Under the pieces are notes generated by a model, which ran no database searches, had not been told where the DNA came from, and worked only from the letters and a program-made list of their open reading frames with translations. This document shows, piece after piece, positions 1-64,000 of a stretch of DNA of 64,000 bases (positions within the stretch are counted from its first letter, which is position 1; each line of letters opens with the position of its first letter). The DNA lies in contig NZ_BBPP01000005.1 of assembly GCF_000787835.1 (NCBI RefSeq), forward strand, positions 1 to 64,000, written 5' to 3'. The position numbers and the translations under genes were made by a program. The stretch comes from Streptacidiphilus melanogenes (GTDB lineage: Bacteria > Actinomycetota > Actinomycetes > Streptomycetales > Streptomycetaceae).

Positions 1-458
1 CGGCCACGGCCGGCCCGACGGGCAGCCCCAGCACCGGCGTGCCCGCCCGCCGTCCCGGTCCGGCGGCGGCGCCGCCGTCGGGTCGCACCCGCCGTGCCCG
101 GCTGCGCGTGGTCCGTACGGACCCGTGGACGGTGATGAAGGTCAGCTTCCTGCTGTCCATCGCGCTCGGCGTGGTCACCGTCGTGGGCGTCTCGCTGCTG
201 TGGATGGTGCTGGACGCGGCCGGCGTCTTCAGCTCGGTCGGCGGCACCCTGAAGCAGGCCACCACGGGCACGGACGCCACCTCCGGCTTCGACCTGCAGT
301 CGTACCTGTCCTTCGGCAACGTCTTCCTGTTCACCCTGCTGATCGCGGTGGTGGACGTGGTGCTGATGACGGCGCTGTGCACGCTCGCCTCGTTCATCTA
401 CAACACGGCCGCGGGCATGACCGGCGGCGTCGAGGTGACCCTCGCCGAGGAGGACTGA
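1..458 (+). CDS. DUF3566 membrane protein, 5' partial
   Basis: The reading frame is open to the left window edge, so the true start lies upstream; the first in-window GTG is at 39. A basic, Pro/Ala/Arg-rich N-terminus precedes a conserved segment with two hydrophobic stretches (VSFLLSIALGVVTVVGVSLL and VFLFTLLIAVVDVVLMTALC) and an acidic tail ending in LAEED. This is the layout of the actinobacterial DUF3566 family. In actinobacteria this gene usually follows gyrB-gyrA close to oriC and precedes tRNA-Ile, as here. Its function is not established; a role near the membrane is implied only by the two helices. Family assignment is confident. Confidence 0.88.
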   Translation, partial: ATAGPTGSPSTGVPARRPGPAAAPPSGRTRRARLRVVRTDPWTVMKVSFLLSIALGVVTVVGVSLLWMVLDAAGVFSSVGGTLKQATTGTDATSGFDLQSYLSFGNVFLFTLLIAVVDVVLMTALCTLASFIYNTAAGMTGGVEVTLAEED

Positions 459-490
459 GCTGACCTGGGGCGCAGCCCCGGGGAAGCGAT

Positions 491-520
491 TTGGGCATTG
501 AGCTGCAGGTGCGCTAATCT
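491..520 (+). promoter_or_regulatory. candidate promoter of tRNA-Ile
   Basis: TTGGGC (491-496) and TAATCT (515-520) are separated by 18 bp and end 18 bp before the tRNA. An overlapping alternative is TTGAGC (498-503) with TCTAAC (521-526), spaced 17 bp. Either would fit a housekeeping sigma factor; this is a by-eye match only. Confidence 0.4.
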
Positions 521-538
521 TCTAACGCAACGCAGCGC

Positions 539-615
539 GGGCCTATAGCTCAGACGGTTAGAGCGCTTCCCTGATAAGGAAGAGGCCACAGGTTCAAGTC
601 CTGTTAGGCCCACCA
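539..615 (+). tRNA. tRNA-Ile (GAT), CCA encoded
   Basis: A full cloverleaf can be drawn. The acceptor arm GGGCCTA (539-545) pairs with TAGGCCC (605-611), the discriminator is A612 and CCA is encoded at 613-615. The anticodon stem CTTCC/GGAAG encloses the loop CTGATAA with anticodon GAT. The T-arm contains GGTTCAAGTCC. The place beside the gyrA-proximal DUF3566 gene and upstream of tRNA-Ala is conserved in actinobacteria. Confidence 0.97.
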
Positions 616-621
616 GCGTCA

Positions 622-652
622 GAACCCCGACTCGGTCACCGAGTCGGGGTTC
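622..652 (+). terminator. hairpin terminator after tRNA-Ile
   Basis: A perfect 14-bp stem (622-635 with 639-652) closes a 3-nt loop, ten bases after the tRNA 3' end. There is no real T-tract, as is common for high-GC actinobacterial terminators. Confidence 0.85.
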
Positions 653-733
653 GCTCGTTGTACCGCTCAGAGTGTCCGCTGATGGGGTGTAGCATCGCGG
701 CAAGGACGTCATCGAGGAAGTCGAGGTCTCGCG

Positions 734-865
734 GTGAAGAAGCTTCTGCTGGTTGTTCTCGTCGCTCTGGGCGGGTATTTCGTCTACCGCCAGGTGCAGG
801 CGGACCGTGCCGAGCAGGACCTGTGGACCGAGGCCACGGACCCGATTCCGGCCGGTTCCCGCTGA
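734..865 (+). CDS. DLW-39 family protein (43 aa)
   Basis: GTG at 734 opens a 43-residue ORF beginning MKKLLLVVLVALGGYFVYRQ and containing the diagnostic DLW tripeptide (in EQDLWTEATD). One N-terminal hydrophobic helix is followed by a short charged tail, so it is probably a single-pass membrane micro-protein with the tail outside or in the cytosol. It lies between tRNA-Ile and tRNA-Ala, the family's usual context. A GAGG sequence at 724-727 could be the ribosome-binding site. The function of the DLW-39 family is unknown. It is short enough to be missed by many gene finders, but the sequence match to the family pattern is clear. Confidence 0.9.
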   Translation: MKKLLLVVLVALGGYFVYRQVQADRAEQDLWTEATDPIPAGSR

Positions 866-923
866 GCTGACAAATGGTCTTTCCTGCCGCGCCGAGCGGG
901 TACGCTTGTGCGCGGCAGTTCGC

Positions 924-996
924 GGGGCCTTAGCTCAGTTGGTAGAGCGCCGTCTTTGCATGGCGGATGTCAGGGGTTCGACTCCCCTAGGCTCCA
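924..996 (+). tRNA. tRNA-Ala (TGC)
   Basis: The acceptor arm GGGGCCT (924-930) pairs with AGGCTCC (989-995) with one G-T wobble; the discriminator is A996 and CCA is not encoded. The anticodon stem CCGTC/GGCGG encloses TTTGCAT with anticodon TGC. The T-arm contains GGTTCGACTCC. It follows the DLW-39 gene. Confidence 0.97.
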
Positions 997-1010
997 CATT
1001 CCCGCGTACA

Positions 1011-1047
1011 CGAGGGGCTCCGATCGTCGGACGATCGGAGCCCCTCG
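1011..1047. terminator. bidirectional hairpin between tRNA-Ala and DUF5324 gene
   Basis: The 37-bp segment is a perfect inverted repeat (18-bp arms, one central base). It lies 14 nt after tRNA-Ala and 22 nt before the 3' end of the convergent DUF5324 gene, so it probably terminates both transcripts. Confidence 0.85.
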
Positions 1048-1069
1048 TCGTCGTGTCACGGTCGCCCGG

Positions 1070-1828
1070 TCACGGCTTCTTCTTGCGCTCGTTCCCGGCG
1101 GTCTCCTCGGCCTCCTTCGCCTCGACCTCCGGGTCGAGCGGCAGGGAGCCGTTGACGGCGCCGCTGGCGCTGGATCCGCCGGTGCCGGGCGCGGTGTCGC
1201 GCAGCGGGATGGAGGTGGTGGGCGGCTCGACCAACCAGTCGGGGTTGCTCTGCTTGCGGTACCACTTCCAGGCGGCCAGTCCGCCGGTGGCGAGCGCGCC
1301 CAGCGCGAGCAGGCCGAGGCCGCGGCGGGCCCAGCGGCCCCTGCGGGCGGCGCGCTCGTGGGCCTTGGCCAGCGCCTCGACCTCGGCGAGCGAAACCTGC
1401 CCGCGCAGCACCGGGATGGCGGCCAGGGAGCGGTCGTGGACCTGCTGCGCGGCCTGTTCGGCGGCGGGCAGGACGCGCTCCTGGGCGATGCTGCGGGCCT
1501 GGTCGGCGGCGACCGCGGCGGCCTCACGGGCCTGCCGGGCGGCGATCTTCGCCTGCTGCGCGGCCTGGCGCGCGGCCTTGACGACCGCCTCGTCCACGAC
1601 CGGCGGCACGCTGCCGCGGCCCTTCTCCCACAACGGCACCACCTGGCTCTGCACGCGGCTCTGCGCCGCCTGCCTTGCTTGTTCCACTGCGGATCCGAGG
1701 GCGGGGGCGACCTTCTGCCACGCCTCCCCGCCGTACTGGGCCGCGGTGTCCTTGGCGCTCAGCGCATAGGGCGTGAGCTGCTCGCGGGTGCGACTGGCTG
1801 CCTCGCGAGCTGTGTCGATCCGGCTCAC
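1070..1828 (-). CDS. DUF5324 family membrane-anchored helical protein
   Basis: The 252-aa product starts MSRIDTAREAASRTREQLTP with ATG at 1828, preceded by GAGGAGG on the minus strand. The N-terminal two-thirds (about 1-150) is a long Ala/Gln/Arg/Glu-rich amphipathic helix region likely to form coiled coil. A basic patch (ARRGRWARRG) then leads into one membrane segment near residues 168-186 (LGLLALGALATGGLAAW), and the tail is charged and Lys/Glu-rich. This matches the Streptomyces DUF5324 family, which sits next to tRNA-Ala. No enzymatic motif is visible. It may be an envelope or septum-associated scaffold, but that is only inference from its shape. Confidence 0.8.
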   Translation of the reverse strand: MSRIDTAREAASRTREQLTPYALSAKDTAAQYGGEAWQKVAPALGSAVEQARQAAQSRVQSQVVPLWEKGRGSVPPVVDEAVVKAARQAAQQAKIAARQAREAAAVAADQARSIAQERVLPAAEQAAQQVHDRSLAAIPVLRGQVSLAEVEALAKAHERAARRGRWARRGLGLLALGALATGGLAAWKWYRKQSNPDWLVEPPTTSIPLRDTAPGTGGSSASGAVNGSLPLDPEVEAKEAEETAGNERKKKP

Positions 1829-2046
1829 CGGAAACCTCCTCCTCGGGCGTCCTCTTCGTCACGTATCACCCAATGAAAGATCATGCCGCCTGATTCGTCC
1901 CCCGGCGCGCTGAAAAGCGGCACTTCTTCTCATCTGCATCCTGCTCCTTTGTGAGGCGATGCACAGGGCGTGCGAGGATTCATTCGTCAGGATCGTTCGG
2001 GATCCGGACCCGATCGGCCGGGGTCACCCCGGCAGGAAGGCGCATC

Positions 2047-2568
2047 GTGGCCCAGCAGCTGTTCGCCACCCTTCACACCAGCCACGGGGACATCGAGCTC
2101 AAGCTCTTCCAGTTCCACGCCCCCAGGACGGTGGCGAACTTCGTGGAGCTGGCGGAGGGCGGCCGCGAGTGGACCCACCCGGGCACCGGCGAGGTCACCT
2201 CGGACCGGCTGTACGACGGCACCGTCTTCCACCGCGTCATCCCCGGCTTCATGATCCAGGGCGGCGACCCGCTCGGCACCGGCGTCGGCGGCCCCGGCTA
2301 CCAGTTCAAGGACGAGATCCACCCCGAGCTGGTCTTCGACCGTCCCTACCTGCTGGCCATGGCGAACGCCGGCCCGGGCACCAACGGCTCGCAGTTCTTC
2401 ATCACGGTGGACACGACGCCGTTCCTGAACCGCAAGCACACCATCTTCGGCGAGGTCGCCGACGAGGCCTCGAAGAAGGTCGTCGACGCCATCGCGACCG
2501 TGCCCACCGCGGGGGAGCGGCCGGAGCAGCCGGTGGTGCTCGAATCCGTGACCGTCACCCGCCGCTGA
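2047..2568 (+). CDS. peptidyl-prolyl cis-trans isomerase, cyclophilin type
   Basis: A 173-aa cytosolic cyclophilin that interconverts cis and trans Xaa-Pro peptide bonds during protein folding. The GTG start at 2047 was chosen over upstream codons because AGGAAGG (2034-2040) lies 6 nt before it and translation from there begins directly with the cyclophilin fold (MAQQLFATLHTSHGDIELKL). Family signatures present include FHRVIPGFMIQGGDP with the catalytic Arg, GTNGSQFFIT, and the HTIFGEV active-site region. No signal peptide is seen. It precedes the rhomboid gene by 28 bp and is probably co-transcribed with it. Confidence 0.95.
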   Translation: MAQQLFATLHTSHGDIELKLFQFHAPRTVANFVELAEGGREWTHPGTGEVTSDRLYDGTVFHRVIPGFMIQGGDPLGTGVGGPGYQFKDEIHPELVFDRPYLLAMANAGPGTNGSQFFITVDTTPFLNRKHTIFGEVADEASKKVVDAIATVPTAGERPEQPVVLESVTVTRR

Positions 2569-2596
2569 CGGCCGGGGTCCCTGGGGAGCGCTCGTC

Positions 2597-3427
2597 ATGC
2601 CGGACTGCTACCGCCACCCGGGCCGGGAGACGGGTGTGCGCTGCTCGCGCTGCGAGCGGCCGGTCTGTCCCGAGTGCCGGGTCGAGGCCGCCGTCGGATT
2701 CCAGTGCCTCGAGTGCGTGCACGGGGGCCGGACGGAGCCGGTGCGGCGGGCCCGCACCGACTACGGCGGCCCGGCGCGCGCCGACGGGGCGCTGGTGACG
2801 CGGTGCCTGATCGGGGCCAACCTCGTGGTGTGGCTGCTGGCCTTCGTCGGCGGCGACGACTTCTTCTACCGGCTGGTCATGCAGGGCGACGCGGTGGTCA
2901 CCGGGGACCAGTGGTACCGGATGGTCAGCTCGGTCTTCCTGCACGAGCCGAGCAGCTTCGGGATCCTGCACATCGCCATGAACATGTGGTCGCTGTGGAT
3001 CCTTGGCCCCTATGTGGAGTCGGCGCTCGGGCGGATGCGCTACCTGGTGCTGTACCTGCTGTCGGGGATCGGCGGCTCCGCGCTGCTGATGCTGACCAGT
3101 CCGGGGCTGGTGGTGGCCGGCGCGTCCGGGGCGATCTTCGGGCTGTTCGGCGCCGTGGTGGTCATCCACCGGCACCGGGGCTTCTCGCTGGGGCCGATCA
3201 TGGCCGTGCTGGTGGTGAACCTGGTCGCCACCTTCTCGCTCGGCTTCATCGCCTGGCAGGCGCACATCGGGGGACTGGTCGTCGGCACGCTGCTGGCGGT
3301 GGGCTTCGTGCACGCCCCGGCGACGCCGGCCCAGCGCCGGGACCTGGTGCAGACCGTCGCGGTGGTGCTGGTGGCGGCGCTGGTGGCCGGAGTCAGCCTG
3401 TATGCGGCCACCCACATCTCCGCCTGA
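2597..3427 (+). CDS. rhomboid family intramembrane serine protease with N-terminal zinc finger
   Basis: The 276-aa protein has two parts. Residues 1-45 form a Cys/His-rich B-box-like zinc finger (DCYRHP, then CxxC, CPEC and CLEC pairs). From about residue 70 there are six or more hydrophobic segments of the rhomboid fold. The catalytic serine motif GASGAIFG follows the region where HIAMNM supplies the conserved His/Asn, and the catalytic His is in WQAHIGG. Rhomboids cleave transmembrane substrates in the bilayer. The zinc-finger fusion is common in Streptomyces homologues, with unknown purpose. Substrates cannot be predicted. ATG at 2597 follows GGGGAG. Confidence 0.93.
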   Translation: MPDCYRHPGRETGVRCSRCERPVCPECRVEAAVGFQCLECVHGGRTEPVRRARTDYGGPARADGALVTRCLIGANLVVWLLAFVGGDDFFYRLVMQGDAVVTGDQWYRMVSSVFLHEPSSFGILHIAMNMWSLWILGPYVESALGRMRYLVLYLLSGIGGSALLMLTSPGLVVAGASGAIFGLFGAVVVIHRHRGFSLGPIMAVLVVNLVATFSLGFIAWQAHIGGLVVGTLLAVGFVHAPATPAQRRDLVQTVAVVLVAALVAGVSLYAATHISA

Positions 3428-3436
3428 GGTGTGAGG

Positions 3437-3615
3437 TTATCCACAAGATGTGCAAAGCGGCTCGCACAACCGTGCGAGCCGCTGCGATGTGACCTTCGCT
3501 ACGCGCGTTCACCTGCGAATTCCATGAGGTGCGCCAGCAGGTCGGGGGACTGTCCCGATCGAGTTATCCACAGATAGTCAGGGTTTTTCCCCACTGTGGA
3601 TAAGTGTGTGGACAA
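3437..3615. promoter_or_regulatory. cluster of four DnaA boxes
   Basis: Exact TTATCCACA occurs at 3437-3445 and 3564-3572 on the plus strand and at 3595-3603 on the minus strand. TTGTCCACA, the form favoured in Streptomyces, occurs at 3607-3615 on the minus strand. Three of them lie within 52 bp immediately downstream of crgA's stop codon. They occupy the gap between the convergent rhomboid and crgA genes. They would be bound by the replication initiator DnaA; whether they act as a titration site is inference. Confidence 0.75.
3456..3483. terminator. hairpin terminator after rhomboid gene
   Basis: A perfect 12-bp stem (3456-3467 with 3472-3483) with loop AACC, 28 nt after the rhomboid stop codon. 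Confidence 0.85.
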
Positions 3616-3625
3616 GCCTTCCCGG

Positions 3626-3880
3626 CTACTTCCACTGCGTGGAGACGCCGAAGCCGCCCGCGATGAAGGCGAAGCCGATCAGGATGTTCCAGTTGCCGAT
3701 GGCGCTGACCGGCCACTGTGCGTTCGTCACGTAGTAGACGACGATCCAGACCAGACCGATCAGGAACAGGCCCAGCATCAGCGGCGCGATGAAGCCGCGG
3801 CCCGACTTGAGCTTGACCGCCGTCGCGGCCGTGGTCGGCGGGGTGTAATCCGACTTCTTGCGGATGCGTGACTTCGGCAC
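3626..3880 (-). CDS. crgA: cell division protein CrgA
   Basis: 84 aa beginning [19 protein letters not shown], the CrgA N-terminal signature, followed by two transmembrane segments ([20 protein letters not shown] and [19 protein letters not shown]) and the conserved NWNILIGF motif. CrgA is a small membrane protein of actinobacteria that coordinates septum formation with growth; it influences FtsZ-ring formation in Streptomyces and recruits divisome components in mycobacteria. Length matches the family (80-95 aa). It is convergent with the rhomboid gene and divergent from the DUF881 gene. Its 3' side carries a DnaA-box cluster. Confidence 0.97.
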
Positions 3881-3996
3881 TGGTAAGGCTCCCGGGGACG
3901 TGGGCCGATCGCAGGGGCGCGCGGGCAGGGGTGCGGCAGCGTACCCCGGCGTCCGTTAGCGTAGTGGCTCCGGGAGTCGGAAGGAGATAAGGGTAC

Positions 3997-4791
3997 GTGT
4001 CAGATTCGGAAGAAGTTCCGCCTGGATCGGACAATCCTCCGATCGAGGGAACTTCGCGTCCGCATCGCCACGGGCGATATGTCGGGCGTGCCCTGACCTG
4101 CGTGATCTTCGCGCTGGCCGGCTTCCTCTTCTACACCAGCGCCCACACCGCCAACGGCACCGACCTGCGCAACGACAACACCCTGCTGCGGCTCTCCGAC
4201 GTGATACAGCAGCGCAGCCACGACAACGCCACCGCCGACGCGCAGGTCGCCGCGCTGCGTGCGCAGATCGACGCGCTCGCGCAGACGCACCCCGGCAACC
4301 CGGCCGACCAGGCCAGGCTGGCCGCGCTCGAAAAGGCCGCCGGACTCGATCCGGTCACCGGCCAGGGCCTGACCGTCACCCTCGACGACGCGCCGCCGAA
4401 CGCCACCGCACGCATCCCCGGCGTCCCCCAGCCGCAGCCGGACGACCTGGTCATCCACCAGCAGGACCTGCAGGCCGTCGTCAACGCGCTGTGGCGCGGC
4501 GGCGCCCGCGGCATCCAGATCCAGGACCAGCGGCTGATCTCCACCAGCGCGGTGCGCTGTGTCGGCAACCAGCTGATCCTCCAGGGCCGCGTGTACTCGC
4601 CGCCCTACGTGATCCGGGCGGTCGGCACGCCCAAGGCGCTGGAGACGGCGCTGAACGGCGACACCTACATCCAGACCTATCTGCAGTACGTCACCGCGTA
4701 CGGGCTCGGCTGGAAAGTCGCGCCGTCGCGGGCGATGACTCTTCCGGGCTACTCGGGCACAGTGGACCTCCAGTTCGCCAAGGCGAAGTAG
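3997..4791 (+). CDS. DUF881 family membrane-anchored protein
   Basis: 264 aa; GTG start at 3997 with strong GGAAGGAGAT at 3979-3988. One transmembrane helix near residues 31-48 (LTCVIFALAGFLFYTSAH) is followed by a coiled-coil stretch (DVIQQRSHDNATADAQVAAL and on) and a C-terminal DUF881 fold containing HQQDLQAVVNALWRGGARG and RAVG. The domain is thought to be extracytoplasmic. DUF881 genes typically sit between crgA and class E sortases in actinobacteria and have no firm biochemical role. It leads into the sortase gene 28 bp downstream, consistent with an operon. Confidence 0.9.
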   Translation: MSDSEEVPPGSDNPPIEGTSRPHRHGRYVGRALTCVIFALAGFLFYTSAHTANGTDLRNDNTLLRLSDVIQQRSHDNATADAQVAALRAQIDALAQTHPGNPADQARLAALEKAAGLDPVTGQGLTVTLDDAPPNATARIPGVPQPQPDDLVIHQQDLQAVVNALWRGGARGIQIQDQRLISTSAVRCVGNQLILQGRVYSPPYVIRAVGTPKALETALNGDTYIQTYLQYVTAYGLGWKVAPSRAMTLPGYSGTVDLQFAKAK

Positions 4792-4819
4792 CGACCTCGG
4801 GTCGCGGGGGAGGACAGCG

Positions 4820-5536
4820 GTGGGTCGGTTGGTCGCCCGGACGCTGGTGGAGCTGTGCATCACCGTCGGCGCGCTGATCGTGCTGCTCACCTGCTACCTG
4901 CTGTTCTGGACCGACCTCGCCGCCGACCAGGCCATGGCGGGGGAGCTGAGCCGGCTCCAGCAGCAGTGGGACCAGCCGCGGACGACCGTCGCGCCCGCGC
5001 CGTCCGCGTCCGCGCCGATCGGGCCCGCGCCGGGGCCGTCCGCCACGCCGTCCGCGCTCGCGTACCCGCCGGATCAGGCCTTCGCCGTCCTCTACATCCC
5101 GCGCTTCGGCCGGGACTGGAAGAAGCCGATCATCGAGGGCACCGGCGTCACCGACCTGCAGAAGGGCATCGGCCACTACACCGGCACCGCGGAGCCGGGC
5201 CAGGTGGGCAACTTCGCCCTCGCCGGGCACCGGCGCACCTGGGGGAACCCCTTCAACGACTTCCCGCTGCTCCGTCCGGGGGACCGGATCTACGTCGACG
5301 ACGGCCACTTCTGGTATGTCTACCGACTCGACCGCACCCCGCTGCGGACGCTGCCGACCGACATCGGCGTGCTCGACCCGGTGCCACCGGAGTCCGGCTA
5401 CACCCGGCCGGGCTCCTACCTGACCCTGACCACCTGCGATCCGGCCTGGGGACACAGCCACCGGCTGATCGAGTGGGGCCGTCTGGTGTCCACTACACCG
5501 GTCTCGGCGGGCCCGCCACGGGGACTGTCGGGATAG
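4820..5536 (+). CDS. class E sortase (first copy)
   Basis: 238-aa membrane-bound transpeptidase expected to anchor LAxTG-type surface proteins to peptidoglycan. An N-terminal signal-anchor helix (ELCITVGALIVLLTCYLLFW, about 8-27) is followed by a Pro/Ala/Ser linker and the sortase barrel. The catalytic His lies in NFALAGHRRTWGNPF, the catalytic Cys in LTLTTCDP, and the Arg downstream in HSHRLIEWGR. S. coelicolor has two class E sortases, SrtE1 and SrtE2, needed for aerial hyphae formation and chaplin display; this gene and the one at 6533 are the natural counterparts, but which is which cannot be told here. Confidence 0.94.
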   Translation: MGRLVARTLVELCITVGALIVLLTCYLLFWTDLAADQAMAGELSRLQQQWDQPRTTVAPAPSASAPIGPAPGPSATPSALAYPPDQAFAVLYIPRFGRDWKKPIIEGTGVTDLQKGIGHYTGTAEPGQVGNFALAGHRRTWGNPFNDFPLLRPGDRIYVDDGHFWYVYRLDRTPLRTLPTDIGVLDPVPPESGYTRPGSYLTLTTCDPAWGHSHRLIEWGRLVSTTPVSAGPPRGLSG

Positions 5537-5601
5537 GCAGGATCAACCGTCACGCACAGGGGTGCCCGATACCCTGGTGCCGACAGGAGGAGACAGGCTC
5601 G

Positions 5602-5883
5602 ATGTACGGCTTTCTGTGGCGCAAGCTGCCCGGCGGCACGCCGCTGCGCGCCCTGCAGTGCCTGCTCCTCTTCCTGCTCGCCGTCTTCGTGCTGTTCCAG
5701 TTCGTCTTCCCGAGGCTGGAGCCGCTGCTCCCCTTCGGCGACGTGACCGTGAACGGCAACGGCACGGGCTCCGGCACGGGCGCCACGGCCCCGCCGTCGC
5801 CCGGTCCCTCCGCCTCCACGCTCAACGGTGCGCACCGCCTGCCGGTCGCCGAGCTCTCCCAGAACCATGGAGTCGTCGTCTGA
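5602..5883 (+). CDS. small single-pass membrane protein with Gly/Ser/Pro tail
   Basis: 93 aa beginning MYGFLWRKLPGGTPLRAL, with ATG at 5602 preceded by AGGAGG at 5585-5590. A hydrophobic helix (CLLLFLLAVFVLFQFVF, about 20-36) is followed by a low-complexity Gly/Thr/Pro/Ser tail and a short conserved-looking end (LPVAELSQNHGVVV). It lies between a sortase gene and the amidotransferase gene and overlaps the latter at TGATG (5881-5885), so the two are translationally coupled. No named family is recognised; it is probably an envelope protein of the sortase operon. Confidence 0.75.
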   Translation: MYGFLWRKLPGGTPLRALQCLLLFLLAVFVLFQFVFPRLEPLLPFGDVTVNGNGTGSGTGATAPPSPGPSASTLNGAHRLPVAELSQNHGVVV

Positions 5884-6536
5884 TGTCCGCCCGTCCCGCC
5901 CGCATCCTGGTCGTCGACAACTACGACAGCTTCGTCTTCAACCTGGTCCAGTACCTGTACCAGTTGGGCGCGGAGTGCGAGGTGCGGCGCAACGACGAGG
6001 TGGACCTCGCCGCGGTGACCGCGGACACCTATGCCGGGGTGCTGCTCTCCCCCGGCCCCGGCGCGCCCGAGGAGGCGGGGGTCTGCATCGAGATGGTGCA
6101 CCACTGCGCGGGGATCGGGTTGCCGGTCTTCGGCGTCTGCCTCGGCCTGCAGTCGATCGCCGTCGCCTACGGCGCGGTCGTCGGCCGCGCGCCCGAGCTG
6201 CTGCACGGCAAGACCTCGCCGGTCAGCCACGAGGACGGGGGCGTCTTCGCCGGCCTGCACTCGCCGCTGACCGCGACCCGCTACCACTCGCTCGCCGTCG
6301 ACCGCGACACCGTCCCCGACGAGCTGCACGTCACCGCGTGGACGGACACGGGCGTCATCATGGGCCTGCGGCACAAGGAGCTGCCCGTCGAGGGCGTCCA
6401 GTTCCACCCCGAGTCGGTGCTGACCGAGGGCGGCCACCGGATGCTCGCCAACTGGCTTGCCGCCTGCGGCGATCCGGAGGCCGTGGCGCGCTCCGCCGGA
6501 CTGGCCCCGGTGATCGGCCGGGTGGCGGTCGCGTGA
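5883..6536 (+). CDS. pabA: aminodeoxychorismate/anthranilate synthase component II (glutamine amidotransferase)
   Basis: 217-aa class I glutamine amidotransferase that releases ammonia from glutamine for a chorismate-using partner. It begins MSARPARILVVDNYDSFVFN; LLSPGPGAPEEAG precedes the nucleophile Cys in FGVCLGLQSIAVAYG, and the His-Glu pair is in GVQFHPES. It fits PabA/TrpG. No component I gene is adjacent, so whether it serves folate (pabA) or tryptophan (trpG) is not decided by context; orthologues at this Streptomyces locus are usually annotated as PabA-type. It is wedged between two sortase genes, with overlaps on both sides (TGATG and GTGA). Confidence 0.92.
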   Translation: MSARPARILVVDNYDSFVFNLVQYLYQLGAECEVRRNDEVDLAAVTADTYAGVLLSPGPGAPEEAGVCIEMVHHCAGIGLPVFGVCLGLQSIAVAYGAVVGRAPELLHGKTSPVSHEDGGVFAGLHSPLTATRYHSLAVDRDTVPDELHVTAWTDTGVIMGLRHKELPVEGVQFHPESVLTEGGHRMLANWLAACGDPEAVARSAGLAPVIGRVAVA

Positions 6537-7498
6537 CCGCGTTGCGCCCCGAGCCCGGTGCGCAACCGGAGCCCGAGCCGGAACCTGACTGGGGGTCGTT
6601 CTTCGAGGAGGAGTCCGACGAGACGCTGCGGCTGCGCGTGCTCCCTGCTCCACCGTCCTCCGTGGCTCCCGCGGCGGCGGTGACGCCCGTGACGGGCGGA
6701 CGGGCCGCGCGACGGCGGGGTTCCGCCGCGGCTCCCCCGCCCGCGGCCTCCGAGTCGGCCGGCGGCGGTCGTGCGGCGCGACGGCGCGCGGCGAAGGCCC
6801 GTCAGGAAGGCCCCGGCATCATCGCGGTGCGGGTCTTCGGCGAGCTGCTGATCACGCTCGGCGCGGTGATGATCCTCTTCGTCGCCTACCAGCTGTGGTG
6901 GACCAACGTCCGCGCAGACGCCTACGCCCAGGGCCAGGCGTCGACGCTGGAGCACCAGTGGGGCGGCGGCGCGACGGCCAGGAGCCACCCGCCGTACCCG
7001 AACTCCATCGCGTTCGGCACGAAGTTCGCCATCATCTACATCCCCAAGCTGGACGTGAAGACCCCGGTCGCCGAGGGCACGGACAAGACGTCCATCCTCG
7101 ACAACGGCCTCGTCGGCCACTACACCGGCGCCCAGGAGACGGCCTTTCCGTGGGACGCCTCGGGCAACTTCGCCCTGGCCGGGCACCGCAACACGCATGG
7201 CGAGCCCTTCCGCTACATCCCGCGCCTGGTCCCCGGCGACAAGATCGTCGTGGAGACCGCCTACGACTGGTACACCTACGTGGTCACCAGCTCGCTGCCG
7301 CAGACCTCCCCGAACGACGTCTCCGTCATCGCCCCGGTCCCCCCGCAGAGCGGGTTCAAGGGCCCGGGCCGGTACATCACCCTGACGACCTGTACGCCCG
7401 AGTTCACCTCCACCTACCGCATGGCCGTCTGGGGCCGCCTCGTCGAGGACCTCCCCAAGAGCGCGGGTCGCACCCCGGCCGCCCTGTCGACGGGCTGA
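6533..7498 (+). CDS. class E sortase (second copy) with long cytoplasmic N-terminus
   Basis: 321 aa; GTG at 6533 overlaps the pabA stop (GTGA). The first ~95 residues are hydrophilic, acidic then Ala/Arg-rich (EPEPEPEPDWGSFFEEESDE at the start), and are absent from the first copy. A membrane anchor (ELLITLGAVMILFVAYQLWW) and a sortase domain follow. Catalytic His is in NFALAGHRNTHGEPF, Cys in ITLTTCTPEF, and Arg in STYRMAVWGR. It should act outside the membrane on LAxTG-type substrates. The extended intracellular segment could be a partner-binding or localisation element, which is inference. Confidence 0.93.
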   Translation: MTALRPEPGAQPEPEPEPDWGSFFEEESDETLRLRVLPAPPSSVAPAAAVTPVTGGRAARRRGSAAAPPPAASESAGGGRAARRRAAKARQEGPGIIAVRVFGELLITLGAVMILFVAYQLWWTNVRADAYAQGQASTLEHQWGGGATARSHPPYPNSIAFGTKFAIIYIPKLDVKTPVAEGTDKTSILDNGLVGHYTGAQETAFPWDASGNFALAGHRNTHGEPFRYIPRLVPGDKIVVETAYDWYTYVVTSSLPQTSPNDVSVIAPVPPQSGFKGPGRYITLTTCTPEFTSTYRMAVWGRLVEDLPKSAGRTPAALSTG

Positions 7499-7741
7499 CT
7501 AGTCATCTGATTCCTCCGCATGCCGTGACCACCCGTGAGGCGGCTCGTTGAGCCGAACGGATGAGATTCCGGGGCGACGTGGTGCGACGTGATACGACCG
7601 GGACCGGTGTGCGGGCAGCACAGATGAGTCGACGACACGTACAGGGGAGCCCCGAGGAATTCATCGGCCTTTTTCGGCATGCCATGCCCTGGTGCCTCTT
7701 CCATCTCTCGCATTCCCGATGAGTGGAAGGACCACGGAACG

Positions 7742-8422
7742 ATGAGTACCCACGATCAGGCAGTCCTGCTGGAATCGCGGACCGCGCGCGACGGCGTGAG
7801 CGGTCGCGTCGAGGCGCTGACGAAGGTCAAGGCGCTCCAACTGCTTCCCGACGACATGCACGTGACCACGGCCATGGTGGCGGAGTACTTCGAGGTCGAC
7901 GCCGAGGCGATCAAGAAGGTCACCCAGCGGAACCGCGAAGAGCTGGAATCGAACGGGATGACCGTGCTCCGGGGAGAAGCCCTGGTCGGCTTCGATAGGG
8001 ACATCTTGTCCCTTTCGAACAGGAGTTATCCACAGGCCCTCCGAGCGCACCTCACCCTGTTCAGCCGCCGGGCGGTCCTGAACGTCGCCATGCTGCTGCG
8101 CGACAGCGACGTCGCGCGGCGGGTGCGGGTGTACCTGCTCGACTCCGAGGGCTCGGTGCGGACCGACCCCGGGGTGCTGGACCGGTATGTCACCGAGCTC
8201 GCGGCGACCACCGCGGCGAGGGTGGCGTGCGAGATCGTCGACGCTCGCGTCGACGCACGGCTGAAGCCCCACACCGAGGTGATCGGGGCGTTGAGCGTGA
8301 AGGTCAGCGCCATGGAGGGCAAGCTCGACGACGTCCAGGACACCCTGGCCGGGGTCCGGGAGGAGCTCTCCGAGCTGCGTGTGGAGCGCGGGCTCAGGTT
8401 GCGTCGACGACGGCGGGAGTGA
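7742..8422 (+). CDS. hypothetical phage-regulator-like DNA-binding protein
   Basis: 226 aa; ATG at 7742 with GGAAGGA 10 nt upstream. The N-terminal ~110 residues contain a helix-turn-helix-like stretch (VTTAMVAEYFEVDAEAIKKV) and a segment resembling regulators abundant in Streptomyces and in phages (HLTLFSRRAVLNVAMLLRDS). The rest is mostly helical and ends in a coiled coil (KVSAMEGKLDDVQDTLAGVR) and a very basic tail (RLRRRRRE). No domain name can be given with certainty. Its 3' end overlaps the convergent methyltransferase gene by 29 bp. A perfect DnaA box (TTATCCACA) lies inside at 8026-8034, probably by chance. Confidence 0.75.
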   Translation: MSTHDQAVLLESRTARDGVSGRVEALTKVKALQLLPDDMHVTTAMVAEYFEVDAEAIKKVTQRNREELESNGMTVLRGEALVGFDRDILSLSNRSYPQALRAHLTLFSRRAVLNVAMLLRDSDVARRVRVYLLDSEGSVRTDPGVLDRYVTELAATTAARVACEIVDARVDARLKPHTEVIGALSVKVSAMEGKLDDVQDTLAGVREELSELRVERGLRLRRRRRE

Positions 8423-9104
8423 GGAGGGGGCGGGCGCCGAGTTTCCACACCGTCGTCTGCTTGGTCTCCGCGTCCTCCAACTCCCGTTGGACGGGCACCG
8501 CGTAGGTCGCGAGCGCGTCGAACTCGGTGCGCGGCAAGTAGGTCCGCCCCGGGTCGCCGACGAGAGCGGTCGCCCCGCGTTCCTGCGCCCTGCGCAGGAA
8601 CGCGAGGACGCGGGCGGCCATGGTGCGCTCGTAGAAGGCGTCCCCCACGAGGACGACGTCCGCGTCCGGCGCGGGGTCGGCGTCCAGGACGTCCCCCAGG
8701 ACGGGCCCGAGGGTGACGCCGTTGGCGTCGGCGTTGAGGGCGGCCGCGTCGAGTGCGAGGGGATCGATCTCACTGATGGTCACGGTCGCGGCCCCCGCCT
8801 TCACCGCCGCGACGGCGACCAGCCCTGACCCGGAGGCGAGATCGAGGACCCGCCTGCCGGCGACGGTCTCGGGGTGGTCCAGCACGTAGCGTGCGAGCGC
8901 GAGGCCGCCCGCCCAGGCCTGAGCCCAGAAGGGAGGCGGAGCGTCGTTCCTGCCGGACGTGCTCTCCGTCTCCTCCCACAACTCGAAGACCCGGTCGGCG
9001 AGGTGCAGGCGCACCTCCGTGAGGAACCCCGGACTGGCGGGTGCGAGCCGGGTGTGCGCGCGGACGAAGCCCGCGGCGTCGGGGAGAGGGGTGACGGGAA
9101 TCAC
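8394..9104 (-). CDS. class I SAM-dependent methyltransferase (ETFB-lysine / nicotinamide N-methyltransferase-like)
   Basis: 236 aa from GTG at 9104. Rossmann motif I is LDLASGSGLVAVAA, the following acidic residue is in ISEIDPLALDA, and VVLVGDAFYERTMA matches the region after motif IV in METTL20/ETFKMT-like lysine methyltransferases. Upstream of 9104 the frame stays open through a 14-bp tandem repeat (9115-9184) that encodes repeated GLPWQ-like peptides; this is judged not to be part of the protein. The target is unknown, and a protein-lysine substrate is suggested only by family resemblance. Its 3' end overlaps the convergent neighbour by 29 bp. Confidence 0.82.
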   Translation of the reverse strand: MIPVTPLPDAAGFVRAHTRLAPASPGFLTEVRLHLADRVFELWEETESTSGRNDAPPPFWAQAWAGGLALARYVLDHPETVAGRRVLDLASGSGLVAVAAVKAGAATVTISEIDPLALDAAALNADANGVTLGPVLGDVLDADPAPDADVVLVGDAFYERTMAARVLAFLRRAQERGATALVGDPGRTYLPRTEFDALATYAVPVQRELEDAETKQTTVWKLGARPLLTPAVVDAT

Positions 9105-9114
9105 CGCGTCAGTC

Positions 9115-9184
9115 TGCCACGGAAGGCCTGCCACGGAAGGCCTGCCATGGAAGACCCGCGGTGGAAGGCCTGCCATGGCAGACG
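9115..9184. repeat. 14-bp tandem repeat, five units
   Basis: Units at 9115-9128 and 9129-9142 are identical (TGCCACGGAAGGCC). Units at 9143-9156, 9157-9170 and 9171-9184 are diverged (TGCCATGGAAGACC, CGCGGTGGAAGGCC, TGCCATGGCAGACG). The array fills the 5' flank of the methyltransferase gene. Confidence 0.85.
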
Positions 9185-9186
9185 CC

Positions 9187-9229
9187 AGGGGCGCGAGGCC
9201 GTACCGGAGAGGTACAGCCCCGCGCCCCT
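9187..9229 (-). terminator. terminator downstream of pknB
   Basis: AGGGGCGCG (9187-9195) pairs with CGCGCCCCT (9221-9229), with an inner 5-bp stem (GTACC/GGTAC, 9201-9205 and 9211-9215). It lies 22 nt beyond the kinase stop on the minus strand. The AGGGGCGCG/CGCGCCCCT pair recurs elsewhere in the window. Confidence 0.7.
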
Positions 9230-9251
9230 GAAGTTCGCGCAGCGGAGGAGA

Positions 9252-11216
9252 TCAGCCGCCGCCGGGCCAGCCGCCGTTGCCGTTCCCGCCGTTCCCGTTG
9301 CCGCCGCCGTTGCCCCCGATGATGCCGGGGTTGCCGCCGGTCTGGCCCCCGGTCGGGCTCTGGGTGCCGGTGCCGCCCTGGTCGGTCGCGGTGGCGTCCG
9401 GGTTGACCACCAGCAGGATCGCGGTGCCGGCAGGCACCTGCTGCCCCGCGGCGGGCTGGCCGTTGTACGTCACCTGAGTGACGGAGTTCGCCCCGTACTG
9501 CGGGTCGGCCTGCTGGAGGATCTGCTTGGCGCAGTTCAGCTGCTGGGTCTTCAGCTCGGCGCAGGCTTGGTCGTAGGACTGGCCGACCAGGTCGCTCGGG
9601 ACCGTCGCCAGGGCCTGACCGGAGGAGACCACGATGTCGATCGTGGCGCCCTTGGGCTGGTCGCCGGTCGGCGAGTAGCTGATGACCTGGCCGTTGGGCA
9701 CGGACGACGACGACTTCTGCGTCGTCTGACCGAGCTGGAAGCCCTTCGCGTTCAGCGCCTGTGTGGCCTGGTCGACGGTCAGGCCGACGAGGCTCGGGAC
9801 GCCGCTGGTCAGCGGACCGCTGCTCAGCTGGACCGTGATGGTGCCGCCCTGCTGGATCGTCGTGCCCGCGTCCGGCGTCTGCCGGCAGACGTTGCCCTTC
9901 GTGGCGACGTTCGCGTCGCACTGGACGGGCGTGCCCTTCACCAGCTTGACCTTGCCGCCGAAGCTGTTCTCGACCATCTGCGTCGCACTGGCGAAGGACT
10001 GGTTGGTCAGCGACGGCACCTGCATGCTCTGCGTGGGTGTGCCGCCGAACATCGACTTGGTGACGAAGAACGCGCCGAGCAGGACCAGCACCGCGGCGAC
10101 GATGAGGACGATCACCGAGGTGTTCTTGCTCCTGCCGCCGCCGCTGGCCGCGCGGCGGCGCTCGCCGCGGCCGCCGTAGCCGTCGTCATAGCCGTCGTCG
10201 TAGCCGCCCGGCTCGTAGCCGTCGCCGCCCGCGTCGTAGCCCTGACCGTTGCCGGGCAGGATGCTGGTCTGGCCGCCGCCCTGGACGGGCGGCATGGCCA
10301 TGGTGCGGCCGTCGGCCTGCTGGCCGTAGCCGTTCATGCCCAGGGCCATGGTGGGGGCGGCCGCCGCGGCGACCGGGAGGCCGTCGAGGGCGCGCTCGAT
10401 GTCGGCGCGCATCTCGTCCGCGGACTGGTAGCGGTAGTCGCGGTCCTTGGCCAGCGCCTTCATCACGATGGCGTCGTACTCCGGCCGGATCTCCGGGTCG
10501 TAGTACGAGGGCGGCTGGGCCTCCTCGCGCACGTGCTGGTAGGCCACCGCCACGGGCGAGTCGCCGACGAAGGGCGGGCGCACCGTGAGGAGCTCGTAGA
10601 GCAGGCAGCCGGTGGAGTAGAGGTCGGAGCGGGCGTCGACCTGCTCGCCCTTGGCCTGCTCGGGCGAGAGGTACTGGGCGGTGCCGATGACGGCGGCGGT
10701 CTGGGTCATGGTCATCCCGGCGTCGCCCATGGCGCGGGCGATGCCGAAGTCCATCACCTTGACCTGGCCCGTGCGCGTCAGCATGACGTTGGCGGGCTTG
10801 ATGTCGCGGTGGACGATCCCGTTGCGGTGCGAGTACTCGAGTGCCTGGAGGATGCCGATGCACATCTCCATGGCGCGCTCGGGCAGCAGCCGGCGGCCGG
10901 AGTGCAGCAGTTCGCGCAGCGTGGAGCCGTCGACGTACTCCATCACGATGTACGGGATGGAGATGCCGTCGATGTAGTCCTCGCCCGTGTCGTAGACCGC
11001 CACGATCGAGGGGTGGTTCAGCGATGCCGCAGACTGCGCCTCGCGCCGGAACCGGGCCTGGAAAGACGGGTCGCGGGCCATGTCGGTCCGCAGCGTCTTG
11101 ACGGCGACGGCGCGTCCGAGCCGGATGTCATGACCGATGTAGACCTCGGCCATGCCGCCGCGTCCGAGAACGCCGCCCAGCTCGTACCGGCCGCCTAGGC
11201 GACGCGGTTCTTCCAT
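9252..11216 (-). CDS. pknB: PASTA-domain serine/threonine protein kinase (PknB type)
   Basis: 654-aa transmembrane Hanks-type kinase. Gly-rich loop GRGGMAEV at 18-25, catalytic Lys40, HRDIKPAN with Asp138, DFG at 156-158, then an activation loop with GMTMTQTAAVIGTAQYLSPE, whose Thr residues are typical autophosphorylation sites. A Gly/Tyr/Asp-rich juxtamembrane linker, one membrane helix (TSVIVLIVAAVLVLLGAFFV) and about three extracellular PASTA repeats follow; these bind muropeptides or lipid II in homologues. Start 11216 is preferred over an in-frame ATG six codons upstream because GGAGAGGG lies just before it. In M. tuberculosis this cluster holds pknA and pknB; only one kinase is present here. 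Confidence 0.96.
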   Translation of the reverse strand: MEEPRRLGGRYELGGVLGRGGMAEVYIGHDIRLGRAVAVKTLRTDMARDPSFQARFRREAQSAASLNHPSIVAVYDTGEDYIDGISIPYIVMEYVDGSTLRELLHSGRRLLPERAMEMCIGILQALEYSHRNGIVHRDIKPANVMLTRTGQVKVMDFGIARAMGDAGMTMTQTAAVIGTAQYLSPEQAKGEQVDARSDLYSTGCLLYELLTVRPPFVGDSPVAVAYQHVREEAQPPSYYDPEIRPEYDAIVMKALAKDRDYRYQSADEMRADIERALDGLPVAAAAAPTMALGMNGYGQQADGRTMAMPPVQGGGQTSILPGNGQGYDAGGDGYEPGGYDDGYDDGYGGRGERRRAASGGGRSKNTSVIVLIVAAVLVLLGAFFVTKSMFGGTPTQSMQVPSLTNQSFASATQMVENSFGGKVKLVKGTPVQCDANVATKGNVCRQTPDAGTTIQQGGTITVQLSSGPLTSGVPSLVGLTVDQATQALNAKGFQLGQTTQKSSSSVPNGQVISYSPTGDQPKGATIDIVVSSGQALATVPSDLVGQSYDQACAELKTQQLNCAKQILQQADPQYGANSVTQVTYNGQPAAGQQVPAGTAILLVVNPDATATDQGGTGTQSPTGGQTGGNPGIIGGNGGGNGNGGNGNGGWPGGG

Positions 11217-11450
11217 GGTTCGAGCCCTCTCCACTCTCCGGTCTGCCCAGCCGCACCCGCGTGGATTGTGGCGCGGGCGGACAGACCGCTGCTGCGGATA
11301 CGCTACCGGGCTCGCAAGTCAAAGCGGATTCGCCGGACGACCTGATACAAGACTGGAATACGTCTGCGCTGGACGAACACACCGAACGTGCTTTCCGTCA
11401 CCCACCGTTCGGCCCATGCTCACGGGCGTGACGGAGGTCACCTCGGCGGG

Positions 11451-12911
11451 TCACTTGCCGAGGTAGGCCTGCATCATGTTCTTGGCGATCGGGGCGGCCA
11501 GGTGCATGCCGGAGATGTCGCCGCGGGAGGTGTCGCTGTCCTCGACCACCACGGCCACCGCGATCTGCTTGCCGCCCGACTTGGCCCAGGAGACGAACCA
11601 GGCGTACGGGTTCTGGTCGTTGTTCACGCCGTGCTGCGCGGTACCCGTCTTGCCGCCGACCTCGACGCCCGGGATCTGGGCGGTGGTGCCGGTGCCGTTC
11701 TTGACCACGTTGACCATCATCGTCTGCAGCTTGGCGGCGACGTCGGGGGTGGTGGCCTGGGACAGCTGGGTCGGGCTGGTCTGCGAGATGACCGAGTTGC
11801 TGGCCGAGCGCTCCTCGGCGACCAGGTACGGCTTCATCAGCGTGCCGTTGTTGCAGATCGCGGCGGCGACCATGGCCATCTGCAGCGGGGTGGCGCGGGT
11901 GTCGAACTGGCCGATGGAGGACTGCGCGGTCTGCGCGAGGTTCATGTTGGCGTCGAAGTTGCTGGCGGTGACGCCGACCGGGATGGTCATCGAGGAGTTG
12001 TTGAAGCCGAACTTCTGCGCCTCCTGCAGCATCCGCTGCGGGCCGACCTCGACGCCGAGCTTGCCGAAGACGGTGTTGCAGGACAGGGCCAGCGCCGTGT
12101 TCATGGTCGCGTTCTTGCAGCCCGTGTCGCCCGTCTCGTTGGGCAGGGGCACGTTGTTCGTGCCGGGCAGGATGTACGGGTCCGGGGAGTCGGTCGGCGC
12201 GTCGATGTCGGTGACCTTGCCGGTCTCCAGCGCCGCCGCGGCGGTGATCAGCTTGAAGGTCGAGCCGGGCGGGTAGGTCGCGCGCAGCGCCCGGTTGAGC
12301 ATCGGCTGGCTCGGGTCGCTCGTCAGCTTCTTCCAGTTCGTGGCGAAGTCACTGGTGACACCGGCGATGCTGGTCGGGTCGTAGGAGGGGAAGCTGACCA
12401 GGCCGAGGATGGCGCCGGTGGACGGGTCGATGGCGACGGCCGCGCCCTTCTTGCCCTGCAGCCCGTCCCAGCCGGCCTGCTGGACCTTCGGGTCGATCGT
12501 GGTGACGACGTCGCCGCCCTGCTTCTGCTTGCCCGTCAGGGTGTCGAGGGCGTTGCGGAAGAAGAGCCGGGGGTCGTTCCCCGACAGGATCGGGTCCTCG
12601 ACGTTCTCCAGCAGGTTGGAGCCGAAGGCCTGTGAGGAGTAGCCGGTGATCGGCGCGTACATGGGGCCGTTCACGTAGGCCCGGCGGTACTTGTAGAAGT
12701 TGCCGTTGACCAGCAGGTCCTTGGTGACCGAATTGCCGCCGACGATGATGTCGCCGCGCGGGTAGCTGTAGGCCTCGATGACGGTGCGCTTGTTGTGCAC
12801 GTTGGCGTTGAGCGCACTCGCGTCCAGGCCCTGGACCCAGTTGGCGCGGATCATCAGCGCCAGGACCAGGAGCATGCAGAACACGGAGACCCTGCGGATC
12901 GGCTTGTTCAC
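11451..12911 (-). CDS. pbpA: penicillin-binding protein PbpA (transpeptidase)
   Basis: 486-aa class B PBP that cross-links peptidoglycan. A short cytoplasmic start and one signal-anchor helix (VSVFCMLLVLALMIRANWV) are followed by an N-terminal dimerisation-like region (PRGDI at 51-55). The transpeptidase domain has active-site STFK at 217-220, SCN at 277-279 and KTGTAQ at 421-426. Length and motif order match mycobacterial PbpA. It lies 75 bp downstream of the SEDS glycosyltransferase gene, its presumed partner polymerase, on the same strand. Confidence 0.95.
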   Translation of the reverse strand: MNKPIRRVSVFCMLLVLALMIRANWVQGLDASALNANVHNKRTVIEAYSYPRGDIIVGGNSVTKDLLVNGNFYKYRRAYVNGPMYAPITGYSSQAFGSNLLENVEDPILSGNDPRLFFRNALDTLTGKQKQGGDVVTTIDPKVQQAGWDGLQGKKGAAVAIDPSTGAILGLVSFPSYDPTSIAGVTSDFATNWKKLTSDPSQPMLNRALRATYPPGSTFKLITAAAALETGKVTDIDAPTDSPDPYILPGTNNVPLPNETGDTGCKNATMNTALALSCNTVFGKLGVEVGPQRMLQEAQKFGFNNSSMTIPVGVTASNFDANMNLAQTAQSSIGQFDTRATPLQMAMVAAAICNNGTLMKPYLVAEERSASNSVISQTSPTQLSQATTPDVAAKLQTMMVNVVKNGTGTTAQIPGVEVGGKTGTAQHGVNNDQNPYAWFVSWAKSGGKQIAVAVVVEDSDTSRGDISGMHLAAPIAKNMMQAYLGK

Positions 12912-12986
12912 GTGGCGCTCACTCCGGCGGCGTTCGGGATCCTGACCATCGGCACCCTACATCGGCGCCCTATGCCCCAATGACGG

Positions 12987-14369
12987 CTACGGCTGTGTTC
13001 CCGGTTGCAGCGGCTCCCCCGGGGCCGGCCGCCGGGCCAGATCGCTGATCTTGAGCAGCACCGCCACCAGCGCCCAGTTGGTGATCACCGAGGACCCGCC
13101 CTGGGCCACGAACGGCAGGGTCATGCCGGTCAGCGGGATGGCGCCGGTGACGCCTCCGGCCACGATGAAGACCTGCAGCGCGAACGCGGCGGAGAGCCCA
13201 ACCGCCAGCAGCTTGCCGAAGGGGTCGCGGGCGGCGAGCGCGGTGCGCAGCCCGCGCTCCGCCAGCAGGCCGTACAGCACCAGGACCGCTATCACCCCGG
13301 TGACGCCGGTCTCCTCGCCGATGGTCCCGAGGATGAAGTCGCTCTTCGCCGCGAAGCCGATCAGCCACGAGTGCCCCTGCCCGAGCCCCGTCCCGAGCGC
13401 GCCGCCGGACCCCAGCGCGAACAGCGCCTGCCCGATCTGCCCGACGCCCGCTCCCGGGGCGGCCGCGAGCGGGTGCAGCCACTCGTCGATCCGCCCCCGC
13501 ACGTGGCCCTCGGTGTGGGCGACGGCCCAGAAGCCGAGCCCGGCCATCAGCACGCCGAACAGGACCCAGCTGGTGCGCTCGGTGGCGACGTAGAGCATCA
13601 CCACGAAGATGCCGAAGAAGAGCACGGAGGTGCCGAGGTCGGTCTCGAAGACCAGGATCAGCAGGCTGAGCGTCCACACCACGACGATCGGCCCGAGGTC
13701 GCGTCCGCGCGGCAGGTACAGCCCGAGGAGGCGGCGGCTGGCCAGCGCCAGGGCGTCCCGCTTGACCATCAGGAAGCCGGAGAAGAAGACCGGGAGCAGG
13801 ATCTTCACGAACTCGCCGGGCTGGATGGAGAAGCCGTCGAGGTGGATCCAGATCCGCGCCCCGAAGTCACCGGCCCGGACCGGGAAGAACGCCGGCACCG
13901 CGAGCAGCACGAGGGCGGCGAAGCCGGACAGGTAGGTGTAGCGCTGGAGCCTTCGGTAGTCCTTCAGCCGGGCCATCACGACGATGAACAGGGCGATGCC
14001 CAGCCCCGACCAGAGCAGTTGGTTCTGCGCGGCGGGGTAGTTCGGGTGCAGCTCGCGGGCCTTGTCGAGGCGCCAGATGAAGACCAGTCCGAGGCCGTTC
14101 AGCAGCGCCGCGATGGGAAGCATCAGCGGGTCGGCGTGCGGGGCGAAGCGTCGTACGGACAGGTGCGCGAGCAGGACGAAGGATCCGAGCCCGAGGCCGT
14201 ACCCGAGCATGCCGGCCGGGAGCCGGCCGTCCATGGCGAGTCCGGTCTCGGCGTACGCGAGCACCGGCACGAGGGCGGCGAAGACCAGCAGGGAGAGTTC
14301 CGTGTTCCGACGGACCGGCGCGGGCCCCTGGGGGGCGCACGCGACTGCACGGCTCTCCACGGTGGTCAC
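12987..14369 (-). CDS. rodA: SEDS family peptidoglycan polymerase (FtsW/RodA/SpoVE)
   Basis: 460 aa from a GTG start, with about ten or more membrane segments. Family landmarks include the N-terminal WRLDKA region after GLGLVFIW, SIQPGEFVKILLPVFFSGFL (the conserved QPSE-like motif, here QPGE), SWLIGFAAKSDFILGTIGEE and the C-terminal GMTLPFVAQGGSS. SEDS proteins polymerise glycan strands and work with a class B PBP, here the following pbpA. RodA rather than FtsW is inferred from synteny with the mycobacterial pknB cluster. Confidence 0.94.
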   Translation of the reverse strand: MTTVESRAVACAPQGPAPVRRNTELSLLVFAALVPVLAYAETGLAMDGRLPAGMLGYGLGLGSFVLLAHLSVRRFAPHADPLMLPIAALLNGLGLVFIWRLDKARELHPNYPAAQNQLLWSGLGIALFIVVMARLKDYRRLQRYTYLSGFAALVLLAVPAFFPVRAGDFGARIWIHLDGFSIQPGEFVKILLPVFFSGFLMVKRDALALASRRLLGLYLPRGRDLGPIVVVWTLSLLILVFETDLGTSVLFFGIFVVMLYVATERTSWVLFGVLMAGLGFWAVAHTEGHVRGRIDEWLHPLAAAPGAGVGQIGQALFALGSGGALGTGLGQGHSWLIGFAAKSDFILGTIGEETGVTGVIAVLVLYGLLAERGLRTALAARDPFGKLLAVGLSAAFALQVFIVAGGVTGAIPLTGMTLPFVAQGGSSVITNWALVAVLLKISDLARRPAPGEPLQPGTQP

Positions 14370-14444
14370 GTCAGCTGTCCGCTCCCACGCGTGGTCGCGC
14401 CACCGGGGGTGGCGCTGGTGAACCCGCCTGCCCGAGGGGGCGGC

Positions 14445-15965
14445 TCAGGACGCCACGCACTGCTGCGCCAGGGTCTGGTCCGACGAGCTGAGGGCCGGGG
14501 TGCTCGGCGCCGCGGGGCTGGGCGAGGTGCTCGGTGAGGCCGACGGGTGGGTGGTGCCGGCCTTGCCGCTCGCGGAGGGCTTGGGGGACGGCGTCGGGGT
14601 GGGCGTCGGCGTCGTCTTCACGGTGCGGACCTCCTGGCAGACGGCCGCCTCGTGCTTGAAGACGTTCATCTTGCCCTGGGCGTCGCCCAGGTTGGCCGCG
14701 GTGACCGGGGTCTGCAGGTTCTTCTGCTCGAAGCTCGGCAGGTTCTTGACCGCGACGTCCGGGTGGTCCTCGTAGACCGAGGAGAGCTTGAACCCGGCCA
14801 GGTTCTGCGAGACGCCCTTGTAGATGGCGAGGTGGTCGCCGTTGACGCCGACGTAGTACTGCTGCTGCGTCCACTGGTAGCCGAGGTACGCGCCGACGCC
14901 CAGCAGTGCGAGCAGGGCGACGCCGAGGGTGGTCGGCAGCACCCAGCCGCGGCGCTTCTTCTCCTTCGCGCGGCGGCGGCTGCGGCGGCCCTCGGGCTCG
15001 TAGTCGTCGTCGAAGCCGCCCTCGTACTCGCCGTACTCCTGGTAGCCGCCGGACCGGCCGTCCTCACCCTCGCCGTAGCCCTCGGCGCCGTTTGCGCCGG
15101 GCGCGCGGCCGAGCGAGGCGGCGCGGGAGGCGGGGGTGTCGGCGACGGAGTGGTGGCCGAGCGCGTTGCCCTCGGCGACCGCGCCGACGACGACGGGGGC
15201 CAGGTCGTAGTGCGCGGCCATCGCGTCGTGCTCGCCGGCGTCGCCGATGTCCAGCGCGTCGGCGACGACGCAGGTGATGTTGTCGGGGCCGCCGCCGCGC
15301 AGCGCCAGCTCGATCAGCTCGGCGATGGTCTGCTCGGGCGAGTAGTAGCTGCCGAGGGTCTCCTCCAGCGTCTGGTGGGAGACCACACCGGACAGGCCGT
15401 CGGAGCAGAGCAGGTAGCGGTCGCCGGCGCGGACCTCGCGGATCGACAGGTCCGACTCGACCTCGCCGGTGCCCATCAGCGCGCGCATGATCAGCGAGCG
15501 CTGCGGGTGGGTGGAGGCCTCCTCCTCGGTGATCCGGCCCTCGTCGACGAGGCGCTGCACCCAGGTGTGGTCGGTGGTGATCTGCGTCAGGACGCCCTCG
15601 CGCAGCAGGTAGGCGCGGGAGTCGCCGATGTGGATCAGTCCGGCGGTCTGGCCGGTCCACAGCAGCGCGGTGAGGGTGGTTCCCATGCCCTCGAGGCTCG
15701 GGTCGGCCTCGACCAGGACGCGGAGCCGTTCGTTCGCACGCTCCGCGGCACCCTGCAGGGCGGCCATCGGGTCGGCTCCGGGGGCTTCCTCGTCGAGCTC
15801 GACGATGCTGGACAGCACCTCCGACGAGGCGACCTCGCCCGCTGCCTGTCCACCCATGCCGTCCGCGACGGCGAGCAGCCGGGGGCCGGCGTAGCCGGAG
15901 TCCTCGTTGCCCTCGCGGATCATGCCCTTGTGCGAACCGGCGGCGAATCGCAGCACCAGGCTCAT
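14445..15965 (-). CDS. pstP: PP2C-family serine/threonine phosphatase (PstP type)
   Basis: 506 aa. The catalytic PP2C domain spans roughly residues 6-235: NEDSGYAG, VADGMGGQAAGEVAS, GTTLTALLW, HIGDSRAYL, LCSDGLSGVV and GGPDNITCVVADA carry the metal-binding aspartates. A disordered linker (EDGRSGGYQEYGEYEGGFDD), a basic patch, one membrane helix (VLPTTLGVALLALLGVGAYL) and a small extracellular domain with a Thr/Pro/Ser-rich tail follow. It should reverse phosphorylation by the neighbouring PknB kinase and on the FHA proteins. Regulation by Thr phosphorylation is known for mycobacterial PstP and is only presumed here. Confidence 0.95.
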   Translation of the reverse strand: MSLVLRFAAGSHKGMIREGNEDSGYAGPRLLAVADGMGGQAAGEVASSEVLSSIVELDEEAPGADPMAALQGAAERANERLRVLVEADPSLEGMGTTLTALLWTGQTAGLIHIGDSRAYLLREGVLTQITTDHTWVQRLVDEGRITEEEASTHPQRSLIMRALMGTGEVESDLSIREVRAGDRYLLCSDGLSGVVSHQTLEETLGSYYSPEQTIAELIELALRGGGPDNITCVVADALDIGDAGEHDAMAAHYDLAPVVVGAVAEGNALGHHSVADTPASRAASLGRAPGANGAEGYGEGEDGRSGGYQEYGEYEGGFDDDYEPEGRRSRRRAKEKKRRGWVLPTTLGVALLALLGVGAYLGYQWTQQQYYVGVNGDHLAIYKGVSQNLAGFKLSSVYEDHPDVAVKNLPSFEQKNLQTPVTAANLGDAQGKMNVFKHEAAVCQEVRTVKTTPTPTPTPSPKPSASGKAGTTHPSASPSTSPSPAAPSTPALSSSDQTLAQQCVAS

Positions 15966-16133
15966 GTGCCGTCCGCCCCCTTCCCTCGGTCCCCTGCGCG
16001 ATGCCCCGGTGCAGCGTGCGTTGCTGCATCGTACGGCCCTGGCTGCCTGCGCGGTCGAACCAGGGCCCGTTGCTCCTGCGGGCCGGGCCCGTAGGCGCCG
16101 CCGCCGTGGTTCGTGCGCTGGTTCATCGACGCG

Positions 16134-16667
16134 TCACTTCCGCAGCTCGATGACGGTGCGCCCGATCCGGATCGCCGAACCCGGCTGGAGCGGGCTCGGG
16201 CCGGTGAGCCGAGCGTTGTCGAGGAAGGTGCCGTTGGTCGAGCCGGTGTCCTCGACCACCCAGGCGCCGGCGCTCTGGTCCGGGTAGATCCGCGCGTGCC
16301 GGGAGGACGCGTAGTCGTCGTCGAGGACGATCGTCGAGTCGTGGGCCCGGCCCAGCGTGATGGTCTGCCCCTGGAGCGCGACGGTGGTGCCGGCCAGTGA
16401 GCCCTGGGTGATCACCAGGTGGGTCGGCGCGCCCCGGCGCTGCCGCGGCTGCTGCGCGGGCGCCTGCTGGCGCTGCTGCGGCGCGGCCGCAGCGGAGGAC
16501 TGGCGGGCGGTGGTCGGGTTTCCGCCGCGTCGTGCGGTCGTGGTCGCGCGCCCGGTCATCTTGGTGCCGAACAGGTCGGAGCGGATCACCTGAACCGCGA
16601 CGATCACGAACAGCCACAACACGGCCAGGAACCCGAGCCGCATGACCGTGAGGGTCAGCTCTGACAT
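16134..16667 (-). CDS. fhaB: FHA domain protein FhaB (FipA-like)
   Basis: 177 aa starting MSELTLTVMRLGFLAVLWLF with ATG at 16667; the longer open frame upstream belongs to the fhaA region in another frame. An N-terminal membrane helix (about 6-27) precedes a Gln/Arg/Ala-rich linker and a C-terminal FHA domain (ITLGRAHDSTIVLDDDYASS, then RHARIY and DTGSTNGTFLDN) that binds phosphothreonine. In mycobacteria the orthologue links PknB signalling to division and cell-wall synthesis. It sits 10 bp downstream of fhaA. Confidence 0.95.
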   Translation of the reverse strand: MSELTLTVMRLGFLAVLWLFVIVAVQVIRSDLFGTKMTGRATTTARRGGNPTTARQSSAAAAPQQRQQAPAQQPRQRRGAPTHLVITQGSLAGTTVALQGQTITLGRAHDSTIVLDDDYASSRHARIYPDQSAGAWVVEDTGSTNGTFLDNARLTGPSPLQPGSAIRIGRTVIELRK

Positions 16668-16677
16668 GTGCCCCGCG

Positions 16678-17592
16678 TCACCCTTCGGCTTGCCGGTAGA
16701 CGATGGTCGTACTGCCCACGACGATCCGTGAGCCGTCGCGGAGCGTAGCGCGAGTCGTGTGCTGGCCGTCGACGACGATGCCGTTGGTGGACCCGAGGTC
16801 GAGGACCATGCTCGGGTTTCCGACCCGGACCTCGGCGTGCCGACGGGAGACGCCCGGGTCGTCGACGCGGATGTCGGCCTCGGTGCTGCGGCCCAGCACC
16901 AGCACGGGACGGTCCAGCGGGTGGCGCTGGCCGTTGAGCTCCAGCCAGCGGCGCGTGTTGGCGCCCGCGGGGCCCTGCACCGGGGCGGCCTGGGTGGGCG
17001 CGCCGGGGAAGGCGTGCGGGCCCTCGACGGGACGCGCCGCGGGGTTGCCGGTGAACGACGTGGGCCCGTCGACGCTGGGCAGCGGCGGCGCGGCGGGCGG
17101 CGGGGCCATCGGGGCCTGGGCCTGCTGCTGCCAGGGCTGCTGCGGCGGCCGGCCCCCGTAGGGCGGCGCGGCGGGCGGCTGGGGCTGGTACTGCGGCTGG
17201 GCCGGGGCCTGCGCGGCCTCGTTGGCCTGGATCCGGCTGCGGACCCGGTAGAGCCCGGTGTCGAGGTCGTCGGCGCGCTCCAGCTGGACGCTGAGCGGGC
17301 CCATGAAGGAGTAGCGCTGGGCCTGCGCGTACTCGCGCACCATGCCGGCGAGCTCGGTGCCGAGCTGGCCGGAGTACGGGCTGAGCCGCTCGTGGTCGTG
17401 CGGGCTGAGCTCGACGATGAAGTCGTTGGGGACGACGGTGCGGTCCCGGTTCCAGATGCTGGCGTTGTTGTCGCACTCGCGCTGCAGCGCACCGGCGATC
17501 TCGACAGGCTGCACCTCGGACTTGAACACCTTGGCGAAGGCGCCGTTGACGAAGCCCTCCAGCCGCTGCTCGAACTTCTTCAGGGCTCCCAC
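16678..17592 (-). CDS. fhaA: FhaA: DUF3662 and FHA domain protein
   Basis: 304 aa from GTG at 17592 (VGALKKFEQRLEGFVNGAFA), with GAAGGGGG just upstream. The DUF3662 domain fills about 1-115, a Pro/Gln/Ala-rich linker about 120-210, and a C-terminal FHA domain follows (VLGRSTEADIRVDDPGVSRR, DLGSTNGIVVDG). FhaA in mycobacteria binds phosphorylated MviN and moderates peptidoglycan synthesis. It is the first gene of the minus-strand cluster. The frame remains open far upstream to 18066, but that part lacks coding character and crosses the tRNA-Leu gene, so it was not used. Confidence 0.94.
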   Translation of the reverse strand: MGALKKFEQRLEGFVNGAFAKVFKSEVQPVEIAGALQRECDNNASIWNRDRTVVPNDFIVELSPHDHERLSPYSGQLGTELAGMVREYAQAQRYSFMGPLSVQLERADDLDTGLYRVRSRIQANEAAQAPAQPQYQPQPPAAPPYGGRPPQQPWQQQAQAPMAPPPAAPPLPSVDGPTSFTGNPAARPVEGPHAFPGAPTQAAPVQGPAGANTRRWLELNGQRHPLDRPVLVLGRSTEADIRVDDPGVSRRHAEVRVGNPSMVLDLGSTNGIVVDGQHTTRATLRDGSRIVVGSTTIVYRQAEG

Positions 17593-17981
17593 GGGGCACC
17601 CCCTTCCGTCGGGTGTCGTCGTCCCACCCGGCGCACTGGCGCGGGGCGGCTGCTGCTTGTCTGCCTTACAGATCGTATCTACGCCCGGGGCGGACGTGTG
17701 GTTCCTCGTCCGCGCTTCGGGCCGTGGAGCCGACAGCAGGATGCCAGTGGACACGTACCCGGCCCAGAGCGGGGACATCCGAGTCTCACTCGTTCGGCCG
17801 GGCCCCGCTTGCGCACCCCCTCGCCCCGGAGCCGGGCGGATGTGATTCCACCCCCTCCGACGTGCTACTGTTCTTCTCGTCGGAAGGCGACACCGCGGGA
17901 AACGCGGAGCTGAACAAGCCGAAAACAACCGGTTTGAAAGCTTCGAAGGAACTTCGGTAGAGTCGACGACATCACCCAGAT
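17593..17981. other. intergenic region between fhaA and tRNA-Leu
   Basis: 389 bp with no gene. It contains a possible fhaA -10 element on the minus strand (TACGAT, 17672-17677) and the tRNA-Leu promoter at 17934-17963. The right 110 bp is relatively AT-rich. Nothing else convincing was seen. Confidence 0.6.
17934..17963 (+). promoter_or_regulatory. promoter of tRNA-Leu
   Basis: TTGAAA (17934-17939) and TAGAGT (17958-17963) with an 18-bp spacer fit a housekeeping sigma promoter, and the expected start is about 12 nt before the tRNA. Confidence 0.6.
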
Positions 17982-18065
17982 GCGCGGGTGGCGGAATAGG
18001 CAGACGCGCTGGATTCAGGTTCCAGTGCCCGAAAGGGCGTGGGGGTTCAACTCCCCCCTCGCGCA
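17982..18065 (+). tRNA. tRNA-Leu (CAG)
   Basis: Class II tRNA of 84 nt. Acceptor GCGCGGG (17982-17988) pairs with CTCGCGC (18058-18064), one G-T wobble; discriminator A18065; CCA not encoded. Anticodon stem CTGGA/TCCAG encloses TTCAGGT with anticodon CAG. A long variable arm (TGCCCGAAAGGGCG) is present, as in all Leu tRNAs. Confidence 0.96.
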
Positions 18066-18070
18066 CAACG

Positions 18071-18104
18071 AGGCCCCGCAGTGAGATAACTCACTGCGGG
18101 GCCT
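18071..18104 (+). terminator. hairpin terminator after tRNA-Leu
   Basis: A perfect 15-bp stem (18071-18085 with 18090-18104) with loop ATAA, followed by TTTG. It starts 5 nt after the tRNA. Confidence 0.92.
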
Positions 18105-18231
18105 TTGTCATGTCGGCCTGCCGAGTGACCGGGATCACCCGCGGACGTTTGTGCACAGTACGGACTTGTCCCTGGCGGCGTGCACAGGCCCGCCATAAGC
18201 TCCCGCCCCTGACCTTTCCTCAGGGGGAATC

Positions 18232-20226
18232 GTGTCTTACCGCTCGCGCCGCGCAACTGCGGCGCTCACCTCCGCCATCGCCCTCACCGCAGGGCTGATC
18301 GGCGCATTCGGCACCGGTACAGCCGAGGCGGCCACCGCCGGCCCCGCCAACGGCGTCATCGCCTACCAGGCGCCGAACGGCTCGGTGCACTTCGTCAACG
18401 CGGACGGGACCAACGACCGCGTCTTCTCCGCCCTGCCCGCGGGCGGCTCCGGATCCATCAGCTGGTCCTCGGACGGCAGCCGTGTCGCGCTCAGCGGCTA
18501 CGGCACCGTCTCGACGGTCAAGGTCGACGGCTCCGCCGCGATCAGCGTCCCGTCCGGCCAGACCGTCGCCACCTCCGACGGCGTCTACGGCGGCGAGAGT
18601 GGCCTGCTGGTCTCCGACGACGGCCACAAGATCTACCGGCAGTCCTCCGACGGCGCCAACGCGGTCGCGCTCGCGCTGCCGGCCGCCGACGAGCCGGGCA
18701 CGGTCTCGGACAGCCAGCCCGTCCTCAGCGTGAAGGGTGTCTACGCCTTCACCCGCAACTGGGGCACGATGACGTCGATCATGACGTACAACCCGGCCAC
18801 CAAGGCGATCAACGAGGTCGCCAAGAACGCCTCCAACCCGTCCTTCTCCGCCGACGGCTCGACCATCCTGTACCAGCAGAACCTGGGCGGCACGGACCAG
18901 ATCGGCATCGTGGACACGGCCGGCGGCAACCAGCGCACGCTGACCGCCGACCCGGCCGGCGCCAACCGCCCGAGCCTGTCGCCGGACGGCACCAAGCTCG
19001 TCTACGGCTCCTACGACAGCACCCGCGGCAACGTCGTCAAGCTGCTCGACCTGTCCTCCGCCACCACCACGGTGCTGGCGAACGGTCAGGCGCCGTCGTG
19101 GCAGCCGCTGCGCAAGGCGGTCATCAGCCACGTCTACGGCGTGGGCGGCGTCAGCAACGACGCGGCGGCCTCGCGCTGGCAGTTCAGCACCCTCGGCCAC
19201 TACACGCCGGGTCTGCTGTGGGCCAAGAACGCCGTGCTGGCGAACAAGGGCGACACCACCGACGCCGCCCTGGGCGTGGCCCTGGCGGCCGAGAAGCAGG
19301 GCCCGCTGCTGCTGACCTCGGGCGGCTCGCTCGACGCGGCCGCCGCCGCGGACCTCAAGCGCGCCCTGGTCCACGGTTCGACCGTCTACCTCGAGGGCAG
19401 CACCTCCGAGCTGTCGAACACCGTGGTCACCCAGGTGCAGCGGCTCGGCTTCAAGGTGGTGCGCGTGACCGCCTCCGGCGGGGCCTCCGGGCAGTCGGTG
19501 GCCAGCGCGTGGAACATCGCCCACACGCCGAACTGGGTGTTCGTCGCCGACGCCCAGGACTACCGGGTCGCCGCCTCGGCCGCGTCCATGGCCGCATCCG
19601 CGGGCTACGGCGGCCGCTCGGTCGTGCTGCTGAACACCGGCTGGTCGCTGCCGAGCACCCTGACCGGGTTCTTCAACCGCAGCAACCCGACCACCACGAA
19701 CGTCGTGGCCATCGGCAACCACAGCATCTACGCCATGGAGCACACGCCGCTGCGTCAGGGTTCGCAGTGGAAGTTCTGGACGCTCACCGGTTCCGACCCC
19801 GAGTACCTCTCCTACGACATGGCCAAGTTCTGGTGGGGCTCGCCCTACCTGACCACGCTGGCCAACACCTCCGACTGGCGCTCCGGCTTCGCCGGCGCCT
19901 CGGTCAACGCCGGTTACGGCCCGCTGCTGTGGACCTCCGCCACCGGCCTGGACCCGGTCGACAAGCTCTACCTCCAGCAGGAGAGCGCGGGCGCCACGAA
20001 CGCGCAGATCTTCGGCACCGGCTGGCCGACGGCCACGGTGAACGCGATCGCCGGCGCGCTGGGGGCCACCCCGTCGTGGACCGAGCTCATGCAGGACCCG
20101 AACGGCACCATCCCGGCGATGACCAGCAAGGTCGCCGGTCTCTCCGGCCCGTCCGCCGGCTCGCGGGGACAGGAGGCGCCGCACGGCGCCGCCCTCGGCG
20201 TCCTCCGGTCCGGCACCACAGGCTGA
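18232..20226 (+). CDS. secreted WD40/TolB-like propeller protein with cell-wall-binding-repeat-like C-terminus
   Basis: 664 aa; GTG at 18232 after CAGGGGGAAT. A signal peptide (RRATAALTSAIALTAGLIGA, cleavage near AEA-A at 34) leads into a propeller region of TolB/PD40-like repeats (SISWSSDGSRVALSG, RPSLSPDGTKLVYGS). From about residue 300 the sequence resembles cell wall binding repeat 2 (CWB2): GDTTDAALGVALAAEKQGPL, then LKRALVHGSTVYLEGSTSEL. Exported and probably wall-associated by that domain, which is inference. No catalytic motif is visible. A strong hairpin follows the gene, so it is a single-gene unit. It is adjacent to another large secreted propeller protein. Confidence 0.8.
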   Translation: MSYRSRRATAALTSAIALTAGLIGAFGTGTAEAATAGPANGVIAYQAPNGSVHFVNADGTNDRVFSALPAGGSGSISWSSDGSRVALSGYGTVSTVKVDGSAAISVPSGQTVATSDGVYGGESGLLVSDDGHKIYRQSSDGANAVALALPAADEPGTVSDSQPVLSVKGVYAFTRNWGTMTSIMTYNPATKAINEVAKNASNPSFSADGSTILYQQNLGGTDQIGIVDTAGGNQRTLTADPAGANRPSLSPDGTKLVYGSYDSTRGNVVKLLDLSSATTTVLANGQAPSWQPLRKAVISHVYGVGGVSNDAAASRWQFSTLGHYTPGLLWAKNAVLANKGDTTDAALGVALAAEKQGPLLLTSGGSLDAAAAADLKRALVHGSTVYLEGSTSELSNTVVTQVQRLGFKVVRVTASGGASGQSVASAWNIAHTPNWVFVADAQDYRVAASAASMAASAGYGGRSVVLLNTGWSLPSTLTGFFNRSNPTTTNVVAIGNHSIYAMEHTPLRQGSQWKFWTLTGSDPEYLSYDMAKFWWGSPYLTTLANTSDWRSGFAGASVNAGYGPLLWTSATGLDPVDKLYLQQESAGATNAQIFGTGWPTATVNAIAGALGATPSWTELMQDPNGTIPAMTSKVAGLSGPSAGSRGQEAPHGAALGVLRSGTTG

Positions 20227-20261
20227 TCCACCGTCGGCAGACGCGTCGTCAGTCGGCGAAC

Positions 20262-20298
20262 GGGGAGCCCCGGTCCGCACCGCGGACCGGGGCTCCCC
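20262..20298 (+). terminator. hairpin terminator
   Basis: A perfect 17-bp stem (20262-20278 with 20282-20298) and a 3-nt loop, 35 nt after the upstream stop codon. Confidence 0.88.
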
Positions 20299-20425
20299 CG
20301 TGTCCATCCCGCCCCGCCGATAACGGTCCGGGTACGCATCGCGCCGGACCGGTGTGCCAGAGGGGCGCCCGGTGCTAGAACCGCAAGGAATCTGTGAGAG
20401 TTTCGGAAGAAGACCCGGGGGACCT

Positions 20426-23400
20426 GTGCGCCGACTGGCCGGAGCCGTTACCGCTGTCACCGTTCTCACCGCCCTGTTGCTCGGTTCACCGGCCGGCGCC
20501 GCCCACGCCGACCAGGTCACCGGCGGCGGCGGGAACCTGCGGACCAGCTGGGACCAGAACGAGTCCGGGCTCTCCCCGGCCGCCGTGCAGAGCTCGGCCT
20601 TCGGCCAGCTGTTCCGGACCGCGCTCGACGGGCAGGTCTACGCCCAGCCGTTGGTGATCGGCGACGAGGTGGTCGCCCTCACCGAGAACAACACCGCCTA
20701 CGGGCTGGACGCCGCCACCGGCGCGGTGCGCTGGCACGTCCACTACGGGACGCCGTTCCAGGCCTCCTCCATCGGCTGCGGGGACCTGACGCCGACGATC
20801 GGCTCGACGTCGACGCCCGTCTACGACCCGGCCACCGGCACCCTCTACTTCACCACCAAGGTCGCCGACGGCACCACGGCCGACCTGCACCCGACCTGGC
20901 TGATGCACGCCGTCGACGCGACCAGCGGCGCGGAGCGGGCGGGCTGGCCGGTCACCATCGCGGGCACGGCCACCAACCAGCCCGGGGTCACCTTCGACCC
21001 GTTCCACGAGATGCAGCGTCCCGGGCTGCTCCTGCTCGACGGAGTCGTCTACGCCGGCTTCGGCGCCCACTGCGACGTGCAGCCCTACCGCGGCTACGTG
21101 GTCGGCGTCAGCACCACCACGCACAGCATCACCTCGATGTGGGCCTCCGAGGCGGGGGCGAGCACCAGCGGGGCCGGTGTGTGGCAGGCGGGCGGCGGCC
21201 TCGTCTCCGACGGCTCGGGCCGGATCTTCTTCAGTACCGGCAACGGCATCAGCCCCAGCACCGGGCCGGGCAGCAGTCCGCCCGGCACCCTGGCCGAGTC
21301 GGTGGTGCGCCTGCAGGTCGGCAGCGACGGCGGGTTGACCGCCGCCGACTACTTCAGCCCGACGAACAACGCCACCCTCGACCTCAACGACCAGGACATC
21401 TCCTCCGGCGCCCCGATGGCGGTCCCGGACGGCTACGGCACCGCCGCGCACCCGCACCTGATGGTGGAGCAGGGCAAGGACGGGCGGGTCTTCCTGCTCG
21501 ACCGCGACCACCTCGGCGGCACCGGCCAGGGCAACGGCGGCGGCGACGACGTGCTGGGTGTCTCCGGTCCCTACCAGGGGCAGTGGGGCCACCCGGCGTT
21601 CTGGGGCGGTGACGGCGGCTACGTCTATCTCGTCGGCAACAACGGACCGATGCGCGCGCTGCACCTCGGCGTCGCGGGCGACGGCCTGCCGGCGCTGACG
21701 CAGACCGGCCAGACCCAGGACGTCTTCGGCTACACCAGCGGCTCGCCGCTGGTCACCTCGGACGGCACAACCGACGGCAGCGCGGTGGTGTGGACGGTCT
21801 CCGCGTCCAACGCCGCGGGCGCGAACGGGACGCTGCGCGCCTACTCGGCCACCCCGGACGGGAACGGCCTGCTCCAGCTGCTGTGGTCCGCCCCGATCGG
21901 CAACGCCGCCAAGTTCGTCACCCCGACCGCGGCGGGGGGCCGCGTCTACGTGGGCACCAGGGACGGCTTCCTGTACGGCTTCGGCAGCCCGGCCGCCACC
22001 GCGCTGACGGCCGCCCCGGTCGACTTCGCGCCGACCGCGCTCGGCGGCACCGCGCAGGGCGAGCTCCAGCTGACCGCGACCGTCCCGGCCGGGGTCACCG
22101 TGACCGGGGCGAGCACCGCCGCGCCGTTCGGCATCGGCCCCAACCTGCCGGTCTTCCCTGCCGCGGTGGCGCAGGGTCAGACCCTGTCCGTGCCCGTGCA
22201 GTACACGCCGACGGCCACCGGAGGCGCCAACGGGGCGGTCAAGGTGACGCTCTCGGACGGGTCGAACCTGGTCTTCGCGCTGCACGGGGTCGGCACCCGG
22301 CCCGGACTGGGCGCCGCTCCCGGCTCGCTGGACTTCGGCGACGTGCCGACGGGCACCAGCCTGACGATGAACGTGCAGCTCACCAACACCGGGACGGATC
22401 CGGAGACGGTCAGCGCCGCGACCGCCCCCACCGGTCCGTTCCAGGCCACGGGGCTGCCCACCGCCGGCACGCAGATCGCGCCGGGCTCCTCGGTCGTGGT
22501 CACCGTCGTCTACGCCCCGCAGGCGGCCCAGGCGGACACCTCGTCCTTCGCGGTGACCAGCACCAACGGCACCGTCACCGTCCCGCTGACCGGCACCGGC
22601 ACGGCCGGGCACGGCCACCTGTCGTTCTCGGCCGCCACCACGAACTTCGGCACGGTGCCGGTCGGCGCGTCGAAGACGCTGGCCTTCACCCTCACCAACG
22701 ACGGCAACATCCCCGTCACCGTCACCAAGGCCAAGGCCCCGACGGGCGACTTCAACAGCGCGGTCGGCCTCTCCGAGGGCCTGGTCATCGGCCCTGGACA
22801 GAGCGCCGTCCAGCAGGTGACGTTCACGCCGCGCAGCGCCGGGACGCTGACGGCCGCCTACGAGGTCACCGGCGTCGACGCCGCGGACGCCTCGCAGGGC
22901 GCGATGTACGAGCAGCTCACCGGAGTCGGCCAGGGGACGGCCGACGCGGCCGGGGTGCAGCCCGGCGCCTGGACCGTCAACGGCTCGGCGACCGTGCCCG
23001 GCGACGGCAGCATCCAGCTGACCGGCGCGGTCAACAGTCAGGCCGGCAGTGCCTACCTGACCACGCCGCTGCGGACCGACGGGCTGCGCGCCACGTTCAC
23101 CGCCCGCCTGGGCCAGGGCACCGGCGGCGACGGGCTCGCCTTCGACCTGCTCGACCCTGCGCTGGGCCGGACCAGCGCGCTCGGCGCCCGCGGTGCGGGC
23201 GTCGGTGCGGCCGGCGTGCCGGCGGTCGTGGTCAAGCTCGGCACCACGCCGGACGGTCCGGTCGCCGGGCGCAACGACCTGGCGGTCGCGCTGGCGACGC
23301 CCGGATCGAGCACCCTGCACTACGTCTCCTGGACCGGCCTGCCCAACTCGCTGCGCCAGGGCACGCACCAGGTCGACGTGCAGGTGACGGGCGGTCATCT

Positions 23401-24691
23401 GCTGGTCTGGCTGGACGGGGTGCAGCGGATCGACTGGCAGGGCTACCTGCCGTCCGCCGCCTACGTCGGCTTCTCCGGCGGCACCGGGGCGCTCAACGAC
23501 GTGCACGCGGTCAGCGGGGTCGTCGTCAGCGGCGGTGCGGTCGCCGGTTATGTGCCGGTGACGCCGGGCCGGGCCCTGGCCACCTGGGCGGGCGTCGGCC
23601 GCCCCGGCACCACGCCGCTGGCCGCGGGCGCGACCGCGAGCGTCGTGGTGGGCGGCGCGCTCGGGGTGCCGGCGGGCGCGAGCTCGGTGCTGGTGGAGGC
23701 GCAGGCGGCGTCCCCGAGCAGCGCGAGCGGCTCGCTGGCCGTGCTCCCGCACGGCGGCGCGGCCCCGGCCCACGGCGTCCTCAGTTGGAACGCGACCGGG
23801 CAGAGTGTGGCCCGTACGGCCGTGGTGCCGCTGGGTACGGGCGGCCGGATCGACGTGGTGAACTCCAGCCACGGCAGCGTGCACGCGGCGCTGTACGTCC
23901 TCGGCTACACCATGCCGGGCGCGGGCAGCGGCTTCACGTCGGTGCCGCCGGTCTTCGACCTGGACACCGCGCGCGCCCTGGGCCAGCGCGGCACGGCGGC
24001 GCTCGCCGCGCACGGCACGCTCAACGTCAAGGTGGCCGGGGTCGGCGGGGTGCCGACGACGGCCCGCTCGGTGGTGGTGAACCTGACCGCCTCGCGGGCG
24101 TCGGCCGACACCTCGCTCACCGCGTACGCGCAGGGCGGCGCCCGTCCCGGCTTCGGCAACCTGTACGTGAAGCAGGGCGGCGACATGACGTCCGACCTGC
24201 TGACGGTCCCGGTCGGCGCGAACGGCGGCATCTCGCTCTACAACTGGGGCGGCGGCAGCGTCGCGCTGACCGCGGTGGTCGTCGGCTGGTACGGCCCGAC
24301 CGGCGGCGTGGTCGCGCCCGCGGCGGGCTTCGTGTCCACGACGCCGAAGCTGCTGCTGGACACCTCCGCCGGCGTGGGCCAGAACGGCACCGGCAGGCTG
24401 GCCGCGAGCGGCACCGTCACGCTGGCCGTGTCGGGCGCGGGCGTCCCCGCGGGCGCCAGGGCGGTCCTGGTGGACCTCGGCGCGGACGGCAGCACCGCCT
24501 GGGGCTCCCTCACCGCCTGGCCGGCGAACGGCGTCCGCCCGGCCACGACGGCGTTCTTCTGGAACGTCCCGGGCCACCTGTGCGGCGACCTCGCGGTGGT
24601 GCCGCTGGACTCCTCGGGCCGGATCGCCGTCCGCAACAACGGATCGGCGCCCACCGCGCTGCACGTCCAGGTGGTGGGCTACTTCTCCTGA
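20426..24691 (+). CDS. giant secreted PQQ-type propeller / ASPM-like / lectin-like protein
   Basis: 1,421 aa from GTG at 20426 (GGGGG upstream; an earlier in-frame ATG at 20354 would add 24 residues before the signal peptide and is rejected). A signal peptide (AVTVLTALLLGSPAGAAHAD) is followed by a PQQ-like beta-propeller (about 30-550). Two or three ASPM/Hydin-type choice-of-anchor modules come next (LDFGDVPTGTSLTMNVQLTN, TNFGTVPVGASKTLAFTLTN), then an L-type-lectin-like domain (GLAFDLLDPA, LLVWLDGVQRIDWQ). The last part has three related ~115-residue repeats (FDLDTARALGQRGTAALAAH, LLLDTSAGVGQNGTGRLAAS). No catalytic residue is evident. An adhesive or carbohydrate-binding surface role is inference from domain content. 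Confidence 0.82.
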   Translation: MRRLAGAVTAVTVLTALLLGSPAGAAHADQVTGGGGNLRTSWDQNESGLSPAAVQSSAFGQLFRTALDGQVYAQPLVIGDEVVALTENNTAYGLDAATGAVRWHVHYGTPFQASSIGCGDLTPTIGSTSTPVYDPATGTLYFTTKVADGTTADLHPTWLMHAVDATSGAERAGWPVTIAGTATNQPGVTFDPFHEMQRPGLLLLDGVVYAGFGAHCDVQPYRGYVVGVSTTTHSITSMWASEAGASTSGAGVWQAGGGLVSDGSGRIFFSTGNGISPSTGPGSSPPGTLAESVVRLQVGSDGGLTAADYFSPTNNATLDLNDQDISSGAPMAVPDGYGTAAHPHLMVEQGKDGRVFLLDRDHLGGTGQGNGGGDDVLGVSGPYQGQWGHPAFWGGDGGYVYLVGNNGPMRALHLGVAGDGLPALTQTGQTQDVFGYTSGSPLVTSDGTTDGSAVVWTVSASNAAGANGTLRAYSATPDGNGLLQLLWSAPIGNAAKFVTPTAAGGRVYVGTRDGFLYGFGSPAATALTAAPVDFAPTALGGTAQGELQLTATVPAGVTVTGASTAAPFGIGPNLPVFPAAVAQGQTLSVPVQYTPTATGGANGAVKVTLSDGSNLVFALHGVGTRPGLGAAPGSLDFGDVPTGTSLTMNVQLTNTGTDPETVSAATAPTGPFQATGLPTAGTQIAPGSSVVVTVVYAPQAAQADTSSFAVTSTNGTVTVPLTGTGTAGHGHLSFSAATTNFGTVPVGASKTLAFTLTNDGNIPVTVTKAKAPTGDFNSAVGLSEGLVIGPGQSAVQQVTFTPRSAGTLTAAYEVTGVDAADASQGAMYEQLTGVGQGTADAAGVQPGAWTVNGSATVPGDGSIQLTGAVNSQAGSAYLTTPLRTDGLRATFTARLGQGTGGDGLAFDLLDPALGRTSALGARGAGVGAAGVPAVVVKLGTTPDGPVAGRNDLAVALATPGSSTLHYVSWTGLPNSLRQGTHQVDVQVTGGHLLVWLDGVQRIDWQGYLPSAAYVGFSGGTGALNDVHAVSGVVVSGGAVAGYVPVTPGRALATWAGVGRPGTTPLAAGATASVVVGGALGVPAGASSVLVEAQAASPSSASGSLAVLPHGGAAPAHGVLSWNATGQSVARTAVVPLGTGGRIDVVNSSHGSVHAALYVLGYTMPGAGSGFTSVPPVFDLDTARALGQRGTAALAAHGTLNVKVAGVGGVPTTARSVVVNLTASRASADTSLTAYAQGGARPGFGNLYVKQGGDMTSDLLTVPVGANGGISLYNWGGGSVALTAVVVGWYGPTGGVVAPAAGFVSTTPKLLLDTSAGVGQNGTGRLAASGTVTLAVSGAGVPAGARAVLVDLGADGSTAWGSLTAWPANGVRPATTAFFWNVPGHLCGDLAVVPLDSSGRIAVRNNGSAPTALHVQVVGYFS

Positions 24692-25494
24692 GCGTCGCGC
24701 TTCCGCAGGGTCGCCGCGTGATCGGGCACGTAGTGCTGCTCGTCGCGCGGCGGCCGGACGTAGCCGGCCGGGGAGGGGCGCTTGGGGAAGGGGATCTTGC
24801 GCGCGGGCTGCTCGACGTAGGGGACCGCGGAGAGCAGGTGGGCGATCATGTTGAGCCTGGCCCGCTTCTTGTCCTCGCTCTCGACGACGTTCCAGTGGGC
24901 CTCGGGGATGTCGGTGTGGACGAACATCTCGTCCTTGGCCCGGGAGTAGTCCTCCCAGCGTGTGACGGACTCCAGGTCCATCGGCGAGAGCTTCCAGCGC
25001 CGCATGGGGTCGTCCCGGCGGGCCCGGAACCGGCGTTCCTGCTCGCGGTCGCTGACGGAGAACCAGTACTTGAGCAGGATGATCCCGTCCTCGACCAGCA
25101 TCCGCTCGAAGATCGGGCACTGGTGCAGGAACCGGTGGTACTCGTCCTGGGTGCAGAAGCCCATCACCCGCTCGACGCCGGCCCGGTTGTACCAGCTGCG
25201 GTCGAACAGGACGATCTCGCCGGCGGCGGGCAGGTGCGCGATGTAGCGCTGGAAGTACCACTGGCTCCGCTCGCGCTCGGTCGGCGCGGGCAGCGCGGCG
25301 ATCCGTGCGACGCGCGGGTTCAGATACTGCGTCACCCGCTTGATGGCCCCGCCCTTCCCCGCGGCGTCGCGGCCCTCGAAGACGACGACCACGCGCGCGC
25401 CGGTGGCCTTCACCCACTCCTGAAGGGTGACCAGCTCGGCCTGGAGGCGGAAGAGTTCTTGCTCGTAGACCTTCTTGGGCAACTTGTCAGCCAT
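24679..25494 (-). CDS. ppk2: polyphosphate kinase 2
   Basis: 271-aa PPK2-family enzyme, which transfers phosphate between polyphosphate and nucleoside diphosphates or monophosphates. P-loop GRDAAGKGGAIKR (Walker A), then the LFDRSWYNRAGVE block (Walker B region) and the lid sequence MRRWKLSPMDLESVTRW are all present. Single-domain length fits class I/III PPK2. The start codon ATG at 25494 lacks a clear Shine-Dalgarno. The 3' end overlaps the convergent secreted-protein gene by 13 bp, so both transcripts must terminate inside or beyond each other. Confidence 0.95.
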   Translation of the reverse strand: MADKLPKKVYEQELFRLQAELVTLQEWVKATGARVVVVFEGRDAAGKGGAIKRVTQYLNPRVARIAALPAPTERERSQWYFQRYIAHLPAAGEIVLFDRSWYNRAGVERVMGFCTQDEYHRFLHQCPIFERMLVEDGIILLKYWFSVSDREQERRFRARRDDPMRRWKLSPMDLESVTRWEDYSRAKDEMFVHTDIPEAHWNVVESEDKKRARLNMIAHLLSAVPYVEQPARKIPFPKRPSPAGYVRPPRDEQHYVPDHAATLRKRDAQEK

Positions 25495-25561
25495 TGCAGG
25501 AGGGTAACCACCAGGGGCGCGAAGAACGGCGCGACAAGCCCGTCCCCCGCGCCCCGATGGT

Positions 25562-27673
25562 TCAGTGGGCCGCCACCTGCTCGCGCGGCGCCTCGCCCAG
25601 CGGCTGCCGCTTGCGGGAGAGGCCCGAGGGCCACCACAGGCGGTGGTCCAGGTCCATGGCCAGGGCCGTGACCAGGATCGAGCGGACCACGAAGGTGTCC
25701 AGCAGGACGCCGACGCAGACCGCGAAGCCGATCTCGGCGAAGCCGACGATCGGGAGGGTGCCGAGGACGCCGAAGGTGCTGGCGAGGATCAGGCCCGCGG
25801 AGGTGATGACGCCGCCGGTGGCCGCCAGGCCCGCCAGCGCGCCGCCACGGGTGCCGCGCTTGGCGGACTCCTCGCGGACGCGGGTCATCAGGAAGATGTT
25901 GTAGTCGATCCCGAGCGCCACCAGGAAGACGAAGACGAACAGCGGGAACGCGTTGTCCTCGCCCTGGAAGTGGAAGAGGTGGGTGAAGACCAGCGACGAG
26001 ATCCCGAGCGCCGCCGCGAAGGACAGCACCACCGTCAGGATCAGCACGATCGGCGCCACCACCGCCCGGAGCAGCAGACCGAGGATGAGCAGCACGACGC
26101 CCAGCACCAGCGGGATGATCACCTGGTTGTCGTGGTTCGAGGCCCGCTGGACGTCCAGGCGGACGGCGGTGTCGCCGCCGACGTAGGCGTTCGCGCCCGG
26201 CACCGCGTGGACGGCGGTGCGCGCCGCGTCGACGGTGTTCTCCGCGGCGTTGCTGTCGGGGGCGCTGGTGAGCGTGGCGGTGACGTAGGACAGCCCGTTG
26301 CGGGTCACCGGCGGGGTGACGCCGGTCAGCCCGTGGCCGTCGAGACGGCTGAGGGCGGCCGCGACCTGGTCGCCGGACGAGGCGTTGGCGATGACCTGGA
26401 GCGGGGAGCCGGTGCCGGCGGGGAAGTGGGCGTCGATGACCGTCTGTGCGGAGACCGAGTCGGGGGTGTTGCTGAAGGAGCCGGCCGTGGAGAGGCCGTT
26501 CGCCTTGAGGCCGAGCATGCCGAGGGCGAGGGCGCCGAGCGCCAGCGCGGTGCCGACCCAGACGATCCGCGGGCGGCGGGCGATCCCGCCGCCGATCCTG
26601 GCCCACACGCCCGTCTCGGTCGGCTCGACGGAGCCGAACGCGGGGCGGACCGGCCAGAAGACCCAACGGCCGCAGATGACCAGCAGCGCGGGCAGCAGGG
26701 TGATCATGGCGAGCAGGGCGACGCCGACGCCGATGGCGCAGACGGGACCGAGGCCGCTGGTGGAGTTCATCTCGGCGACCATCAGGCACAGCATCGAGAC
26801 GGCCACGGTGGCGGCGGAGGCGAGGATCGCGGGGCCGGCCCGGTGCAGGGCCTCGGCCATGGCCTCGTGCCGGTCCTCGTGGCGGCGCAGCTCCTCGCGG
26901 TAGCGGGCCACCAGCAGCAGCGCGTAGTCGGTGCCGGCGCCGATGACGAGCACGGTGAGGATGCCCTGGCTCTGCCCGTTGACGGTCAGTCCGCTGTTCT
27001 TGGCCAGCAGGTAGATGACGCCCTGGGCGGCGGTGAGGGCCAGGCCCGAGGAGATCAGCGGCAGCAGCCACAGGGTCGGGCTGCGGTAGGTGAGCAGCAG
27101 CAGCACGATGACGACGGCGAGGGTGGAGTACAGCAGCGTGCCGTCGATGCCGGCGAAGGCCTTGCTCTGGTCGGCGCCGTAGCCGCCGGGGCCGCCGACG
27201 TGGGCGGTCAGGCCCGGGTCGCCGGTCGCGGCGATGGAGCGCAGGTGGTCGACGGCCGGGCCGAGGTTGTTCCAGCCGTCCTTGGACAGGTCGATCATGA
27301 CGGTGGTCTGCAGCGCCTTGCCGTCGGCCGAGGGGCGCGGCGGCTGGACCGGGCCGAGCACGTGGTCGACCTTGGCGAAGGCCGCGGTGTCCGCGGTGGC
27401 CTTCTGGAGGTCGGCCGGGGTGATCCCACCGTCGCGGGTGTAGACGACGATGGTCGGCGACGCCGTGCTGGAGACGAACCGGCCCTCGAGGTTCACGACC
27501 TTGGTCGACTCCGCGCTGCCGGGCAGCCAGCTGGACGTCTGGTTGTTCTCCGCACTGGTGAGCTTTCCGGCGAGCGGGCCGAGGGCCACCAGGGCCACCA
27601 CCCACAGGGCCAGGACGACCCACTTGGTTCTGCGGCCGGCAGGAAGGGCGGCGAGCCGCCGGACGTGATTCAT
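25562..27673 (-). CDS. MMPL family RND-type transporter
   Basis: 703 aa with two six-helix halves of the MMPL/RND type: a first membrane helix (KWVVLALWVVALVALGPLAG), a large extracytoplasmic loop, then helices bearing GAGTDYALLLVARYREEL and, in the second half, ALGIDYNIFLMTRVREESAK. These GxxxDY motifs hold the proton-relay Asp-Tyr pairs. MMPL proteins export lipids, siderophores or drugs using proton motive force. It is preceded by a MarR gene on the same strand (121 bp apart), suggesting MarR-controlled efflux. A 14-bp palindrome lies upstream. The substrate is unknown. Confidence 0.93.
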   Translation of the reverse strand: MNHVRRLAALPAGRRTKWVVLALWVVALVALGPLAGKLTSAENNQTSSWLPGSAESTKVVNLEGRFVSSTASPTIVVYTRDGGITPADLQKATADTAAFAKVDHVLGPVQPPRPSADGKALQTTVMIDLSKDGWNNLGPAVDHLRSIAATGDPGLTAHVGGPGGYGADQSKAFAGIDGTLLYSTLAVVIVLLLLTYRSPTLWLLPLISSGLALTAAQGVIYLLAKNSGLTVNGQSQGILTVLVIGAGTDYALLLVARYREELRRHEDRHEAMAEALHRAGPAILASAATVAVSMLCLMVAEMNSTSGLGPVCAIGVGVALLAMITLLPALLVICGRWVFWPVRPAFGSVEPTETGVWARIGGGIARRPRIVWVGTALALGALALGMLGLKANGLSTAGSFSNTPDSVSAQTVIDAHFPAGTGSPLQVIANASSGDQVAAALSRLDGHGLTGVTPPVTRNGLSYVTATLTSAPDSNAAENTVDAARTAVHAVPGANAYVGGDTAVRLDVQRASNHDNQVIIPLVLGVVLLILGLLLRAVVAPIVLILTVVLSFAAALGISSLVFTHLFHFQGEDNAFPLFVFVFLVALGIDYNIFLMTRVREESAKRGTRGGALAGLAATGGVITSAGLILASTFGVLGTLPIVGFAEIGFAVCVGVLLDTFVVRSILVTALAMDLDHRLWWPSGLSRKRQPLGEAPREQVAAH

Positions 27674-27695
27674 GTGTGTGCATCCCCCAACTTAA

Positions 27696-27709
27696 CGCGA
27701 TACATCGCG
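27696..27709. promoter_or_regulatory. palindromic operator candidate upstream of MMPL gene
   Basis: CGCGAT-AC-ATCGCG is a perfect 6-bp inverted repeat 22 bp before the MMPL start codon. It differs from the sequence found at the adjacent MarR start, so the binder is uncertain. Confidence 0.45.
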
Positions 27710-27794
27710 ACTGTAGCGTCCACGATGTGCGCGGGCGTCGGGGGTTGTCAACCGTTCCAGGTCAGCGTGCGGCCGATGTTCACGCCGATGTCCA

Positions 27795-28235
27795 CTACCG
27801 GGGTTCGGCGTTGTAGCGCTCCAGGAGGTCGGCGAAGACGGCGACGTCGTCGTCGGACCAGTGCGCGAGGCGGTTCAGGAAGGCCTGGCGCCGCTGCTCG
27901 CCGGCCTTGCGCAGCAGTTCGGCGCCGGTCTCGGAGGGATGGATGATCTGGCCGCGCTGGTCCTCGGGGTCGGGGCTGCGCTCGACGAGGCCCAGCTTCT
28001 CCAGGGTGGCGACCTGGCGGCTGACGGTGGACTTGTCCAGCAGGAAGTGGCCGGCCAGATCGGTGCCGCGACAGCCGCCGACGTCCCGCAGGTGGTCCAG
28101 GATCGCGTAGCTGACCAGGGTCAGCCCGGGGTGGATCTGCGAGGCGATGGCGCGGGCGCGGCGCGAGAAGGCGGTCAGCTCGCGCTGGATGGAGTCGATG
28201 CTGTCCATGCGCGTGCGCGCGGAAGTGGTGGGCAT
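27795..28235 (-). CDS. MarR family transcriptional regulator
   Basis: 146 aa from ATG at 28235 (MPTTSARTRMDSIDSIQREL). A TTG five codons upstream could extend the frame, but it lies inside the operator palindrome and is rejected. The winged helix covers about 50-110: LRDVGGCRGTDLAGHFLLDK, STVSRQVATLEKLGLVERSP (recognition helix) and the DQRGQIIHPSETG wing. MarR proteins usually repress themselves and a linked exporter, here the MMPL gene downstream. TATTAT at 28242-28247 (minus strand) would place transcription start on the ATG itself, giving a leaderless mRNA. Confidence 0.9.
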   Translation of the reverse strand: MPTTSARTRMDSIDSIQRELTAFSRRARAIASQIHPGLTLVSYAILDHLRDVGGCRGTDLAGHFLLDKSTVSRQVATLEKLGLVERSPDPEDQRGQIIHPSETGAELLRKAGEQRRQAFLNRLAHWSDDDVAVFADLLERYNAEPR

Positions 28236-28252
28236 GGTTGCATAATACAACC
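28236..28252. promoter_or_regulatory. MarR operator overlapping -10 box
   Basis: GGTTG-CATAATA-CAACC is a perfect inverted repeat directly abutting the MarR start codon and enclosing the minus-strand -10 element TATTAT. Size and position fit autorepression by MarR dimers. Confidence 0.65.
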
Positions 28253-28277
28253 AAGCTGAGCTCTGCGCGAGTCCCCG

Positions 28278-31058
28278 CTACGACCGCTCCGCCAGCGGCG
28301 GCAGCGCCGGGACGGGCTGCTGCATCGGCAGCGGCAGCTCGAACCAGACCACCTTGCCGACCGCCTTGCGGCTGGTGCCCCAACGCGACGCCAGCTGGCT
28401 GACCAGGCCGAGGCCGCGGCCCTCCTCGTCCAGCAGCTCCGAGGGCTCCAGCGACGGCAGGTTGTGGTCGTCGTCGCTGACCTCGACCAGGAGCTTGCCG
28501 ACCCGCATCAGCTGCAGTTCGACGCTGCCCTTGGCCACCCGAAGCGCGTTCGTCACCAGCTCGCTGACCAGCAGTTCGGTCAGCTCCGACACCTCCGCGA
28601 GGCCCCAGCGGGTCAGTTGGTCGTGGACCAGACTACGGGCCCGGCGCACCTCGCTGGCGTCCAGCGCCAGCGACCAGGAGATGACGTCCTGCGGCGGGAT
28701 GCCGTCGAAGCGGGCGATCAGCAGCGCCAGGTCGTCGGCCCGGTCCTCGGTGTGCAGGCGTTCCAGCACGGTGTCGCAGACCTCTTCCGGGCTGCGCCGC
28801 GGGTCGACGATGTCGCCGCACAGGGCGGCCAGGCCGTCCCCTATGTCGCCGCCGCGCATCTCCACCAGGCCGTCGGTGCACAGCACCAGCATCGAACCGT
28901 CCGTCACCTTGACCTCCTTGGAGGCGAAGGGGACGCCGCCGACGCCGATCGGGGCGCCGGAGGGGATCTCAAGCAGCTCGCCGCGGCCGTCCGGGTGCAC
29001 CAGCACCGGCGGCACATGGCCGGCCGAGGCGATCGTGCAGGTGCGGGCGATCGGGTCGTAGACCGCGTACAGGCAGGTGGCGAGATGGTCGTCGCCCAGA
29101 CGCTGCGACAGGTTGTCCAGGTGGCGCAGGATCTGACCGGGCGGCAGGTCCAGTGCGGCCAGCGTCTGCATCGCGGTGCGGAACCGGCCCATCGCGACAG
29201 CGGAGTGCAGACCGTGGCCCATCACGTCGCCGACCACCAGCGCCACGCGGCTGCCCGGCAGCTGCACCGCGTCGAACCAGTCGCCGCCGACCTCGGCCCG
29301 GCGGTCACCGGGCAGGTAACGGTGGGCCACCTGGACGCCGGGGATGCGCGGCGGGCGGGTCGGCAGCATCGAGCGCTGGAGCGTGATCGCGGTGCGCGCC
29401 TCCATCCGGTGCAGCCGGGCGTTGTCGATCGACAACGCCGCGCGGGCGGCGAGTTCGCGCAGATAGGACGCGTCGGCCTCGTCGAAGGCCGGGCGGTGCG
29501 CGTCACGCAGCAGGGTGAGCACGCCGAGCACGGTGCCGCGCGCGGCCAGCGGCAGCGTCAGCATCGAGCGGCCCTCGAAGAGCGAGGTCAGCCCCGGGCC
29601 GCCGCGCCCGAGCGCGCAGGCCTCGGCGGTGGCCGGATCGAGCCGGGGGACCAGCACCGGCCGGCCGCCCTGCAGCGCGTAACCCGAAGGCGTCTCCCCG
29701 GCGAGGGTGACCAGCGAACCCTCGGTGACCAGGTGCTTCCACGGCAGCGTGCTCTGGCCGAACGAGCAGGCGACGCGGCGCAGCTGCGTCTCGTCGTCCG
29801 GGCGTTCGTGCGGCGACTCGCTGTCGGTGATCAGCCGGTCCCGCAGCTCGACGCAGGCGAAGTCGGCGATGCCCGGGATGACGACGTCGCAGACCTCGTG
29901 GACGGTGCGGTCCAGGTCCAGCGTGGTGCCGATGCGCGCGCCCACGTCGCTGAGCAGCAGCAGCTGCGGGTTCACCGGATCGGCGTCCAGCTCCTCGCCG
30001 ACCGCCGCGGCGCCGGGCCCGAGGCTGACGCTGGCCCGGGTGGGCGGGCCGCTGAACGGCCCGTCGTCCCCCGCGGCGCGACGCGAGGCGGACGGCTGCT
30101 CCTCGGCCGCCTCCTCCTCGGCGCCACGGGAACGGGTCTGCGACGGCACGGCGGCTCGGCCGCCGTGCTCGGGCTGCTCGGTGACCAGGCGGCCCGGCGT
30201 GCGCCTGCCGCCGGTGCGGCCGGGCTCGACGGACGGCGCGTCGGCGCGGTCGGGCTCGGCGGACGTGGGTGTGGACGGAGGCGTGGAGAGGGAGCCGGAC
30301 GTCTGGGCGCGCGCCGGGGCGGTGCGGGCCGCGGCCGTGCGGGACGTCGTACGGCCGGACTTCTGGGCGCGCGCCGTGGCCGGCGGTTCGCTGTCCGGCA
30401 CGGGGGAGACCGGCAGCACCAGCGCGTCCAGCCGCAGGGCGGGCGAGCCCGCGGCGACGAGCTGGGTCAGCAGCGTCCGGCGGCGTTCGGCGGCGATCCG
30501 GGGGAGCACCTGTGCGAGCCGCCGGGCCGCACGTTCGCGCTCCCCACGCGTCCCGCACGGGGCCAGCACCGGTTGCACACGCGCCGAGCCGGCGGCGGCG
30601 CCGGGCGCGTCCGCGGCGAAGGTCAGCTGCTGCTCGCCCAGGGCGATGCGCAGGCCCGAGCCGCTCAGCCGGTGCGCGTCGGCGGCCAGCACGAACATGC
30701 CGCGGCCGCTCGGCTCGACGGTGCGCCAGGCCCAGCAGCAGACCTCGACCCGGCGGCCGTCACGATCGGTGACGCTGAGCTCACCGGCCCAGCCGGGGGC
30801 GAAGTCGACCAGGTCGTCGAGGTGGTCCAGGGCGTCGCCCGAAGCCTTGCCCGCGAGCGGCAGCAACCCCGTGGTGGTGCGGTCCAGCACCTCGTTGCGC
30901 CGGTGCCCGAAGAGCTCCTCGGCACCGAGGTTCCAGTGGGTGAGCCGCCCGTCCGAGTCGACCACCAGGGCGGCCAGCCGCGCCAGCGCGACCACCTCGG
31001 GCAGCGCGGCGACCTTGCCGGCCTGGTCGTTCGCCGCTGCGAAGGACTCCTCCGTCAT
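28278..31058 (-). CDS. PAS-GAF-SpoIIE phosphatase-HATPase signalling protein
   Basis: 926 aa from ATG at 31058 (MTEESFAAANDQAGKVAALP), chosen because GAGAGGGTGAG lies just upstream; an open frame continues 42 codons further. Order: PAS-like domain (about 17-130), a helical segment, a disordered Ser/Thr/Pro/Arg-rich linker (about 215-340), GAF domain, a PP2C/SpoIIE phosphatase domain (GDWFDAVQLPGSRVALVVGD, VMGHGLHSAVAMGRFRTAMQ, CTDGLVEMRGGD) and a C-terminal anti-sigma-type ATPase (LLVSELVTNALRVAKGSVEL, DDDHNLPSLEPSELLDEEGR). Such proteins tune partner-switching cascades controlling sigma factors in Streptomyces. No partner gene (anti-anti-sigma) is adjacent. Confidence 0.93.
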   Translation of the reverse strand: MTEESFAAANDQAGKVAALPEVVALARLAALVVDSDGRLTHWNLGAEELFGHRRNEVLDRTTTGLLPLAGKASGDALDHLDDLVDFAPGWAGELSVTDRDGRRVEVCCWAWRTVEPSGRGMFVLAADAHRLSGSGLRIALGEQQLTFAADAPGAAAGSARVQPVLAPCGTRGERERAARRLAQVLPRIAAERRRTLLTQLVAAGSPALRLDALVLPVSPVPDSEPPATARAQKSGRTTSRTAAARTAPARAQTSGSLSTPPSTPTSAEPDRADAPSVEPGRTGGRRTPGRLVTEQPEHGGRAAVPSQTRSRGAEEEAAEEQPSASRRAAGDDGPFSGPPTRASVSLGPGAAAVGEELDADPVNPQLLLLSDVGARIGTTLDLDRTVHEVCDVVIPGIADFACVELRDRLITDSESPHERPDDETQLRRVACSFGQSTLPWKHLVTEGSLVTLAGETPSGYALQGGRPVLVPRLDPATAEACALGRGGPGLTSLFEGRSMLTLPLAARGTVLGVLTLLRDAHRPAFDEADASYLRELAARAALSIDNARLHRMEARTAITLQRSMLPTRPPRIPGVQVAHRYLPGDRRAEVGGDWFDAVQLPGSRVALVVGDVMGHGLHSAVAMGRFRTAMQTLAALDLPPGQILRHLDNLSQRLGDDHLATCLYAVYDPIARTCTIASAGHVPPVLVHPDGRGELLEIPSGAPIGVGGVPFASKEVKVTDGSMLVLCTDGLVEMRGGDIGDGLAALCGDIVDPRRSPEEVCDTVLERLHTEDRADDLALLIARFDGIPPQDVISWSLALDASEVRRARSLVHDQLTRWGLAEVSELTELLVSELVTNALRVAKGSVELQLMRVGKLLVEVSDDDHNLPSLEPSELLDEEGRGLGLVSQLASRWGTSRKAVGKVVWFELPLPMQQPVPALPPLAERS

Positions 31059-31168
31059 CTCACCCTCTCTCAGCGGCTCCGCGGCTCCATACAGTTCGGG
31101 TACCCCAGGCAAGCACGAAACCTGCGGGTCTAACCCGATATTGAAGAACATTTGCCGTGTTCCGTAGC

Positions 31169-31198
31169 GCGCACACCTGCGCACGCCCTAGTGTGCGC
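31169..31198. promoter_or_regulatory. inverted repeat in divergent promoter region
   Basis: GCGCACAC (31169-31176) and GTGTGCGC (31191-31198) form perfect 8-bp arms around a 14-nt spacer, between the SpoIIE-type phosphatase gene and the J-domain gene. A further GAACA-N7-TGTTC repeat lies at 31146-31162. Function unknown. Confidence 0.4.
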
Positions 31199-31273
31199 CC
31201 TTTGTGCCGATCGCGGGGACAGTAGGGTGGCCCGACGGACACGCGCGTCGAAGAACGAGTAGTGAGGTTCCAG

Positions 31274-32089
31274 ATGACTACCGACCGTGTCGGAGAGCCG
31301 GTGCCGCCGGTCCGGTGGGCGGACCCCGAGGAGCCCGAGCTGGAGGCCCGCGTCGCCGGCGCGGAGGCCGAGTGGGTCGACGCCGAGGTCGGCGTGGAGA
31401 CGCTCCGGGTGGAGCTGGACAACTTCGCGCTCGTGCACCACCAGCGGCTCGGCCCGATGTACGTCCGCCTGGACGAGCTGGACGCGCTGATCGCCGAGGC
31501 CCGGGCCGCGCGCACCGGCAGCCCGGAGGACCTGCGCCGCGCCTACGAGGCGCGCAGCGTGCTGGAGCCCATGCCCGACCTCGCCGCCTTCTTCGACGAG
31601 GGCGACGGGACCGGGGAGGGCGCGGTGCCGCCGGTGTCGATCGAGGCGCCGGAGCGGATCCGCCCCGACCGGGAGGCCCAGCGCCTCTTCCGTGATCTCG
31701 CCCGCCGCGCGCACCCGGACCTGGCCCAGGACCCGGAGGAGGTCAAGCGCCGCGGCGAGTTCATCGCCCGCGTCAACGAGGCCTACGCCCGCGGTGACGT
31801 GCTCGCCCTGGAGCAGCTGGCCCAGGAGTGGGCCGACGGCGACCCGGCCTCCTTCCAGCCCGCCGCCGGCACGCCCGAGCGCGTCGCCTGGCTGCGACGG
31901 CGCCTGGAGTGGCTGGAGAGCCGGCTGCGTCGCCTGGAGGCGACGCGGGCCGAGCTGGCGGACAGCCCGATGGGCCAGCTGCTGATGCTGCACCCCGACG
32001 ACCCGGACGCCCTGCTGGAGGTCCTGGCCGAGCAGCTGCTGGCCAGCGTCGCCGAGCGGCAGTCCGAGCTTGAGACACTGTTGTCGTAG
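31274..32089 (+). CDS. J-domain (DnaJ-like) protein
   Basis: 271 aa; ATG at 31274 preferred over GTG at 31262 because GAGG (31264-31267) gives a 6-nt spacing. The N-terminal half is a helical Glu/Ala/Arg-rich coiled coil. Residues about 130-180 carry a degenerate J domain with the diagnostic HPD (in LARRAHPDLAQDP) and the terminal helix (EFIARVNEAYARGD). The C-terminal part is another coiled coil (WLRRRLEWLESRLRRLEATR). J proteins stimulate Hsp70 (DnaK) ATPase; no Hsp70 gene is nearby. Orthologues in Streptomyces are uncharacterised. Confidence 0.85.
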   Translation: MTTDRVGEPVPPVRWADPEEPELEARVAGAEAEWVDAEVGVETLRVELDNFALVHHQRLGPMYVRLDELDALIAEARAARTGSPEDLRRAYEARSVLEPMPDLAAFFDEGDGTGEGAVPPVSIEAPERIRPDREAQRLFRDLARRAHPDLAQDPEEVKRRGEFIARVNEAYARGDVLALEQLAQEWADGDPASFQPAAGTPERVAWLRRRLEWLESRLRRLEATRAELADSPMGQLLMLHPDDPDALLEVLAEQLLASVAERQSELETLLS

Positions 32090-32113
32090 TCCTTTTCCCT
32101 TCAGGAGATTCTC

Positions 32114-32443
32114 GTGTTCCAGCCCTCCGTCCCCACCGTCGACATCTCCGCGGTCCCGGCCGACGCCGTCCTGCTGGACGTCCGTGAGCAGGACGAGTGG
32201 GACGCTGGTCACGCGTCGGACGCCGTCCACATCCCGATGAGCCAGTTCGTCGCCCGTATCGCCGAGCTCCCCGAGGCCGAGCCGCTGTACGTGGTCTGCC
32301 GGGTGGGCGGCCGCTCGGCACAGGTCGTGCAGTACCTGGTCGCGCAGGGGCGGAGCGCGGTGAACGTGGACGGTGGCATGCTCGCCTGGGAGGCGGCCGG
32401 CCGCGAGCTGGTCAGCGACGGCGGCGAGGCCTTCGTCGCCTGA
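32114..32443 (+). CDS. rhodanese-like domain protein
   Basis: 109-aa single-domain rhodanese; GTG at 32114 after AGGAG. It opens with VDISAVPADAVLLDVREQDE, and the active-site cysteine is in YVVCRVGGRSAQ; the six-residue loop CRVGGR fits sulfurtransferases rather than phosphatases. It may carry persulfide sulfur for cofactor or tRNA thiolation. It follows the J-domain gene by 24 bp, so the two are probably co-transcribed. The physiological acceptor is unknown. Confidence 0.93.
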   Translation: MFQPSVPTVDISAVPADAVLLDVREQDEWDAGHASDAVHIPMSQFVARIAELPEAEPLYVVCRVGGRSAQVVQYLVAQGRSAVNVDGGMLAWEAAGRELVSDGGEAFVA

Positions 32444-32518
32444 CCCCTTGAAGGGGCACGGCCCGGGCGGTATCAACTGAGGAGCTGACGATGTGTCAGA
32501 AACCTTGGGGGTGCCGGC

Positions 32519-34219
32519 GTGAACGCACTCGTGGAAGCCGTCCTCGCGCAGCGCGGCCGGGAACGCGTCGCGCTGGTCGGAGAGGGCTTCGGATACAGCG
32601 GCGACGAGACGCTGTGCGCCGTCCGGGCGCGGGCCGCGTATCTGGGCGAGCAGCTCGCCGGTGCCGAGTACCCGCACGTCGGGCTGCTGCTGGAGAACAC
32701 CCCGGACTACCTGTGGTGGCTCGAGGCCGCCGTCCTCGCCGGGGCGACGGTCGTCGGCGTCAACCCGACCCGGCGCGGGCCGGATCTGCGGCGTGACCTC
32801 ACTCACACCGGCTGCGCCCTGCTCGTGACCGAGACGCGGCTGCTGCCGCTCGTCGCGGACCTCGACCTGGGCATCCCCGTCCTCGTCGTGGACTCCCCCG
32901 CTCACGACGAGGCGCTCGCGCCGTTCGCCGAGGCGGGCCCGCCGACGCGCCTTCCCGCGCCGGAGACCCGGCTGCTGCTGACCTTCACCTCCGGTTCGAC
33001 CGGCGCGCCGAAGGCCGTCGTCTGCAGTCAGGGCCGCCTCGCCCGCGCCGGCGACAAGCTGCGGGCCCAGTACGGCCTGACCGAGGCGGACACCGGCTAC
33101 GCCTGCATGCCGCTCTTCCACGGCAACGCACTGATGGGGCTGTGGGCGCCGCTCCTCCTCGCGGGCGGCACGATCGCGCTGCGCCGCCGCTTCTCCGCCG
33201 GCCGCTTCCTCGGCGACGTCCGGGCCTTCGGCGCGGGCTACTTCACCTACGTCGGTCGCGCCGTCTCCTACGTGCTGGCCACCGAACCGCAGCCCGACGA
33301 CGCGGCCAACCCGCTGCGGCTCGGCTTCGGAACGGAGGCCGGGGCGGTGGACGCCGCTCGCTTCGAGCGGCGTTTCGGCTGCCGCCTGGTCGAGGGCTAC
33401 GGCTCCTCCGAGGGCGGCTGCAACCTGCGGCAGGACCCGGCCGCACCGGCCGGCGCGGTCGGCCGCAGCGGCTCCGGGCCGCACGACGACCTCGCGGTCG
33501 TCGACCCGCGGACCGGTGCGGAACGCCCCCGGTCGCGTTTCGACGCGGCCGGGCGGCTGCTCAACGGCGACGAGGCGATCGGGGAGCTGGTCAACCGAAC
33601 GGCCAGAGCCGGGTTCGAGGGTTACTGGCGCAACGAGGAGGCGGGCGCCGCCCGGCTGCGGAACGGCTGGTACTGGACCGGCGACCTCTTCCACCGCGAC
33701 GCCGACGGCTGGTTCCACTTCGCCGGACGCAGCGCGGACTGGCTCCGCGTGGACAGCGAGAACCTGGCCGTCGCCGACATCGAGAACATCCTCGCCCGCT
33801 GGGAAGCGGCCGCGGCGGTCGCCGTCTACGCCGTGCCCGACCCGGTCGCGGGCGACCAGGTGATGGCGAGCGTCGAACTGCGGCCCGGTACGGTGCGTGG
33901 GGAGGAGCTCGCCTCGGGCTTCGCGCGGTTCCTGTCCCGTCAGCCGGACCTGGGCACCAAGATGCCGCCGCGTTTCGTCCGCTTCGTCGCGCGGATGCCG
34001 GTCACGGCCACCCACAAGACGGCCAAGACGGGCCTGCGGGAGGAGCGTTGGGATGCCGTCGGCGGCGACACCGTGCTGTGGCGGCCCTACGAGCGGTCGG
34101 CGGACGGTGAGCTGAGCTATCGCGTCCTCACGGCGGCGGACCGCGAGAAGCTCGCGGCGCTCTTCGCCGAGCACGGCCGGGCCGCCTTGATCGGTCGAAA
34201 CCAGGTGCCGGAGCCGTGA
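32519..34219 (+). CDS. AMP-forming acyl-CoA synthetase (FadD/VLACS-like)
   Basis: 566 aa; GTG at 32519 after GGGGGTG. Adenylate-forming enzyme that activates a carboxylic acid to acyl-AMP and then acyl-CoA. The AMP-binding motif is LLTFTSGSTGAPKAVVCSQ; GYGSSEGG is the second core motif; WYWTGDLFHRDADGWFHFAG carries the conserved Asp and the hinge follows (RSADWLRVDSENLAVADIE). The catalytic Lys region near the end (THKTAKTGLREE) matches the FATP/VLACS subfamily. Cytosolic or membrane-associated. The acyl substrate, fatty or sterol side chain, cannot be told. The gene is not linked to a polyketide or peptide cluster here. Confidence 0.92.
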   Translation: MNALVEAVLAQRGRERVALVGEGFGYSGDETLCAVRARAAYLGEQLAGAEYPHVGLLLENTPDYLWWLEAAVLAGATVVGVNPTRRGPDLRRDLTHTGCALLVTETRLLPLVADLDLGIPVLVVDSPAHDEALAPFAEAGPPTRLPAPETRLLLTFTSGSTGAPKAVVCSQGRLARAGDKLRAQYGLTEADTGYACMPLFHGNALMGLWAPLLLAGGTIALRRRFSAGRFLGDVRAFGAGYFTYVGRAVSYVLATEPQPDDAANPLRLGFGTEAGAVDAARFERRFGCRLVEGYGSSEGGCNLRQDPAAPAGAVGRSGSGPHDDLAVVDPRTGAERPRSRFDAAGRLLNGDEAIGELVNRTARAGFEGYWRNEEAGAARLRNGWYWTGDLFHRDADGWFHFAGRSADWLRVDSENLAVADIENILARWEAAAAVAVYAVPDPVAGDQVMASVELRPGTVRGEELASGFARFLSRQPDLGTKMPPRFVRFVARMPVTATHKTAKTGLREERWDAVGGDTVLWRPYERSADGELSYRVLTAADREKLAALFAEHGRAALIGRNQVPEP

Positions 34220-34287
34220 GTCTCAGCGAAGATGTTGTCCGGCGGGTGATCCCCGCCGTGAAACCCGCTGCCTGACGAAGGGCCCAC

Positions 34288-34785
34288 ATGACCGACGGAA
34301 TCGGCGAGCTGCTCCGGACGGAGCGGATCGAACTGCGTCCCATCACCCCGACCGTCGCCGCGGCGCTGCGCGCGGGCGGCAACGGCGGCCTCGACTGGCT
34401 GGGCGGCGCTCCGTTCGAAGGCACGGTGGACGCGTGCGGCGGCCTGCTGAAGGCCCACGAGGCAGGCCTGTACCAGGAGGCCTGGGGCGCGTACGCGATC
34501 GTCCTGCGCGCCGAGGGCGTCGCGGTCGGCGGCGTCGGCTTCCACGGTGCGCCGCGGGACGGCAGTTGTGAGATCGGCTACGACCTCGTGCCTCCCGCCC
34601 GAGGCCGCGGTCTCGCGACCGAGGCCGCACGGCTGGTCACGGCCTTCGCCCTCACCCAGCCCGGGGTCGACTACGTGGTGGCTCACACGGAACCGGACAA
34701 CGTCGCCTCCCAGGCCGTCCTGGAGCGGGCCGGCTTCTCCCGCGACGGCGAGACCGAGGGCCTGCTCCGCTTCGTGCGGCGGTAG
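34288..34785 (+). CDS. GNAT family N-acetyltransferase
   Basis: 165-aa acetyl-CoA-dependent acyltransferase of the RimJ/RimL-like type. LLRTERIELRPITPTVAAAL opens the fold; the CoA-binding motif A is YDLVPPARGRGLATEAARLV, and VVAHTEPDNVASQAVLERAG is the typical RimJ/L C-terminal block. The target (protein N-terminus or small molecule) is unknown. ATG at 34288 lies 68 bp after the acyl-CoA ligase. A strong terminator follows. Confidence 0.93.
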   Translation: MTDGIGELLRTERIELRPITPTVAAALRAGGNGGLDWLGGAPFEGTVDACGGLLKAHEAGLYQEAWGAYAIVLRAEGVAVGGVGFHGAPRDGSCEIGYDLVPPARGRGLATEAARLVTAFALTQPGVDYVVAHTEPDNVASQAVLERAGFSRDGETEGLLRFVRR

Positions 34786-34824
34786 CCGCGCCTCCCCTCC
34801 CGCGGGAGGTTGCACTCACCCCGG

Positions 34825-34868
34825 CGGCGCGGAACCGCCTGCAACTTCCCAGAGGCGGTTCCGCGCCG
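34825..34868. terminator. bidirectional terminator between GNAT and bkdC
   Basis: A perfect 16-bp stem (34825-34840 with 34853-34868) and a 12-nt loop, midway between two convergent genes that end at 34785 and 34875. Confidence 0.92.
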
Positions 34869-34874
34869 CTGAGG

Positions 34875-36182
34875 TCACATGTGCCGCAGGAGTCCTACGG
34901 GTGACTCCACAGCGTCGGCGACGAAGCGGAGGAAGCCACCGGCTGTCGCGCCGTCGCAGACGCGGTGGTCGAAGGTGAACGAGAGCTGGACGACGCTGCG
35001 GACCGCCAACTCCTCTCCCACGACCCACGGCTTGCGTGCGATCCGGCCCACGCCGAGCATCGCGGCCTCGGGGTGGTTGATGATCGGCGTGGAGCCGTCG
35101 ACGCCGAAGACGCCGTAGTTGTTCAGGGTGAAGGTGCTGCCCGTCAGCTCCGCCGGGGTGAGGCTGCCGGCGCGGGCGGACTCGGTGAGGCGGGCGATCT
35201 CCGTCGCCAGCTCCTCCGTGGTGAGCCGGTCCGCGTCGCGGACGACCGGGACGACAAGGCCGCGTTCGCTCTGCGCGGCGAAGCCGAGGTGGATCGCGCG
35301 GTGGCGGCGCACACCCGTCGGGTGGCCGTCAGGGCCCAGCTCCACGCTGGAGTTGAGCGCGGGGAAGCGGCGCAGCGCGGCGACGCAGACGCGCGCGAAG
35401 AGCGGCAGGACGCCGACGCCCACGGCGGCCTTCGCCTCCAGCAGGGCGGTGGCGTCCGCGTCGACCCAGCAGGTGGCGTCGGGGATCTCGGTGCGACTGC
35501 GGGCGAACCGCTCGGCGGCGATGCGCGCGCCGCCACGCAGCGGAATGAACTCGCCTTCCGTGGCCGTGGTGTTGGGCCCGGTCATCGGCACCGTCCGTGC
35601 CTGGACGGCGCGTTCGACGTCGGCGCGCATGATCAGGCCGTCCCGGCCGGTGCCGGAGACCGTGGCGAGGTCCAGGCCCTGCTCGCGCGCGAAGCGCCGC
35701 ACCAGCGGGGAGATGACCGCGACGGCGTGCGCCGCCGGCTTCACCGCGACCGGAGCCTTCACCACGACCGGAGCGGGCACGGCGGCGGTCGGAGCCGTGG
35801 GGGAGCCCGGGTGGGCGACCCGGCGTCGCCGGGGGCCGCTGCTGTGGCTGGTGCCGTAGCCGACCAGGACGTTGCCCGAGCCGCTGTGGGCGTCGCCCTT
35901 GCCCTTGGGCGAGTCCGCCGTCGACGCCTCGCTCGTGGCGACGGTGATGAGCGGCGCGCCCACAGGGACGACTGCGCCCTCGGGGCCCGCCAGCGTGGTC
36001 ACCACGCCCGGGTAGGGGCAGGGGACTTCGACGACCGCCTTCGCGGTCTCCACCTCGGCGACGGGCTGGTCGACGGCGATGACGTCGCCGACGGCAACGA
36101 GCCAGCGGACGATCTCCGCCTCGGTGAGGCCCTCGCCGAGGTCGGGCAGGACGAATTCGCGCACGGAGGCCATCGCGGTCAC
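34875..36182 (-). CDS. bkdC: branched-chain 2-oxoacid dehydrogenase E2 (dihydrolipoyl acyltransferase)
   Basis: 435 aa from GTG at 36182, which overlaps the E1-beta stop (GTGA); an alternative is ATG at 36173. The lipoyl domain (about 5-80) carries the lipoylated Lys in VETAKAVVEVP. A linker rich in Ser/Pro/Val, a peripheral-subunit-binding domain (ISPLVRRFAREQGLDLATVS) and the catalytic acyltransferase core follow, ending with the active-site motif HRVCDGATAGGF. E2 moves the branched acyl group from E1 to CoA, making isobutyryl-, isovaleryl- and 2-methylbutyryl-CoA, the starters of branched fatty acids and many polyketides. It is the last gene of the bkd operon. Confidence 0.93.
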   Translation of the reverse strand: MTAMASVREFVLPDLGEGLTEAEIVRWLVAVGDVIAVDQPVAEVETAKAVVEVPCPYPGVVTTLAGPEGAVVPVGAPLITVATSEASTADSPKGKGDAHSGSGNVLVGYGTSHSSGPRRRRVAHPGSPTAPTAAVPAPVVVKAPVAVKPAAHAVAVISPLVRRFAREQGLDLATVSGTGRDGLIMRADVERAVQARTVPMTGPNTTATEGEFIPLRGGARIAAERFARSRTEIPDATCWVDADATALLEAKAAVGVGVLPLFARVCVAALRRFPALNSSVELGPDGHPTGVRRHRAIHLGFAAQSERGLVVPVVRDADRLTTEELATEIARLTESARAGSLTPAELTGSTFTLNNYGVFGVDGSTPIINHPEAAMLGVGRIARKPWVVGEELAVRSVVQLSFTFDHRVCDGATAGGFLRFVADAVESPVGLLRHM

Positions 36183-37192
36183 TGCTCCCACTGGAGTCGG
36201 GCCACCGCGTCGAGGATGCGGTCGACGCCGGGCAGGTGGTGGCGCTCCAGCATCGGCGGCGGGTAGGGGATGTCGAAGCCGGTGACCCGCAGCACGGGTG
36301 CCGCGAGGTGGTGGAAGCAGCGCTCCGTGACGCGGGCGGCGATCTCCGCGCCGGGACCGCCGAAGCCCGTGGCCTCGTGCACGACCACCGCGCGCCCGGT
36401 GGCGCGGACGGCCGCGGTCACGGTCTCGTCGTCGAAGGGCGTGAGCGAGCGCAGGTCCACGACCGCCAGGTCCCAGCCCTCGGCCTTGGCGGCCTCGGCG
36501 GCCTCCAGGCAGACCGGCAGGGAGGGACCGTAGGTGAGCAGCGTCGCGCTGGTGCCCTGGCGACGGACGACGGCCCGCCCGATCGGCTCGACCGGCCCGG
36601 GGGCGATCTCGTCCTTGGACCAGTACAGCCGCTTGGGCTCCAGGAAGACGACCGGATCGTCGGAGGCGATCGCGGCGCGCAGCATCCCGTAGCCGTCGGC
36701 GACGGTGGCGGGGGTGAGCACGTGCAGACCCGGCGTGTGGGCGTAGTAGGCCTCGCTGGAGTCGCTGTGGTGCTCGACGCCGCCGATGCCGCCGCCGTAG
36801 GGGATGCGGATGGTGATCGGCAGCGGCAGTCGTCCGGCCGTGCGGTTGCGCATCTTGGCGACGTGGGAGAGCAGCTGCTCGAACGCCGGGTAGGCGAAGG
36901 CGTCGAACTGCAGCTCCACGACAGGGCGCAGGCCGTACATGGCCATGCCGACGGCGGAGCCGAGGATGCCGGCCTCGGCGAGCGGGGTGTCCAGGCAGCG
37001 GTCCGCGCCGAACTCGGCGGCCAGACCGTCGGTGATGCGGAAGACGCCGCCGAGGGTGCCCACGTCCTCGCCCATCACCAGGACGGTCGGGTCCTCGCGC
37101 ATGGCGTCGCGCAGGGCGGTGTTGAGGGCCTGGGCCATCGTCAGGGTCGTGGTGGCGCCGGAGGCGGCGGCGGGTGCGGTCGCGGTGCTCAT
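36179..37192 (-). CDS. bkdB: branched-chain 2-oxoacid dehydrogenase E1 beta subunit
   Basis: 337 aa. It pairs with the alpha subunit to form the thiamine-diphosphate-dependent decarboxylase. Conserved blocks include MGEDVGTLGGVFRITDGLAA, DTPLAEAGILGSAVGMAMYG, RIPYGGGIGGVEHHSDSSEA and LEPKRLYW. The start overlaps the alpha-subunit stop by 4 bp (37189-37192) and its stop overlaps bkdC, so the three subunits are translationally coupled. Pyruvate is a theoretical alternative substrate, but gene order with an Lrp-type regulator is typical for bkd in Streptomyces. Confidence 0.93.
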   Translation of the reverse strand: MSTATAPAAASGATTTLTMAQALNTALRDAMREDPTVLVMGEDVGTLGGVFRITDGLAAEFGADRCLDTPLAEAGILGSAVGMAMYGLRPVVELQFDAFAYPAFEQLLSHVAKMRNRTAGRLPLPITIRIPYGGGIGGVEHHSDSSEAYYAHTPGLHVLTPATVADGYGMLRAAIASDDPVVFLEPKRLYWSKDEIAPGPVEPIGRAVVRRQGTSATLLTYGPSLPVCLEAAEAAKAEGWDLAVVDLRSLTPFDDETVTAAVRATGRAVVVHEATGFGGPGAEIAARVTERCFHHLAAPVLRVTGFDIPYPPPMLERHHLPGVDRILDAVARLQWEQ

Positions 37193-38325
37193 CGTGCGTC
37201 GGCCTCCGCCGCGAGTTCGGCGGCCAGCAGGTCGGCCTGCTCCCGCAGTTGAGGGGTGGGCTCGGCGTAGACGTGGGTGAACAGGGACATCGGGTCCAGT
37301 TCCGGCTCGCTGTGGAACTCGGCGCGCATCTCCGCCGCGAGCTCCTCCGCGGCCTCGGCGGCGGCCGCCACGCCCGCGTCGTCGATCAGGTCGTGGTCGC
37401 GCAGGTGGCGCTCCAGGACGGTGAGCGGGTCGCGGGCCTGCCAGGCGTCGACCTCGTCGGGGGTGCGGTAGCGGGTCGCGTCGTCGGCGTTGGTGTGCGC
37501 CTCGAGGCGGTAGGTGACCGCCTCGACGAGGACCGGGCCGCGGCCGGAGCGGGCGTGCTCGACGGCCTCGGTGAGGACGGTGTGCATCGCGGCGGCGTCG
37601 TTGCCGTCCACCAGCCGGCCGGAGATACCGTAGCCGACGGCCTTGTGGGCCAGCGTCGGGGCCGCGGACTGCTTGGACAGCGGCACGGAGATCGCGTAGC
37701 CGTTGTTCTGCACCAGGAAGACGACCGGCGCGTTCAGCACGCCCGCGAAGTTCAGGGCCTCGTGGAAGTCACCCTCGCTGGTGCCGCCGTCGCCGACCAG
37801 GGTCAGCGCCACCACGTCGTCGCCGCGCAGGCGGGCCGCGTGGGCGAGCCCGACGGCATGCGGGGCCTGGGTCGCCAGCGGGGTGGACAGCGGTGCGGTG
37901 CGGTGGGCCTTGGGGTCCCAGCCGTGGTGAGCGTTGCCGCGCAGCAGCGTCAGCGCCTCGACGGGGCGCACGCCGCGGGAGACGACGGCGAGGGTGTCGC
38001 GGTAGCTGGGGAAGAGCCAGTCGTCCTCGCGCAGCACCAGCGCGGCGGCGATCTGGCAGGCCTCCTGCCCGGTCGAGGCCGGGTAGACCGCGAGTCGACC
38101 CTGCTTGGTCAACGTGGTGGCCTGCTGGTTGTAGCGACGTCCGAGCACCAGGCGACGGTAGAGGTCACGCAGCAGCTCGGGGTCGAGCTTGTCGGCGGCC
38201 GGGGTGTCGAGCAGGCGGAACGGCTCAGGGTCCGGCAGCAGCGGCGCGGGATCGCGCCGCGGGCCATGGGCGTTCGGCGGCCAGACGGAGGCCGACGGGC
38301 CCGCGGGTTGGTCGAGAAGGGTCAT
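37189..38325 (-). CDS. bkdA: branched-chain 2-oxoacid dehydrogenase E1 alpha subunit
   Basis: 378 aa. The thiamine diphosphate motif is GDGGTSEGDFHEALNFAGVL ending in NN (residues following VVFLVQ). RYNQQATTLTKQGRLAVYPA and STGQEACQIAAALVL are typical branched-chain E1-alpha blocks. The enzyme decarboxylates the oxoacids from valine, leucine and isoleucine and passes the acyl group to lipoyl-E2. It is the first gene of the minus-strand operon, divergent from the regulator at 38520. No E3 gene is adjacent; a shared lipoamide dehydrogenase elsewhere is expected. Confidence 0.94.
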   Translation of the reverse strand: MTLLDQPAGPSASVWPPNAHGPRRDPAPLLPDPEPFRLLDTPAADKLDPELLRDLYRRLVLGRRYNQQATTLTKQGRLAVYPASTGQEACQIAAALVLREDDWLFPSYRDTLAVVSRGVRPVEALTLLRGNAHHGWDPKAHRTAPLSTPLATQAPHAVGLAHAARLRGDDVVALTLVGDGGTSEGDFHEALNFAGVLNAPVVFLVQNNGYAISVPLSKQSAAPTLAHKAVGYGISGRLVDGNDAAAMHTVLTEAVEHARSGRGPVLVEAVTYRLEAHTNADDATRYRTPDEVDAWQARDPLTVLERHLRDHDLIDDAGVAAAAEAAEELAAEMRAEFHSEPELDPMSLFTHVYAEPTPQLREQADLLAAELAAEADAR

Positions 38326-38404
38326 CTCGGCACCTCCGAGTGGGTGGGGAGAAAGTGGGGAGATGCGTGGGCACGGTGATGCTGTGGGAGTGGTGGCTCT
38401 CCCT

Positions 38405-38418
38405 ACCGATTGTTCGGT
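38405..38418. promoter_or_regulatory. palindromic operator ACCG-N6-CGGT (bkd/regulator gap)
   Basis: ACCGA-TTGT-TCGGT. The same geometry recurs in the paaN promoter at 41801-41814. It overlaps a plausible -35 element (TTCGGT 38413-38418, 17-bp spacer, TACTCT 38436-38441) for the Lrp-type gene. It fits a TetR-type binder, possibly the product of the gene at 39061-39666. Confidence 0.6.
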
Positions 38419-38431
38419 CGAGAGATCGAAC
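38412..38431. promoter_or_regulatory. second inverted repeat in bkd promoter region
   Basis: GTTCGGTC (38412-38419) and GATCGAAC (38424-38431) are inverted with one mismatch around GAGA. It overlaps the first operator and may be the site for the Lrp-type regulator. Confidence 0.45.
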
Positions 38432-38519
38432 TGACTACTCTTGCGGCGCAGTGGTGGACAGACGGTTCACCGAGCGCTTCGCTGGAAGCAGGTCGTCCAT
38501 TTCGGGAGGGCAGGGGGCC

Positions 38520-39002
38520 ATGACCGCTGAACAGATGGCCGGTGGGGAACAGCGCTCGCTGGACCGGGTGGACCGGGCGATCCTGCGGCTGCTCCAGCAG
38601 GACGGGCGCGCCTCGATCCGGTCGGTCGCCGAGCGGGTGCACGTCTCGCGCGCCAACGCCTACGCGCGCATCGCGCGCATGGTGGAGGACGGCGTGATCC
38701 GGGGCTTCACGGCCCGCGTCGACCACGAGCGCGCGGGGCACGGCGCGTCGGCGTACGTGACGCTGAAGGTGGTGCAGAACTCCTGGCGGCAGGTGCGCAC
38801 GGCGCTGCTGGACCTGCCGGGGGTGGAGCACATCGCGCTGGTCGGCGGCGAGTTCGACGTGCTGATGCTGGTGCACACGGTCGACAACCGCGCGCTGCGC
38901 GACCTGGTGCTGAACAAGATCCAGTCGATCCCGAACGTGCTGGCCACGCAGACGCTGCTGGTGTTCGAGGAGACGGACCGGCTGCCGGTCCTGCCCGACT
39001 AG
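38520..39002 (+). CDS. bkdR: Lrp/AsnC family regulator of bkd (BkdR-like)
   Basis: 160 aa from ATG at 38520 after GGGAGGGCAGGGGG. The AsnC-type helix-turn-helix is RVDRAILRLLQQDGRASIRS through SRANAYARIARMVEDGVIRG, followed by the C-terminal RAM/effector domain (TLKVVQNSWRQVRTALLDLP, LVGGEFDVLMLVHTVDNRAL). It is divergent from bkdABC. Lrp-type BkdR proteins beside bkd genes are known in Streptomyces and Pseudomonas and respond to branched-chain amino acids or oxoacids. Direct control of bkd is inferred from position. Confidence 0.92.
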   Translation: MTAEQMAGGEQRSLDRVDRAILRLLQQDGRASIRSVAERVHVSRANAYARIARMVEDGVIRGFTARVDHERAGHGASAYVTLKVVQNSWRQVRTALLDLPGVEHIALVGGEFDVLMLVHTVDNRALRDLVLNKIQSIPNVLATQTLLVFEETDRLPVLPD

Positions 39003-39060
39003 GCCTGTCCTGGGCGTCGATCTTCGGCCGCGGCCGGGCCGGGGCGGCCCCGCAAGAGCG

Positions 39061-39666
39061 TCAGGCGGCCCGCAGGCCGTGGAAGGCCAGCTCGGTGACG
39101 GCGTCGACGACGCGGGCCGCGGACTTCGCCCCGTCCGGGCCGTCCGGGCGGTACCACTCGACCAGCGAGTTGATCATGCCGAAGAGCAGGCGGGTCGCGA
39201 GGCGCGGCTCGACGTCCGCGCGCAGTGAGCCCTCGGCGACAGCCTCGGCCAGCAGCTCGGCCACCCGGTGGTCGAACTCGCGCCGGCGCTGCAGCGCCCA
39301 CTGCTCGGTCGCGGTGTTGCCGCGCACCCGCAGCAGCAGCGTCACGTAGGGCAGCTCGGCCAGCAGCACCTCCGTCGTGCGGTGCACGACGTGCTGGAGC
39401 CGGGCCAGTGCCGTCCCGCGCGTGGCCTCGGGCTCGTCCAGGGTGCCGAAGAGGCCGTCCAGGGCGCGGCCGACGGCGAGGCGGAGGAGCTCCTCCTTGC
39501 CCTTGACGTGGTGGTAGATCGAGGACTTGGAGATCCCGGCCGCCCGCGACAGGTCCTCCATCGAGGTGCCGTCGTAGCCGCGCTCGTTGAAGACCTGGAC
39601 GGTGACGGCCAGCAGCGTGTCGACGGTGTAGGCGTCGCGGCGCGGCGCGCGGGAGGTCTCGACCAT
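39061..39666 (-). CDS. TetR/AcrR family transcriptional regulator
   Basis: 201 aa from ATG at 39666 (MVETSRAPRRDAYTVDTLLA). The helix-turn-helix is TSMEDLSRAAGISKSSIYHH followed by VKGKEELLRLAVGRAL; the C-terminal ligand domain is all-helical. The sequence type resembles regulators of acyl-CoA or phenylacetate catabolism. Located between bkd and paaN, it is the best candidate to bind the ACCG-N6-CGGT sites found at both. It is convergent with the Lrp-type gene and divergent from an MFS exporter, which it might control as well. Confidence 0.9.
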   Translation of the reverse strand: MVETSRAPRRDAYTVDTLLAVTVQVFNERGYDGTSMEDLSRAAGISKSSIYHHVKGKEELLRLAVGRALDGLFGTLDEPEATRGTALARLQHVVHRTTEVLLAELPYVTLLLRVRGNTATEQWALQRRREFDHRVAELLAEAVAEGSLRADVEPRLATRLLFGMINSLVEWYRPDGPDGAKSAARVVDAVTELAFHGLRAA

Positions 39667-39776
39667 GTGGACGAGTATCACATCACGTTGTCCCGCCTCG
39701 CTCCCGTGTTCCCCCGCTAATCGTTGTAGTGCTATAACTGTTACAGGAATACAATGGGTTGAGAGAGGGGGCGGAC

Positions 39777-41219
39777 ATGCCCGAGCTCAGTGCGCGACGA
39801 CGACTTCTGGTCCTGGCGGTCTGCTGCATGAGCCTGTTCATCGTGGGGCTCGACAACACGATCGTGAACGTCGCGCTGCCGTCGATCGCCCGCGATCTCG
39901 GCGGCGACGTCTCGAGCCTCCAGTGGGTCGTCGACGCCTATGTCGTCGTGCTCGCCTCGCTGCTGATCCTCGGCGGCTCGATGGGCGACCGCTTCGGCCG
40001 CCGCCGGGTCTTCCAGACCGGCCTCGCGCTCTTCACCCTCGGCTCCCTGGCCTGCAGCCTCGCCCCGGGCCTCGGCTGGCTGATCGGCGCCCGCATGCTG
40101 CAGGCGGTCGGCGGCTCGATGCTCAACCCGGTCGCCATGGGGATCATCACCAACACCTTCACCGACCCCAAGGAGCGCGCCCGCGCGATCGGCGTCTGGG
40201 GCGGCACGGTGGGCTTCAGCATGGCGCTCGGCCCGGTCGTCGGCGGCCTGCTGGTCGGCGCGGTGGGCTGGTCCTCGATCTTCTGGATCAACATCCCGGT
40301 CGGCCTGGCGGCCCTGGTCCTGGCCGGGCGCTTCGTCCCCGAGTCCCGGGCCCCGCGTCCGCGCCGGATCGACCCCTTCGGTCAGCTCGCGGTGATCACC
40401 CTGCTCGGCTCGCTCACCTACGGAATCATCGAGGCGCCGAAGGCGGGCTGGGGCTCGGCGCAGTCGCTGATCTGCTTCGGCCTGGCGGCCGCCGCGCTGG
40501 TCGTCCTGCTGATCGTCGAGTCGCGGCGCGAGGAGCCGCTGATCGAGCTGCGCTTCTTCCGCAGCGCGCCGTTCAGCGGCGCGACGCTGATAGCGATCAG
40601 CGGCTTCGCCGCACTCGGCGGGTTCCTCTTCCTCAACACCCTGTACCTGCAGGACGTGCGTGACTTCAGCGCGCTGCGGGCGGGCCTGGCCACCCTCCCG
40701 ATGGCGCTGGCCACGGTCGTCTGCTCCCCGCTCAGCGGCCGCCTGGTCGGCTCGCGCGGCCCCCGGCTCCCGTTGGTGATCGCCGGCGTCGCGATGACCG
40801 CGAGCTCGCTGCTGATGGCCGGCCTGCGGCCGGACACCCCGCTGTGGCAGCTGCTGCTGGCCTACCTGGTCTTCGGTCTCGGCTTCGGCATGCTGAACGC
40901 CCCCATCACCAACACCGCCGTCTCCGGCATGCCCCGCGCCCAGGCGGGCGTCGCGGCGGCGGTCGCCTCCACCAGCCGCCAGACCGGCCAGGCGCTGGGT
41001 GTCGCGGTGATCGGCTCGGTGGTCACCTCCGCCGTGGTCGGCGGCCTGCACGCGGGGTTCGCGCAGGCGAGCCACATCGGTTGGTGGATCATGGTGGGCT
41101 GCGCGGCGGTCGTGCTGGTCCTGGGCGTCGCCACGACGGGTCAGTGGGCCCGGGGGACGGCCGAGCGGGTCTTCACCTCCGCGCCCGAGGAGAAGCGACA
41201 GAGTGTGAGCGCGGGATGA
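39777..41219 (+). CDS. MFS transporter, DHA2 (14-helix, EmrB/QacA type)
   Basis: 480 aa from ATG at 39777 with GAGAGAGGGGG directly upstream; a TTG at 39759 is a less likely start. About 14 membrane helices. Motif D1/A: FIVGLDNTIVNVALPSIARD and LGGSMGDRFGRRRVF; motif C: GGTVGFSMALGPVVGGLLVG. These are hallmarks of drug:proton antiporters. The following MarR gene overlaps by 4 bp (ATGA), so efflux and regulator are coupled. The divergent TetR gene is another possible controller. Confidence 0.94.
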   Translation: MPELSARRRLLVLAVCCMSLFIVGLDNTIVNVALPSIARDLGGDVSSLQWVVDAYVVVLASLLILGGSMGDRFGRRRVFQTGLALFTLGSLACSLAPGLGWLIGARMLQAVGGSMLNPVAMGIITNTFTDPKERARAIGVWGGTVGFSMALGPVVGGLLVGAVGWSSIFWINIPVGLAALVLAGRFVPESRAPRPRRIDPFGQLAVITLLGSLTYGIIEAPKAGWGSAQSLICFGLAAAALVVLLIVESRREEPLIELRFFRSAPFSGATLIAISGFAALGGFLFLNTLYLQDVRDFSALRAGLATLPMALATVVCSPLSGRLVGSRGPRLPLVIAGVAMTASSLLMAGLRPDTPLWQLLLAYLVFGLGFGMLNAPITNTAVSGMPRAQAGVAAAVASTSRQTGQALGVAVIGSVVTSAVVGGLHAGFAQASHIGWWIMVGCAAVVLVLGVATTGQWARGTAERVFTSAPEEKRQSVSAG

Positions 41220-41647
41220 GCGAGCAGGCGCACGAGGATTCGGCAGAGGAATCCGCCCAGCGGGTCTACGCCGTCATGCGACGGCTGGTCCTGGAGGCGG
41301 ACGACCGCAAGCAGCGGGTCGCGGAGGCGCTGGGCATGAGCTTCAGCCGGGCCAAGGCGCTGAGGCTCCTGGCGGAGGGCCCGCTGCGGATGCGCGAGCT
41401 GACCTCCCGGCTGCTGACGGACAAGCCGTACACCACGCTGGTGGTCGACGACCTGGAAGGGCGCGGCTTCGTCGTCCGCACCCAGGACCCGGACGACCGT
41501 CGGTGCAAGGTCGTCACCCTCACCGAGGCCGGCTGCGAGGCCGCTGCGCGGGCGACGGGCATCCTGACCACGCCCCCGGCGGAGCTGATGGCTCTGCCGA
41601 CGGAGGATCTGGCGGATCTGGACCGCATCCTGGGGAAGTTGCACTGA
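41216..41647 (+). CDS. MarR family transcriptional regulator
   Basis: 143 aa; ATG at 41216 overlaps the MFS stop (ATGA). Winged helix: LRLLAEGPLRMRELTSRLLT, DKPYTTLVVDDLEGRGFVVR (recognition helix) and the wing TQDPDDRRCKVVTLTEAG. Translational coupling with an EmrB/QacA exporter suggests it senses an exporter substrate and controls the pair. No operator could be assigned to it with confidence. Confidence 0.91.
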   Translation: MSEQAHEDSAEESAQRVYAVMRRLVLEADDRKQRVAEALGMSFSRAKALRLLAEGPLRMRELTSRLLTDKPYTTLVVDDLEGRGFVVRTQDPDDRRCKVVTLTEAGCEAAARATGILTTPPAELMALPTEDLADLDRILGKLH

Positions 41648-41651
41648 CCTG

Positions 41652-41769
41652 AGGGGCGCGAGGCTTTCTCGACGACTGCGTGCGCGACAAGCCACCCGGT
41701 GTGGTGTGTCGCCGAGCGCGCAGGGCCATCCGCATGCCGGTGGTTTCTCGCGCAGTTCCCCGCGCCCCT
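41652..41769. repeat. AGGGGCGCG/CGCGCCCCT intergenic hairpin element
   Basis: AGGGGCGCG (41652-41660) and CGCGCCCCT (41761-41769) are inverted ends of a ~118-bp segment containing further short complementary patches. It begins 5 nt after the MarR stop and may act as terminator. Related end pairs occur at 9187-9229 and 25514-25555. Confidence 0.55.
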
Positions 41770-41791
41770 GGGTGTTGCCTGGAACTCACCG

Positions 41792-41820
41792 TTTCAACCG
41801 ACCGATCATTCGGTTACGGT
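41792..41820 (+). promoter_or_regulatory. candidate paaN promoter
   Basis: TTTCAA (41792-41797) and TACGGT (41815-41820) with a 17-bp spacer. The palindromic operator at 41801-41814 fills the spacer, a placement typical of repressor control. Confidence 0.5.
41801..41814. promoter_or_regulatory. palindromic operator ACCG-N6-CGGT (paaN promoter)
   Basis: ACCGA-TCAT-TCGGT, matching the site at 38405-38418 in arms and spacing. As I recall, the PaaR regulator of Corynebacterium glutamicum binds a palindrome with the same ACCG-N6-CGGT core. An overlapping pair AACCGA/TCGGTT (41796-41815) extends the symmetry. Confidence 0.65.
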
Positions 41821-41866
41821 AGGTCGTGGCAGAGTCGCCGCCCGGAGCCCATGAGGAGTGCGCGTC

Positions 41867-43549
41867 ATGACCGCAGCCACGGTCCACCCGATGATCGACC
41901 GTCACCAGGAGACCCTTGAGCGCGCGGTGAGCGCCCTCGCCGAGCGGGACTACTGGTCGCCGTACCCCGAATTCCCGAAGGCCTACGGCGAGGACGCCCT
42001 CGCCGTCGGCGGTGCCGCGTTCGAGGCCCTGAAGGGCACCACTCGCCTCGCCGCGGACGAGCTCGTCGGCCCCGCCGCCGACGCCGGAGGCGAGGTCTCG
42101 CCGTTCGGTGAGCCGCTGAACATCGCGTACGGCCACCGCTCCGCCGACGCGCTGATGGCCGCGGCCATCGCCGCGCAGCCCGCGTGGGCGCAGGCCAGCC
42201 CGGCGCTGCGGGCCGCGGTCTGCCTGGAGATCCTGGCGCGGATCAACGCCCGCTCGGTCGAGTTCGGCTTCGCCGTCCAGCACACCACCGGGCAGGCCTT
42301 CGGCATGGCCTTCCAGGCCGGTGGGCCGCACGCCCAGGACCGCGGTCTGGAGGCCGTGGCCGTCGCCTACGCCGAGCAGACCCGGATCCCGGCCAAGGCC
42401 AACTGGACCAAGCCGCAGGGCAAGCGCGACCCGCTCCAGATGGAGAAGGAGTTCATCGTCCGGCCGCGCGGCGTCGGGCTGGTCATCGGCTGCAACACCT
42501 TCCCGACCTGGAACGGCTTCCCGGGCCTCTTCGCCTCGCTGGCGACCGGCAACGCCGTCGTCGTGAAGCCGCACCCGCGGGCCGTCCTGCCGCTGGCTCT
42601 CACCGTCGAGATCGCCCGCGAGGTGCTGACCGAGGCCGGCTTCGACGCCGACGTCGTGCAGCTGGCGCCGGAGAAGCCGGGCGAGGGGCTCGCCAAGACG
42701 CTGGCGACCCGGCCCGAGGTCGCGATCATCGACTACACCGGCTCGACCGCCTTCGGCGACTGGCTGGAGGAGAACGCCCGCCAGGCGCAGGTCTACACCG
42801 AGAAGGCCGGCGTCAACACCGTCCTGATCGAGTCCACCGACGACTACGCGGCCGCGCTCGGGAACCTGGCGTTCAGCCTCTCCCTCTACAGCGGCCAGAT
42901 GTGCACCACGCCGCAGAACCTGCTGATCCCGCGCGCCGGTATCGCCACCGACCAGGGCGAGAAGTCCTTCGCCGAGGTCGTCGCCGACCTCGCCGCCGCC
43001 CTCGGCAAGCTCCTGGGCGACGACGCGCGCGCCGCGCAGCTCCTGGGGGCGGTGGTGAACCCGGGCGTGCTCCAGCGTGTCGAGCGGGCCGAGAAGGGCG
43101 AGTACGGCGAGCTCGCGCTCGCGCCGCGCGCGGTGGTGAGCCCGGAGTTCCCGGAGGCAGTGATCCGCACGCCCGCGCTGGTCACCCTGGACGCGGCCAA
43201 GGACGCGCTGCCGGGCGAGTGCTTCGGCCCGGTGGCCTTCGCCATCGCCGTGGACTCCGCCGCGCAGGGCGTGGAGCTGCTGGCCGAGACCGTCCGGACC
43301 CGCGGCGCGATGACCGCGGCCGCCTACACGACCTCGCCCGAGGTCGAGCGCGCGGTGGTCGACGCAGCCGTGGACGCCGGCGTCTCGCTCTCGCTCAACC
43401 TGACCGGCCAGGTCTTCGTCAACCAGACCGCCGCCTTCTCCGACCTGCACGGCACCGGGGCGAACCCGGCCGCGAACGCGGCCTACGCCGACGCCGCTTT
43501 CGTCGCGAGCCGTTTCCGTGTGATGGAGGTCCGCCGCCACAACGGCTGA
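41867..43549 (+). CDS. paaN: phenylacetic acid degradation protein PaaN (aldehyde dehydrogenase family)
   Basis: 560 aa; ATG at 41867 after GAGGAG. The aldehyde-dehydrogenase fold begins around residue 130; the cofactor region is VGLVIGCNTFPTWNGFPGLF, the catalytic Cys lies in LYSGQMCTTPQNLLIPRAGI, and EKAGVNTVLIEST is the adjacent strand. Sequence character matches PaaN of actinobacteria, linked to ring cleavage or aldehyde oxidation in phenylacetyl-CoA catabolism; some homologues are MaoC fusions, but no C-terminal hydratase domain is present here (560 aa). No other paa genes are adjacent. A TetR-type operator sits in its promoter. Confidence 0.9.
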   Translation: MTAATVHPMIDRHQETLERAVSALAERDYWSPYPEFPKAYGEDALAVGGAAFEALKGTTRLAADELVGPAADAGGEVSPFGEPLNIAYGHRSADALMAAAIAAQPAWAQASPALRAAVCLEILARINARSVEFGFAVQHTTGQAFGMAFQAGGPHAQDRGLEAVAVAYAEQTRIPAKANWTKPQGKRDPLQMEKEFIVRPRGVGLVIGCNTFPTWNGFPGLFASLATGNAVVVKPHPRAVLPLALTVEIAREVLTEAGFDADVVQLAPEKPGEGLAKTLATRPEVAIIDYTGSTAFGDWLEENARQAQVYTEKAGVNTVLIESTDDYAAALGNLAFSLSLYSGQMCTTPQNLLIPRAGIATDQGEKSFAEVVADLAAALGKLLGDDARAAQLLGAVVNPGVLQRVERAEKGEYGELALAPRAVVSPEFPEAVIRTPALVTLDAAKDALPGECFGPVAFAIAVDSAAQGVELLAETVRTRGAMTAAAYTTSPEVERAVVDAAVDAGVSLSLNLTGQVFVNQTAAFSDLHGTGANPAANAAYADAAFVASRFRVMEVRRHNG

Positions 43550-43563
43550 TTCCTCGCGCAGGT

Positions 43564-43617
43564 GTTGGCATAAGAAGCGGCGCGGGGTGTTGGCATAAGA
43601 GCCGCGTTGGCATAAGA
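43564..43617. repeat. three direct copies of GTTGGCATAAGA
   Basis: Exact 12-bp copies at 43564-43575, 43589-43600 and 43606-43617, just downstream of paaN and before its terminator. Confidence 0.85.
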
Positions 43618-43621
43618 GAAA

Positions 43622-43658
43622 GGCGGGGCCGTCCAGGATTCTCCTGGGCGGCCCCGCC
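43622..43658 (+). terminator. paaN terminator hairpin
   Basis: A 17-bp stem with one G-T wobble (43622-43638 with 43642-43658), loop TTC, followed by GCTTTGC. Confidence 0.88.
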
Positions 43659-43916
43659 GCTTTGCACTGACACGGGTGTAGGCGTTCTGTTGCGCCTTTT
43701 ACACGCTGTAGGTGGCCCTGGGAGGGCCGAATCACGCAGGGTAAGCGGTGATGCGGATCACGTCGTCGTGACTGGGCTTTGATAACAATTCCGCCCCCAA
43801 CTCACTGGGTAGGCATGGAATCCGCAGCTCAGGACCTTTAATGTCGGTCCCCATCGCAACGTCGGAAAGGACCTCTGGACAGCCCCCGCGTCTTTGAGAA
43901 AGGCACTCCCCCGAAC

Positions 43917-45161
43917 ATGACGGGTTCCAGCTCTTTTGAGCTCGCGCGCTACACGAACCGCACCAGGCTGACGTCGACCGCTCGCCGCATGAGCCGGCGT
44001 TCGCTGCTGCGCGGCGCGATGGTCGGCGGGATCGCCGTGGCGGGCGCGAGTGCGCTCTCCGCGTGCGGTGTCCAGGGCCATGTGCTGCCGCCCGGCTCCA
44101 AGGAGAACGGCCAGGCCGGCCACGACTACTCGGACGTCGAGAAGACGGTCGTCTTCGCCAACTGGCCGGCGTACATCGACGTCGACGCGAAGGACCAGAA
44201 CAAGCGGCCCACGCTGGACGCGTTCGTCAAGCAGAGCGGCATCCAGGTCGACTACCTGGAGATCATCAACGACAACAACGACTGGTACAACAAGATCGAC
44301 CCGTCGTTGGTCAAGGGCATCGACACCGGCTACGACATCATGGTCGTCTCCGACTACATGGTGGCCAAGTACCGGACGTACGACTACATCCAGTCGTTCG
44401 ACCTGGCGAACATCCCGAACCACTCGAAGCTGCTGCCCAGCGTGCTGCACGACCCGACCGACCCGGGCCGCCTGCACTCCATCCCGTGGGCGTACGGCTA
44501 CACCACCATCGCCTACAACTCCAACCTGGTGAAGACGCCGATCACCTCGATCGCCGAGCTGTTCACCCGGCCCGACCTCAAGGGAAAGGTGTCCCTCTTC
44601 GCGGAGATGGAGGACACCGTCGCGATGGCGCTGCTGGCACTGGGGCTGAACCCGGAGCAGTTCACCGACGCGCAGTTCAACCAGGCGCTGGAGTACATCC
44701 GCCGGGCCAAGGACGCCGGCCAGATCCGTGCCTTCACCGGCAACGACTACCTGAGCGACTTCCAGCAGGGCAACACCGCCGTCACCATGGCCTACTCCGG
44801 TGACGTCGCCCAGCTCGGCAAGCCGAACCTGGTGACCGTGGACCTGCCCAAGGAGGGCCTGCTGGCCTGGTCCGACAACATGGTCATCCCCAACTTCGCG
44901 CGGCACAAGAAGAACGCCGAGAAGCTGATGAACTACTACCTCCAGCCGGAGGTATCGGCCGAGCTCACCGACTACATCGATTACATCCCTTCGGTGCAGG
45001 GCGCCGTCGCCGCCCTGCAGCAGCTCGACTCGGACGCCGCCGCAGTGCCGCTGATCGTGCCGACCAAGGAGATGCAGGCCAAGGCGCGCGGCTTCATGGC
45101 GCTCAGCATCGCCCAGTTGAACGACTACACCAGCCGCTTCCAGCAGATCACCGGCCAGTAG
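43917..45161 (+). CDS. potD: polyamine ABC transporter substrate-binding lipoprotein
   Basis: 414 aa; ATG at 43917. The N-terminus carries a twin-arginine-type signal (MSRRSLLRGAMVGGIAVAGA) ending in a lipobox (ALSAC), so it is probably exported folded by Tat and lipidated at Cys. The mature part matches PotD/PotF-type spermidine/putrescine binders (VVFANWPAYIDVDAK, YDIMVVSDYMVAKY, AMAYSGDVAQLGK-like block in VTMAYSGDVAQLGKPNL, NYYLQPEVSAELTDYIDYIP). First gene of the potDABC operon, 26 bp before potA. Confidence 0.94.
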   Translation: MTGSSSFELARYTNRTRLTSTARRMSRRSLLRGAMVGGIAVAGASALSACGVQGHVLPPGSKENGQAGHDYSDVEKTVVFANWPAYIDVDAKDQNKRPTLDAFVKQSGIQVDYLEIINDNNDWYNKIDPSLVKGIDTGYDIMVVSDYMVAKYRTYDYIQSFDLANIPNHSKLLPSVLHDPTDPGRLHSIPWAYGYTTIAYNSNLVKTPITSIAELFTRPDLKGKVSLFAEMEDTVAMALLALGLNPEQFTDAQFNQALEYIRRAKDAGQIRAFTGNDYLSDFQQGNTAVTMAYSGDVAQLGKPNLVTVDLPKEGLLAWSDNMVIPNFARHKKNAEKLMNYYLQPEVSAELTDYIDYIPSVQGAVAALQQLDSDAAAVPLIVPTKEMQAKARGFMALSIAQLNDYTSRFQQITGQ

Positions 45162-45187
45162 TCCTGCCCACGGAGAGAAGAGTCCCG

Positions 45188-46342
45188 ATGAGTTCCCACG
45201 ACGTACTCGGCCGCACCGAGGGCGGAGACCTCCGCCTGGTCGGCCTCACCAAGCGCTACGGCTCCTTCACCGCGGTGGACGACCTGAGCCTGACGATCCC
45301 CCAGGGGTCGTTCTTCGCCCTGCTGGGCGCCTCCGGCTGTGGCAAGACCACGACGCTGCGCATGATCTCCGGTCTGGAGGACCCGACGGTCGGCCAGATC
45401 TTCCTGGGTGAGCAGGAGGTCACCGACCTCAAGCCCTACCGACGTCCGGTCAACACGGTGTTCCAGAACTACGCGCTCTTCCCGCACCTGGACATCTTCG
45501 AGAACGTGGCCTTCGGCCTGCGCCGCCGCGGCGTCAAGGACGTCAAGAAGGCCGTGACCGACATGCTCGACCTGGTCGAGCTCGGTCACCTGGCCAAGCG
45601 CAAGCCGACCCAGCTCTCCGGCGGTCAGCAGCAGCGCATCGCGCTGGCCCGCGCGCTGATCAACCAGCCGCAGGTGCTGCTGCTGGACGAGCCGCTGGGC
45701 GCGCTGGACCTCAAGTTGCGCCGCCAGATGCAGATCGAGCTGAAGCGCATCCAGACCGAGGTCGGCCTCACCTTCGTGCACGTCACGCACGACCAGGAGG
45801 AGGCCATGACCATGGCCGACACCATCGCGGTCATGAACCACGGCCGGATCGAGCAGCTCGGCTCCCCCGCCGACCTCTACGAGAACCCGGCGACCACCTT
45901 CGTCGCCAACTTCCTGGGCCAGTCCAACCTGATCCCGGCCTCGGTCGAGGGCGAGAAGGACGGCGTGGTCTCCGTCTCCGCGCACGGCCAGCAGCTCAAG
46001 GTCGACACCAGCCGCTGCCGCTCCACCAGCGGCAAGATCATCCTGGGTGTCCGCCCGGAGAAGGTCCAGATCGCCACCGGTCGCGGCGAGGTCCCGGACG
46101 GCTACAACGCGCTGGTCGGCGGCAAGGTCGTCGACACCAGCTTCATCGGCGTCTCCACCCAGTACCTGGTGCAGATGCCGTCCGGCGAGGAGCTCTCCGT
46201 CTTCGAGCAGAACACCGGTCGCGCCATCCAGCGCCCGGGCGCCGAGGTCGTCGTCTACTGGGACCCGAGCCAGGGCTTCGGCCTCGAGGGCTCCCAGGAC
46301 ATCGAGGCCGGCGCCGAGGTCGACGAGGAGGCTGCGGCATGA
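45188..46342 (+). CDS. potA: polyamine ABC transporter ATP-binding protein
   Basis: 384 aa. Walker A GASGCGKTT, Q-loop NTVFQNYALFP, ABC signature LSGGQQQRIALARAL, Walker B VLLLDEPLGALD, and H-loop VTHDQ. A C-terminal TOBE domain (about 275-370; SGKIILGVRPEKVQIATGRG) is typical of PotA and other type-I importers. It energises uptake through PotB and PotC. Its stop overlaps the potB start by 4 bp. Confidence 0.96.
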   Translation: MSSHDVLGRTEGGDLRLVGLTKRYGSFTAVDDLSLTIPQGSFFALLGASGCGKTTTLRMISGLEDPTVGQIFLGEQEVTDLKPYRRPVNTVFQNYALFPHLDIFENVAFGLRRRGVKDVKKAVTDMLDLVELGHLAKRKPTQLSGGQQQRIALARALINQPQVLLLDEPLGALDLKLRRQMQIELKRIQTEVGLTFVHVTHDQEEAMTMADTIAVMNHGRIEQLGSPADLYENPATTFVANFLGQSNLIPASVEGEKDGVVSVSAHGQQLKVDTSRCRSTSGKIILGVRPEKVQIATGRGEVPDGYNALVGGKVVDTSFIGVSTQYLVQMPSGEELSVFEQNTGRAIQRPGAEVVVYWDPSQGFGLEGSQDIEAGAEVDEEAAA

Positions 46343-47262
46343 CGACTCTCACCGAGGCGCCCGCCCCGGTCGAGGAGCGCGCGCCGGACCGCAAGCCCCG
46401 CCGCAACTGGACCCCGTGGGTGCTGCTGCTCCCCGGCCTGCTCTGGCTGACCGTCTTCTTCCTGGTCCCGATCCTGACCTCGGTCTCGGCCTCGGTGCAG
46501 ACGGGCGACTACGACGACGGCTTCAAACTCACCTGGCACTGGGCCAACTACCACGACGCGATCGCCGACTTCGGCCCGCAGTACTACCACTCGCTGGTGT
46601 ACTCGCTGCTGACGACGATCGTCTGCCTGGCGCTGGCCTACCCCGTCGCCTACTTCATCGCCTTCAAGGGCGGCCGGTGGAAGACGCTGCTGATGGCCCT
46701 GGTCATCGTGCCGTCCTTCACCAGCTTCCTGATCCGCACCATCGCCTGGAAGACGATCCTCGCGGACAACGGCACGGTGGTGCACACGCTCAACAGCCTG
46801 CACCTGCTGAAGATCACGACGGCGCTCGGCTGGACCGTCGGCAACCACGTGCTGGCCAGCCCGGCCGCGGTGGTCTGCGGCATGGTCTACAACTTCCTGC
46901 CGTTCACGATCCTGCCGCTGTACACCTCGCTGGAGAAGATCGACCCGCGCCTGCACGAGGCCGGCGCCGACCTGTACTGCAGCGCGTTCACCACCTGGCG
47001 TCGGATCACCCTGCCGCTGTCGATGCCCGGTGTCATCGGCGGCACCCTGCTGACCTTCATTCCGGCGGTCGGTGACTACATCAACGCCCAGCTGCTGGGC
47101 AACCCGAACACGACGGTGGTCGGTCAGCGCATCGAGGACCTGTTCCTGCGTCAGACCAACGGCTACCCGGTCGGCTCCGCGATGTCGGTCGTGATGATGG
47201 TCGGCACGCTCGTCATCGTCATGACGTACATCTGGCGGGCCGGGACGGAGGACCTGCTCTAG
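46339..47262 (+). CDS. potB: polyamine ABC transporter permease
   Basis: 307 aa with six predicted membrane helices and a hydrophilic, Pro/Arg-rich start. The EAA coupling loop is LHEAGADLYCSAFTTWRRIT followed by LPLSMPGVIGG. The N-terminal helix LLLPGLLWLTVFFLVPILTS is typical of PotB. Overlaps potA by 4 bp and potC by 1 bp. Confidence 0.95.
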   Translation: MTTLTEAPAPVEERAPDRKPRRNWTPWVLLLPGLLWLTVFFLVPILTSVSASVQTGDYDDGFKLTWHWANYHDAIADFGPQYYHSLVYSLLTTIVCLALAYPVAYFIAFKGGRWKTLLMALVIVPSFTSFLIRTIAWKTILADNGTVVHTLNSLHLLKITTALGWTVGNHVLASPAAVVCGMVYNFLPFTILPLYTSLEKIDPRLHEAGADLYCSAFTTWRRITLPLSMPGVIGGTLLTFIPAVGDYINAQLLGNPNTTVVGQRIEDLFLRQTNGYPVGSAMSVVMMVGTLVIVMTYIWRAGTEDLL

Positions 47263-48134
47263 TGGCTACTCAGACCATCTCCACCGCTCCCGCCCCCGGC
47301 GGCGGCGCGCAGCTGAAGGTGCGCCGGCGCAGCCCGCTCGCCTGGGCCAGGCAGCACGTCCTGCTGGTCGTCACCTTCCTGGTGTTCGTCTTCATGCTGC
47401 TGCCGAACGCCGTCATCCTGTGGATGTCGTTCAACTCGCCCGAGGGCAAGTTCAACTACACCTGGAACAAGTTCTCCCTGGACGCCTGGAAGAACCCCTG
47501 CTCCAACAGCACGATGTGTCACAGCATCGGGCTGTCGCTGGAGATCGGCGTGGTCGCAACGATCATCGCTACGATCCTCGGCACGATGATCGCCTTCGCC
47601 ATGGTCCGGCACCGCTTCAAGGCGCGCAGCGGCATCAACGCCCTGCTGTTCCTGCCGATGGCCGCCCCCGAGGTGGTCATGGGTGCGACCCTGGCGGCGC
47701 TGTTCTTCAACACCATCGGCCCCGGCGGGATGGGCTTCTGGACCATCACCATCGCCCACGTGATGTTCTGCATCTCGTACGTCGTGGTGACGGTCAAGTC
47801 CCGTCTGGCGGGCATGGACCCGACGCTGGAGCGGGCGGCGCAGGACCTCTACGCCACCCCGGCCCAGACGTTCATGAAGGTCACCCTGCCGCTGGTCGCC
47901 CCGGGCATCGGCGCGGCCGCGCTGCTCGCCTTCGCGATCTCGATCGACGACTACATCATCACGGTCTTCACCGCGGGCAACTCGGAGACCTTCCCGATGT
48001 ACATCTTCGGCTCGGTGCAGCGCGCCTACCCGGCGCAGATCGACGTCATCGGCTCGCTGATGCTGCTCGGCACCATGGCCGTGATCGCGGTCTCGCAGGT
48101 CCTCAACCAGATGCGGGCGGCGCGCAAGAAGTAG
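47262..48134 (+). CDS. potC: polyamine ABC transporter permease
   Basis: 290 aa; GTG at 47262 shares one base with the potB stop. Six membrane helices; EAA loop LERAAQDLYATPAQTFMKVT followed by LPLVAPGIGAAALLAFAISI and DDYIITVFTAG, characteristic of PotC. Last gene of the operon, followed by a strong terminator. Confidence 0.95.
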   Translation: MATQTISTAPAPGGGAQLKVRRRSPLAWARQHVLLVVTFLVFVFMLLPNAVILWMSFNSPEGKFNYTWNKFSLDAWKNPCSNSTMCHSIGLSLEIGVVATIIATILGTMIAFAMVRHRFKARSGINALLFLPMAAPEVVMGATLAALFFNTIGPGGMGFWTITIAHVMFCISYVVVTVKSRLAGMDPTLERAAQDLYATPAQTFMKVTLPLVAPGIGAAALLAFAISIDDYIITVFTAGNSETFPMYIFGSVQRAYPAQIDVIGSLMLLGTMAVIAVSQVLNQMRAARKK

Positions 48135-48145
48135 CCCTCGTTTCT

Positions 48146-48189
48146 GTGGCTGATCCCCGTCCGGCTCGTCCGGGCGGGGATCAGCCTTT
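48146..48189 (+). terminator. terminator of the pot operon
   Basis: A 12-bp outer stem (48146-48157 with 48173-48184), an inner CCGG/CCGG pairing and five T residues at 48185-48189. The tail of the convergent CGNR gene (stop from 48181) overlaps it. Confidence 0.92.
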
Positions 48190-48711
48190 TTGCTGCGCGT
48201 AGTGGCGGGCGGCCTTGGCGCGGTTGCCGCAGTTGGCCATGTCGCACCAGCGGCGGCGCCCGTTCTGGGAGGTGTCGAAGAACGTCAGGATGCAGCGCTC
48301 GTGCGCGCATTCGCGGATGCGCGAGGGGCCGCGCGCCAGCAGCCGCAGGTAGTCGTCGGCGGCCAGCCAGGCCGCCAGCCAGACCGGGTCGGTAACGTCG
48401 GGCTCGTCGTGGGGTTGCCCGTCCCTGTCGAGGGTGCGGCGGATCCGGCCGTGGGAGAGGACCGCGTTGAGCGCCTCGGTGTCGCGCGGATCGGCGCGCA
48501 GCGCGAGCAGCGCGGTGCGGGTCTGGAGCAACGCCTCGAGCGCTGCGGGGGAGTCGGGAACGCGGTCGGTCAGGCCGTTGGAGGCGAGCCAGATCGCCAG
48601 ACCGTTCGGCTGCTGGAAGAGCTGCTCGTCGTGCCAGCGGGTGTTGAGCAGGTCCAGCGAGAGCGGTTCGCCGCGCAGTGGGCGGGGGTCCTGGTCGGCG
48701 AGGGCGTCCAT
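48181..48711 (-). CDS. CGNR zinc finger / ABATE domain protein
   Basis: 176 aa. The N-terminal domain (about 12-120; LSLDLLNTRWHDEQLFQQPN) is the stress-associated ABATE fold. The C-terminal zinc finger has Cys in IRECAHERCILTFFD and in RRRWCDMANCGNRAKAARHY, which holds the family-naming CGNR. These proteins are considered transcription regulators. It is divergent from a VOC protein gene with a mirrored 13-bp repeat in between, which suggests autoregulation and control of the VOC operon. Confidence 0.93.
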   Translation of the reverse strand: MDALADQDPRPLRGEPLSLDLLNTRWHDEQLFQQPNGLAIWLASNGLTDRVPDSPAALEALLQTRTALLALRADPRDTEALNAVLSHGRIRRTLDRDGQPHDEPDVTDPVWLAAWLAADDYLRLLARGPSRIRECAHERCILTFFDTSQNGRRRWCDMANCGNRAKAARHYAQQKG

Positions 48712-48718
48712 GGAGGGA

Positions 48719-48794
48719 GTCTAACCGTTCAGGCGTCGAGTAGCGGTTGCGGTGCTTCGGTTCTAACCCTTACTGTCGTGTTGAACGGTTAGAC
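48719..48794. promoter_or_regulatory. mirrored 13-bp operator in CGNR/VOC divergent promoter
   Basis: GTCTAACCGTTCA (48719-48731) and TGAACGGTTAGAC (48782-48794) are exact inverted copies, 50 bp apart, each adjoining a start of divergent transcription and each containing a possible -10 (TTAGAC). A related TTCTAACCCTT lies at 48761-48771. Confidence 0.65.
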
Positions 48795-48828
48795 ATCGCC
48801 TTCCTCTTCTCGGAACGGGAGTCCGTCC

Positions 48829-49290
48829 ATGCCCGCCTCGCTGCGCACCGGCCACATCGGGATCAACGTCACCGACCTGGACCGCTCGGTCGCCTTCTAC
48901 CGCGACGTCCTCGGGCTGGAGGTGATGGGAGGCAGCGAGCCCGGCACGCCCCCGGAACGCCGCCGGGCCCGGCTCGGCAGGAAGGGCGAGCTCGTGCTCA
49001 CCATCTGGCAGCAGGCGTCCGGCGCCCATCCCACCGACCGGCCCGGCCTGCACCACCTCTCGTTCGAGGTGGACTCCGTCGAGGAGGTCCGCGAGGCGGA
49101 ATGGGCGCTCAAGGAGCGCGGCGCGAGTTTCCACCACGACGGGATCGTGCTGCACGGCCCCGGCCAGGACTCCGGCGGCATCTTCTTCGCCGACCCGGAC
49201 GGCACCCGGCTGGAGATCTTCACCGCGAGCGGCGTGGCCGCGGAGGGCTCCGCGCCCCACGCCGACGCGCCCACCTGCGGCTTCTTCTAA
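48829..49290 (+). CDS. VOC (glyoxalase/bleomycin resistance) family protein
   Basis: 153 aa. Two paired beta-alpha-beta-beta-beta modules: TGHIGINVTDLDRSVAFYRD with the first metal His, then HHLSFEVDSVEEVREAEWAL, and SGGIFFADPDGTRLEIFTAS with the metal Glu. The product may be a lyase, dioxygenase or binding protein; the activity is unknown. ATG at 48829. It is followed 11 bp later by a flavin-fold protein gene, so the two are likely co-transcribed from the CGNR-facing promoter. Confidence 0.92.
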   Translation: MPASLRTGHIGINVTDLDRSVAFYRDVLGLEVMGGSEPGTPPERRRARLGRKGELVLTIWQQASGAHPTDRPGLHHLSFEVDSVEEVREAEWALKERGASFHHDGIVLHGPGQDSGGIFFADPDGTRLEIFTASGVAAEGSAPHADAPTCGFF

Positions 49291-49301
49291 GGAGGTTCGG
49301 C

Positions 49302-50189
49302 ATGGCGACGACGACCGGCTACCACGCGGGCGAGCTCGCGGCCCAGGTGCGGCTCGGGGACACCGCGCGGGCGGAGCACCTCGGCCGCAGCATCCGCAGC
49401 ACCGTCCCCTCGGTCGCGGCGGCGTTCCTGGCGGAGCGGCAGCTCCTGGTCGTCGGCGCCGCCGACGAGACCGGGCGGATGTGGGCGACGGTGCTGACGG
49501 GCTCGCCCGGCTTCGTCTCCGTCCCCGACGAGCGGACGGTCGTCGTGGCCGCGTCCCCGCGCCCCGACGACCCGCTGGTCGGCGTGCTGCGGGGGAGCAC
49601 GCCGACCAGCGTCGGCACCATCGCGCTCGAACCCGCGACGCGACGCCGGATGCGGGTCAACGGCACCGTGCAGGCCGGGCCGCCAGGCCTCCTGCTCCAC
49701 ACCGAGCAGGTCTTCTCCAACTGCCCCAAGTACATCCAGAAACGGCGCCCGGTCCGGCAGACCCCGACCGTCGAGCCGGGAACGGCGCGTCACAGTGCGG
49801 AGCTGTCGACGGCGCAGCAGGCGTTCGTCGCGACTGCCGACACGTTCTTCCTGGCCACCGCCGATGCGGAGGGCCATGTGGACGCCTCGCACCGGGGCGG
49901 CCTCCCCGGATTCGTCGAGGTCCTCTCGCCGACCCGGCTGCGGTGGGCCGACTACGTGGGCAACGGCGCCTACATGACGCTGGGCAACCTGGAACTGAAC
50001 CCGCGTGCGGGACTCGTCCTGCCGGACTGGGAGAGCGGTGACACGCTCCTGCTCACGGGTGAGGCCCGGACCGACTGGCAGGAGCGGTCGGTGGAGTTCG
50101 AGCTGACGGCCGCGGTCCTGCTGCCCGGCGCGCTGCCGCTGCGCTGGACCGAGCCGGAGTATTCCCCGGCCAACCCCCCTCTACGCTGA
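49302..50189 (+). CDS. pyridoxamine 5'-phosphate oxidase-fold (FMN-binding split barrel) protein
   Basis: 295 aa; ATG at 49302 with AAGGAGG at 49289-49295. Two split-barrel-like halves: an N-terminal one (FLAERQLLVVGAADETGRMW, ATVLTGSPGFVSVPDERTVV) and a C-terminal one (ADTFFLATADAEGHVDASHR, GGLPGFVEVLSPTRLRWADY, VGNGAYMTLGNLELNPRAGL). The centre has FSNCPKYIQKRRP, a motif of the flavin/F420-dependent family annotated as pyridoxamine 5'-phosphate oxidase family proteins. It probably reduces or oxidises a small substrate; true PNPOx activity is unlikely at this length. Confidence 0.87.
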   Translation: MATTTGYHAGELAAQVRLGDTARAEHLGRSIRSTVPSVAAAFLAERQLLVVGAADETGRMWATVLTGSPGFVSVPDERTVVVAASPRPDDPLVGVLRGSTPTSVGTIALEPATRRRMRVNGTVQAGPPGLLLHTEQVFSNCPKYIQKRRPVRQTPTVEPGTARHSAELSTAQQAFVATADTFFLATADAEGHVDASHRGGLPGFVEVLSPTRLRWADYVGNGAYMTLGNLELNPRAGLVLPDWESGDTLLLTGEARTDWQERSVEFELTAAVLLPGALPLRWTEPEYSPANPPLR

Positions 50190-50194
50190 GGACC

Positions 50195-50917
50195 GTGATC
50201 GACGTCGAGGAACGCTGGGCCGAGTTGGCGGCGGGCGGGGACACCGTCCTGCTGGAGGGCTTCCATGCGCTGAAGCACGCGCTGCGCTTCGGGGCGGTGG
50301 TGCCCCTTGCGGTGACCTCCGATCCGGCGGGGCTGGCGGAACTGGCCTCCGCTCTGGCGCCTGACCTGGGCGGCGTCGATGCCGTCCCGGTCTCCACGGA
50401 GGTCCTGCGCCGTCTGGTCCCCCGCCCGCACCCGACGGGCGTGGCCGCCCTGGCCCTTCGTCCACAGCCTGTGGACAACGCGGCGCGGACCAGCCCGTTC
50501 GTGGTCCTTGAGAACCCCCGCAACCTGGGCAACATCGGCGCGGTCATCCGCCTCGCCGCCGGCTTCGGCGCCGCGGGCGTCCTCACGACGGGCGACGTCG
50601 ACCCCTGGCACCCGACGGCGGTCCGCGGCGCGGCGGGCCTGCACTTCGCGACCTCGGTGGCACGCACCTCGCTGGACGCCCTGCCCTCCGGGCCGGTCTT
50701 CGCCCTGGACCCGGAGGGCGTCTCCATCCACGACGTCACCTTCCCGGATGACGCTCTGCTCGTTTTCGGCTCGGAGCGCCACGGGGTGACGGATGATGTG
50801 AAAGGGATGGCCACCTCTACTGTGGCCATCCCTATGCGTCCTCACGTCTCCAGCTTCAACCTCGCCACCTCGGTCGGCATGGCGCTGTTCCACTGGCAGG
50901 GCCGCTCACGTCAGTAG
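50195..50917 (+). CDS. TrmH/SpoU family RNA 2'-O-methyltransferase
   Basis: 240 aa; GTG at 50195. The SPOUT knot motifs are all present: motif 1 VVLENPRNLGNIGAVIRLAA, motif 2 LLVFGSERHGVTDDV, and motif 3 IPMRPHVSSFNLATSVGMAL. It methylates ribose 2'-OH in tRNA or rRNA. The N-terminal part (EGFHALKHALRFGAVVPLAV) is the RNA-binding substrate domain. It lies 5 bp after the flavin-fold gene. Its 3' end overlaps the convergent BRO gene by 12 bp. Confidence 0.94.
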   Translation: MIDVEERWAELAAGGDTVLLEGFHALKHALRFGAVVPLAVTSDPAGLAELASALAPDLGGVDAVPVSTEVLRRLVPRPHPTGVAALALRPQPVDNAARTSPFVVLENPRNLGNIGAVIRLAAGFGAAGVLTTGDVDPWHPTAVRGAAGLHFATSVARTSLDALPSGPVFALDPEGVSIHDVTFPDDALLVFGSERHGVTDDVKGMATSTVAIPMRPHVSSFNLATSVGMALFHWQGRSRQ

Positions 50918-51421
50918 GCGGGAGCCGCCATCCCCAACCTGTGGAGAACCTCGGCGAAGTGCGCGGGCCCTGCCGCGCAGCTCGGCCGACCCGAGGCTGA
51001 CGGTGATGTCGGGCTCCGGCAGCGGCCGGTGCGAGCGATGCAGCAGGTGCCGCACCACGGAGGTGAACAGCAACCGCCGGGTGACCCAGTCCTGGAAGAG
51101 GCGGGCAGTGGGCTTGTCGGAGCGGAGAACGAGCTTGTAGAGCCCGCTCTCGTTCACCAGGTTCAGGGTCTGGTTACCGCGGCCGTAGGCATTCCTGCCT
51201 GTGGGTTCGTCGTATGCCTCGCTCTGGGCGAGGCATACGGTCCGCATGTCCACCGTGCGGGTCTCGTCGCTGTGGAGGTTCTTGACAGCGTCGCTCGGAT
51301 TGCGGCGGCCGAGGACGCGGCAGATGTCCATGGTGGCGAACCACGGCTCGTCGTCGATGATCACGACGCGGATGGGCTGTCCTGTGGTCGGGAACTCGGC
51401 ATGCATCAGGCGGGTGTCCAT
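50906..51421 (-). CDS. BRO-N domain protein, probably frameshifted C-terminus
   Basis: 171 aa. The Bro-N DNA-binding domain covers about 8-115 (IRVVIIDDEPWFATMDICRV, LGRRNPSDAV, LNLVNESGLYKLVLRSDKPT, ARLFQDWVTRRLL). After DWVTRRLL the sequence turns basic and does not match its neighbour paralogue. In the next frame the DNA encodes HFAEVLHRLGMAAPAY, ending at 50913, resembling SFAEVLDLDSVADPEP of the neighbour; a frameshift is therefore likely. Bro-N proteins are phage-derived anti-repressors or regulators, common in Streptomyces. It is 3 bp downstream of its paralogue, a tandem duplication. Confidence 0.82.
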   Translation of the reverse strand: MDTRLMHAEFPTTGQPIRVVIIDDEPWFATMDICRVLGRRNPSDAVKNLHSDETRTVDMRTVCLAQSEAYDEPTGRNAYGRGNQTLNLVNESGLYKLVLRSDKPTARLFQDWVTRRLLFTSVVRHLLHRSHRPLPEPDITVSLGSAELRGRARALRRGSPQVGDGGSRLLT

Positions 51422-51424
51422 GGT

Positions 51425-52171
51425 CTACCGAACTCCGTTCAGGACGGTGAGGACGTCGGTCGGGGCGCCGGCGATGAGCAGGACCGAGCTGGGTGGCGCA
51501 GCCGGTCGGCGGTGGCAGGCGCGGGCGAGATCGGTGAGGCGGACCGGCGGGCAGGGGTGGCGGGTCCTGCTGCCGAGGATGCCGATGCGTTCGGGGCGGC
51601 AGCGGAAGTGCGGTCCGTAGGGCGGGCCGTCGTCCTCGTGAGGGGCGGGGAAGACCGGGTCCATCGCGCCGTGGGGGCAGTGGACGAAGCCGTCGGAGTA
51701 GAGCTGGAACGTCTGCCCGAGCAGCTCGAACGCGCTGACAGGCTCGGGGTCCGCGACGCTGTCCAGGTCCAGGACCTCGGCGAAGCTCTCCACCGTGCGC
51801 TCGCGCGGGTCGCCACGGCGGATGGAGGGGAGGAGCTCGCGGGTGACCCAGTCCTGGAAGGGCCGGGCCGTGGCCCTGTCGGAGCGCGTGATCAGTCGGT
51901 AGAGGCCCCTCTCGCTGATGACGTCGAGGCTCGAGTTCCCTCGGAAGGACCCGCGGTGACCAGCGGGTTCGTGAACACCGTCACTTGGAGTGCGGGTATT
52001 CACGGCCCTGACCTCATCCGTGGGGAGGAGCCTCACGGCCTGGGTCGGCTCGGTCCTGCCGAGGATCCGGCAGACGTCGGCGACGGCGAACCACGGCTCG
52101 TCGTCGATCAGGATGACGCGGAGGGGTTGCCCCGTGGTGGGGAACACCGCGTGGAGCATTCGCGTGTGCAT
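51425..52171 (-). CDS. BRO-N domain phage-type regulator
   Basis: 248 aa. Bro-N domain about 8-115 (LRVILIDDEPWFAVADVCRI, LGRTEPTQAV, LDVISERGLYRLITRSDRAT, ARPFQDWVTRELLPSIRRGD). A C-terminal region follows with His/Cys-containing sequence (DGFVHCPHGAMDPVF, HFRCRPERIG), which might be metal-binding, and a short hydrophobic end. It is close to the downstream paralogue at 50906-51421. It begins 46 bp after the HTTM gene on the same strand. A role in silencing or activating nearby genes is possible but not shown. Confidence 0.85.
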   Translation of the reverse strand: MHTRMLHAVFPTTGQPLRVILIDDEPWFAVADVCRILGRTEPTQAVRLLPTDEVRAVNTRTPSDGVHEPAGHRGSFRGNSSLDVISERGLYRLITRSDRATARPFQDWVTRELLPSIRRGDPRERTVESFAEVLDLDSVADPEPVSAFELLGQTFQLYSDGFVHCPHGAMDPVFPAPHEDDGPPYGPHFRCRPERIGILGSRTRHPCPPVRLTDLARACHRRPAAPPSSVLLIAGAPTDVLTVLNGVR

Positions 52172-52217
52172 GACGCGCCCTTTCGGGTGGGTGCTGGAGC
52201 GCCCTGCACAACGCGGG

Positions 52218-53444
52218 TTATCGGATGACCGACACGGCCTCTTGCTCGCGCTCGGTGGCGCGGGGGGCGCGCATGATCGTCTGGCGCAAGACTGGCGTGG
52301 AGGCGACCCGCGCCACCCCCTTAGCCACCCCCTGGCCGACTCGGACGAGGAAGCCGGTGGGGAGGAAGACCGCGTCGGCGGTGATCATCGCGAGGGAGAA
52401 GAAGGGGAGCCCGAGGACGACCGCGATGGCAAGGTGCTCGGTCATCATCAGCGCCAGCATCAGGTTCTTGATGCGCCGGTTGAAGACCAGGAACGGGAAG
52501 CCGACCTGAGCGATCACCGTGCCGTAGGTGATCAGGGTGACCAGCGTGCTGTTGGTGCCGAGCATGTTGTTGAGGGCCGGCCAGGGCTCGAAGTAGTGCA
52601 GGTGGAGCGGGTACCAGAGGGCGGTCCCGCCCTGCCACAGCGAACCCTGGATCTTGTACCAGCCGGCGGTGGCGTAGATGAAGCAGACCTCCGCCGCGAT
52701 CACCAGCATCGCGGCGTTGTGGAGCAGCGCGGTCAGCGCGTCGAGCAGGGCCGAGCCCTCGCTCTCCGGCGCGCGGCGGGTGAGCGCGCCGCGCAGGCCG
52801 GCCAGCAGCCAGCAGAGCCAGAAGAAGGTGCCCCAGGTGTAGAGGCCGAGATCCAGCATGCCGAGCTTGGCGAAGCCGGTGAGCTGACAGAACGCCAGGG
52901 CCGTCCCCAGCAGCAACCACACCGCGACGCCGGCCGGATCGCCCGCGCGCCGCGTGCCGAGGCGCGCGGCGCGGGCGTCCAGGGACCAGACCTCGCCGCA
53001 GCGGGTGAAGACGAGGTAGATCGCCATCAGGTGGACGACGTTGTCGCCGCCGTCGCCGACCAGGACCGCGCGGTTCTGCAGCGAGAGCACCAGCACCATG
53101 AAGACCAGCGAGGTGGCGCGGGTGCGCCAGCCCAGCAGCATCAGCACGCTGACCGCGATCGCCGCGACGTACACGCACTCGAACCACCAGCCCGCGTCGG
53201 ACCAGGCCAGCACGGAGAACGCATGGTTCGTCGAGAGCAACTGACGGGACAGATCCCCGCTCCACGGCGAGAGGTCGCCGTACAGGACGCGGCGGTGCGG
53301 CCACTCGCGCAGCAGGAACGTGCCGAAGGTCAGCGCGACGCCGATGCGCACGATCGCCGCCTGGTAGCGGGCGAGCGTGCGGCCGGTGACGGTGGTCCAG
53401 CCCTGGAAGGCGGCGTCGGCGCCGCGGGTCAGAAGGGCGCGCAT
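52218..53444 (-). CDS. HTTM (vitamin K-dependent carboxylase-like) membrane protein
   Basis: 408 aa from ATG at 53444, which overlaps the DUF5819 stop (TGATG). It has about eight to ten membrane helices of the HTTM (horizontally transferred transmembrane) domain found in vitamin K-dependent gamma-carboxylases. Hallmarks: RIGVALTFGTFLLREWPHRR, YGDLSPWSGDLSRQLL, VGDGGDNVVHLMAIYLVFTR, ATAGWYKIQGSLWQGGTALW and YPLHLHYFEPWPALNNML. No gamma-carboxylase C-terminal domain is present. The product probably handles a quinone or lipid-linked substrate in the membrane with DUF5819, but this is inference. Confidence 0.9.
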   Translation of the reverse strand: MRALLTRGADAAFQGWTTVTGRTLARYQAAIVRIGVALTFGTFLLREWPHRRVLYGDLSPWSGDLSRQLLSTNHAFSVLAWSDAGWWFECVYVAAIAVSVLMLLGWRTRATSLVFMVLVLSLQNRAVLVGDGGDNVVHLMAIYLVFTRCGEVWSLDARAARLGTRRAGDPAGVAVWLLLGTALAFCQLTGFAKLGMLDLGLYTWGTFFWLCWLLAGLRGALTRRAPESEGSALLDALTALLHNAAMLVIAAEVCFIYATAGWYKIQGSLWQGGTALWYPLHLHYFEPWPALNNMLGTNSTLVTLITYGTVIAQVGFPFLVFNRRIKNLMLALMMTEHLAIAVVLGLPFFSLAMITADAVFLPTGFLVRVGQGVAKGVARVASTPVLRQTIMRAPRATEREQEAVSVIR

Positions 53445-54253
53445 CAGGAGACCCCCAGGCCGCGGTAGTCGTCGTCGGTGGCCGGCCACCACGCCAGCTG
53501 GCGGTAGGACGGTGCGGTGGTCGCGGGTGCGCCGGTCCAGGTGGGGCCGGTGACGTCGGTGGTGGCGGAGCGGAACTGGATCTGGATGACGGGTTCCCCG
53601 TGCCAGTCCCGTCCGATCCGCTGCAGGCCGATGCGCTTGAGGTACTCCACCGAGAGCGGTCCGCCGAAGCCGGTGGACTTCTCGTTCTGGTCGTGCCAGG
53701 CGGTGTAGTAGTCCCAGGCGCGGCGCAGCAGGTTCTGGTTGACGTGGCTGGGGAACGGGTTGTCGCGGATCGCGGCGACGTCCTGGGCGGTGAGGTCGAT
53801 CCACGGCGACTCGGTGCGGCCGCCGTCGGGGTCGAGGGTCTGCACGCGTGCCTGGACCGCGATGTTCTGCTGCAGCGGGTTGGGTGCGAACAGCTGCCAG
53901 TTCTGCTCGAACTCGGGCATCACGTGCGCGTTGACCGTGGTGGCGTTGTGCTGCGAGATCGGGTTGCTGGGCGCGATGGAGAGGAAGACGGTGCCCAGGT
54001 GGTAGACCACGGCGACCGCGACGGCGATCACGGCGGCGTAGAGGACCAGCAGGGACGGCAGCGACCAGCGGCGTTCCTGCCCGGCCTCGGGCTCGTCGGT
54101 TCCGTCGTGCTCGGTCTCGGTGGTCTCGGTGGTCTCGGTGTCGGTGGCCTCGGCGTCGTTGGTCCGGCCGTCTGCGGGGCCGGCTTCGTCCGGTGCGGTT
54201 CGGGGCGCGGGTATGGGTTCGTACGCGGTCGCGCCGTCCGGCTCGTCTGCCAC
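53444..54253 (-). CDS. DUF5819 family single-pass membrane protein
   Basis: 269 aa. The N-terminal ~60 residues are acidic, Thr/Glu-rich and disordered (EATDTETTETTETEHDGTDE). One membrane helix follows (LPSLLVLYAAVIAVAVAVVY), then an extracytoplasmic domain with the family motif PEFEQNWQLFAPNPLQQNIA. In Streptomyces DUF5819 and HTTM genes are regularly adjacent, and here they overlap by one base, implying a complex. The enzymatic role is unknown. Confidence 0.88.
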   Translation of the reverse strand: MADEPDGATAYEPIPAPRTAPDEAGPADGRTNDAEATDTETTETTETEHDGTDEPEAGQERRWSLPSLLVLYAAVIAVAVAVVYHLGTVFLSIAPSNPISQHNATTVNAHVMPEFEQNWQLFAPNPLQQNIAVQARVQTLDPDGGRTESPWIDLTAQDVAAIRDNPFPSHVNQNLLRRAWDYYTAWHDQNEKSTGFGGPLSVEYLKRIGLQRIGRDWHGEPVIQIQFRSATTDVTGPTWTGAPATTAPSYRQLAWWPATDDDYRGLGVS

Positions 54254-54332
54254 TTGTACCCGCCTCGCCGCTCCACTGATGTCTGAGCACGGTACTGATG
54301 TCGGCGGCCTGTGCGCGACCCTTCCGTGTATC

Positions 54333-54346
54333 TAGAACTTGTTCTA
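54333..54346. promoter_or_regulatory. KstR-like palindrome upstream of acyl-CoA dehydrogenase
   Basis: TAGAAC-TT-GTTCTA, an exact inverted repeat 42 bp before the GTG start, close to the KstR consensus known for cholesterol-catabolism genes in mycolic acid bacteria (core AAC-N2-GTT with T/A flanks). Confidence 0.6.
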
Positions 54347-54387
54347 ATCTGACGCACTGTCAGCATCTGCTTCGGAAGGGGCGCCCC

Positions 54388-55539
54388 GTGGACTTCACCT
54401 TCACCGACGCGCAGCAGGCCGCTGCCGAGGCGGCCCGCGGCGTCTTCGCGGACGTCGCACCGGACGGGGGCGTGCCCAGCCCCGCCCTCGGCATCGAGCC
54501 GGTGGCCGCGGACATCGACCGGGAGCTGTGGCAGCGCCTGGCCAAGTCCGACCTGTTGGGCATCGCGCTCGCCGAGAGCCACGGCGGCGCGGGGCTGGAC
54601 GAGATCGCCTGGTGTCTGGTGCTGCGCGAGTCGGCACGGGTGCTGGCGCGCGTCCCGCTGCTGGAGGCCGGCGCGGCCGCCCTGGCCGTCCAGACTTTCG
54701 GCGCGGAGGAGCTGCGGCGCAGGCTGTTGCCGGAGGTCGCCGCAGGCCGTCTGCTGCTCGGGGTCGCCGCGCACGGCCGCAGTGGCCACGAGGCGGCCGA
54801 CGAGGCGGTGACGGCGCAGCCGGTCGCGGGCGGCTGGGCGCTGACCGGGGAGCAGACCGCCGTCGCCTGGGCGCCGGTCGCGGACCTGGTCCTGGTCCCG
54901 GCGCGTGGCCCCGAGGGCACGGTGCTGCTGCTCGTCGACCCGCGTGGGGCGGGGGTGACCCTGGAGCGCCAGGTGTCGACCAACGGCGAGCTCGCCGGGC
55001 GGCTGGTCTTCGGCGGCGCGTTCGTCGAGTCTTCCTGGCAGCTCGGACCGGTCTCGGCGGACGGCGCCAACTGGCGTGCGGTGCGGGCCTGGCTGATCGT
55101 GGGCGTCGCCGCGCTCTGCCTGGGCCTCGGTGAGGCGGCCTTGAGGCTCACCTCCACGTACGCCTCCAAGCGCGAGCAGTTCGGGCATCCGATCGCCACC
55201 TTCCAGGCGGTGGCCGTGCAGTCCGCCGACCGCTACATCGACCTGCGGGCGATGGAGGTCACGCTGTGGCAGGCGGCATGGCGCGTCGCCCACGGCGCCG
55301 ACCTCGCCGACCGGATGCCGCTGGACGCGGACCTGGCCACGGCGAAGATCTGGTCCGCGGAGGGCGTCCGCGCGGTGGCGTCGACGGCCCAGCACCTCCA
55401 CGGCGGCATCGGGGCGGATCTCGACTACCCGCTCCACCGCTACCACGCCTGGGCGAAGCACCTCGAACTCCTCCTCGGGCCCGCGGCGGCCTTCGAGCAG
55501 GAGTTGGGTGACCTGCTGGCGGAGCACCAGCTGCCTTGA
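54388..55539 (+). CDS. acyl-CoA dehydrogenase
   Basis: 383 aa from GTG at 54388 after GGAAGGGG. A flavin enzyme that introduces a 2,3-double bond into an acyl-CoA. Fold: helical N-terminus (FTFTDAQQAAAEAARGVFAD), central beta domain (GRLVFGGAFVESSWQLGP), and C-terminal helices (LRLTSTYASKREQFGHPIAT, FQAVAVQSADRYIDLRAMEV, QHLHGGIGADLDYPLHRYHA). The usual active-site Glu position is not obvious by eye. The upstream KstR-like box hints at sterol or long-chain catabolism, where such FadE proteins form heterodimers; no partner is adjacent. Confidence 0.91.
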   Translation: MDFTFTDAQQAAAEAARGVFADVAPDGGVPSPALGIEPVAADIDRELWQRLAKSDLLGIALAESHGGAGLDEIAWCLVLRESARVLARVPLLEAGAAALAVQTFGAEELRRRLLPEVAAGRLLLGVAAHGRSGHEAADEAVTAQPVAGGWALTGEQTAVAWAPVADLVLVPARGPEGTVLLLVDPRGAGVTLERQVSTNGELAGRLVFGGAFVESSWQLGPVSADGANWRAVRAWLIVGVAALCLGLGEAALRLTSTYASKREQFGHPIATFQAVAVQSADRYIDLRAMEVTLWQAAWRVAHGADLADRMPLDADLATAKIWSAEGVRAVASTAQHLHGGIGADLDYPLHRYHAWAKHLELLLGPAAAFEQELGDLLAEHQLP

Positions 55540-55598
55540 GTTCCGCTCCGGCGCGCGGGAACGAGCGCCCGGTGCGCTGTGGTTGCATGAGAGACACC

Positions 55599-56204
55599 AT
55601 GGAGCGCTACGCATACGACGCCGTCGTCCTGGCCGGCGGCGCCGCCCGCAGGCTGGGTGGCGAGGACAAGCCCGCGCTGGTCGTCGGGGGGATGGCGCTG
55701 CTCGACCGGGTGCTGGCCGCCTGCGCGGACGCCGGTACGACGGTCGTCGTCGGCCCCGAGCGCGCGACCGCGCGCCGCGTGCGGTGGGCGCGGGAGGAGC
55801 CGCCCGGCGGCGGGCCGGTCGCCGGGCTGGCGGCCGGCCTGGCGCAGGTCGCCGCCGAGGTGACGGTGCTGCTCGCCGCCGACCTGCCGTTCCTGGACGC
55901 GGCCACCGTGCACCGCCTGCTCGACGCGCTGGCGGAGCCCGATGTCGACGCCGCCGTGCTGGTGGACGCGGGCGGCCGCGAGCAACTCCTCACCGCCGCC
56001 TATCGCACCGGGCCGCTCCGGGTCGCGCTCGCCGCCGTGGGGGATCCGGACGGGGCGCGGCTGCGGGCCGTCACGGGGGCGCTCCGCACCCTGCGGCTGC
56101 CCGACCCGACCGGCGCGGCCGTGGACTGCGACACCTGGGAGGACGTCGAGCGGGCCAGGAAACGCGCGCGGAACCTCGCGGACACGCAGGGAACACCACC
56201 CTGA
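55599..56204 (+). CDS. mobA: MobA-like NTP transferase (molybdenum cofactor guanylyltransferase)
   Basis: 201 aa from ATG at 55599; a TTG at 55536 overlapping the previous stop and an ATG at 55587 are alternatives. The Gly-rich nucleotide site is VLAGGAARRLGGEDKPAL, with VTVLLAADLPFLDAATVHRL as the metal-binding block and the C-terminal NTP-transferase fold. MobA attaches GMP to molybdopterin. Pairing with moeA two genes downstream supports the cofactor role, since many related enzymes act on sugars. Confidence 0.86.
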   Translation: MERYAYDAVVLAGGAARRLGGEDKPALVVGGMALLDRVLAACADAGTTVVVGPERATARRVRWAREEPPGGGPVAGLAAGLAQVAAEVTVLLAADLPFLDAATVHRLLDALAEPDVDAAVLVDAGGREQLLTAAYRTGPLRVALAAVGDPDGARLRAVTGALRTLRLPDPTGAAVDCDTWEDVERARKRARNLADTQGTPP

Positions 56205-56500
56205 TGCACGCCGCCGGCGCGCCCATCGGGGACGATGGAGGCGTGCTGGATGACTGGATCGCCGCTGCGAAGACCGAGCTCGGGATCGACCTGGAGGTCG
56301 ACGTCCACGGGCTGCTCGACATGACCCGGGACGTCGCGCACGGCGTTGCGCGCCCCGCCGCGCCGTTGACCGCGTTCCTGGTGGGGTACGCGGCGGCCTC
56401 GGCCGGGGGCGGTCCGGAGGCGGTTGCGGAGGCGAACCGGAAGGCCGCGCAGCTCGCGCTGCGCTGGGCCGCGGACCGCGCCGAGGAGCACCCGGAATGA
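56204..56500 (+). CDS. DUF6457 domain protein
   Basis: 98 aa; ATG at 56204 overlaps the mobA stop (TGATG). GTG at 56243 would give an 85-residue form closer to family length. It is a small all-helical protein (LDDWIAAAKTELGIDLEVDV, MTRDVAHGVARPAAPLTAFL, VGYAAASAGGGPEAVAEANR). DUF6457 genes occur regularly next to mobA in actinobacteria. A function in cofactor delivery is possible but undemonstrated. Confidence 0.82.
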   Translation: MHAAGAPIGDDGGVLDDWIAAAKTELGIDLEVDVHGLLDMTRDVAHGVARPAAPLTAFLVGYAAASAGGGPEAVAEANRKAAQLALRWAADRAEEHPE

Positions 56501-58080
56501 CGGGTCGCGAGGTCGAGACGGACCTGCTGGCCGCCTATCCGTATCTGCTGCCGCAGGCGTCGACCCCGCCGTCCCCGCCCGAGCCGGACCGTCCGTTCGA
56601 CTACGAGGCGGGCGCGGAGGAGCTGCCGCCCGCTCCTCGGTCGCCTGGAGCGGACTCCTCCTTCGACCAGGTGCTGGACGACGCCTTCGGTCTGGTCGGC
56701 CCCTCCGCGGCATCAAGATCACGAAATGCAACACGTGGCGCATTTGATGATCTTGATAAGCCGGGCGACGCCGACCCGTCCGTTCCCCCGCCCGCGACCC
56801 ACCCGGGCGAACTCGGCTGGCAGCAGGCGCGCGCGGTCGCCGCGCACGCGGGCGCGCGCCCGCTCGGCACGGAGGAGCGGGACGCGGCGGACGCGCTGGG
56901 CGCCGTCCTCGCCGCCCCCCTGACGGCCGCCACGCACCTGCCCCCCTTCGACACCTCCGCCATGGACGGCTGGGCCGTCTCCGGCCCCGGCCCCTGGCGG
57001 CTGCGGGAGCCGGCCGAGGGCGAGGGGCTGGCCGGTCGGCCGCCGGCAGCCTCGCTGCAGGACGGCGAGGCCGTGCGGATCGCGACCGGCGCGCCCGTTC
57101 CCGGCGACGCCACCGCCGTGCTGCGGCGTGAGGACGGCATCGTCCGCACCGAAGGCGTCGAGCTGGCCTGCCGTCCCGGCACCCTGTCCCCGCCGCTCGG
57201 GCGGGACATCCGCCCGCGCGGCCAGGAGTGCCGCAGCGGCGAGGTGCTGCTTCCGGCCGGGGCGTCGGTGACGCCCGCCGTGCTGGGCCTGGCCGCGGCC
57301 GCCGGGGTCGACCGGCTGACCGTGCATCGCCGACCCGTCGCCGAACTCCTGGTGCTGGGCGACGAGCTGCTCACCGAGGGCGTACCCGGGGACGGCCGGA
57401 TCCGGGACGCGCTCGGCCCGATGCTGCCCGGTTGGCTCGCCGCCTACGGTGCGACCGTCATCCGCGTGCGCCGGATCGGCGACGACCGGGACGCGCTCGT
57501 CGCCGCCCTGCGTGACGCCGACGCGGACGTCGTGGTCACCACCGGCGCGACGGCGTCCGGCCCGGCGGACTTCCTGCACCCGGCGCTGACCGAGATCGGC
57601 GCGAGACTGCTGGTCGACGGTGTCCGGGTGCGGCCCGGCCACCCCATGCTGCTGGCCGAGCTGCCCGGGTCGGCCGAGCCGGGCGCGTCGGCGCAGTCGG
57701 CCGACGCGCGGGAACCGGCGGCCGCGCGGGCGCAGCGTACGGAGGCGGGCGGCCGTCCCCGGTACCTCGTCGGACTACCCGGCAACCCCCTCGCCGCCGC
57801 CGTCGGCGCGGCCACGCTCGCCGAGCCGCTGCTGCGCGGCCTGGCCGGCTGTCCGGCCGCGGAGCCGTACCGGGTCACCGCCGCCGCGGAGTTCGCAGGT
57901 CAGACCGGCCACACCCGTCTCGTTCCCGTCGCCCTGCCCGAGCGCGGCGCTGTGCCCTTGCGGCACGACGGCCCCGCGATGCTGCGCGGGCTCGCGCTCG
58001 CCGAGGGTCTGGCCGTGGTGCCGCCCGGCGGCGTCGCGCCGGGCCGCCCGATCGAGGTGCTGGACGTGCCGTGCGGCTGA
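56497..58080 (+). CDS. moeA: molybdopterin molybdotransferase MoeA with long N-terminal extension
   Basis: 527 aa; ATG at 56497 overlaps the DUF6457 stop (ATGA). MoeA inserts molybdate into adenylylated molybdopterin. The catalytic part starts near residue 107 (LGWQQARAVAAHAGARPLGT); landmarks are PPFDTSAMDGWAVSG, RIATGAPVPGDATAVLRRED, VVVTTGATASGPADFL and LVGLPGNPLAAAVGAATLAE. The first ~105 residues are Pro/Glu/Asp-rich and disordered, absent from typical 400-residue MoeA, and contain a 46-bp near-perfect palindrome at DNA level (56712-56757) that is read in-frame. The start overlap argues the extension is translated. Confidence 0.92.
   Translation: MTGREVETDLLAAYPYLLPQASTPPSPPEPDRPFDYEAGAEELPPAPRSPGADSSFDQVLDDAFGLVGPSAASRSRNATRGAFDDLDKPGDADPSVPPPATHPGELGWQQARAVAAHAGARPLGTEERDAADALGAVLAAPLTAATHLPPFDTSAMDGWAVSGPGPWRLREPAEGEGLAGRPPAASLQDGEAVRIATGAPVPGDATAVLRREDGIVRTEGVELACRPGTLSPPLGRDIRPRGQECRSGEVLLPAGASVTPAVLGLAAAAGVDRLTVHRRPVAELLVLGDELLTEGVPGDGRIRDALGPMLPGWLAAYGATVIRVRRIGDDRDALVAALRDADADVVVTTGATASGPADFLHPALTEIGARLLVDGVRVRPGHPMLLAELPGSAEPGASAQSADAREPAAARAQRTEAGGRPRYLVGLPGNPLAAAVGAATLAEPLLRGLAGCPAAEPYRVTAAAEFAGQTGHTRLVPVALPERGAVPLRHDGPAMLRGLALAEGLAVVPPGGVAPGRPIEVLDVPCG
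56712..56757. repeat. 46-bp near-perfect palindrome inside moeA
   Basis: Nested symmetric blocks: ATCAAGATCA (56712-56721) with TGATCTTGAT (56748-56757), AAATGC (56724-56729) with GCATTT (56740-56745), and central CACGTG (56732-56737). 19 of 23 base pairs match. It is markedly AT-richer than its surroundings. Confidence 0.9.
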
Positions 58081-58294
58081 GGCCGGGCCATCGCGTGGCG
58101 ACGGCCTCGGTGTCGGCCTCGGCCACGGCCACGGCCACGCGGGAGCGTGATCCGGGAGGGATTGCGGCAGAGCTGCGGCAGATCGTGCTGCCCGAGTCCG
58201 AGCGTGCCCACGACTCGCCGCTGCTGCGTGGCCCGGAGGCGCGCTCCGGGACCGGACCGCGTCTGTGCGCCCCGCCTGCGTGCTCGGCGGTCGG

Positions 58295-59491
58295 TCAGGG
58301 CGGGCCGGGGCCGAGGAGCCAGACGGCGCCGTAGGCGGCCGAGGCCAGGGCGAGCACCGTCAGGGAGACGGCGACCCACCGGATGCGGAGGGTGGCCAGC
58401 CAGGCCGCCAGGGGCAGCAGCAGGGGGAAGCCCGGCAGCAGCAGGCGGGGCTTGGAGTTGAAGTACGCCTGCGCGCCCAGTGACAGGGCGGCGATCGCGA
58501 CCGCGTACGCGAGGACGGGCAGTGGCCGGCGCTCACGGACGCAGGCCACCAGCGCCCAGACGACCAGGCCCACGAAGGCCAGCAGCCCGACGCCCGCGCC
58601 CGGGCTCGTCGTCAGCTGGTGGCCGATGAAGCGGGCGTAGGCCGCGCCGAAGTCGAAGCCGTTGCCCCACTGGCTCTGGACGTGCAGGTACGCGGGCAGG
58701 CCGCCGACCCAGCCCGCGTACCCGAGCAGGCCGGCAGGGGCGAGCAGCGCGCCGAGGACGGCGCGGACGCGGCGGTCCTCGCCGCGCCACAGCGCGACGG
58801 CCGCGCCGACCCAGACGGCGGCGATCACGGCGGCCGCGCTCGGGCGGGTGAGGCCCGCGAGCGCGGCGAGCAGCCCGGCGGTGATCCAGCCGCGGCGCAG
58901 CACCGCGTACAGGCACCAGGCGGCGAGGGCGGTGAACAGGGACTCGGTGTAGGCCATCGACTGCAGCACGCCGATCGGCAGCGCCGCCCACAGCACCACC
59001 AGCAGCGTCGCCGCCCTGCGCCCGGCCAGTCGCTCGCCGACGGCGAAGACGCCCAGCGCCGCGGCGAGCGAGGCGAGGGCGCTGACCAGCAGACCCGCGT
59101 CGGCGAAGGCGAGGCCGGTGACGTTGTGCAGGCCGCGCTCCAGCCACGGGAGCAACGGGAAGAAGGCCAGGTGGGAGTGGGCTCCGGCGCCGCGGGTGTG
59201 CGGGGTGGCCTGGTAGCCGGCCCAGTGGTAGCCGTGGGCGGCGATGTCGGTGTACCAGAGCGAGTCCCAGCGGCCCGACAGCAGTTGGTGCGCGCTGCGC
59301 CCTTCCGCGCCGGCCCAGACGGCCAGCACGACGACGCCGAGCACCCGCACGGCGGCGAAGAGGCCGAGGGCGGGCAGGGCACGGGTGAGCGCGGCCGCCG
59401 TCCGCGGACGCGGCGGGCGGAGGTCGGTGGGCTTCGTTCCGGGAGCCTGCAGCGCGGGGACGGCGGTCGACGCGTCAGACGATGTGGCCAC
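58295..59491 (-). CDS. PIG-V-like (mannosyl) glycosyltransferase, integral membrane
   Basis: 398 aa with about nine membrane helices. The first extracytoplasmic loop carries the acidic motif SGRWDSLWYTDIAAHGYHW, as in GT-C enzymes of the PIG-V/GPI mannosyltransferase 2 type; AFFPLLPWLERGLHNVTG, QSMAYTESLFTALAAWCLYA and GLTRPSAAAVIAAVW are also characteristic. These use polyprenyl-phosphate sugars at the outer membrane face. The acceptor is unknown. The start overlaps the upstream ArsR gene by 17 bp, so it is in its operon. Confidence 0.88.
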   Translation of the reverse strand: MATSSDASTAVPALQAPGTKPTDLRPPRPRTAAALTRALPALGLFAAVRVLGVVVLAVWAGAEGRSAHQLLSGRWDSLWYTDIAAHGYHWAGYQATPHTRGAGAHSHLAFFPLLPWLERGLHNVTGLAFADAGLLVSALASLAAALGVFAVGERLAGRRAATLLVVLWAALPIGVLQSMAYTESLFTALAAWCLYAVLRRGWITAGLLAALAGLTRPSAAAVIAAVWVGAAVALWRGEDRRVRAVLGALLAPAGLLGYAGWVGGLPAYLHVQSQWGNGFDFGAAYARFIGHQLTTSPGAGVGLLAFVGLVVWALVACVRERRPLPVLAYAVAIAALSLGAQAYFNSKPRLLLPGFPLLLPLAAWLATLRIRWVAVSLTVLALASAAYGAVWLLGPGPP

Positions 59492-59930
59492 GCGCCAGTC
59501 CCTTGGGCGGGTGCGTGCCGCTGACGGCGCTGAGGCCGGGCCCGTCGGACTCGGCCTCGACGTCCTGCTCCTGCGCCGAGAGCTGGCTGACCATGAGCCG
59601 GACGACGGCGGCCAGGTAGGGGTCGTCGACGAGGTAGACCTGCCGACGGCCCTCGCGGCGGGAGCGGACGAGACCGGCCAGGCGGAGCTTGGCCAGGTGC
59701 TGGCTGACGGCGGGCAGCGTGCCGCCGACCTGCTCGGCGAGGCCGGTGACGTCGCACTCGCCCCCGGCGAGGATCCAGACGATCTGCAGACGAGTGGGCG
59801 AGGCGAGCATGCCGAACGCGGCGGCGGCCTGGTCCATGACCTCGGGGCCGGGCATGTCGTCCGGCGCGGTCGCGGCGGCAGCGCCGATCACGGCTCCGAT
59901 GGCCTCCCGGACCTCTGCGCCAGTCGTCAT
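59475..59930 (-). CDS. ArsR/SmtB family transcriptional regulator
   Basis: 151 aa; ATG at 59930. Winged helix: AFGMLASPTRLQIVWILAGG, ECDVTGLAEQVGGTLPAVSQ, HLAKLRLAGLVRSRREGRRQ, VYLVDDPYLAAVVRLMVSQL. CxC-type metal ligands of ArsR (in the ELCVCD motif) are absent; the single Cys in GGECDV suggests a metal- or redox-sensing variant, or none. It is co-transcribed with the PIG-V-like gene (17-bp overlap), an unusual partner. Confidence 0.92.
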   Translation of the reverse strand: MTTGAEVREAIGAVIGAAAATAPDDMPGPEVMDQAAAAFGMLASPTRLQIVWILAGGECDVTGLAEQVGGTLPAVSQHLAKLRLAGLVRSRREGRRQVYLVDDPYLAAVVRLMVSQLSAQEQDVEAESDGPGLSAVSGTHPPKGLARGHIV

Positions 59931-60205
59931 GCGCGTTCTCCTTCGCCCTCGCTCTCCCCGGATCCCTGCCCGCGCCTGACCAAGACTAGTGCCGGGGCCG
60001 CCAACCTTGGCCGGGGCGAACACAGCGTGGCGGGGGTGGCGTGGCCGCGGCCCGGGCGCGGGGGCCCGGCGCGGCGGTCGCTCTCGTGGGCCGTGACTCG
60101 CGTGCGCGACGCCTGTTTCCGGCGTCGTGGGGGCTGCGCAGGCGAGCCCGGAGGACGCGGAGGACGCGGTGGCGTCGGTACGGGCCCGGCCGGGGTGGCC
60201 GGCGG

Positions 60206-61876
60206 TCACGGGGCGGAGTCCGGCACGTTCTTGGCTTCGGCGTAGGCCTGGATCGGGGACATCGGGACTCCGTTGAGCTCGACCGTCTGCTCGTGGCTGA
60301 CCTCGGCGCAGCCGTTCGTCTCGTCCGCGGTGCGGGCGCTCGCGCCGTTCAGGGCCTGCTGGGTGTCGGCCGGGGCCGGCTTGCCGGAGGCCCCGGGGAA
60401 GACGGTGCCGGAGGGCCAGTCCGCGCCGATGACCAGGGTCACTCCGGAGCCGGCCGAGGACGCGCTCAGCGCGCTGTCCGGCAGGCCGAGAGCGGTGGCG
60501 ACGGTGTGGGCGGCGGCCTGGTCGCCGGGCGCGTACTGGAGCCTGGTCGTCGTGGTGGTCGTGGGCGAGGTGACCGCGGTGGTGCCGGAGCCGAAGCCCT
60601 GCGAGGTCAGGGCGTCGGCGAGCTGGGTGGCCCGACCGCGGGTGCCGCTGGCGTTGTCGACGTGGACGTCGATCTGCCCGGCGGCGACGGAGTCGGAGCC
60701 GCCCCCGTCCGCCAGCGCCGACACCGACACCGACGGCGAGGCGGAGGGCGAGGCCGAGGCGGACGCGGAAGCCGAGGCGGAGGCCGACGCGGAGGGCGAG
60801 GCCGACCCGCCGCCTGGGGAGGTCAGCGACTGGTCGTTGGCGATCGTGGCGAACAGCGCCTGCGCGTCGGGTCCGACGATCAGGCGGTTCGGATCGTTGG
60901 GGTCGGTCTCCGTCTGCATGGTCGTGAAGGTCATCCGGCTGGTCGGCACCTTCGCCACGTCGTTGGCCAGACCGAGCAGCGAGGTGACGTTGCCGAGCCC
61001 GCTGTCGACCGTCAGCGCCTTGGTGGCCGAGTCGGCGAGGCCGAACAGCCGGGCCGGGTCGGTCAGCGTCCCGGCGCTGCGCATCGACCGCATCATCGAG
61101 CTCAGGTACAGGTGCTGGGCGGCCAGCCGGCCGAGGTCGCCGCCGTCGCCGAAGGCGTGCCGGGAGCGGACGAACTCCAGCGCCGCGTTGCCCTTCAGGT
61201 TGTGGGTGCCCTTGGCGAGCTTGAGGTGCGAGTAGGTGTCGTAGACGTTGTCGTTCACGCACACGTTGACGCCACCCACGGCGTCGGACATGGAGACCAC
61301 GCCGGAGAAGGTCACCATCATGAAGTGGCTGATGGGGATGCCCGTCAGCTGGTGGATGGTCTCCATCTGGCACTGCGGGCCATAGGCGAGCGCGCTGTTG
61401 ACCATGCCGCGGTAGCCCTGGGTGCGGTTGGCGCTGTCGGTCGGGTCGGTGCAGGCGGGCACGTCGACGATGGTGTCGCGGGGGATGCTCATCACCGTGG
61501 CGTTGGACCGGTCGGCGGAGACGTGCACGAGCATCTCGACGTCGGCGTTGCCGAAGCCGCCACCGCCGACGTTGCAGTCGCCGCCGAGGTTGCAGTCCTG
61601 CTGGGTGTTCCGCGAGTCCGTGCCGATGACCAGGATGTCGATCGGGGTCCGGCCGAAGGCGTCGGGCTTCTCCTGGCCGAGGCTCTTCCGGGTGTCGCCG
61701 CCCAGGTGGACGGTGTGCAGGTTGCCGCTGAAGCGGTTGTACAGCCAGGTGCCGAGCCCTGCGACGACCAGGACCAGGACGGACAGCACCAGGGCGAGGA
61801 TCTTCAGGACGCGACGCGTCTTCGAACGCGGCTTGCGTTCGATGAGCTCGCCGGAGCCGTCCGTCTCGTCCTGCAT
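60206..61876 (-). CDS. LytR-CpsA-Psr (LCP) family cell wall ligase with LytR_C domain
   Basis: 556 aa; ATG at 61876. Cytosolic basic start, one membrane helix (VLKILALVLSVLVLVVAGLG), then the LCP catalytic domain: IDILVIGTDSRNTQQ, SIPRDTIVDVP, and LEFVRSRHAFGDGGDLGR with the conserved Arg pair. A low-complexity Ser/Ala/Pro linker (about 350-385) connects to a C-terminal LytR_C domain (IDVHVDNASGTRGRATQLAD). LCP proteins attach anionic glycopolymers such as teichoic acids to peptidoglycan. Cysteines in the catalytic half (DCNLGGDC, PACTD, QCQMET, VCVNDN) suggest disulphides. Confidence 0.93.
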   Translation of the reverse strand: MQDETDGSGELIERKPRSKTRRVLKILALVLSVLVLVVAGLGTWLYNRFSGNLHTVHLGGDTRKSLGQEKPDAFGRTPIDILVIGTDSRNTQQDCNLGGDCNVGGGGFGNADVEMLVHVSADRSNATVMSIPRDTIVDVPACTDPTDSANRTQGYRGMVNSALAYGPQCQMETIHQLTGIPISHFMMVTFSGVVSMSDAVGGVNVCVNDNVYDTYSHLKLAKGTHNLKGNAALEFVRSRHAFGDGGDLGRLAAQHLYLSSMMRSMRSAGTLTDPARLFGLADSATKALTVDSGLGNVTSLLGLANDVAKVPTSRMTFTTMQTETDPNDPNRLIVGPDAQALFATIANDQSLTSPGGGSASPSASASASASASASASPSASPSVSVSALADGGGSDSVAAGQIDVHVDNASGTRGRATQLADALTSQGFGSGTTAVTSPTTTTTTRLQYAPGDQAAAHTVATALGLPDSALSASSAGSGVTLVIGADWPSGTVFPGASGKPAPADTQQALNGASARTADETNGCAEVSHEQTVELNGVPMSPIQAYAEAKNVPDSAP

Positions 61877-61936
61877 GTCCTGGATCCCCCGTCGTGGTGT
61901 CCGGCGGGCCCTTTGGTGATCGGCTCCGCCTTCCAT

Positions 61937-61960
61937 GCATTGCGCAATGCTTGCGCAATT
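61937..61960. promoter_or_regulatory. paired TTGCGCAA palindromes upstream of LCP gene
   Basis: GCATTGCGCAATGC (61937-61950) is a perfect 14-bp palindrome; a second TTGCGCAA lies at 61951-61958. The TTGCGCAA cores start 11 bp apart (61940 and 61951), one helical turn, 60 to 85 bp from the LCP start. Confidence 0.6.
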
Positions 61961-62131
61961 CTGCAAGCGTACGCCTGTTCCCTGTGTGGGGCCCGGGTGG
62001 CTCACCGTGACGGAAGGTGCACGGAGGGTCCCGACCCGGGGCGGTTTCCGCCCGTCAGATCCGATACGGCGGCGCTGTGTTCCGGCGGGGTCCGGGGCTC
62101 TGGCACATCGCGGCGGGGTAGCGTCGGCGGC

Positions 62132-63100
62132 ATGCGAGCGATCACGATTGAGACGCCGGGCGGCCCCGAGGCGCTGGTGCTGCGTGAGGTCCCGGACCCG
62201 GTTCCCGGTCCGGGCGAGGTCCTGGTCGAGGTGGCGGCCTCGGCCGTGAACCGTGCCGACGTCCTGCAACGGCAGGGCTTCTACGACCCCCCGCCGGGCG
62301 CGTCCCCCTATCCGGGGCTGGAGTGCTCCGGCCGCATCGTCGCGATCGGTGACGGCGTCGTCGACTGGGCCGTCGGAGACGAGGTCTGCGCCCTGCTCTC
62401 CGGCGGCGGCTACGCGGAGAAGGTCGCCGTCCCCGCCGGCCAGCTGCTTCCGGTCCCCAAGGGCGTCGACCCGGTGACCGCGGCGGGCCTCCCCGAGGTC
62501 GTCTGCACAGTGTGGTCCAACGTCTTCCAGGTCTGCCACCTGCGTCCCGGCGAGCTGCTGCTCGTCCACGGCGGATCGAGCGGCATCGGCACGATGGCGA
62601 TCCAGCTCGGCAAGGCGATCGGCGCGAAGGTCGCGGTGACGGCGGGCTCGGCGGTGAAGCTGGCCGCCTGCGCGGAACTGGGCGCGGACGTGCTCGTCAA
62701 CTACCGCGAGCAGGACTTCGTCGAAGAGCTGTCCGGGCTGGGCGGCGCGGACGTGATCCTCGACGTCGTCGGCGCGAAGTACCTGGACCGCAACCTCGAC
62801 GCGCTGGCGGTCAACGGGCGTCTCGTCGTCATCGGCATGCAGGGCGGGGTGAAGGCGGAGCTGAACATTGCCAAGCTGATGTCCAAGCGAGCCGCGATCG
62901 CCGCGACCTCGCTGCGGGCCCGTCCGGTGGAGGAGAAGGCGGCGGTGGTGGCCTCGGTGCGCGAGCACGTCTGGCCGCTGATCGAGTCCGGCGTCGTCAG
63001 GCCGGTCGTCGACGCCGTCCTCCCGCTGGCCGACGCGGCGGAGGCGCACCGGCTGATGGAGTCCAGCACCCATATCGGCAAGATCCTTCTGCGAGCCTGA
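62132..63100 (+). CDS. zinc-independent NAD(P)H:quinone oxidoreductase (QOR/PIG3 type)
   Basis: 322 aa; ATG at 62132. Medium-chain dehydrogenase/reductase without zinc ligands. N-terminal catalytic domain (MRAITIETPGGPEALVLREV; NRADVLQRQGFYDPPPGASP) and Rossmann domain with HGGSSGIGTMAIQLGKAIGA. It transfers hydride from NADPH to quinones or alkenals. It is followed by a terminator-like inverted repeat. Single gene, divergent from the LCP gene. Confidence 0.94.
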   Translation: MRAITIETPGGPEALVLREVPDPVPGPGEVLVEVAASAVNRADVLQRQGFYDPPPGASPYPGLECSGRIVAIGDGVVDWAVGDEVCALLSGGGYAEKVAVPAGQLLPVPKGVDPVTAAGLPEVVCTVWSNVFQVCHLRPGELLLVHGGSSGIGTMAIQLGKAIGAKVAVTAGSAVKLAACAELGADVLVNYREQDFVEELSGLGGADVILDVVGAKYLDRNLDALAVNGRLVVIGMQGGVKAELNIAKLMSKRAAIAATSLRARPVEEKAAVVASVREHVWPLIESGVVRPVVDAVLPLADAAEAHRLMESSTHIGKILLRA

Positions 63101-63110
63101 GCGGCGGAGA

Positions 63111-63173
63111 GTCGGCCCCGCGGTCCGGCCCGAACGCCGGTGTTGCGGCAACGGGATGAAGCGCGGGGCCGAC
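63111..63173 (+). terminator. inverted repeat after quinone oxidoreductase
   Basis: GTCGGCCCCGCG (63111-63122) and CGCGGGGCCGAC (63162-63173) pair perfectly; the intervening 39 nt contain further short inverted repeats. It begins 11 nt after the stop codon. Confidence 0.65.
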
Positions 63174-63234
63174 CGTTGCTGAATGGCGTAGCCACGCTTG
63201 CCTGGGCCGACGGCCGGTGTCCTAATTACCACAT

Positions 63235-64000
63235 ATGAGCGCTTTGTCGGCCCTGGGGACGGGCGCTACGAGGGCGGCCGGGACGGCCCTCGTGGCGGGG
63301 TTGCTGATGGTCGTGGGCGCGGGCACCCAGCAGGCCGTGGCGGCCGCGTGGTCCGAGGCGCCGGCGCTCGGCCCGGTCAAAGCCCTGGTGAAGGCGAAGC
63401 CCGGCAAAGCGCCGCGCGGCTTCACGATCCGGCTGCCGGACGGACGGATCCTGCGCTTCAGCTACGCCCCCGCGCCGGGTGCCGGCTCGCACCGTCCCCC
63501 GAACGGCGACCCCCCATCCGGCCGGCCCGGTACGGGCACGTCGCCCTGGGGGAGCCCCCCTGACCGGGGGACCCCGTCGGCGCCGTCGAGCACCGATCCG
63601 TCCGTGAGCGGGATGCCGGTGCCGGTGGTCGGCTCGCTGTTCCCCTCGCCCGGGCAATCGGGCTCATCCGGCGGCCACACCCCCGACGAGGGCCACAGCA
63701 GCGGTGCGGCGGTGGCCCCGCCGCACCCGTCCTTGACGCCCGCGCGCAGCGACCCGGCCCAGGACGGCGCGGCAGCGGGCTCGGGCGCGGACGCGGTCGT
63801 TCCCGACGCGGTGGCGCCGGAACGCCCGGCCTCCACGGTCCCGCCGCCGCTCGGCCCGCAGGCGCTGCTCCACCCCGGCGCCGCGACCCAGCAGATCGCC
63901 GTCCGCAACGCGGCCTCCGGGGGCCTGGGTCCCCGGGCTCGCCTGCTCGGCGTCGGGCTCGCCCTGATCGGCGTCGGGGCAGCGCTCTTCGGCTGGCGCA
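63235..64000 (+). CDS. secreted Ser/Pro/Gly-rich protein, 3' partial
   Basis: ATG at 63235 opens a frame that runs to the window end (255 codons, no stop). A signal peptide (AGTALVAGLLMVVGAGTQQA, cleavage near AVA-A) precedes a short folded-looking strand (PRGFTIRLPDGRILRFSYAP), then a long Ser/Pro/Gly/Ala low-complexity region. The last visible residues form a hydrophobic segment (RLLGVGLALIGVGAALFGWR), probably a C-terminal membrane anchor. Envelope-associated; no family recognised. No Shine-Dalgarno is evident before the ATG. Confidence 0.7.
   Translation, partial: MSALSALGTGATRAAGTALVAGLLMVVGAGTQQAVAAAWSEAPALGPVKALVKAKPGKAPRGFTIRLPDGRILRFSYAPAPGAGSHRPPNGDPPSGRPGTGTSPWGSPPDRGTPSAPSSTDPSVSGMPVPVVGSLFPSPGQSGSSGGHTPDEGHSSGAAVAPPHPSLTPARSDPAQDGAAAGSGADAVVPDAVAPERPASTVPPPLGPQALLHPGAATQQIAVRNAASGGLGPRARLLGVGLALIGVGAALFGWR

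What the first reader, a model, noticed from the sequence alone, without database searches (positions are those of the whole stretch)
56712..56757. 46-bp near-perfect palindrome read in-frame within moeA
19 of 23 pairs match around a central CACGTG; the block is AT-rich in GC-rich surroundings and lies in a disordered N-terminal extension of the protein. Its 46-bp length would disturb the frame by one base if simply inserted, so either a few flanking bases came along or the local frame was selected. It looks like a REP/MITE-type mobile palindrome or a protein-binding site captured by coding sequence.
Basis: partly seen in the sequence, partly recalled or inferred. Interest (0 to 1): 0.65.

Follow-up and report, generated by a model that had tools for sequence, protein, structure and literature searches.

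The report
Rewritten, longer bacterial centromere (parS) site
The palindrome inside moeA is one of about 6-18 copies per genome, clustered around the replication origin, of an unusually long centromere site that replaced the ordinary short ParB-binding site parS in one branch of the soil bacterium Streptacidiphilus, together with changes in ParB's DNA-reading domain.

Summary
The palindrome is real (46 bp, 19/23 pairs, 56712-56757) but is not a mobile element. It is one of six copies in this Streptacidiphilus genome of a 42-46-bp palindrome with half-site AYCAWGATCRYYAAVTGYNNCAC. All copies I could place relative to parB lie in the replication-origin region. Its centre is a degraded chromosomal parS: canonical TGTTTCACGTGAAACA becomes TG-NNN-CACGTG-NNN-CA. 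It is flanked by invariant CAWGATC boxes 32 bp apart. The genus splits exactly in two: seven genomes carry 11-15 canonical short parS-type matches and no long sites; seven carry 6-18 long sites and essentially no canonical parS. The split matches a fully supported ParA+MoeA tree. Near parB, long sites lie in the same gene gaps where sister genomes keep short parS. ParB in the long-site clade has 14 fixed substitutions in its DNA-binding domain and none in its CTPase domain. The moeA copy is present in all seven long-site genomes and overrides codon usage (GC3 6% versus 92%). Best reading: a clade-specific, bipartite, extended parS recognised by a co-evolved ParB, alone or with an unknown partner. 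ParB binding and what reads the outer boxes are inferred, not shown.

The parts
56712..56757 (.). whole 46-bp palindrome = one extended parS-like site
   Evidence: 19/23 pairs; member of a 59-site family in 7 genomes with half-site consensus AYCAWGATCRYYAAVTGYNNCAC
56714..56720 (+). left outer box CAAGATC
   Evidence: A[A/T]GATC invariant in 118/118 half-sites, C before it 97%; not paired at other spacings with GATCTTG except rare chance hits
56727..56742 (.). degraded 16-bp parS core TGCAACACGTGGCGCA (canonical TGTTTCACGTGAAACA)
   Evidence: TG/CA and CACGTG kept, TTT/AAA variable across sites; syntenic sites in sister genomes carry the canonical core
56732..56737 (.). central CACGTG, shared with canonical parS
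56749..56755 (+). right outer box GATCTTG
56497..58080 (+). moeA (molybdopterin molybdotransferase) that hosts the site in its N-terminal extension
   Evidence: Pfam MoeA_N (from residue 110), MoCF_biosynth, MoeA_C; site codons GC3 0.06 vs 0.92 elsewhere, Fisher 4e-15

Best explanation
The palindrome is a parS-type chromosomal centromere site in a rewritten, extended form specific to one Streptacidiphilus clade. Proposed mechanism: a ParB dimer nucleates on the central TG-NNN-CACGTG-NNN-CA core through its helix-turn-helix domain. It then closes as a CTP-dependent clamp, slides into flanking DNA and builds the origin-proximal segrosome moved by ParA. In this clade the core lost the TTT/AAA part of the canonical site. 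Specificity was moved outward to two CAWGATC boxes 32 bp apart (three helical turns, same face), read either by a new ParB surface or second ParB dimer, or by a partner protein that co-binds. The copy in moeA is a site gained in this clade about 73 kb from parB and written into a poorly constrained N-terminal stretch of the protein. Shown here: the site family, its origin clustering, its mutual exclusion with canonical parS, in-place replacement near parB, and ParB DNA-binding-domain co-substitution. Inferred: ParB binding, the bipartite reading, and loading and segregation function.
For: Copies: 6, 6, 11, 6, 6, 6 in six genomes and 17-18 in G009. Origin clustering: in G009 all 17 genome-wide hits lie within 338 kb around parB of a 9.0-Mb genome. 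Mutual exclusion: canonical TGTTTCACGTGAAACA (<=2 mismatches) is found 11-15 times in G001, G003, G005, G010-G013, which have no long sites; in the long-site genomes nearly all such matches are the long sites themselves. Distribution: of 395 Streptomycetaceae genomes only the 7 long-site Streptacidiphilus have them, apart from one stray 2-mismatch hit; of 118 sampled genomes of the class only the window's own. Clade: bipartition 100/100 in a ParA+MoeA tree. In-place replacement: sites 11852, 15133, 19128 and 30304 of C85 lie in the same gene gaps as canonical parS of G010, around parB. ParB: fixed clade-specific residues 14/91 in the DBD, 0/104 in the CTPase domain (Fisher 1.3e-5; controls 5 vs 5 and 4 vs 1), including H213 in the recognition helix and Q200, which aligns with the DNA-contacting Q162 of Caulobacter ParB (PMC7383237). 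Bases G1 and CAC kept in the core fit the unchanged R173/G201-equivalents of ParB. The outer boxes occur essentially only at fixed N28 spacing around the core. In moeA the DNA overrides codon choice, and all seven long-site moeA orthologues carry the site.
Against: No binding or ChIP data exist for this clade in what I could search, so ParB occupancy is inferred. The conserved specificity residues of ParB (R173, T179, K184, G201 equivalents) do not change, and several clade substitutions resemble the generic ParB consensus seen in Caulobacter and Bacillus, so the DBD changes do not by themselves explain recognition of CAWGATC. Site information (about 31 bits per half-site by my sum) far exceeds what one ParB dimer usually reads, hinting at a second factor. 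One G009 site keeps a canonical core in a different palindrome.
Confidence: 0.85

Rival explanations
1. A REP/MITE-type mobile palindrome that inserted in moeA.
For: Multi-copy palindrome, AT-rich, absent from moeA of the sister group.
Against: Where position relative to parB is known the copies are origin-proximal; 17/17 in G009 lie within 338 kb of a 9-Mb genome. Copies share a binding-site consensus with variable internal positions, not a copied sequence. They occupy syntenic gaps that hold canonical parS in sisters. No bracketing direct repeat. No match in viral contigs.
Confidence: 0.02
2. Operator sites of a transcriptional regulator whose regulon surrounds the origin.
For: Long two-fold symmetric site; many copies are intergenic.
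Against: Several copies lie inside genes (moeA in the long-site genomes; C85:102531; G009:550169). Several lie between convergent genes. Distribution follows the origin, and copies replace canonical parS in place.
Confidence: 0.04
3. A different DNA-binding protein has taken over as primary centromere reader: it binds the CAWGATC boxes (and core) and recruits ParB indirectly.
For: The outer boxes are the most conserved part (118/118 half-sites), while the ParB-type core is degraded. ParB length and domain plan are unchanged, with no extra domain.
Against: TG and CACGTG of the core stay conserved and ParB's DBD changed in step. No candidate protein identified. Boxes are not found used apart from the core.
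Confidence: 0.1
4. A DNA-structure element: the palindrome works as a hairpin or cruciform, with ParB reading secondary.
For: Variable arm positions 7-12 are palindromic within a site more often than across sites of the same genome (241/354 vs 206+/-7, 0 of 5000 shuffles). Palindromy runs 5 or more bp beyond +/-21 in 6 of 59 sites vs 1.2 expected (p 0.0006).
Against: Per-genome significance is mostly weak and many sites are orthologous, so not independent. Symmetry may arise by quasipalindrome template switching or terminator overlap. Base identity of the outer boxes and core is conserved, as expected for base reading.
Confidence: 0.04
5. GATC pairs at three-turn spacing read by a SeqA/Dam-like methylation system.
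For: GATC invariant in 118/118 half-sites, 32 bp apart.
Against: No D12-class (Dam-type, PF02086) methyltransferase in any long-site genome.
Confidence: 0.01

Closest known systems
Canonical chromosomal parS (16-bp TGTTTCACGTGAAACA), as in Streptomyces coelicolor/venezuelae, Bacillus, Caulobacter
   Same: Central CACGTG with flanking TG/CA, two-fold symmetry, multiple copies clustered near oriC, next to parAB, same gene gaps in the sister group; single chromosomal-type ParB present.
   Different: 42-46 bp instead of 14-16; TTT/AAA lost; two invariant outer CAWGATC boxes; fewer copies in most genomes (6-18 here; literature mean 22.8 in closed streptomycete genomes, PMC8743542).
Noc/NBS (paralogous ParB-family protein with switched site)
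   Same: Shows that ParB-family DNA specificity can be rewritten through DBD substitutions (PMC7383237).
   Different: NBS is a same-length site differing at two bases per half; here the site is lengthened and the R173/T179/K184/G201-equivalents are unchanged.
Plasmid bipartite centromeres (P1 parS BoxA/BoxB)
   Same: Two classes of box recognised in one centromere; the P1 ParB C-terminal domain binds DNA (PMC5731820; box details from memory).
   Different: P1 parS is asymmetric and on a plasmid (from memory); here the outer boxes are symmetric about a chromosomal core and the ParB C-terminal domain has only 3 clade-specific residues.

Membership tests
chromosomal ParB-parS centromere sites | near-exact 16-bp TGTTTCACGTGAAACA consensus | tested here: not met
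   Window core TGCAACACGTGGCGCA; across 59 sites only TG, CACGTG and CA are conserved. Hence 'variant', not a canonical parS.
chromosomal ParB-parS centromere sites | several copies clustered around oriC/parAB | tested here: met
   G009: 17/17 within 338 kb of a 9-Mb genome, parB inside; other genomes mostly on the parB contig
chromosomal ParB-parS centromere sites | syntenic with recognised parS sites of relatives | tested here: met
   Four near-parB sites in the same gene gaps as canonical parS in G010
chromosomal ParB-parS centromere sites | cognate chromosomal ParB (ParB_N CTPase, HTH_ParB, C-terminal dimer domain) next to ParA | tested here: met
chromosomal ParB-parS centromere sites | specific binding and loading of ParB | not testable with these tools
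   needs EMSA/BLI or ChIP-seq
REP/MITE mobile palindromes | dispersed copies of one sequence at variable, strain-specific positions | tested here: not met
   Origin-confined, syntenic, degenerate consensus
REP/MITE mobile palindromes | target-site duplication or insertion border | tested here: inconclusive
   No bracketing direct repeat; the region is not reliably alignable between groups
SeqA/Dam GATC-pair sites | Dam-type methyltransferase in the genome | tested here: not met
   PF02086 absent from all long-site genomes

The most novel reading that the evidence does not exclude
A whole set of chromosomal centromeres was rewritten in place in one clade, from a one-protein 16-bp site to a bipartite 46-bp site that needs a second recognition event (a new ParB surface, a second ParB dimer or a new partner protein). 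This would be a natural case of a near-universal ParB-parS code being replaced genome-wide without a paralogue.
Probability: 0.6. Interest if true: 0.82.

Novelty: new variant of a known kind. Interest (0 to 1): 0.72.

Why it matters
parS is among the most conserved DNA sites in bacteria and one ParB reads 10-20 copies at once, so changing the site should be very hard. Two sister groups of one genus, one canonical and one rewritten, give a directly testable case of how a multi-copy centromere code and its reader co-evolve. A site more than twice the usual length also asks what extra recognition adds to ParB loading. Scans with the standard parS matrix would undercount centromeres in these species.

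Tried and rejected
Plasmid blastn of the 46-mer gave only short chance matches. Pattern scan of viral contigs found none. The Dam/SeqA idea was rejected because there is no PF02086 gene. Free-spacing search for paired outer boxes, to find a separate operator use, found essentially none beyond chance in the long-site genomes. A ParA-only tree was too weak to place the clade, so MoeA was added. AlphaFold model of ParB: mean pLDDT 62.9, ordinary ParB domain order, disordered N-terminal linker, no added domain; no fold search was run on it. One paper mentioning Streptacidiphilus with ParB and parS was found (PMC8743542); in the passages read it analyses 20 closed genomes, none of them Streptacidiphilus. 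Literature searches found no description of a lengthened chromosomal parS in the open-access library; that is not proof of absence.

Full report
Observation. It is read in frame in a 527-aa MoeA whose first Pfam domain starts at residue 110, so the site (about residues 72-87) is in the N-terminal extension. The 16 codons of the site have GC3 0.06 against 0.92 in the other 512 codons (Fisher 4e-15), so the DNA sequence dictates the amino acids.

It is a family. Searching the window's own genome (8.77 Mb, 107 contigs) with the arm found two more full palindromes of the same architecture, and a broader pattern gave six in all. Five are on contig C85 at 11.9, 15.1, 19.1, 30.3 and 102.5 kb, and parB lies at 13.5 kb of that contig. 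C85 begins with the end of what I read as gyrB from its sequence. The window begins with a small membrane-protein ORF and tRNA-Ile/tRNA-Ala, which in streptomycetes follow gyrA (my knowledge), so the moeA copy probably lies about 73 kb from parB in this genome. In S. anmyonensis-, S. jiangxiensis- and G009-type assemblies the moeA copy is on the parB contig, 72-76 kb away; in G004 it is about 83 kb away.

It is a parS derivative. In G009, sites read TGTTTCACGTGAAGCA or even TGTTTCACGTGAAACA inside the long arms. The 14 available genomes of the genus, identified as Streptacidiphilus by a scan with this ParB, split cleanly. G001, G003, G005, G010, G011, G012 and G013 have 11-15 canonical TGTTTCACGTGAAACA-type matches and no long site. 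G000, G002, G004, G006, G007, G008 and G009 have 6-18 long sites and almost no other canonical match. Of 395 Streptomycetaceae genomes drawn across 17 genera only the seven have long sites, apart from one stray two-mismatch hit; of 118 genomes across the class only the window's own does. A ParA+MoeA tree, which does not use ParB, separates the two groups with 100/100 support; ParB gives the same split. Streptomyces, outside both groups in the ParA tree, has the canonical form, so the long form is the derived one.

In-place rewriting. With C85 as reference, gene order around parB is conserved in G010, G009 and G004. The four near-parB long sites of the window genome fall in the same gene gaps as canonical parS of G010 (11852 with 4085016/4085097/4085359; 15133 with 4088544; 19128 with 4092479; 30304 with 4105301). 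The moeA copy has no counterpart in the canonical group, whose moeA lacks it, so it was gained in the long-site clade. All seven long-site genomes have it there. Within the clade the codon changes are largely synonymous among close relatives, and the frame is the same in the six genomes printed; G009 was placed by coordinates only.

Anatomy. 59 sites with flanks give the half-site A-Y-C-A-[A/T]-G-A-T-C-R-Y-Y-A-A-V-T-G-Y-N-N-C-A-C. A[A/T]GATC is invariant in 118 half-sites. C just outside the search pattern is 97% and A two further out 67%, so the conservation is not only a result of the pattern used; allowing up to five mismatches in the roughly 0.9 Mb fetched added no intermediate sites. The core keeps TG and CAC, and loses the TTT of GTTTCAC. 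By contrast 157 canonical parS of Streptomyces and sister Streptacidiphilus show no conserved AAGATC flank. Paired CAAGATC...GATCTTG boxes at free spacing 8-38 occur in long-site genomes almost only at exactly 28 bp around the core, and at scattered spacings in the other group. So the outer boxes belong with the core. The two GATC centres are 32 bp apart, about three helical turns.

ParB. There is one chromosomal-type ParB per genome with the ordinary ParB_N, HTH_ParB and ParB_C domains and no added domain. Residues fixed in the long-site clade and absent from the sister group and from 19 Streptomyces number 24: 14 in the DNA-binding domain, none in the CTPase domain (Fisher 1.3e-5). The same test for the other two groups gives no such excess. 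They include H213 in the recognition helix and Q200. By alignment with the Caulobacter ParB-DNA structure sequence Q200 corresponds to Q162, a DNA-contacting residue (PMC7383237). The Noc/ParB specificity residues R173, T179, K184 and G201 (Caulobacter numbering) are unchanged between the two groups; R173 reads guanine 1 of the half-site, which is the G the long sites keep. Alignment is the basis for these equivalences; no protein-DNA model was built.

Mechanism. Most likely ParB nucleates on the core, and the outer boxes supply the specificity lost from the TTT positions, through ParB itself or an obligatory partner. The information in the site (about 31 bits per half-site, my sum) is well over twice what is needed to be unique in 9 Mb, which is why I keep the partner-protein version at 0.1 as a rival and leave room for it in the novel case.

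Second-order signals. Variable arm positions are more palindromic within a site than between sites of the same genome. All seven genomes point the same way, but only three at p<0.05 on their own. Six of 59 sites extend the palindrome 5-12 bp beyond +/-21 with non-conserved sequence against 1.2 expected, including 9 bp in moeA of G008. Quasipalindrome template switching, overlap with terminators between convergent genes, or selection for a hairpin are possible; the data do not decide.

Known or new. Literature at hand describes 14-16-bp parS, mean 22.8 per closed streptomycete chromosome (PMC8743542), and 24 in S. coelicolor (PMC12207404). I found no account of a lengthened chromosomal parS. 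Because the canonical consensus was tested and not met, I call this a new variant that works like parS, not a canonical parS.

Noticed in passing
G009:C3:433760-433799 (locus L085): A canonical parS core sits in a different perfect 40-bp palindrome, CCGCAGCCCCCATGTTTCACGTGAAACATGGGGGCTGCGG; apparently a non-long-type parS left in a long-site genome, possibly a terminator stem.
   Followed up: no
G009:C3:428877/428928 and 432479/432530; G004:C23:390110/390162: Pairs of long sites only 51-52 bp apart (about five helical turns) near parB.
   Followed up: no
G004 sites (loci L177-L184): All eleven sites of the S. fuscans-type genome share the core TGTCAC-[A/G]CG[T/C]-GTGACA, while G009 mostly has GCTTC: the core variant is homogenised across loci within a species, suggesting continuing co-evolution with ParB.
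   Followed up: partly
ParB DBD, G000:C85 ~13.2-14.4 kb (locus L042): Several long-clade ParB substitutions (M193, Q200, H213, E235) match Caulobacter/Bacillus ParB rather than streptomycete ParB; convergence or recombination of the DBD is possible.
   Followed up: no
G000:C85:102531-102570 (locus L071): A second long site lies inside a long GC3-rich ORF (101218-104946), so moeA is not the only gene hosting one.
   Followed up: no
59 long sites in 7 genomes: Variable arm positions show within-site palindromic covariation, and some palindromes extend well past the consensus.
   Followed up: partly
window 1-1000: Small membrane-protein ORF with tRNA-Ile and tRNA-Ala: the window starts next to the gyrA side of oriC.
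   Followed up: partly
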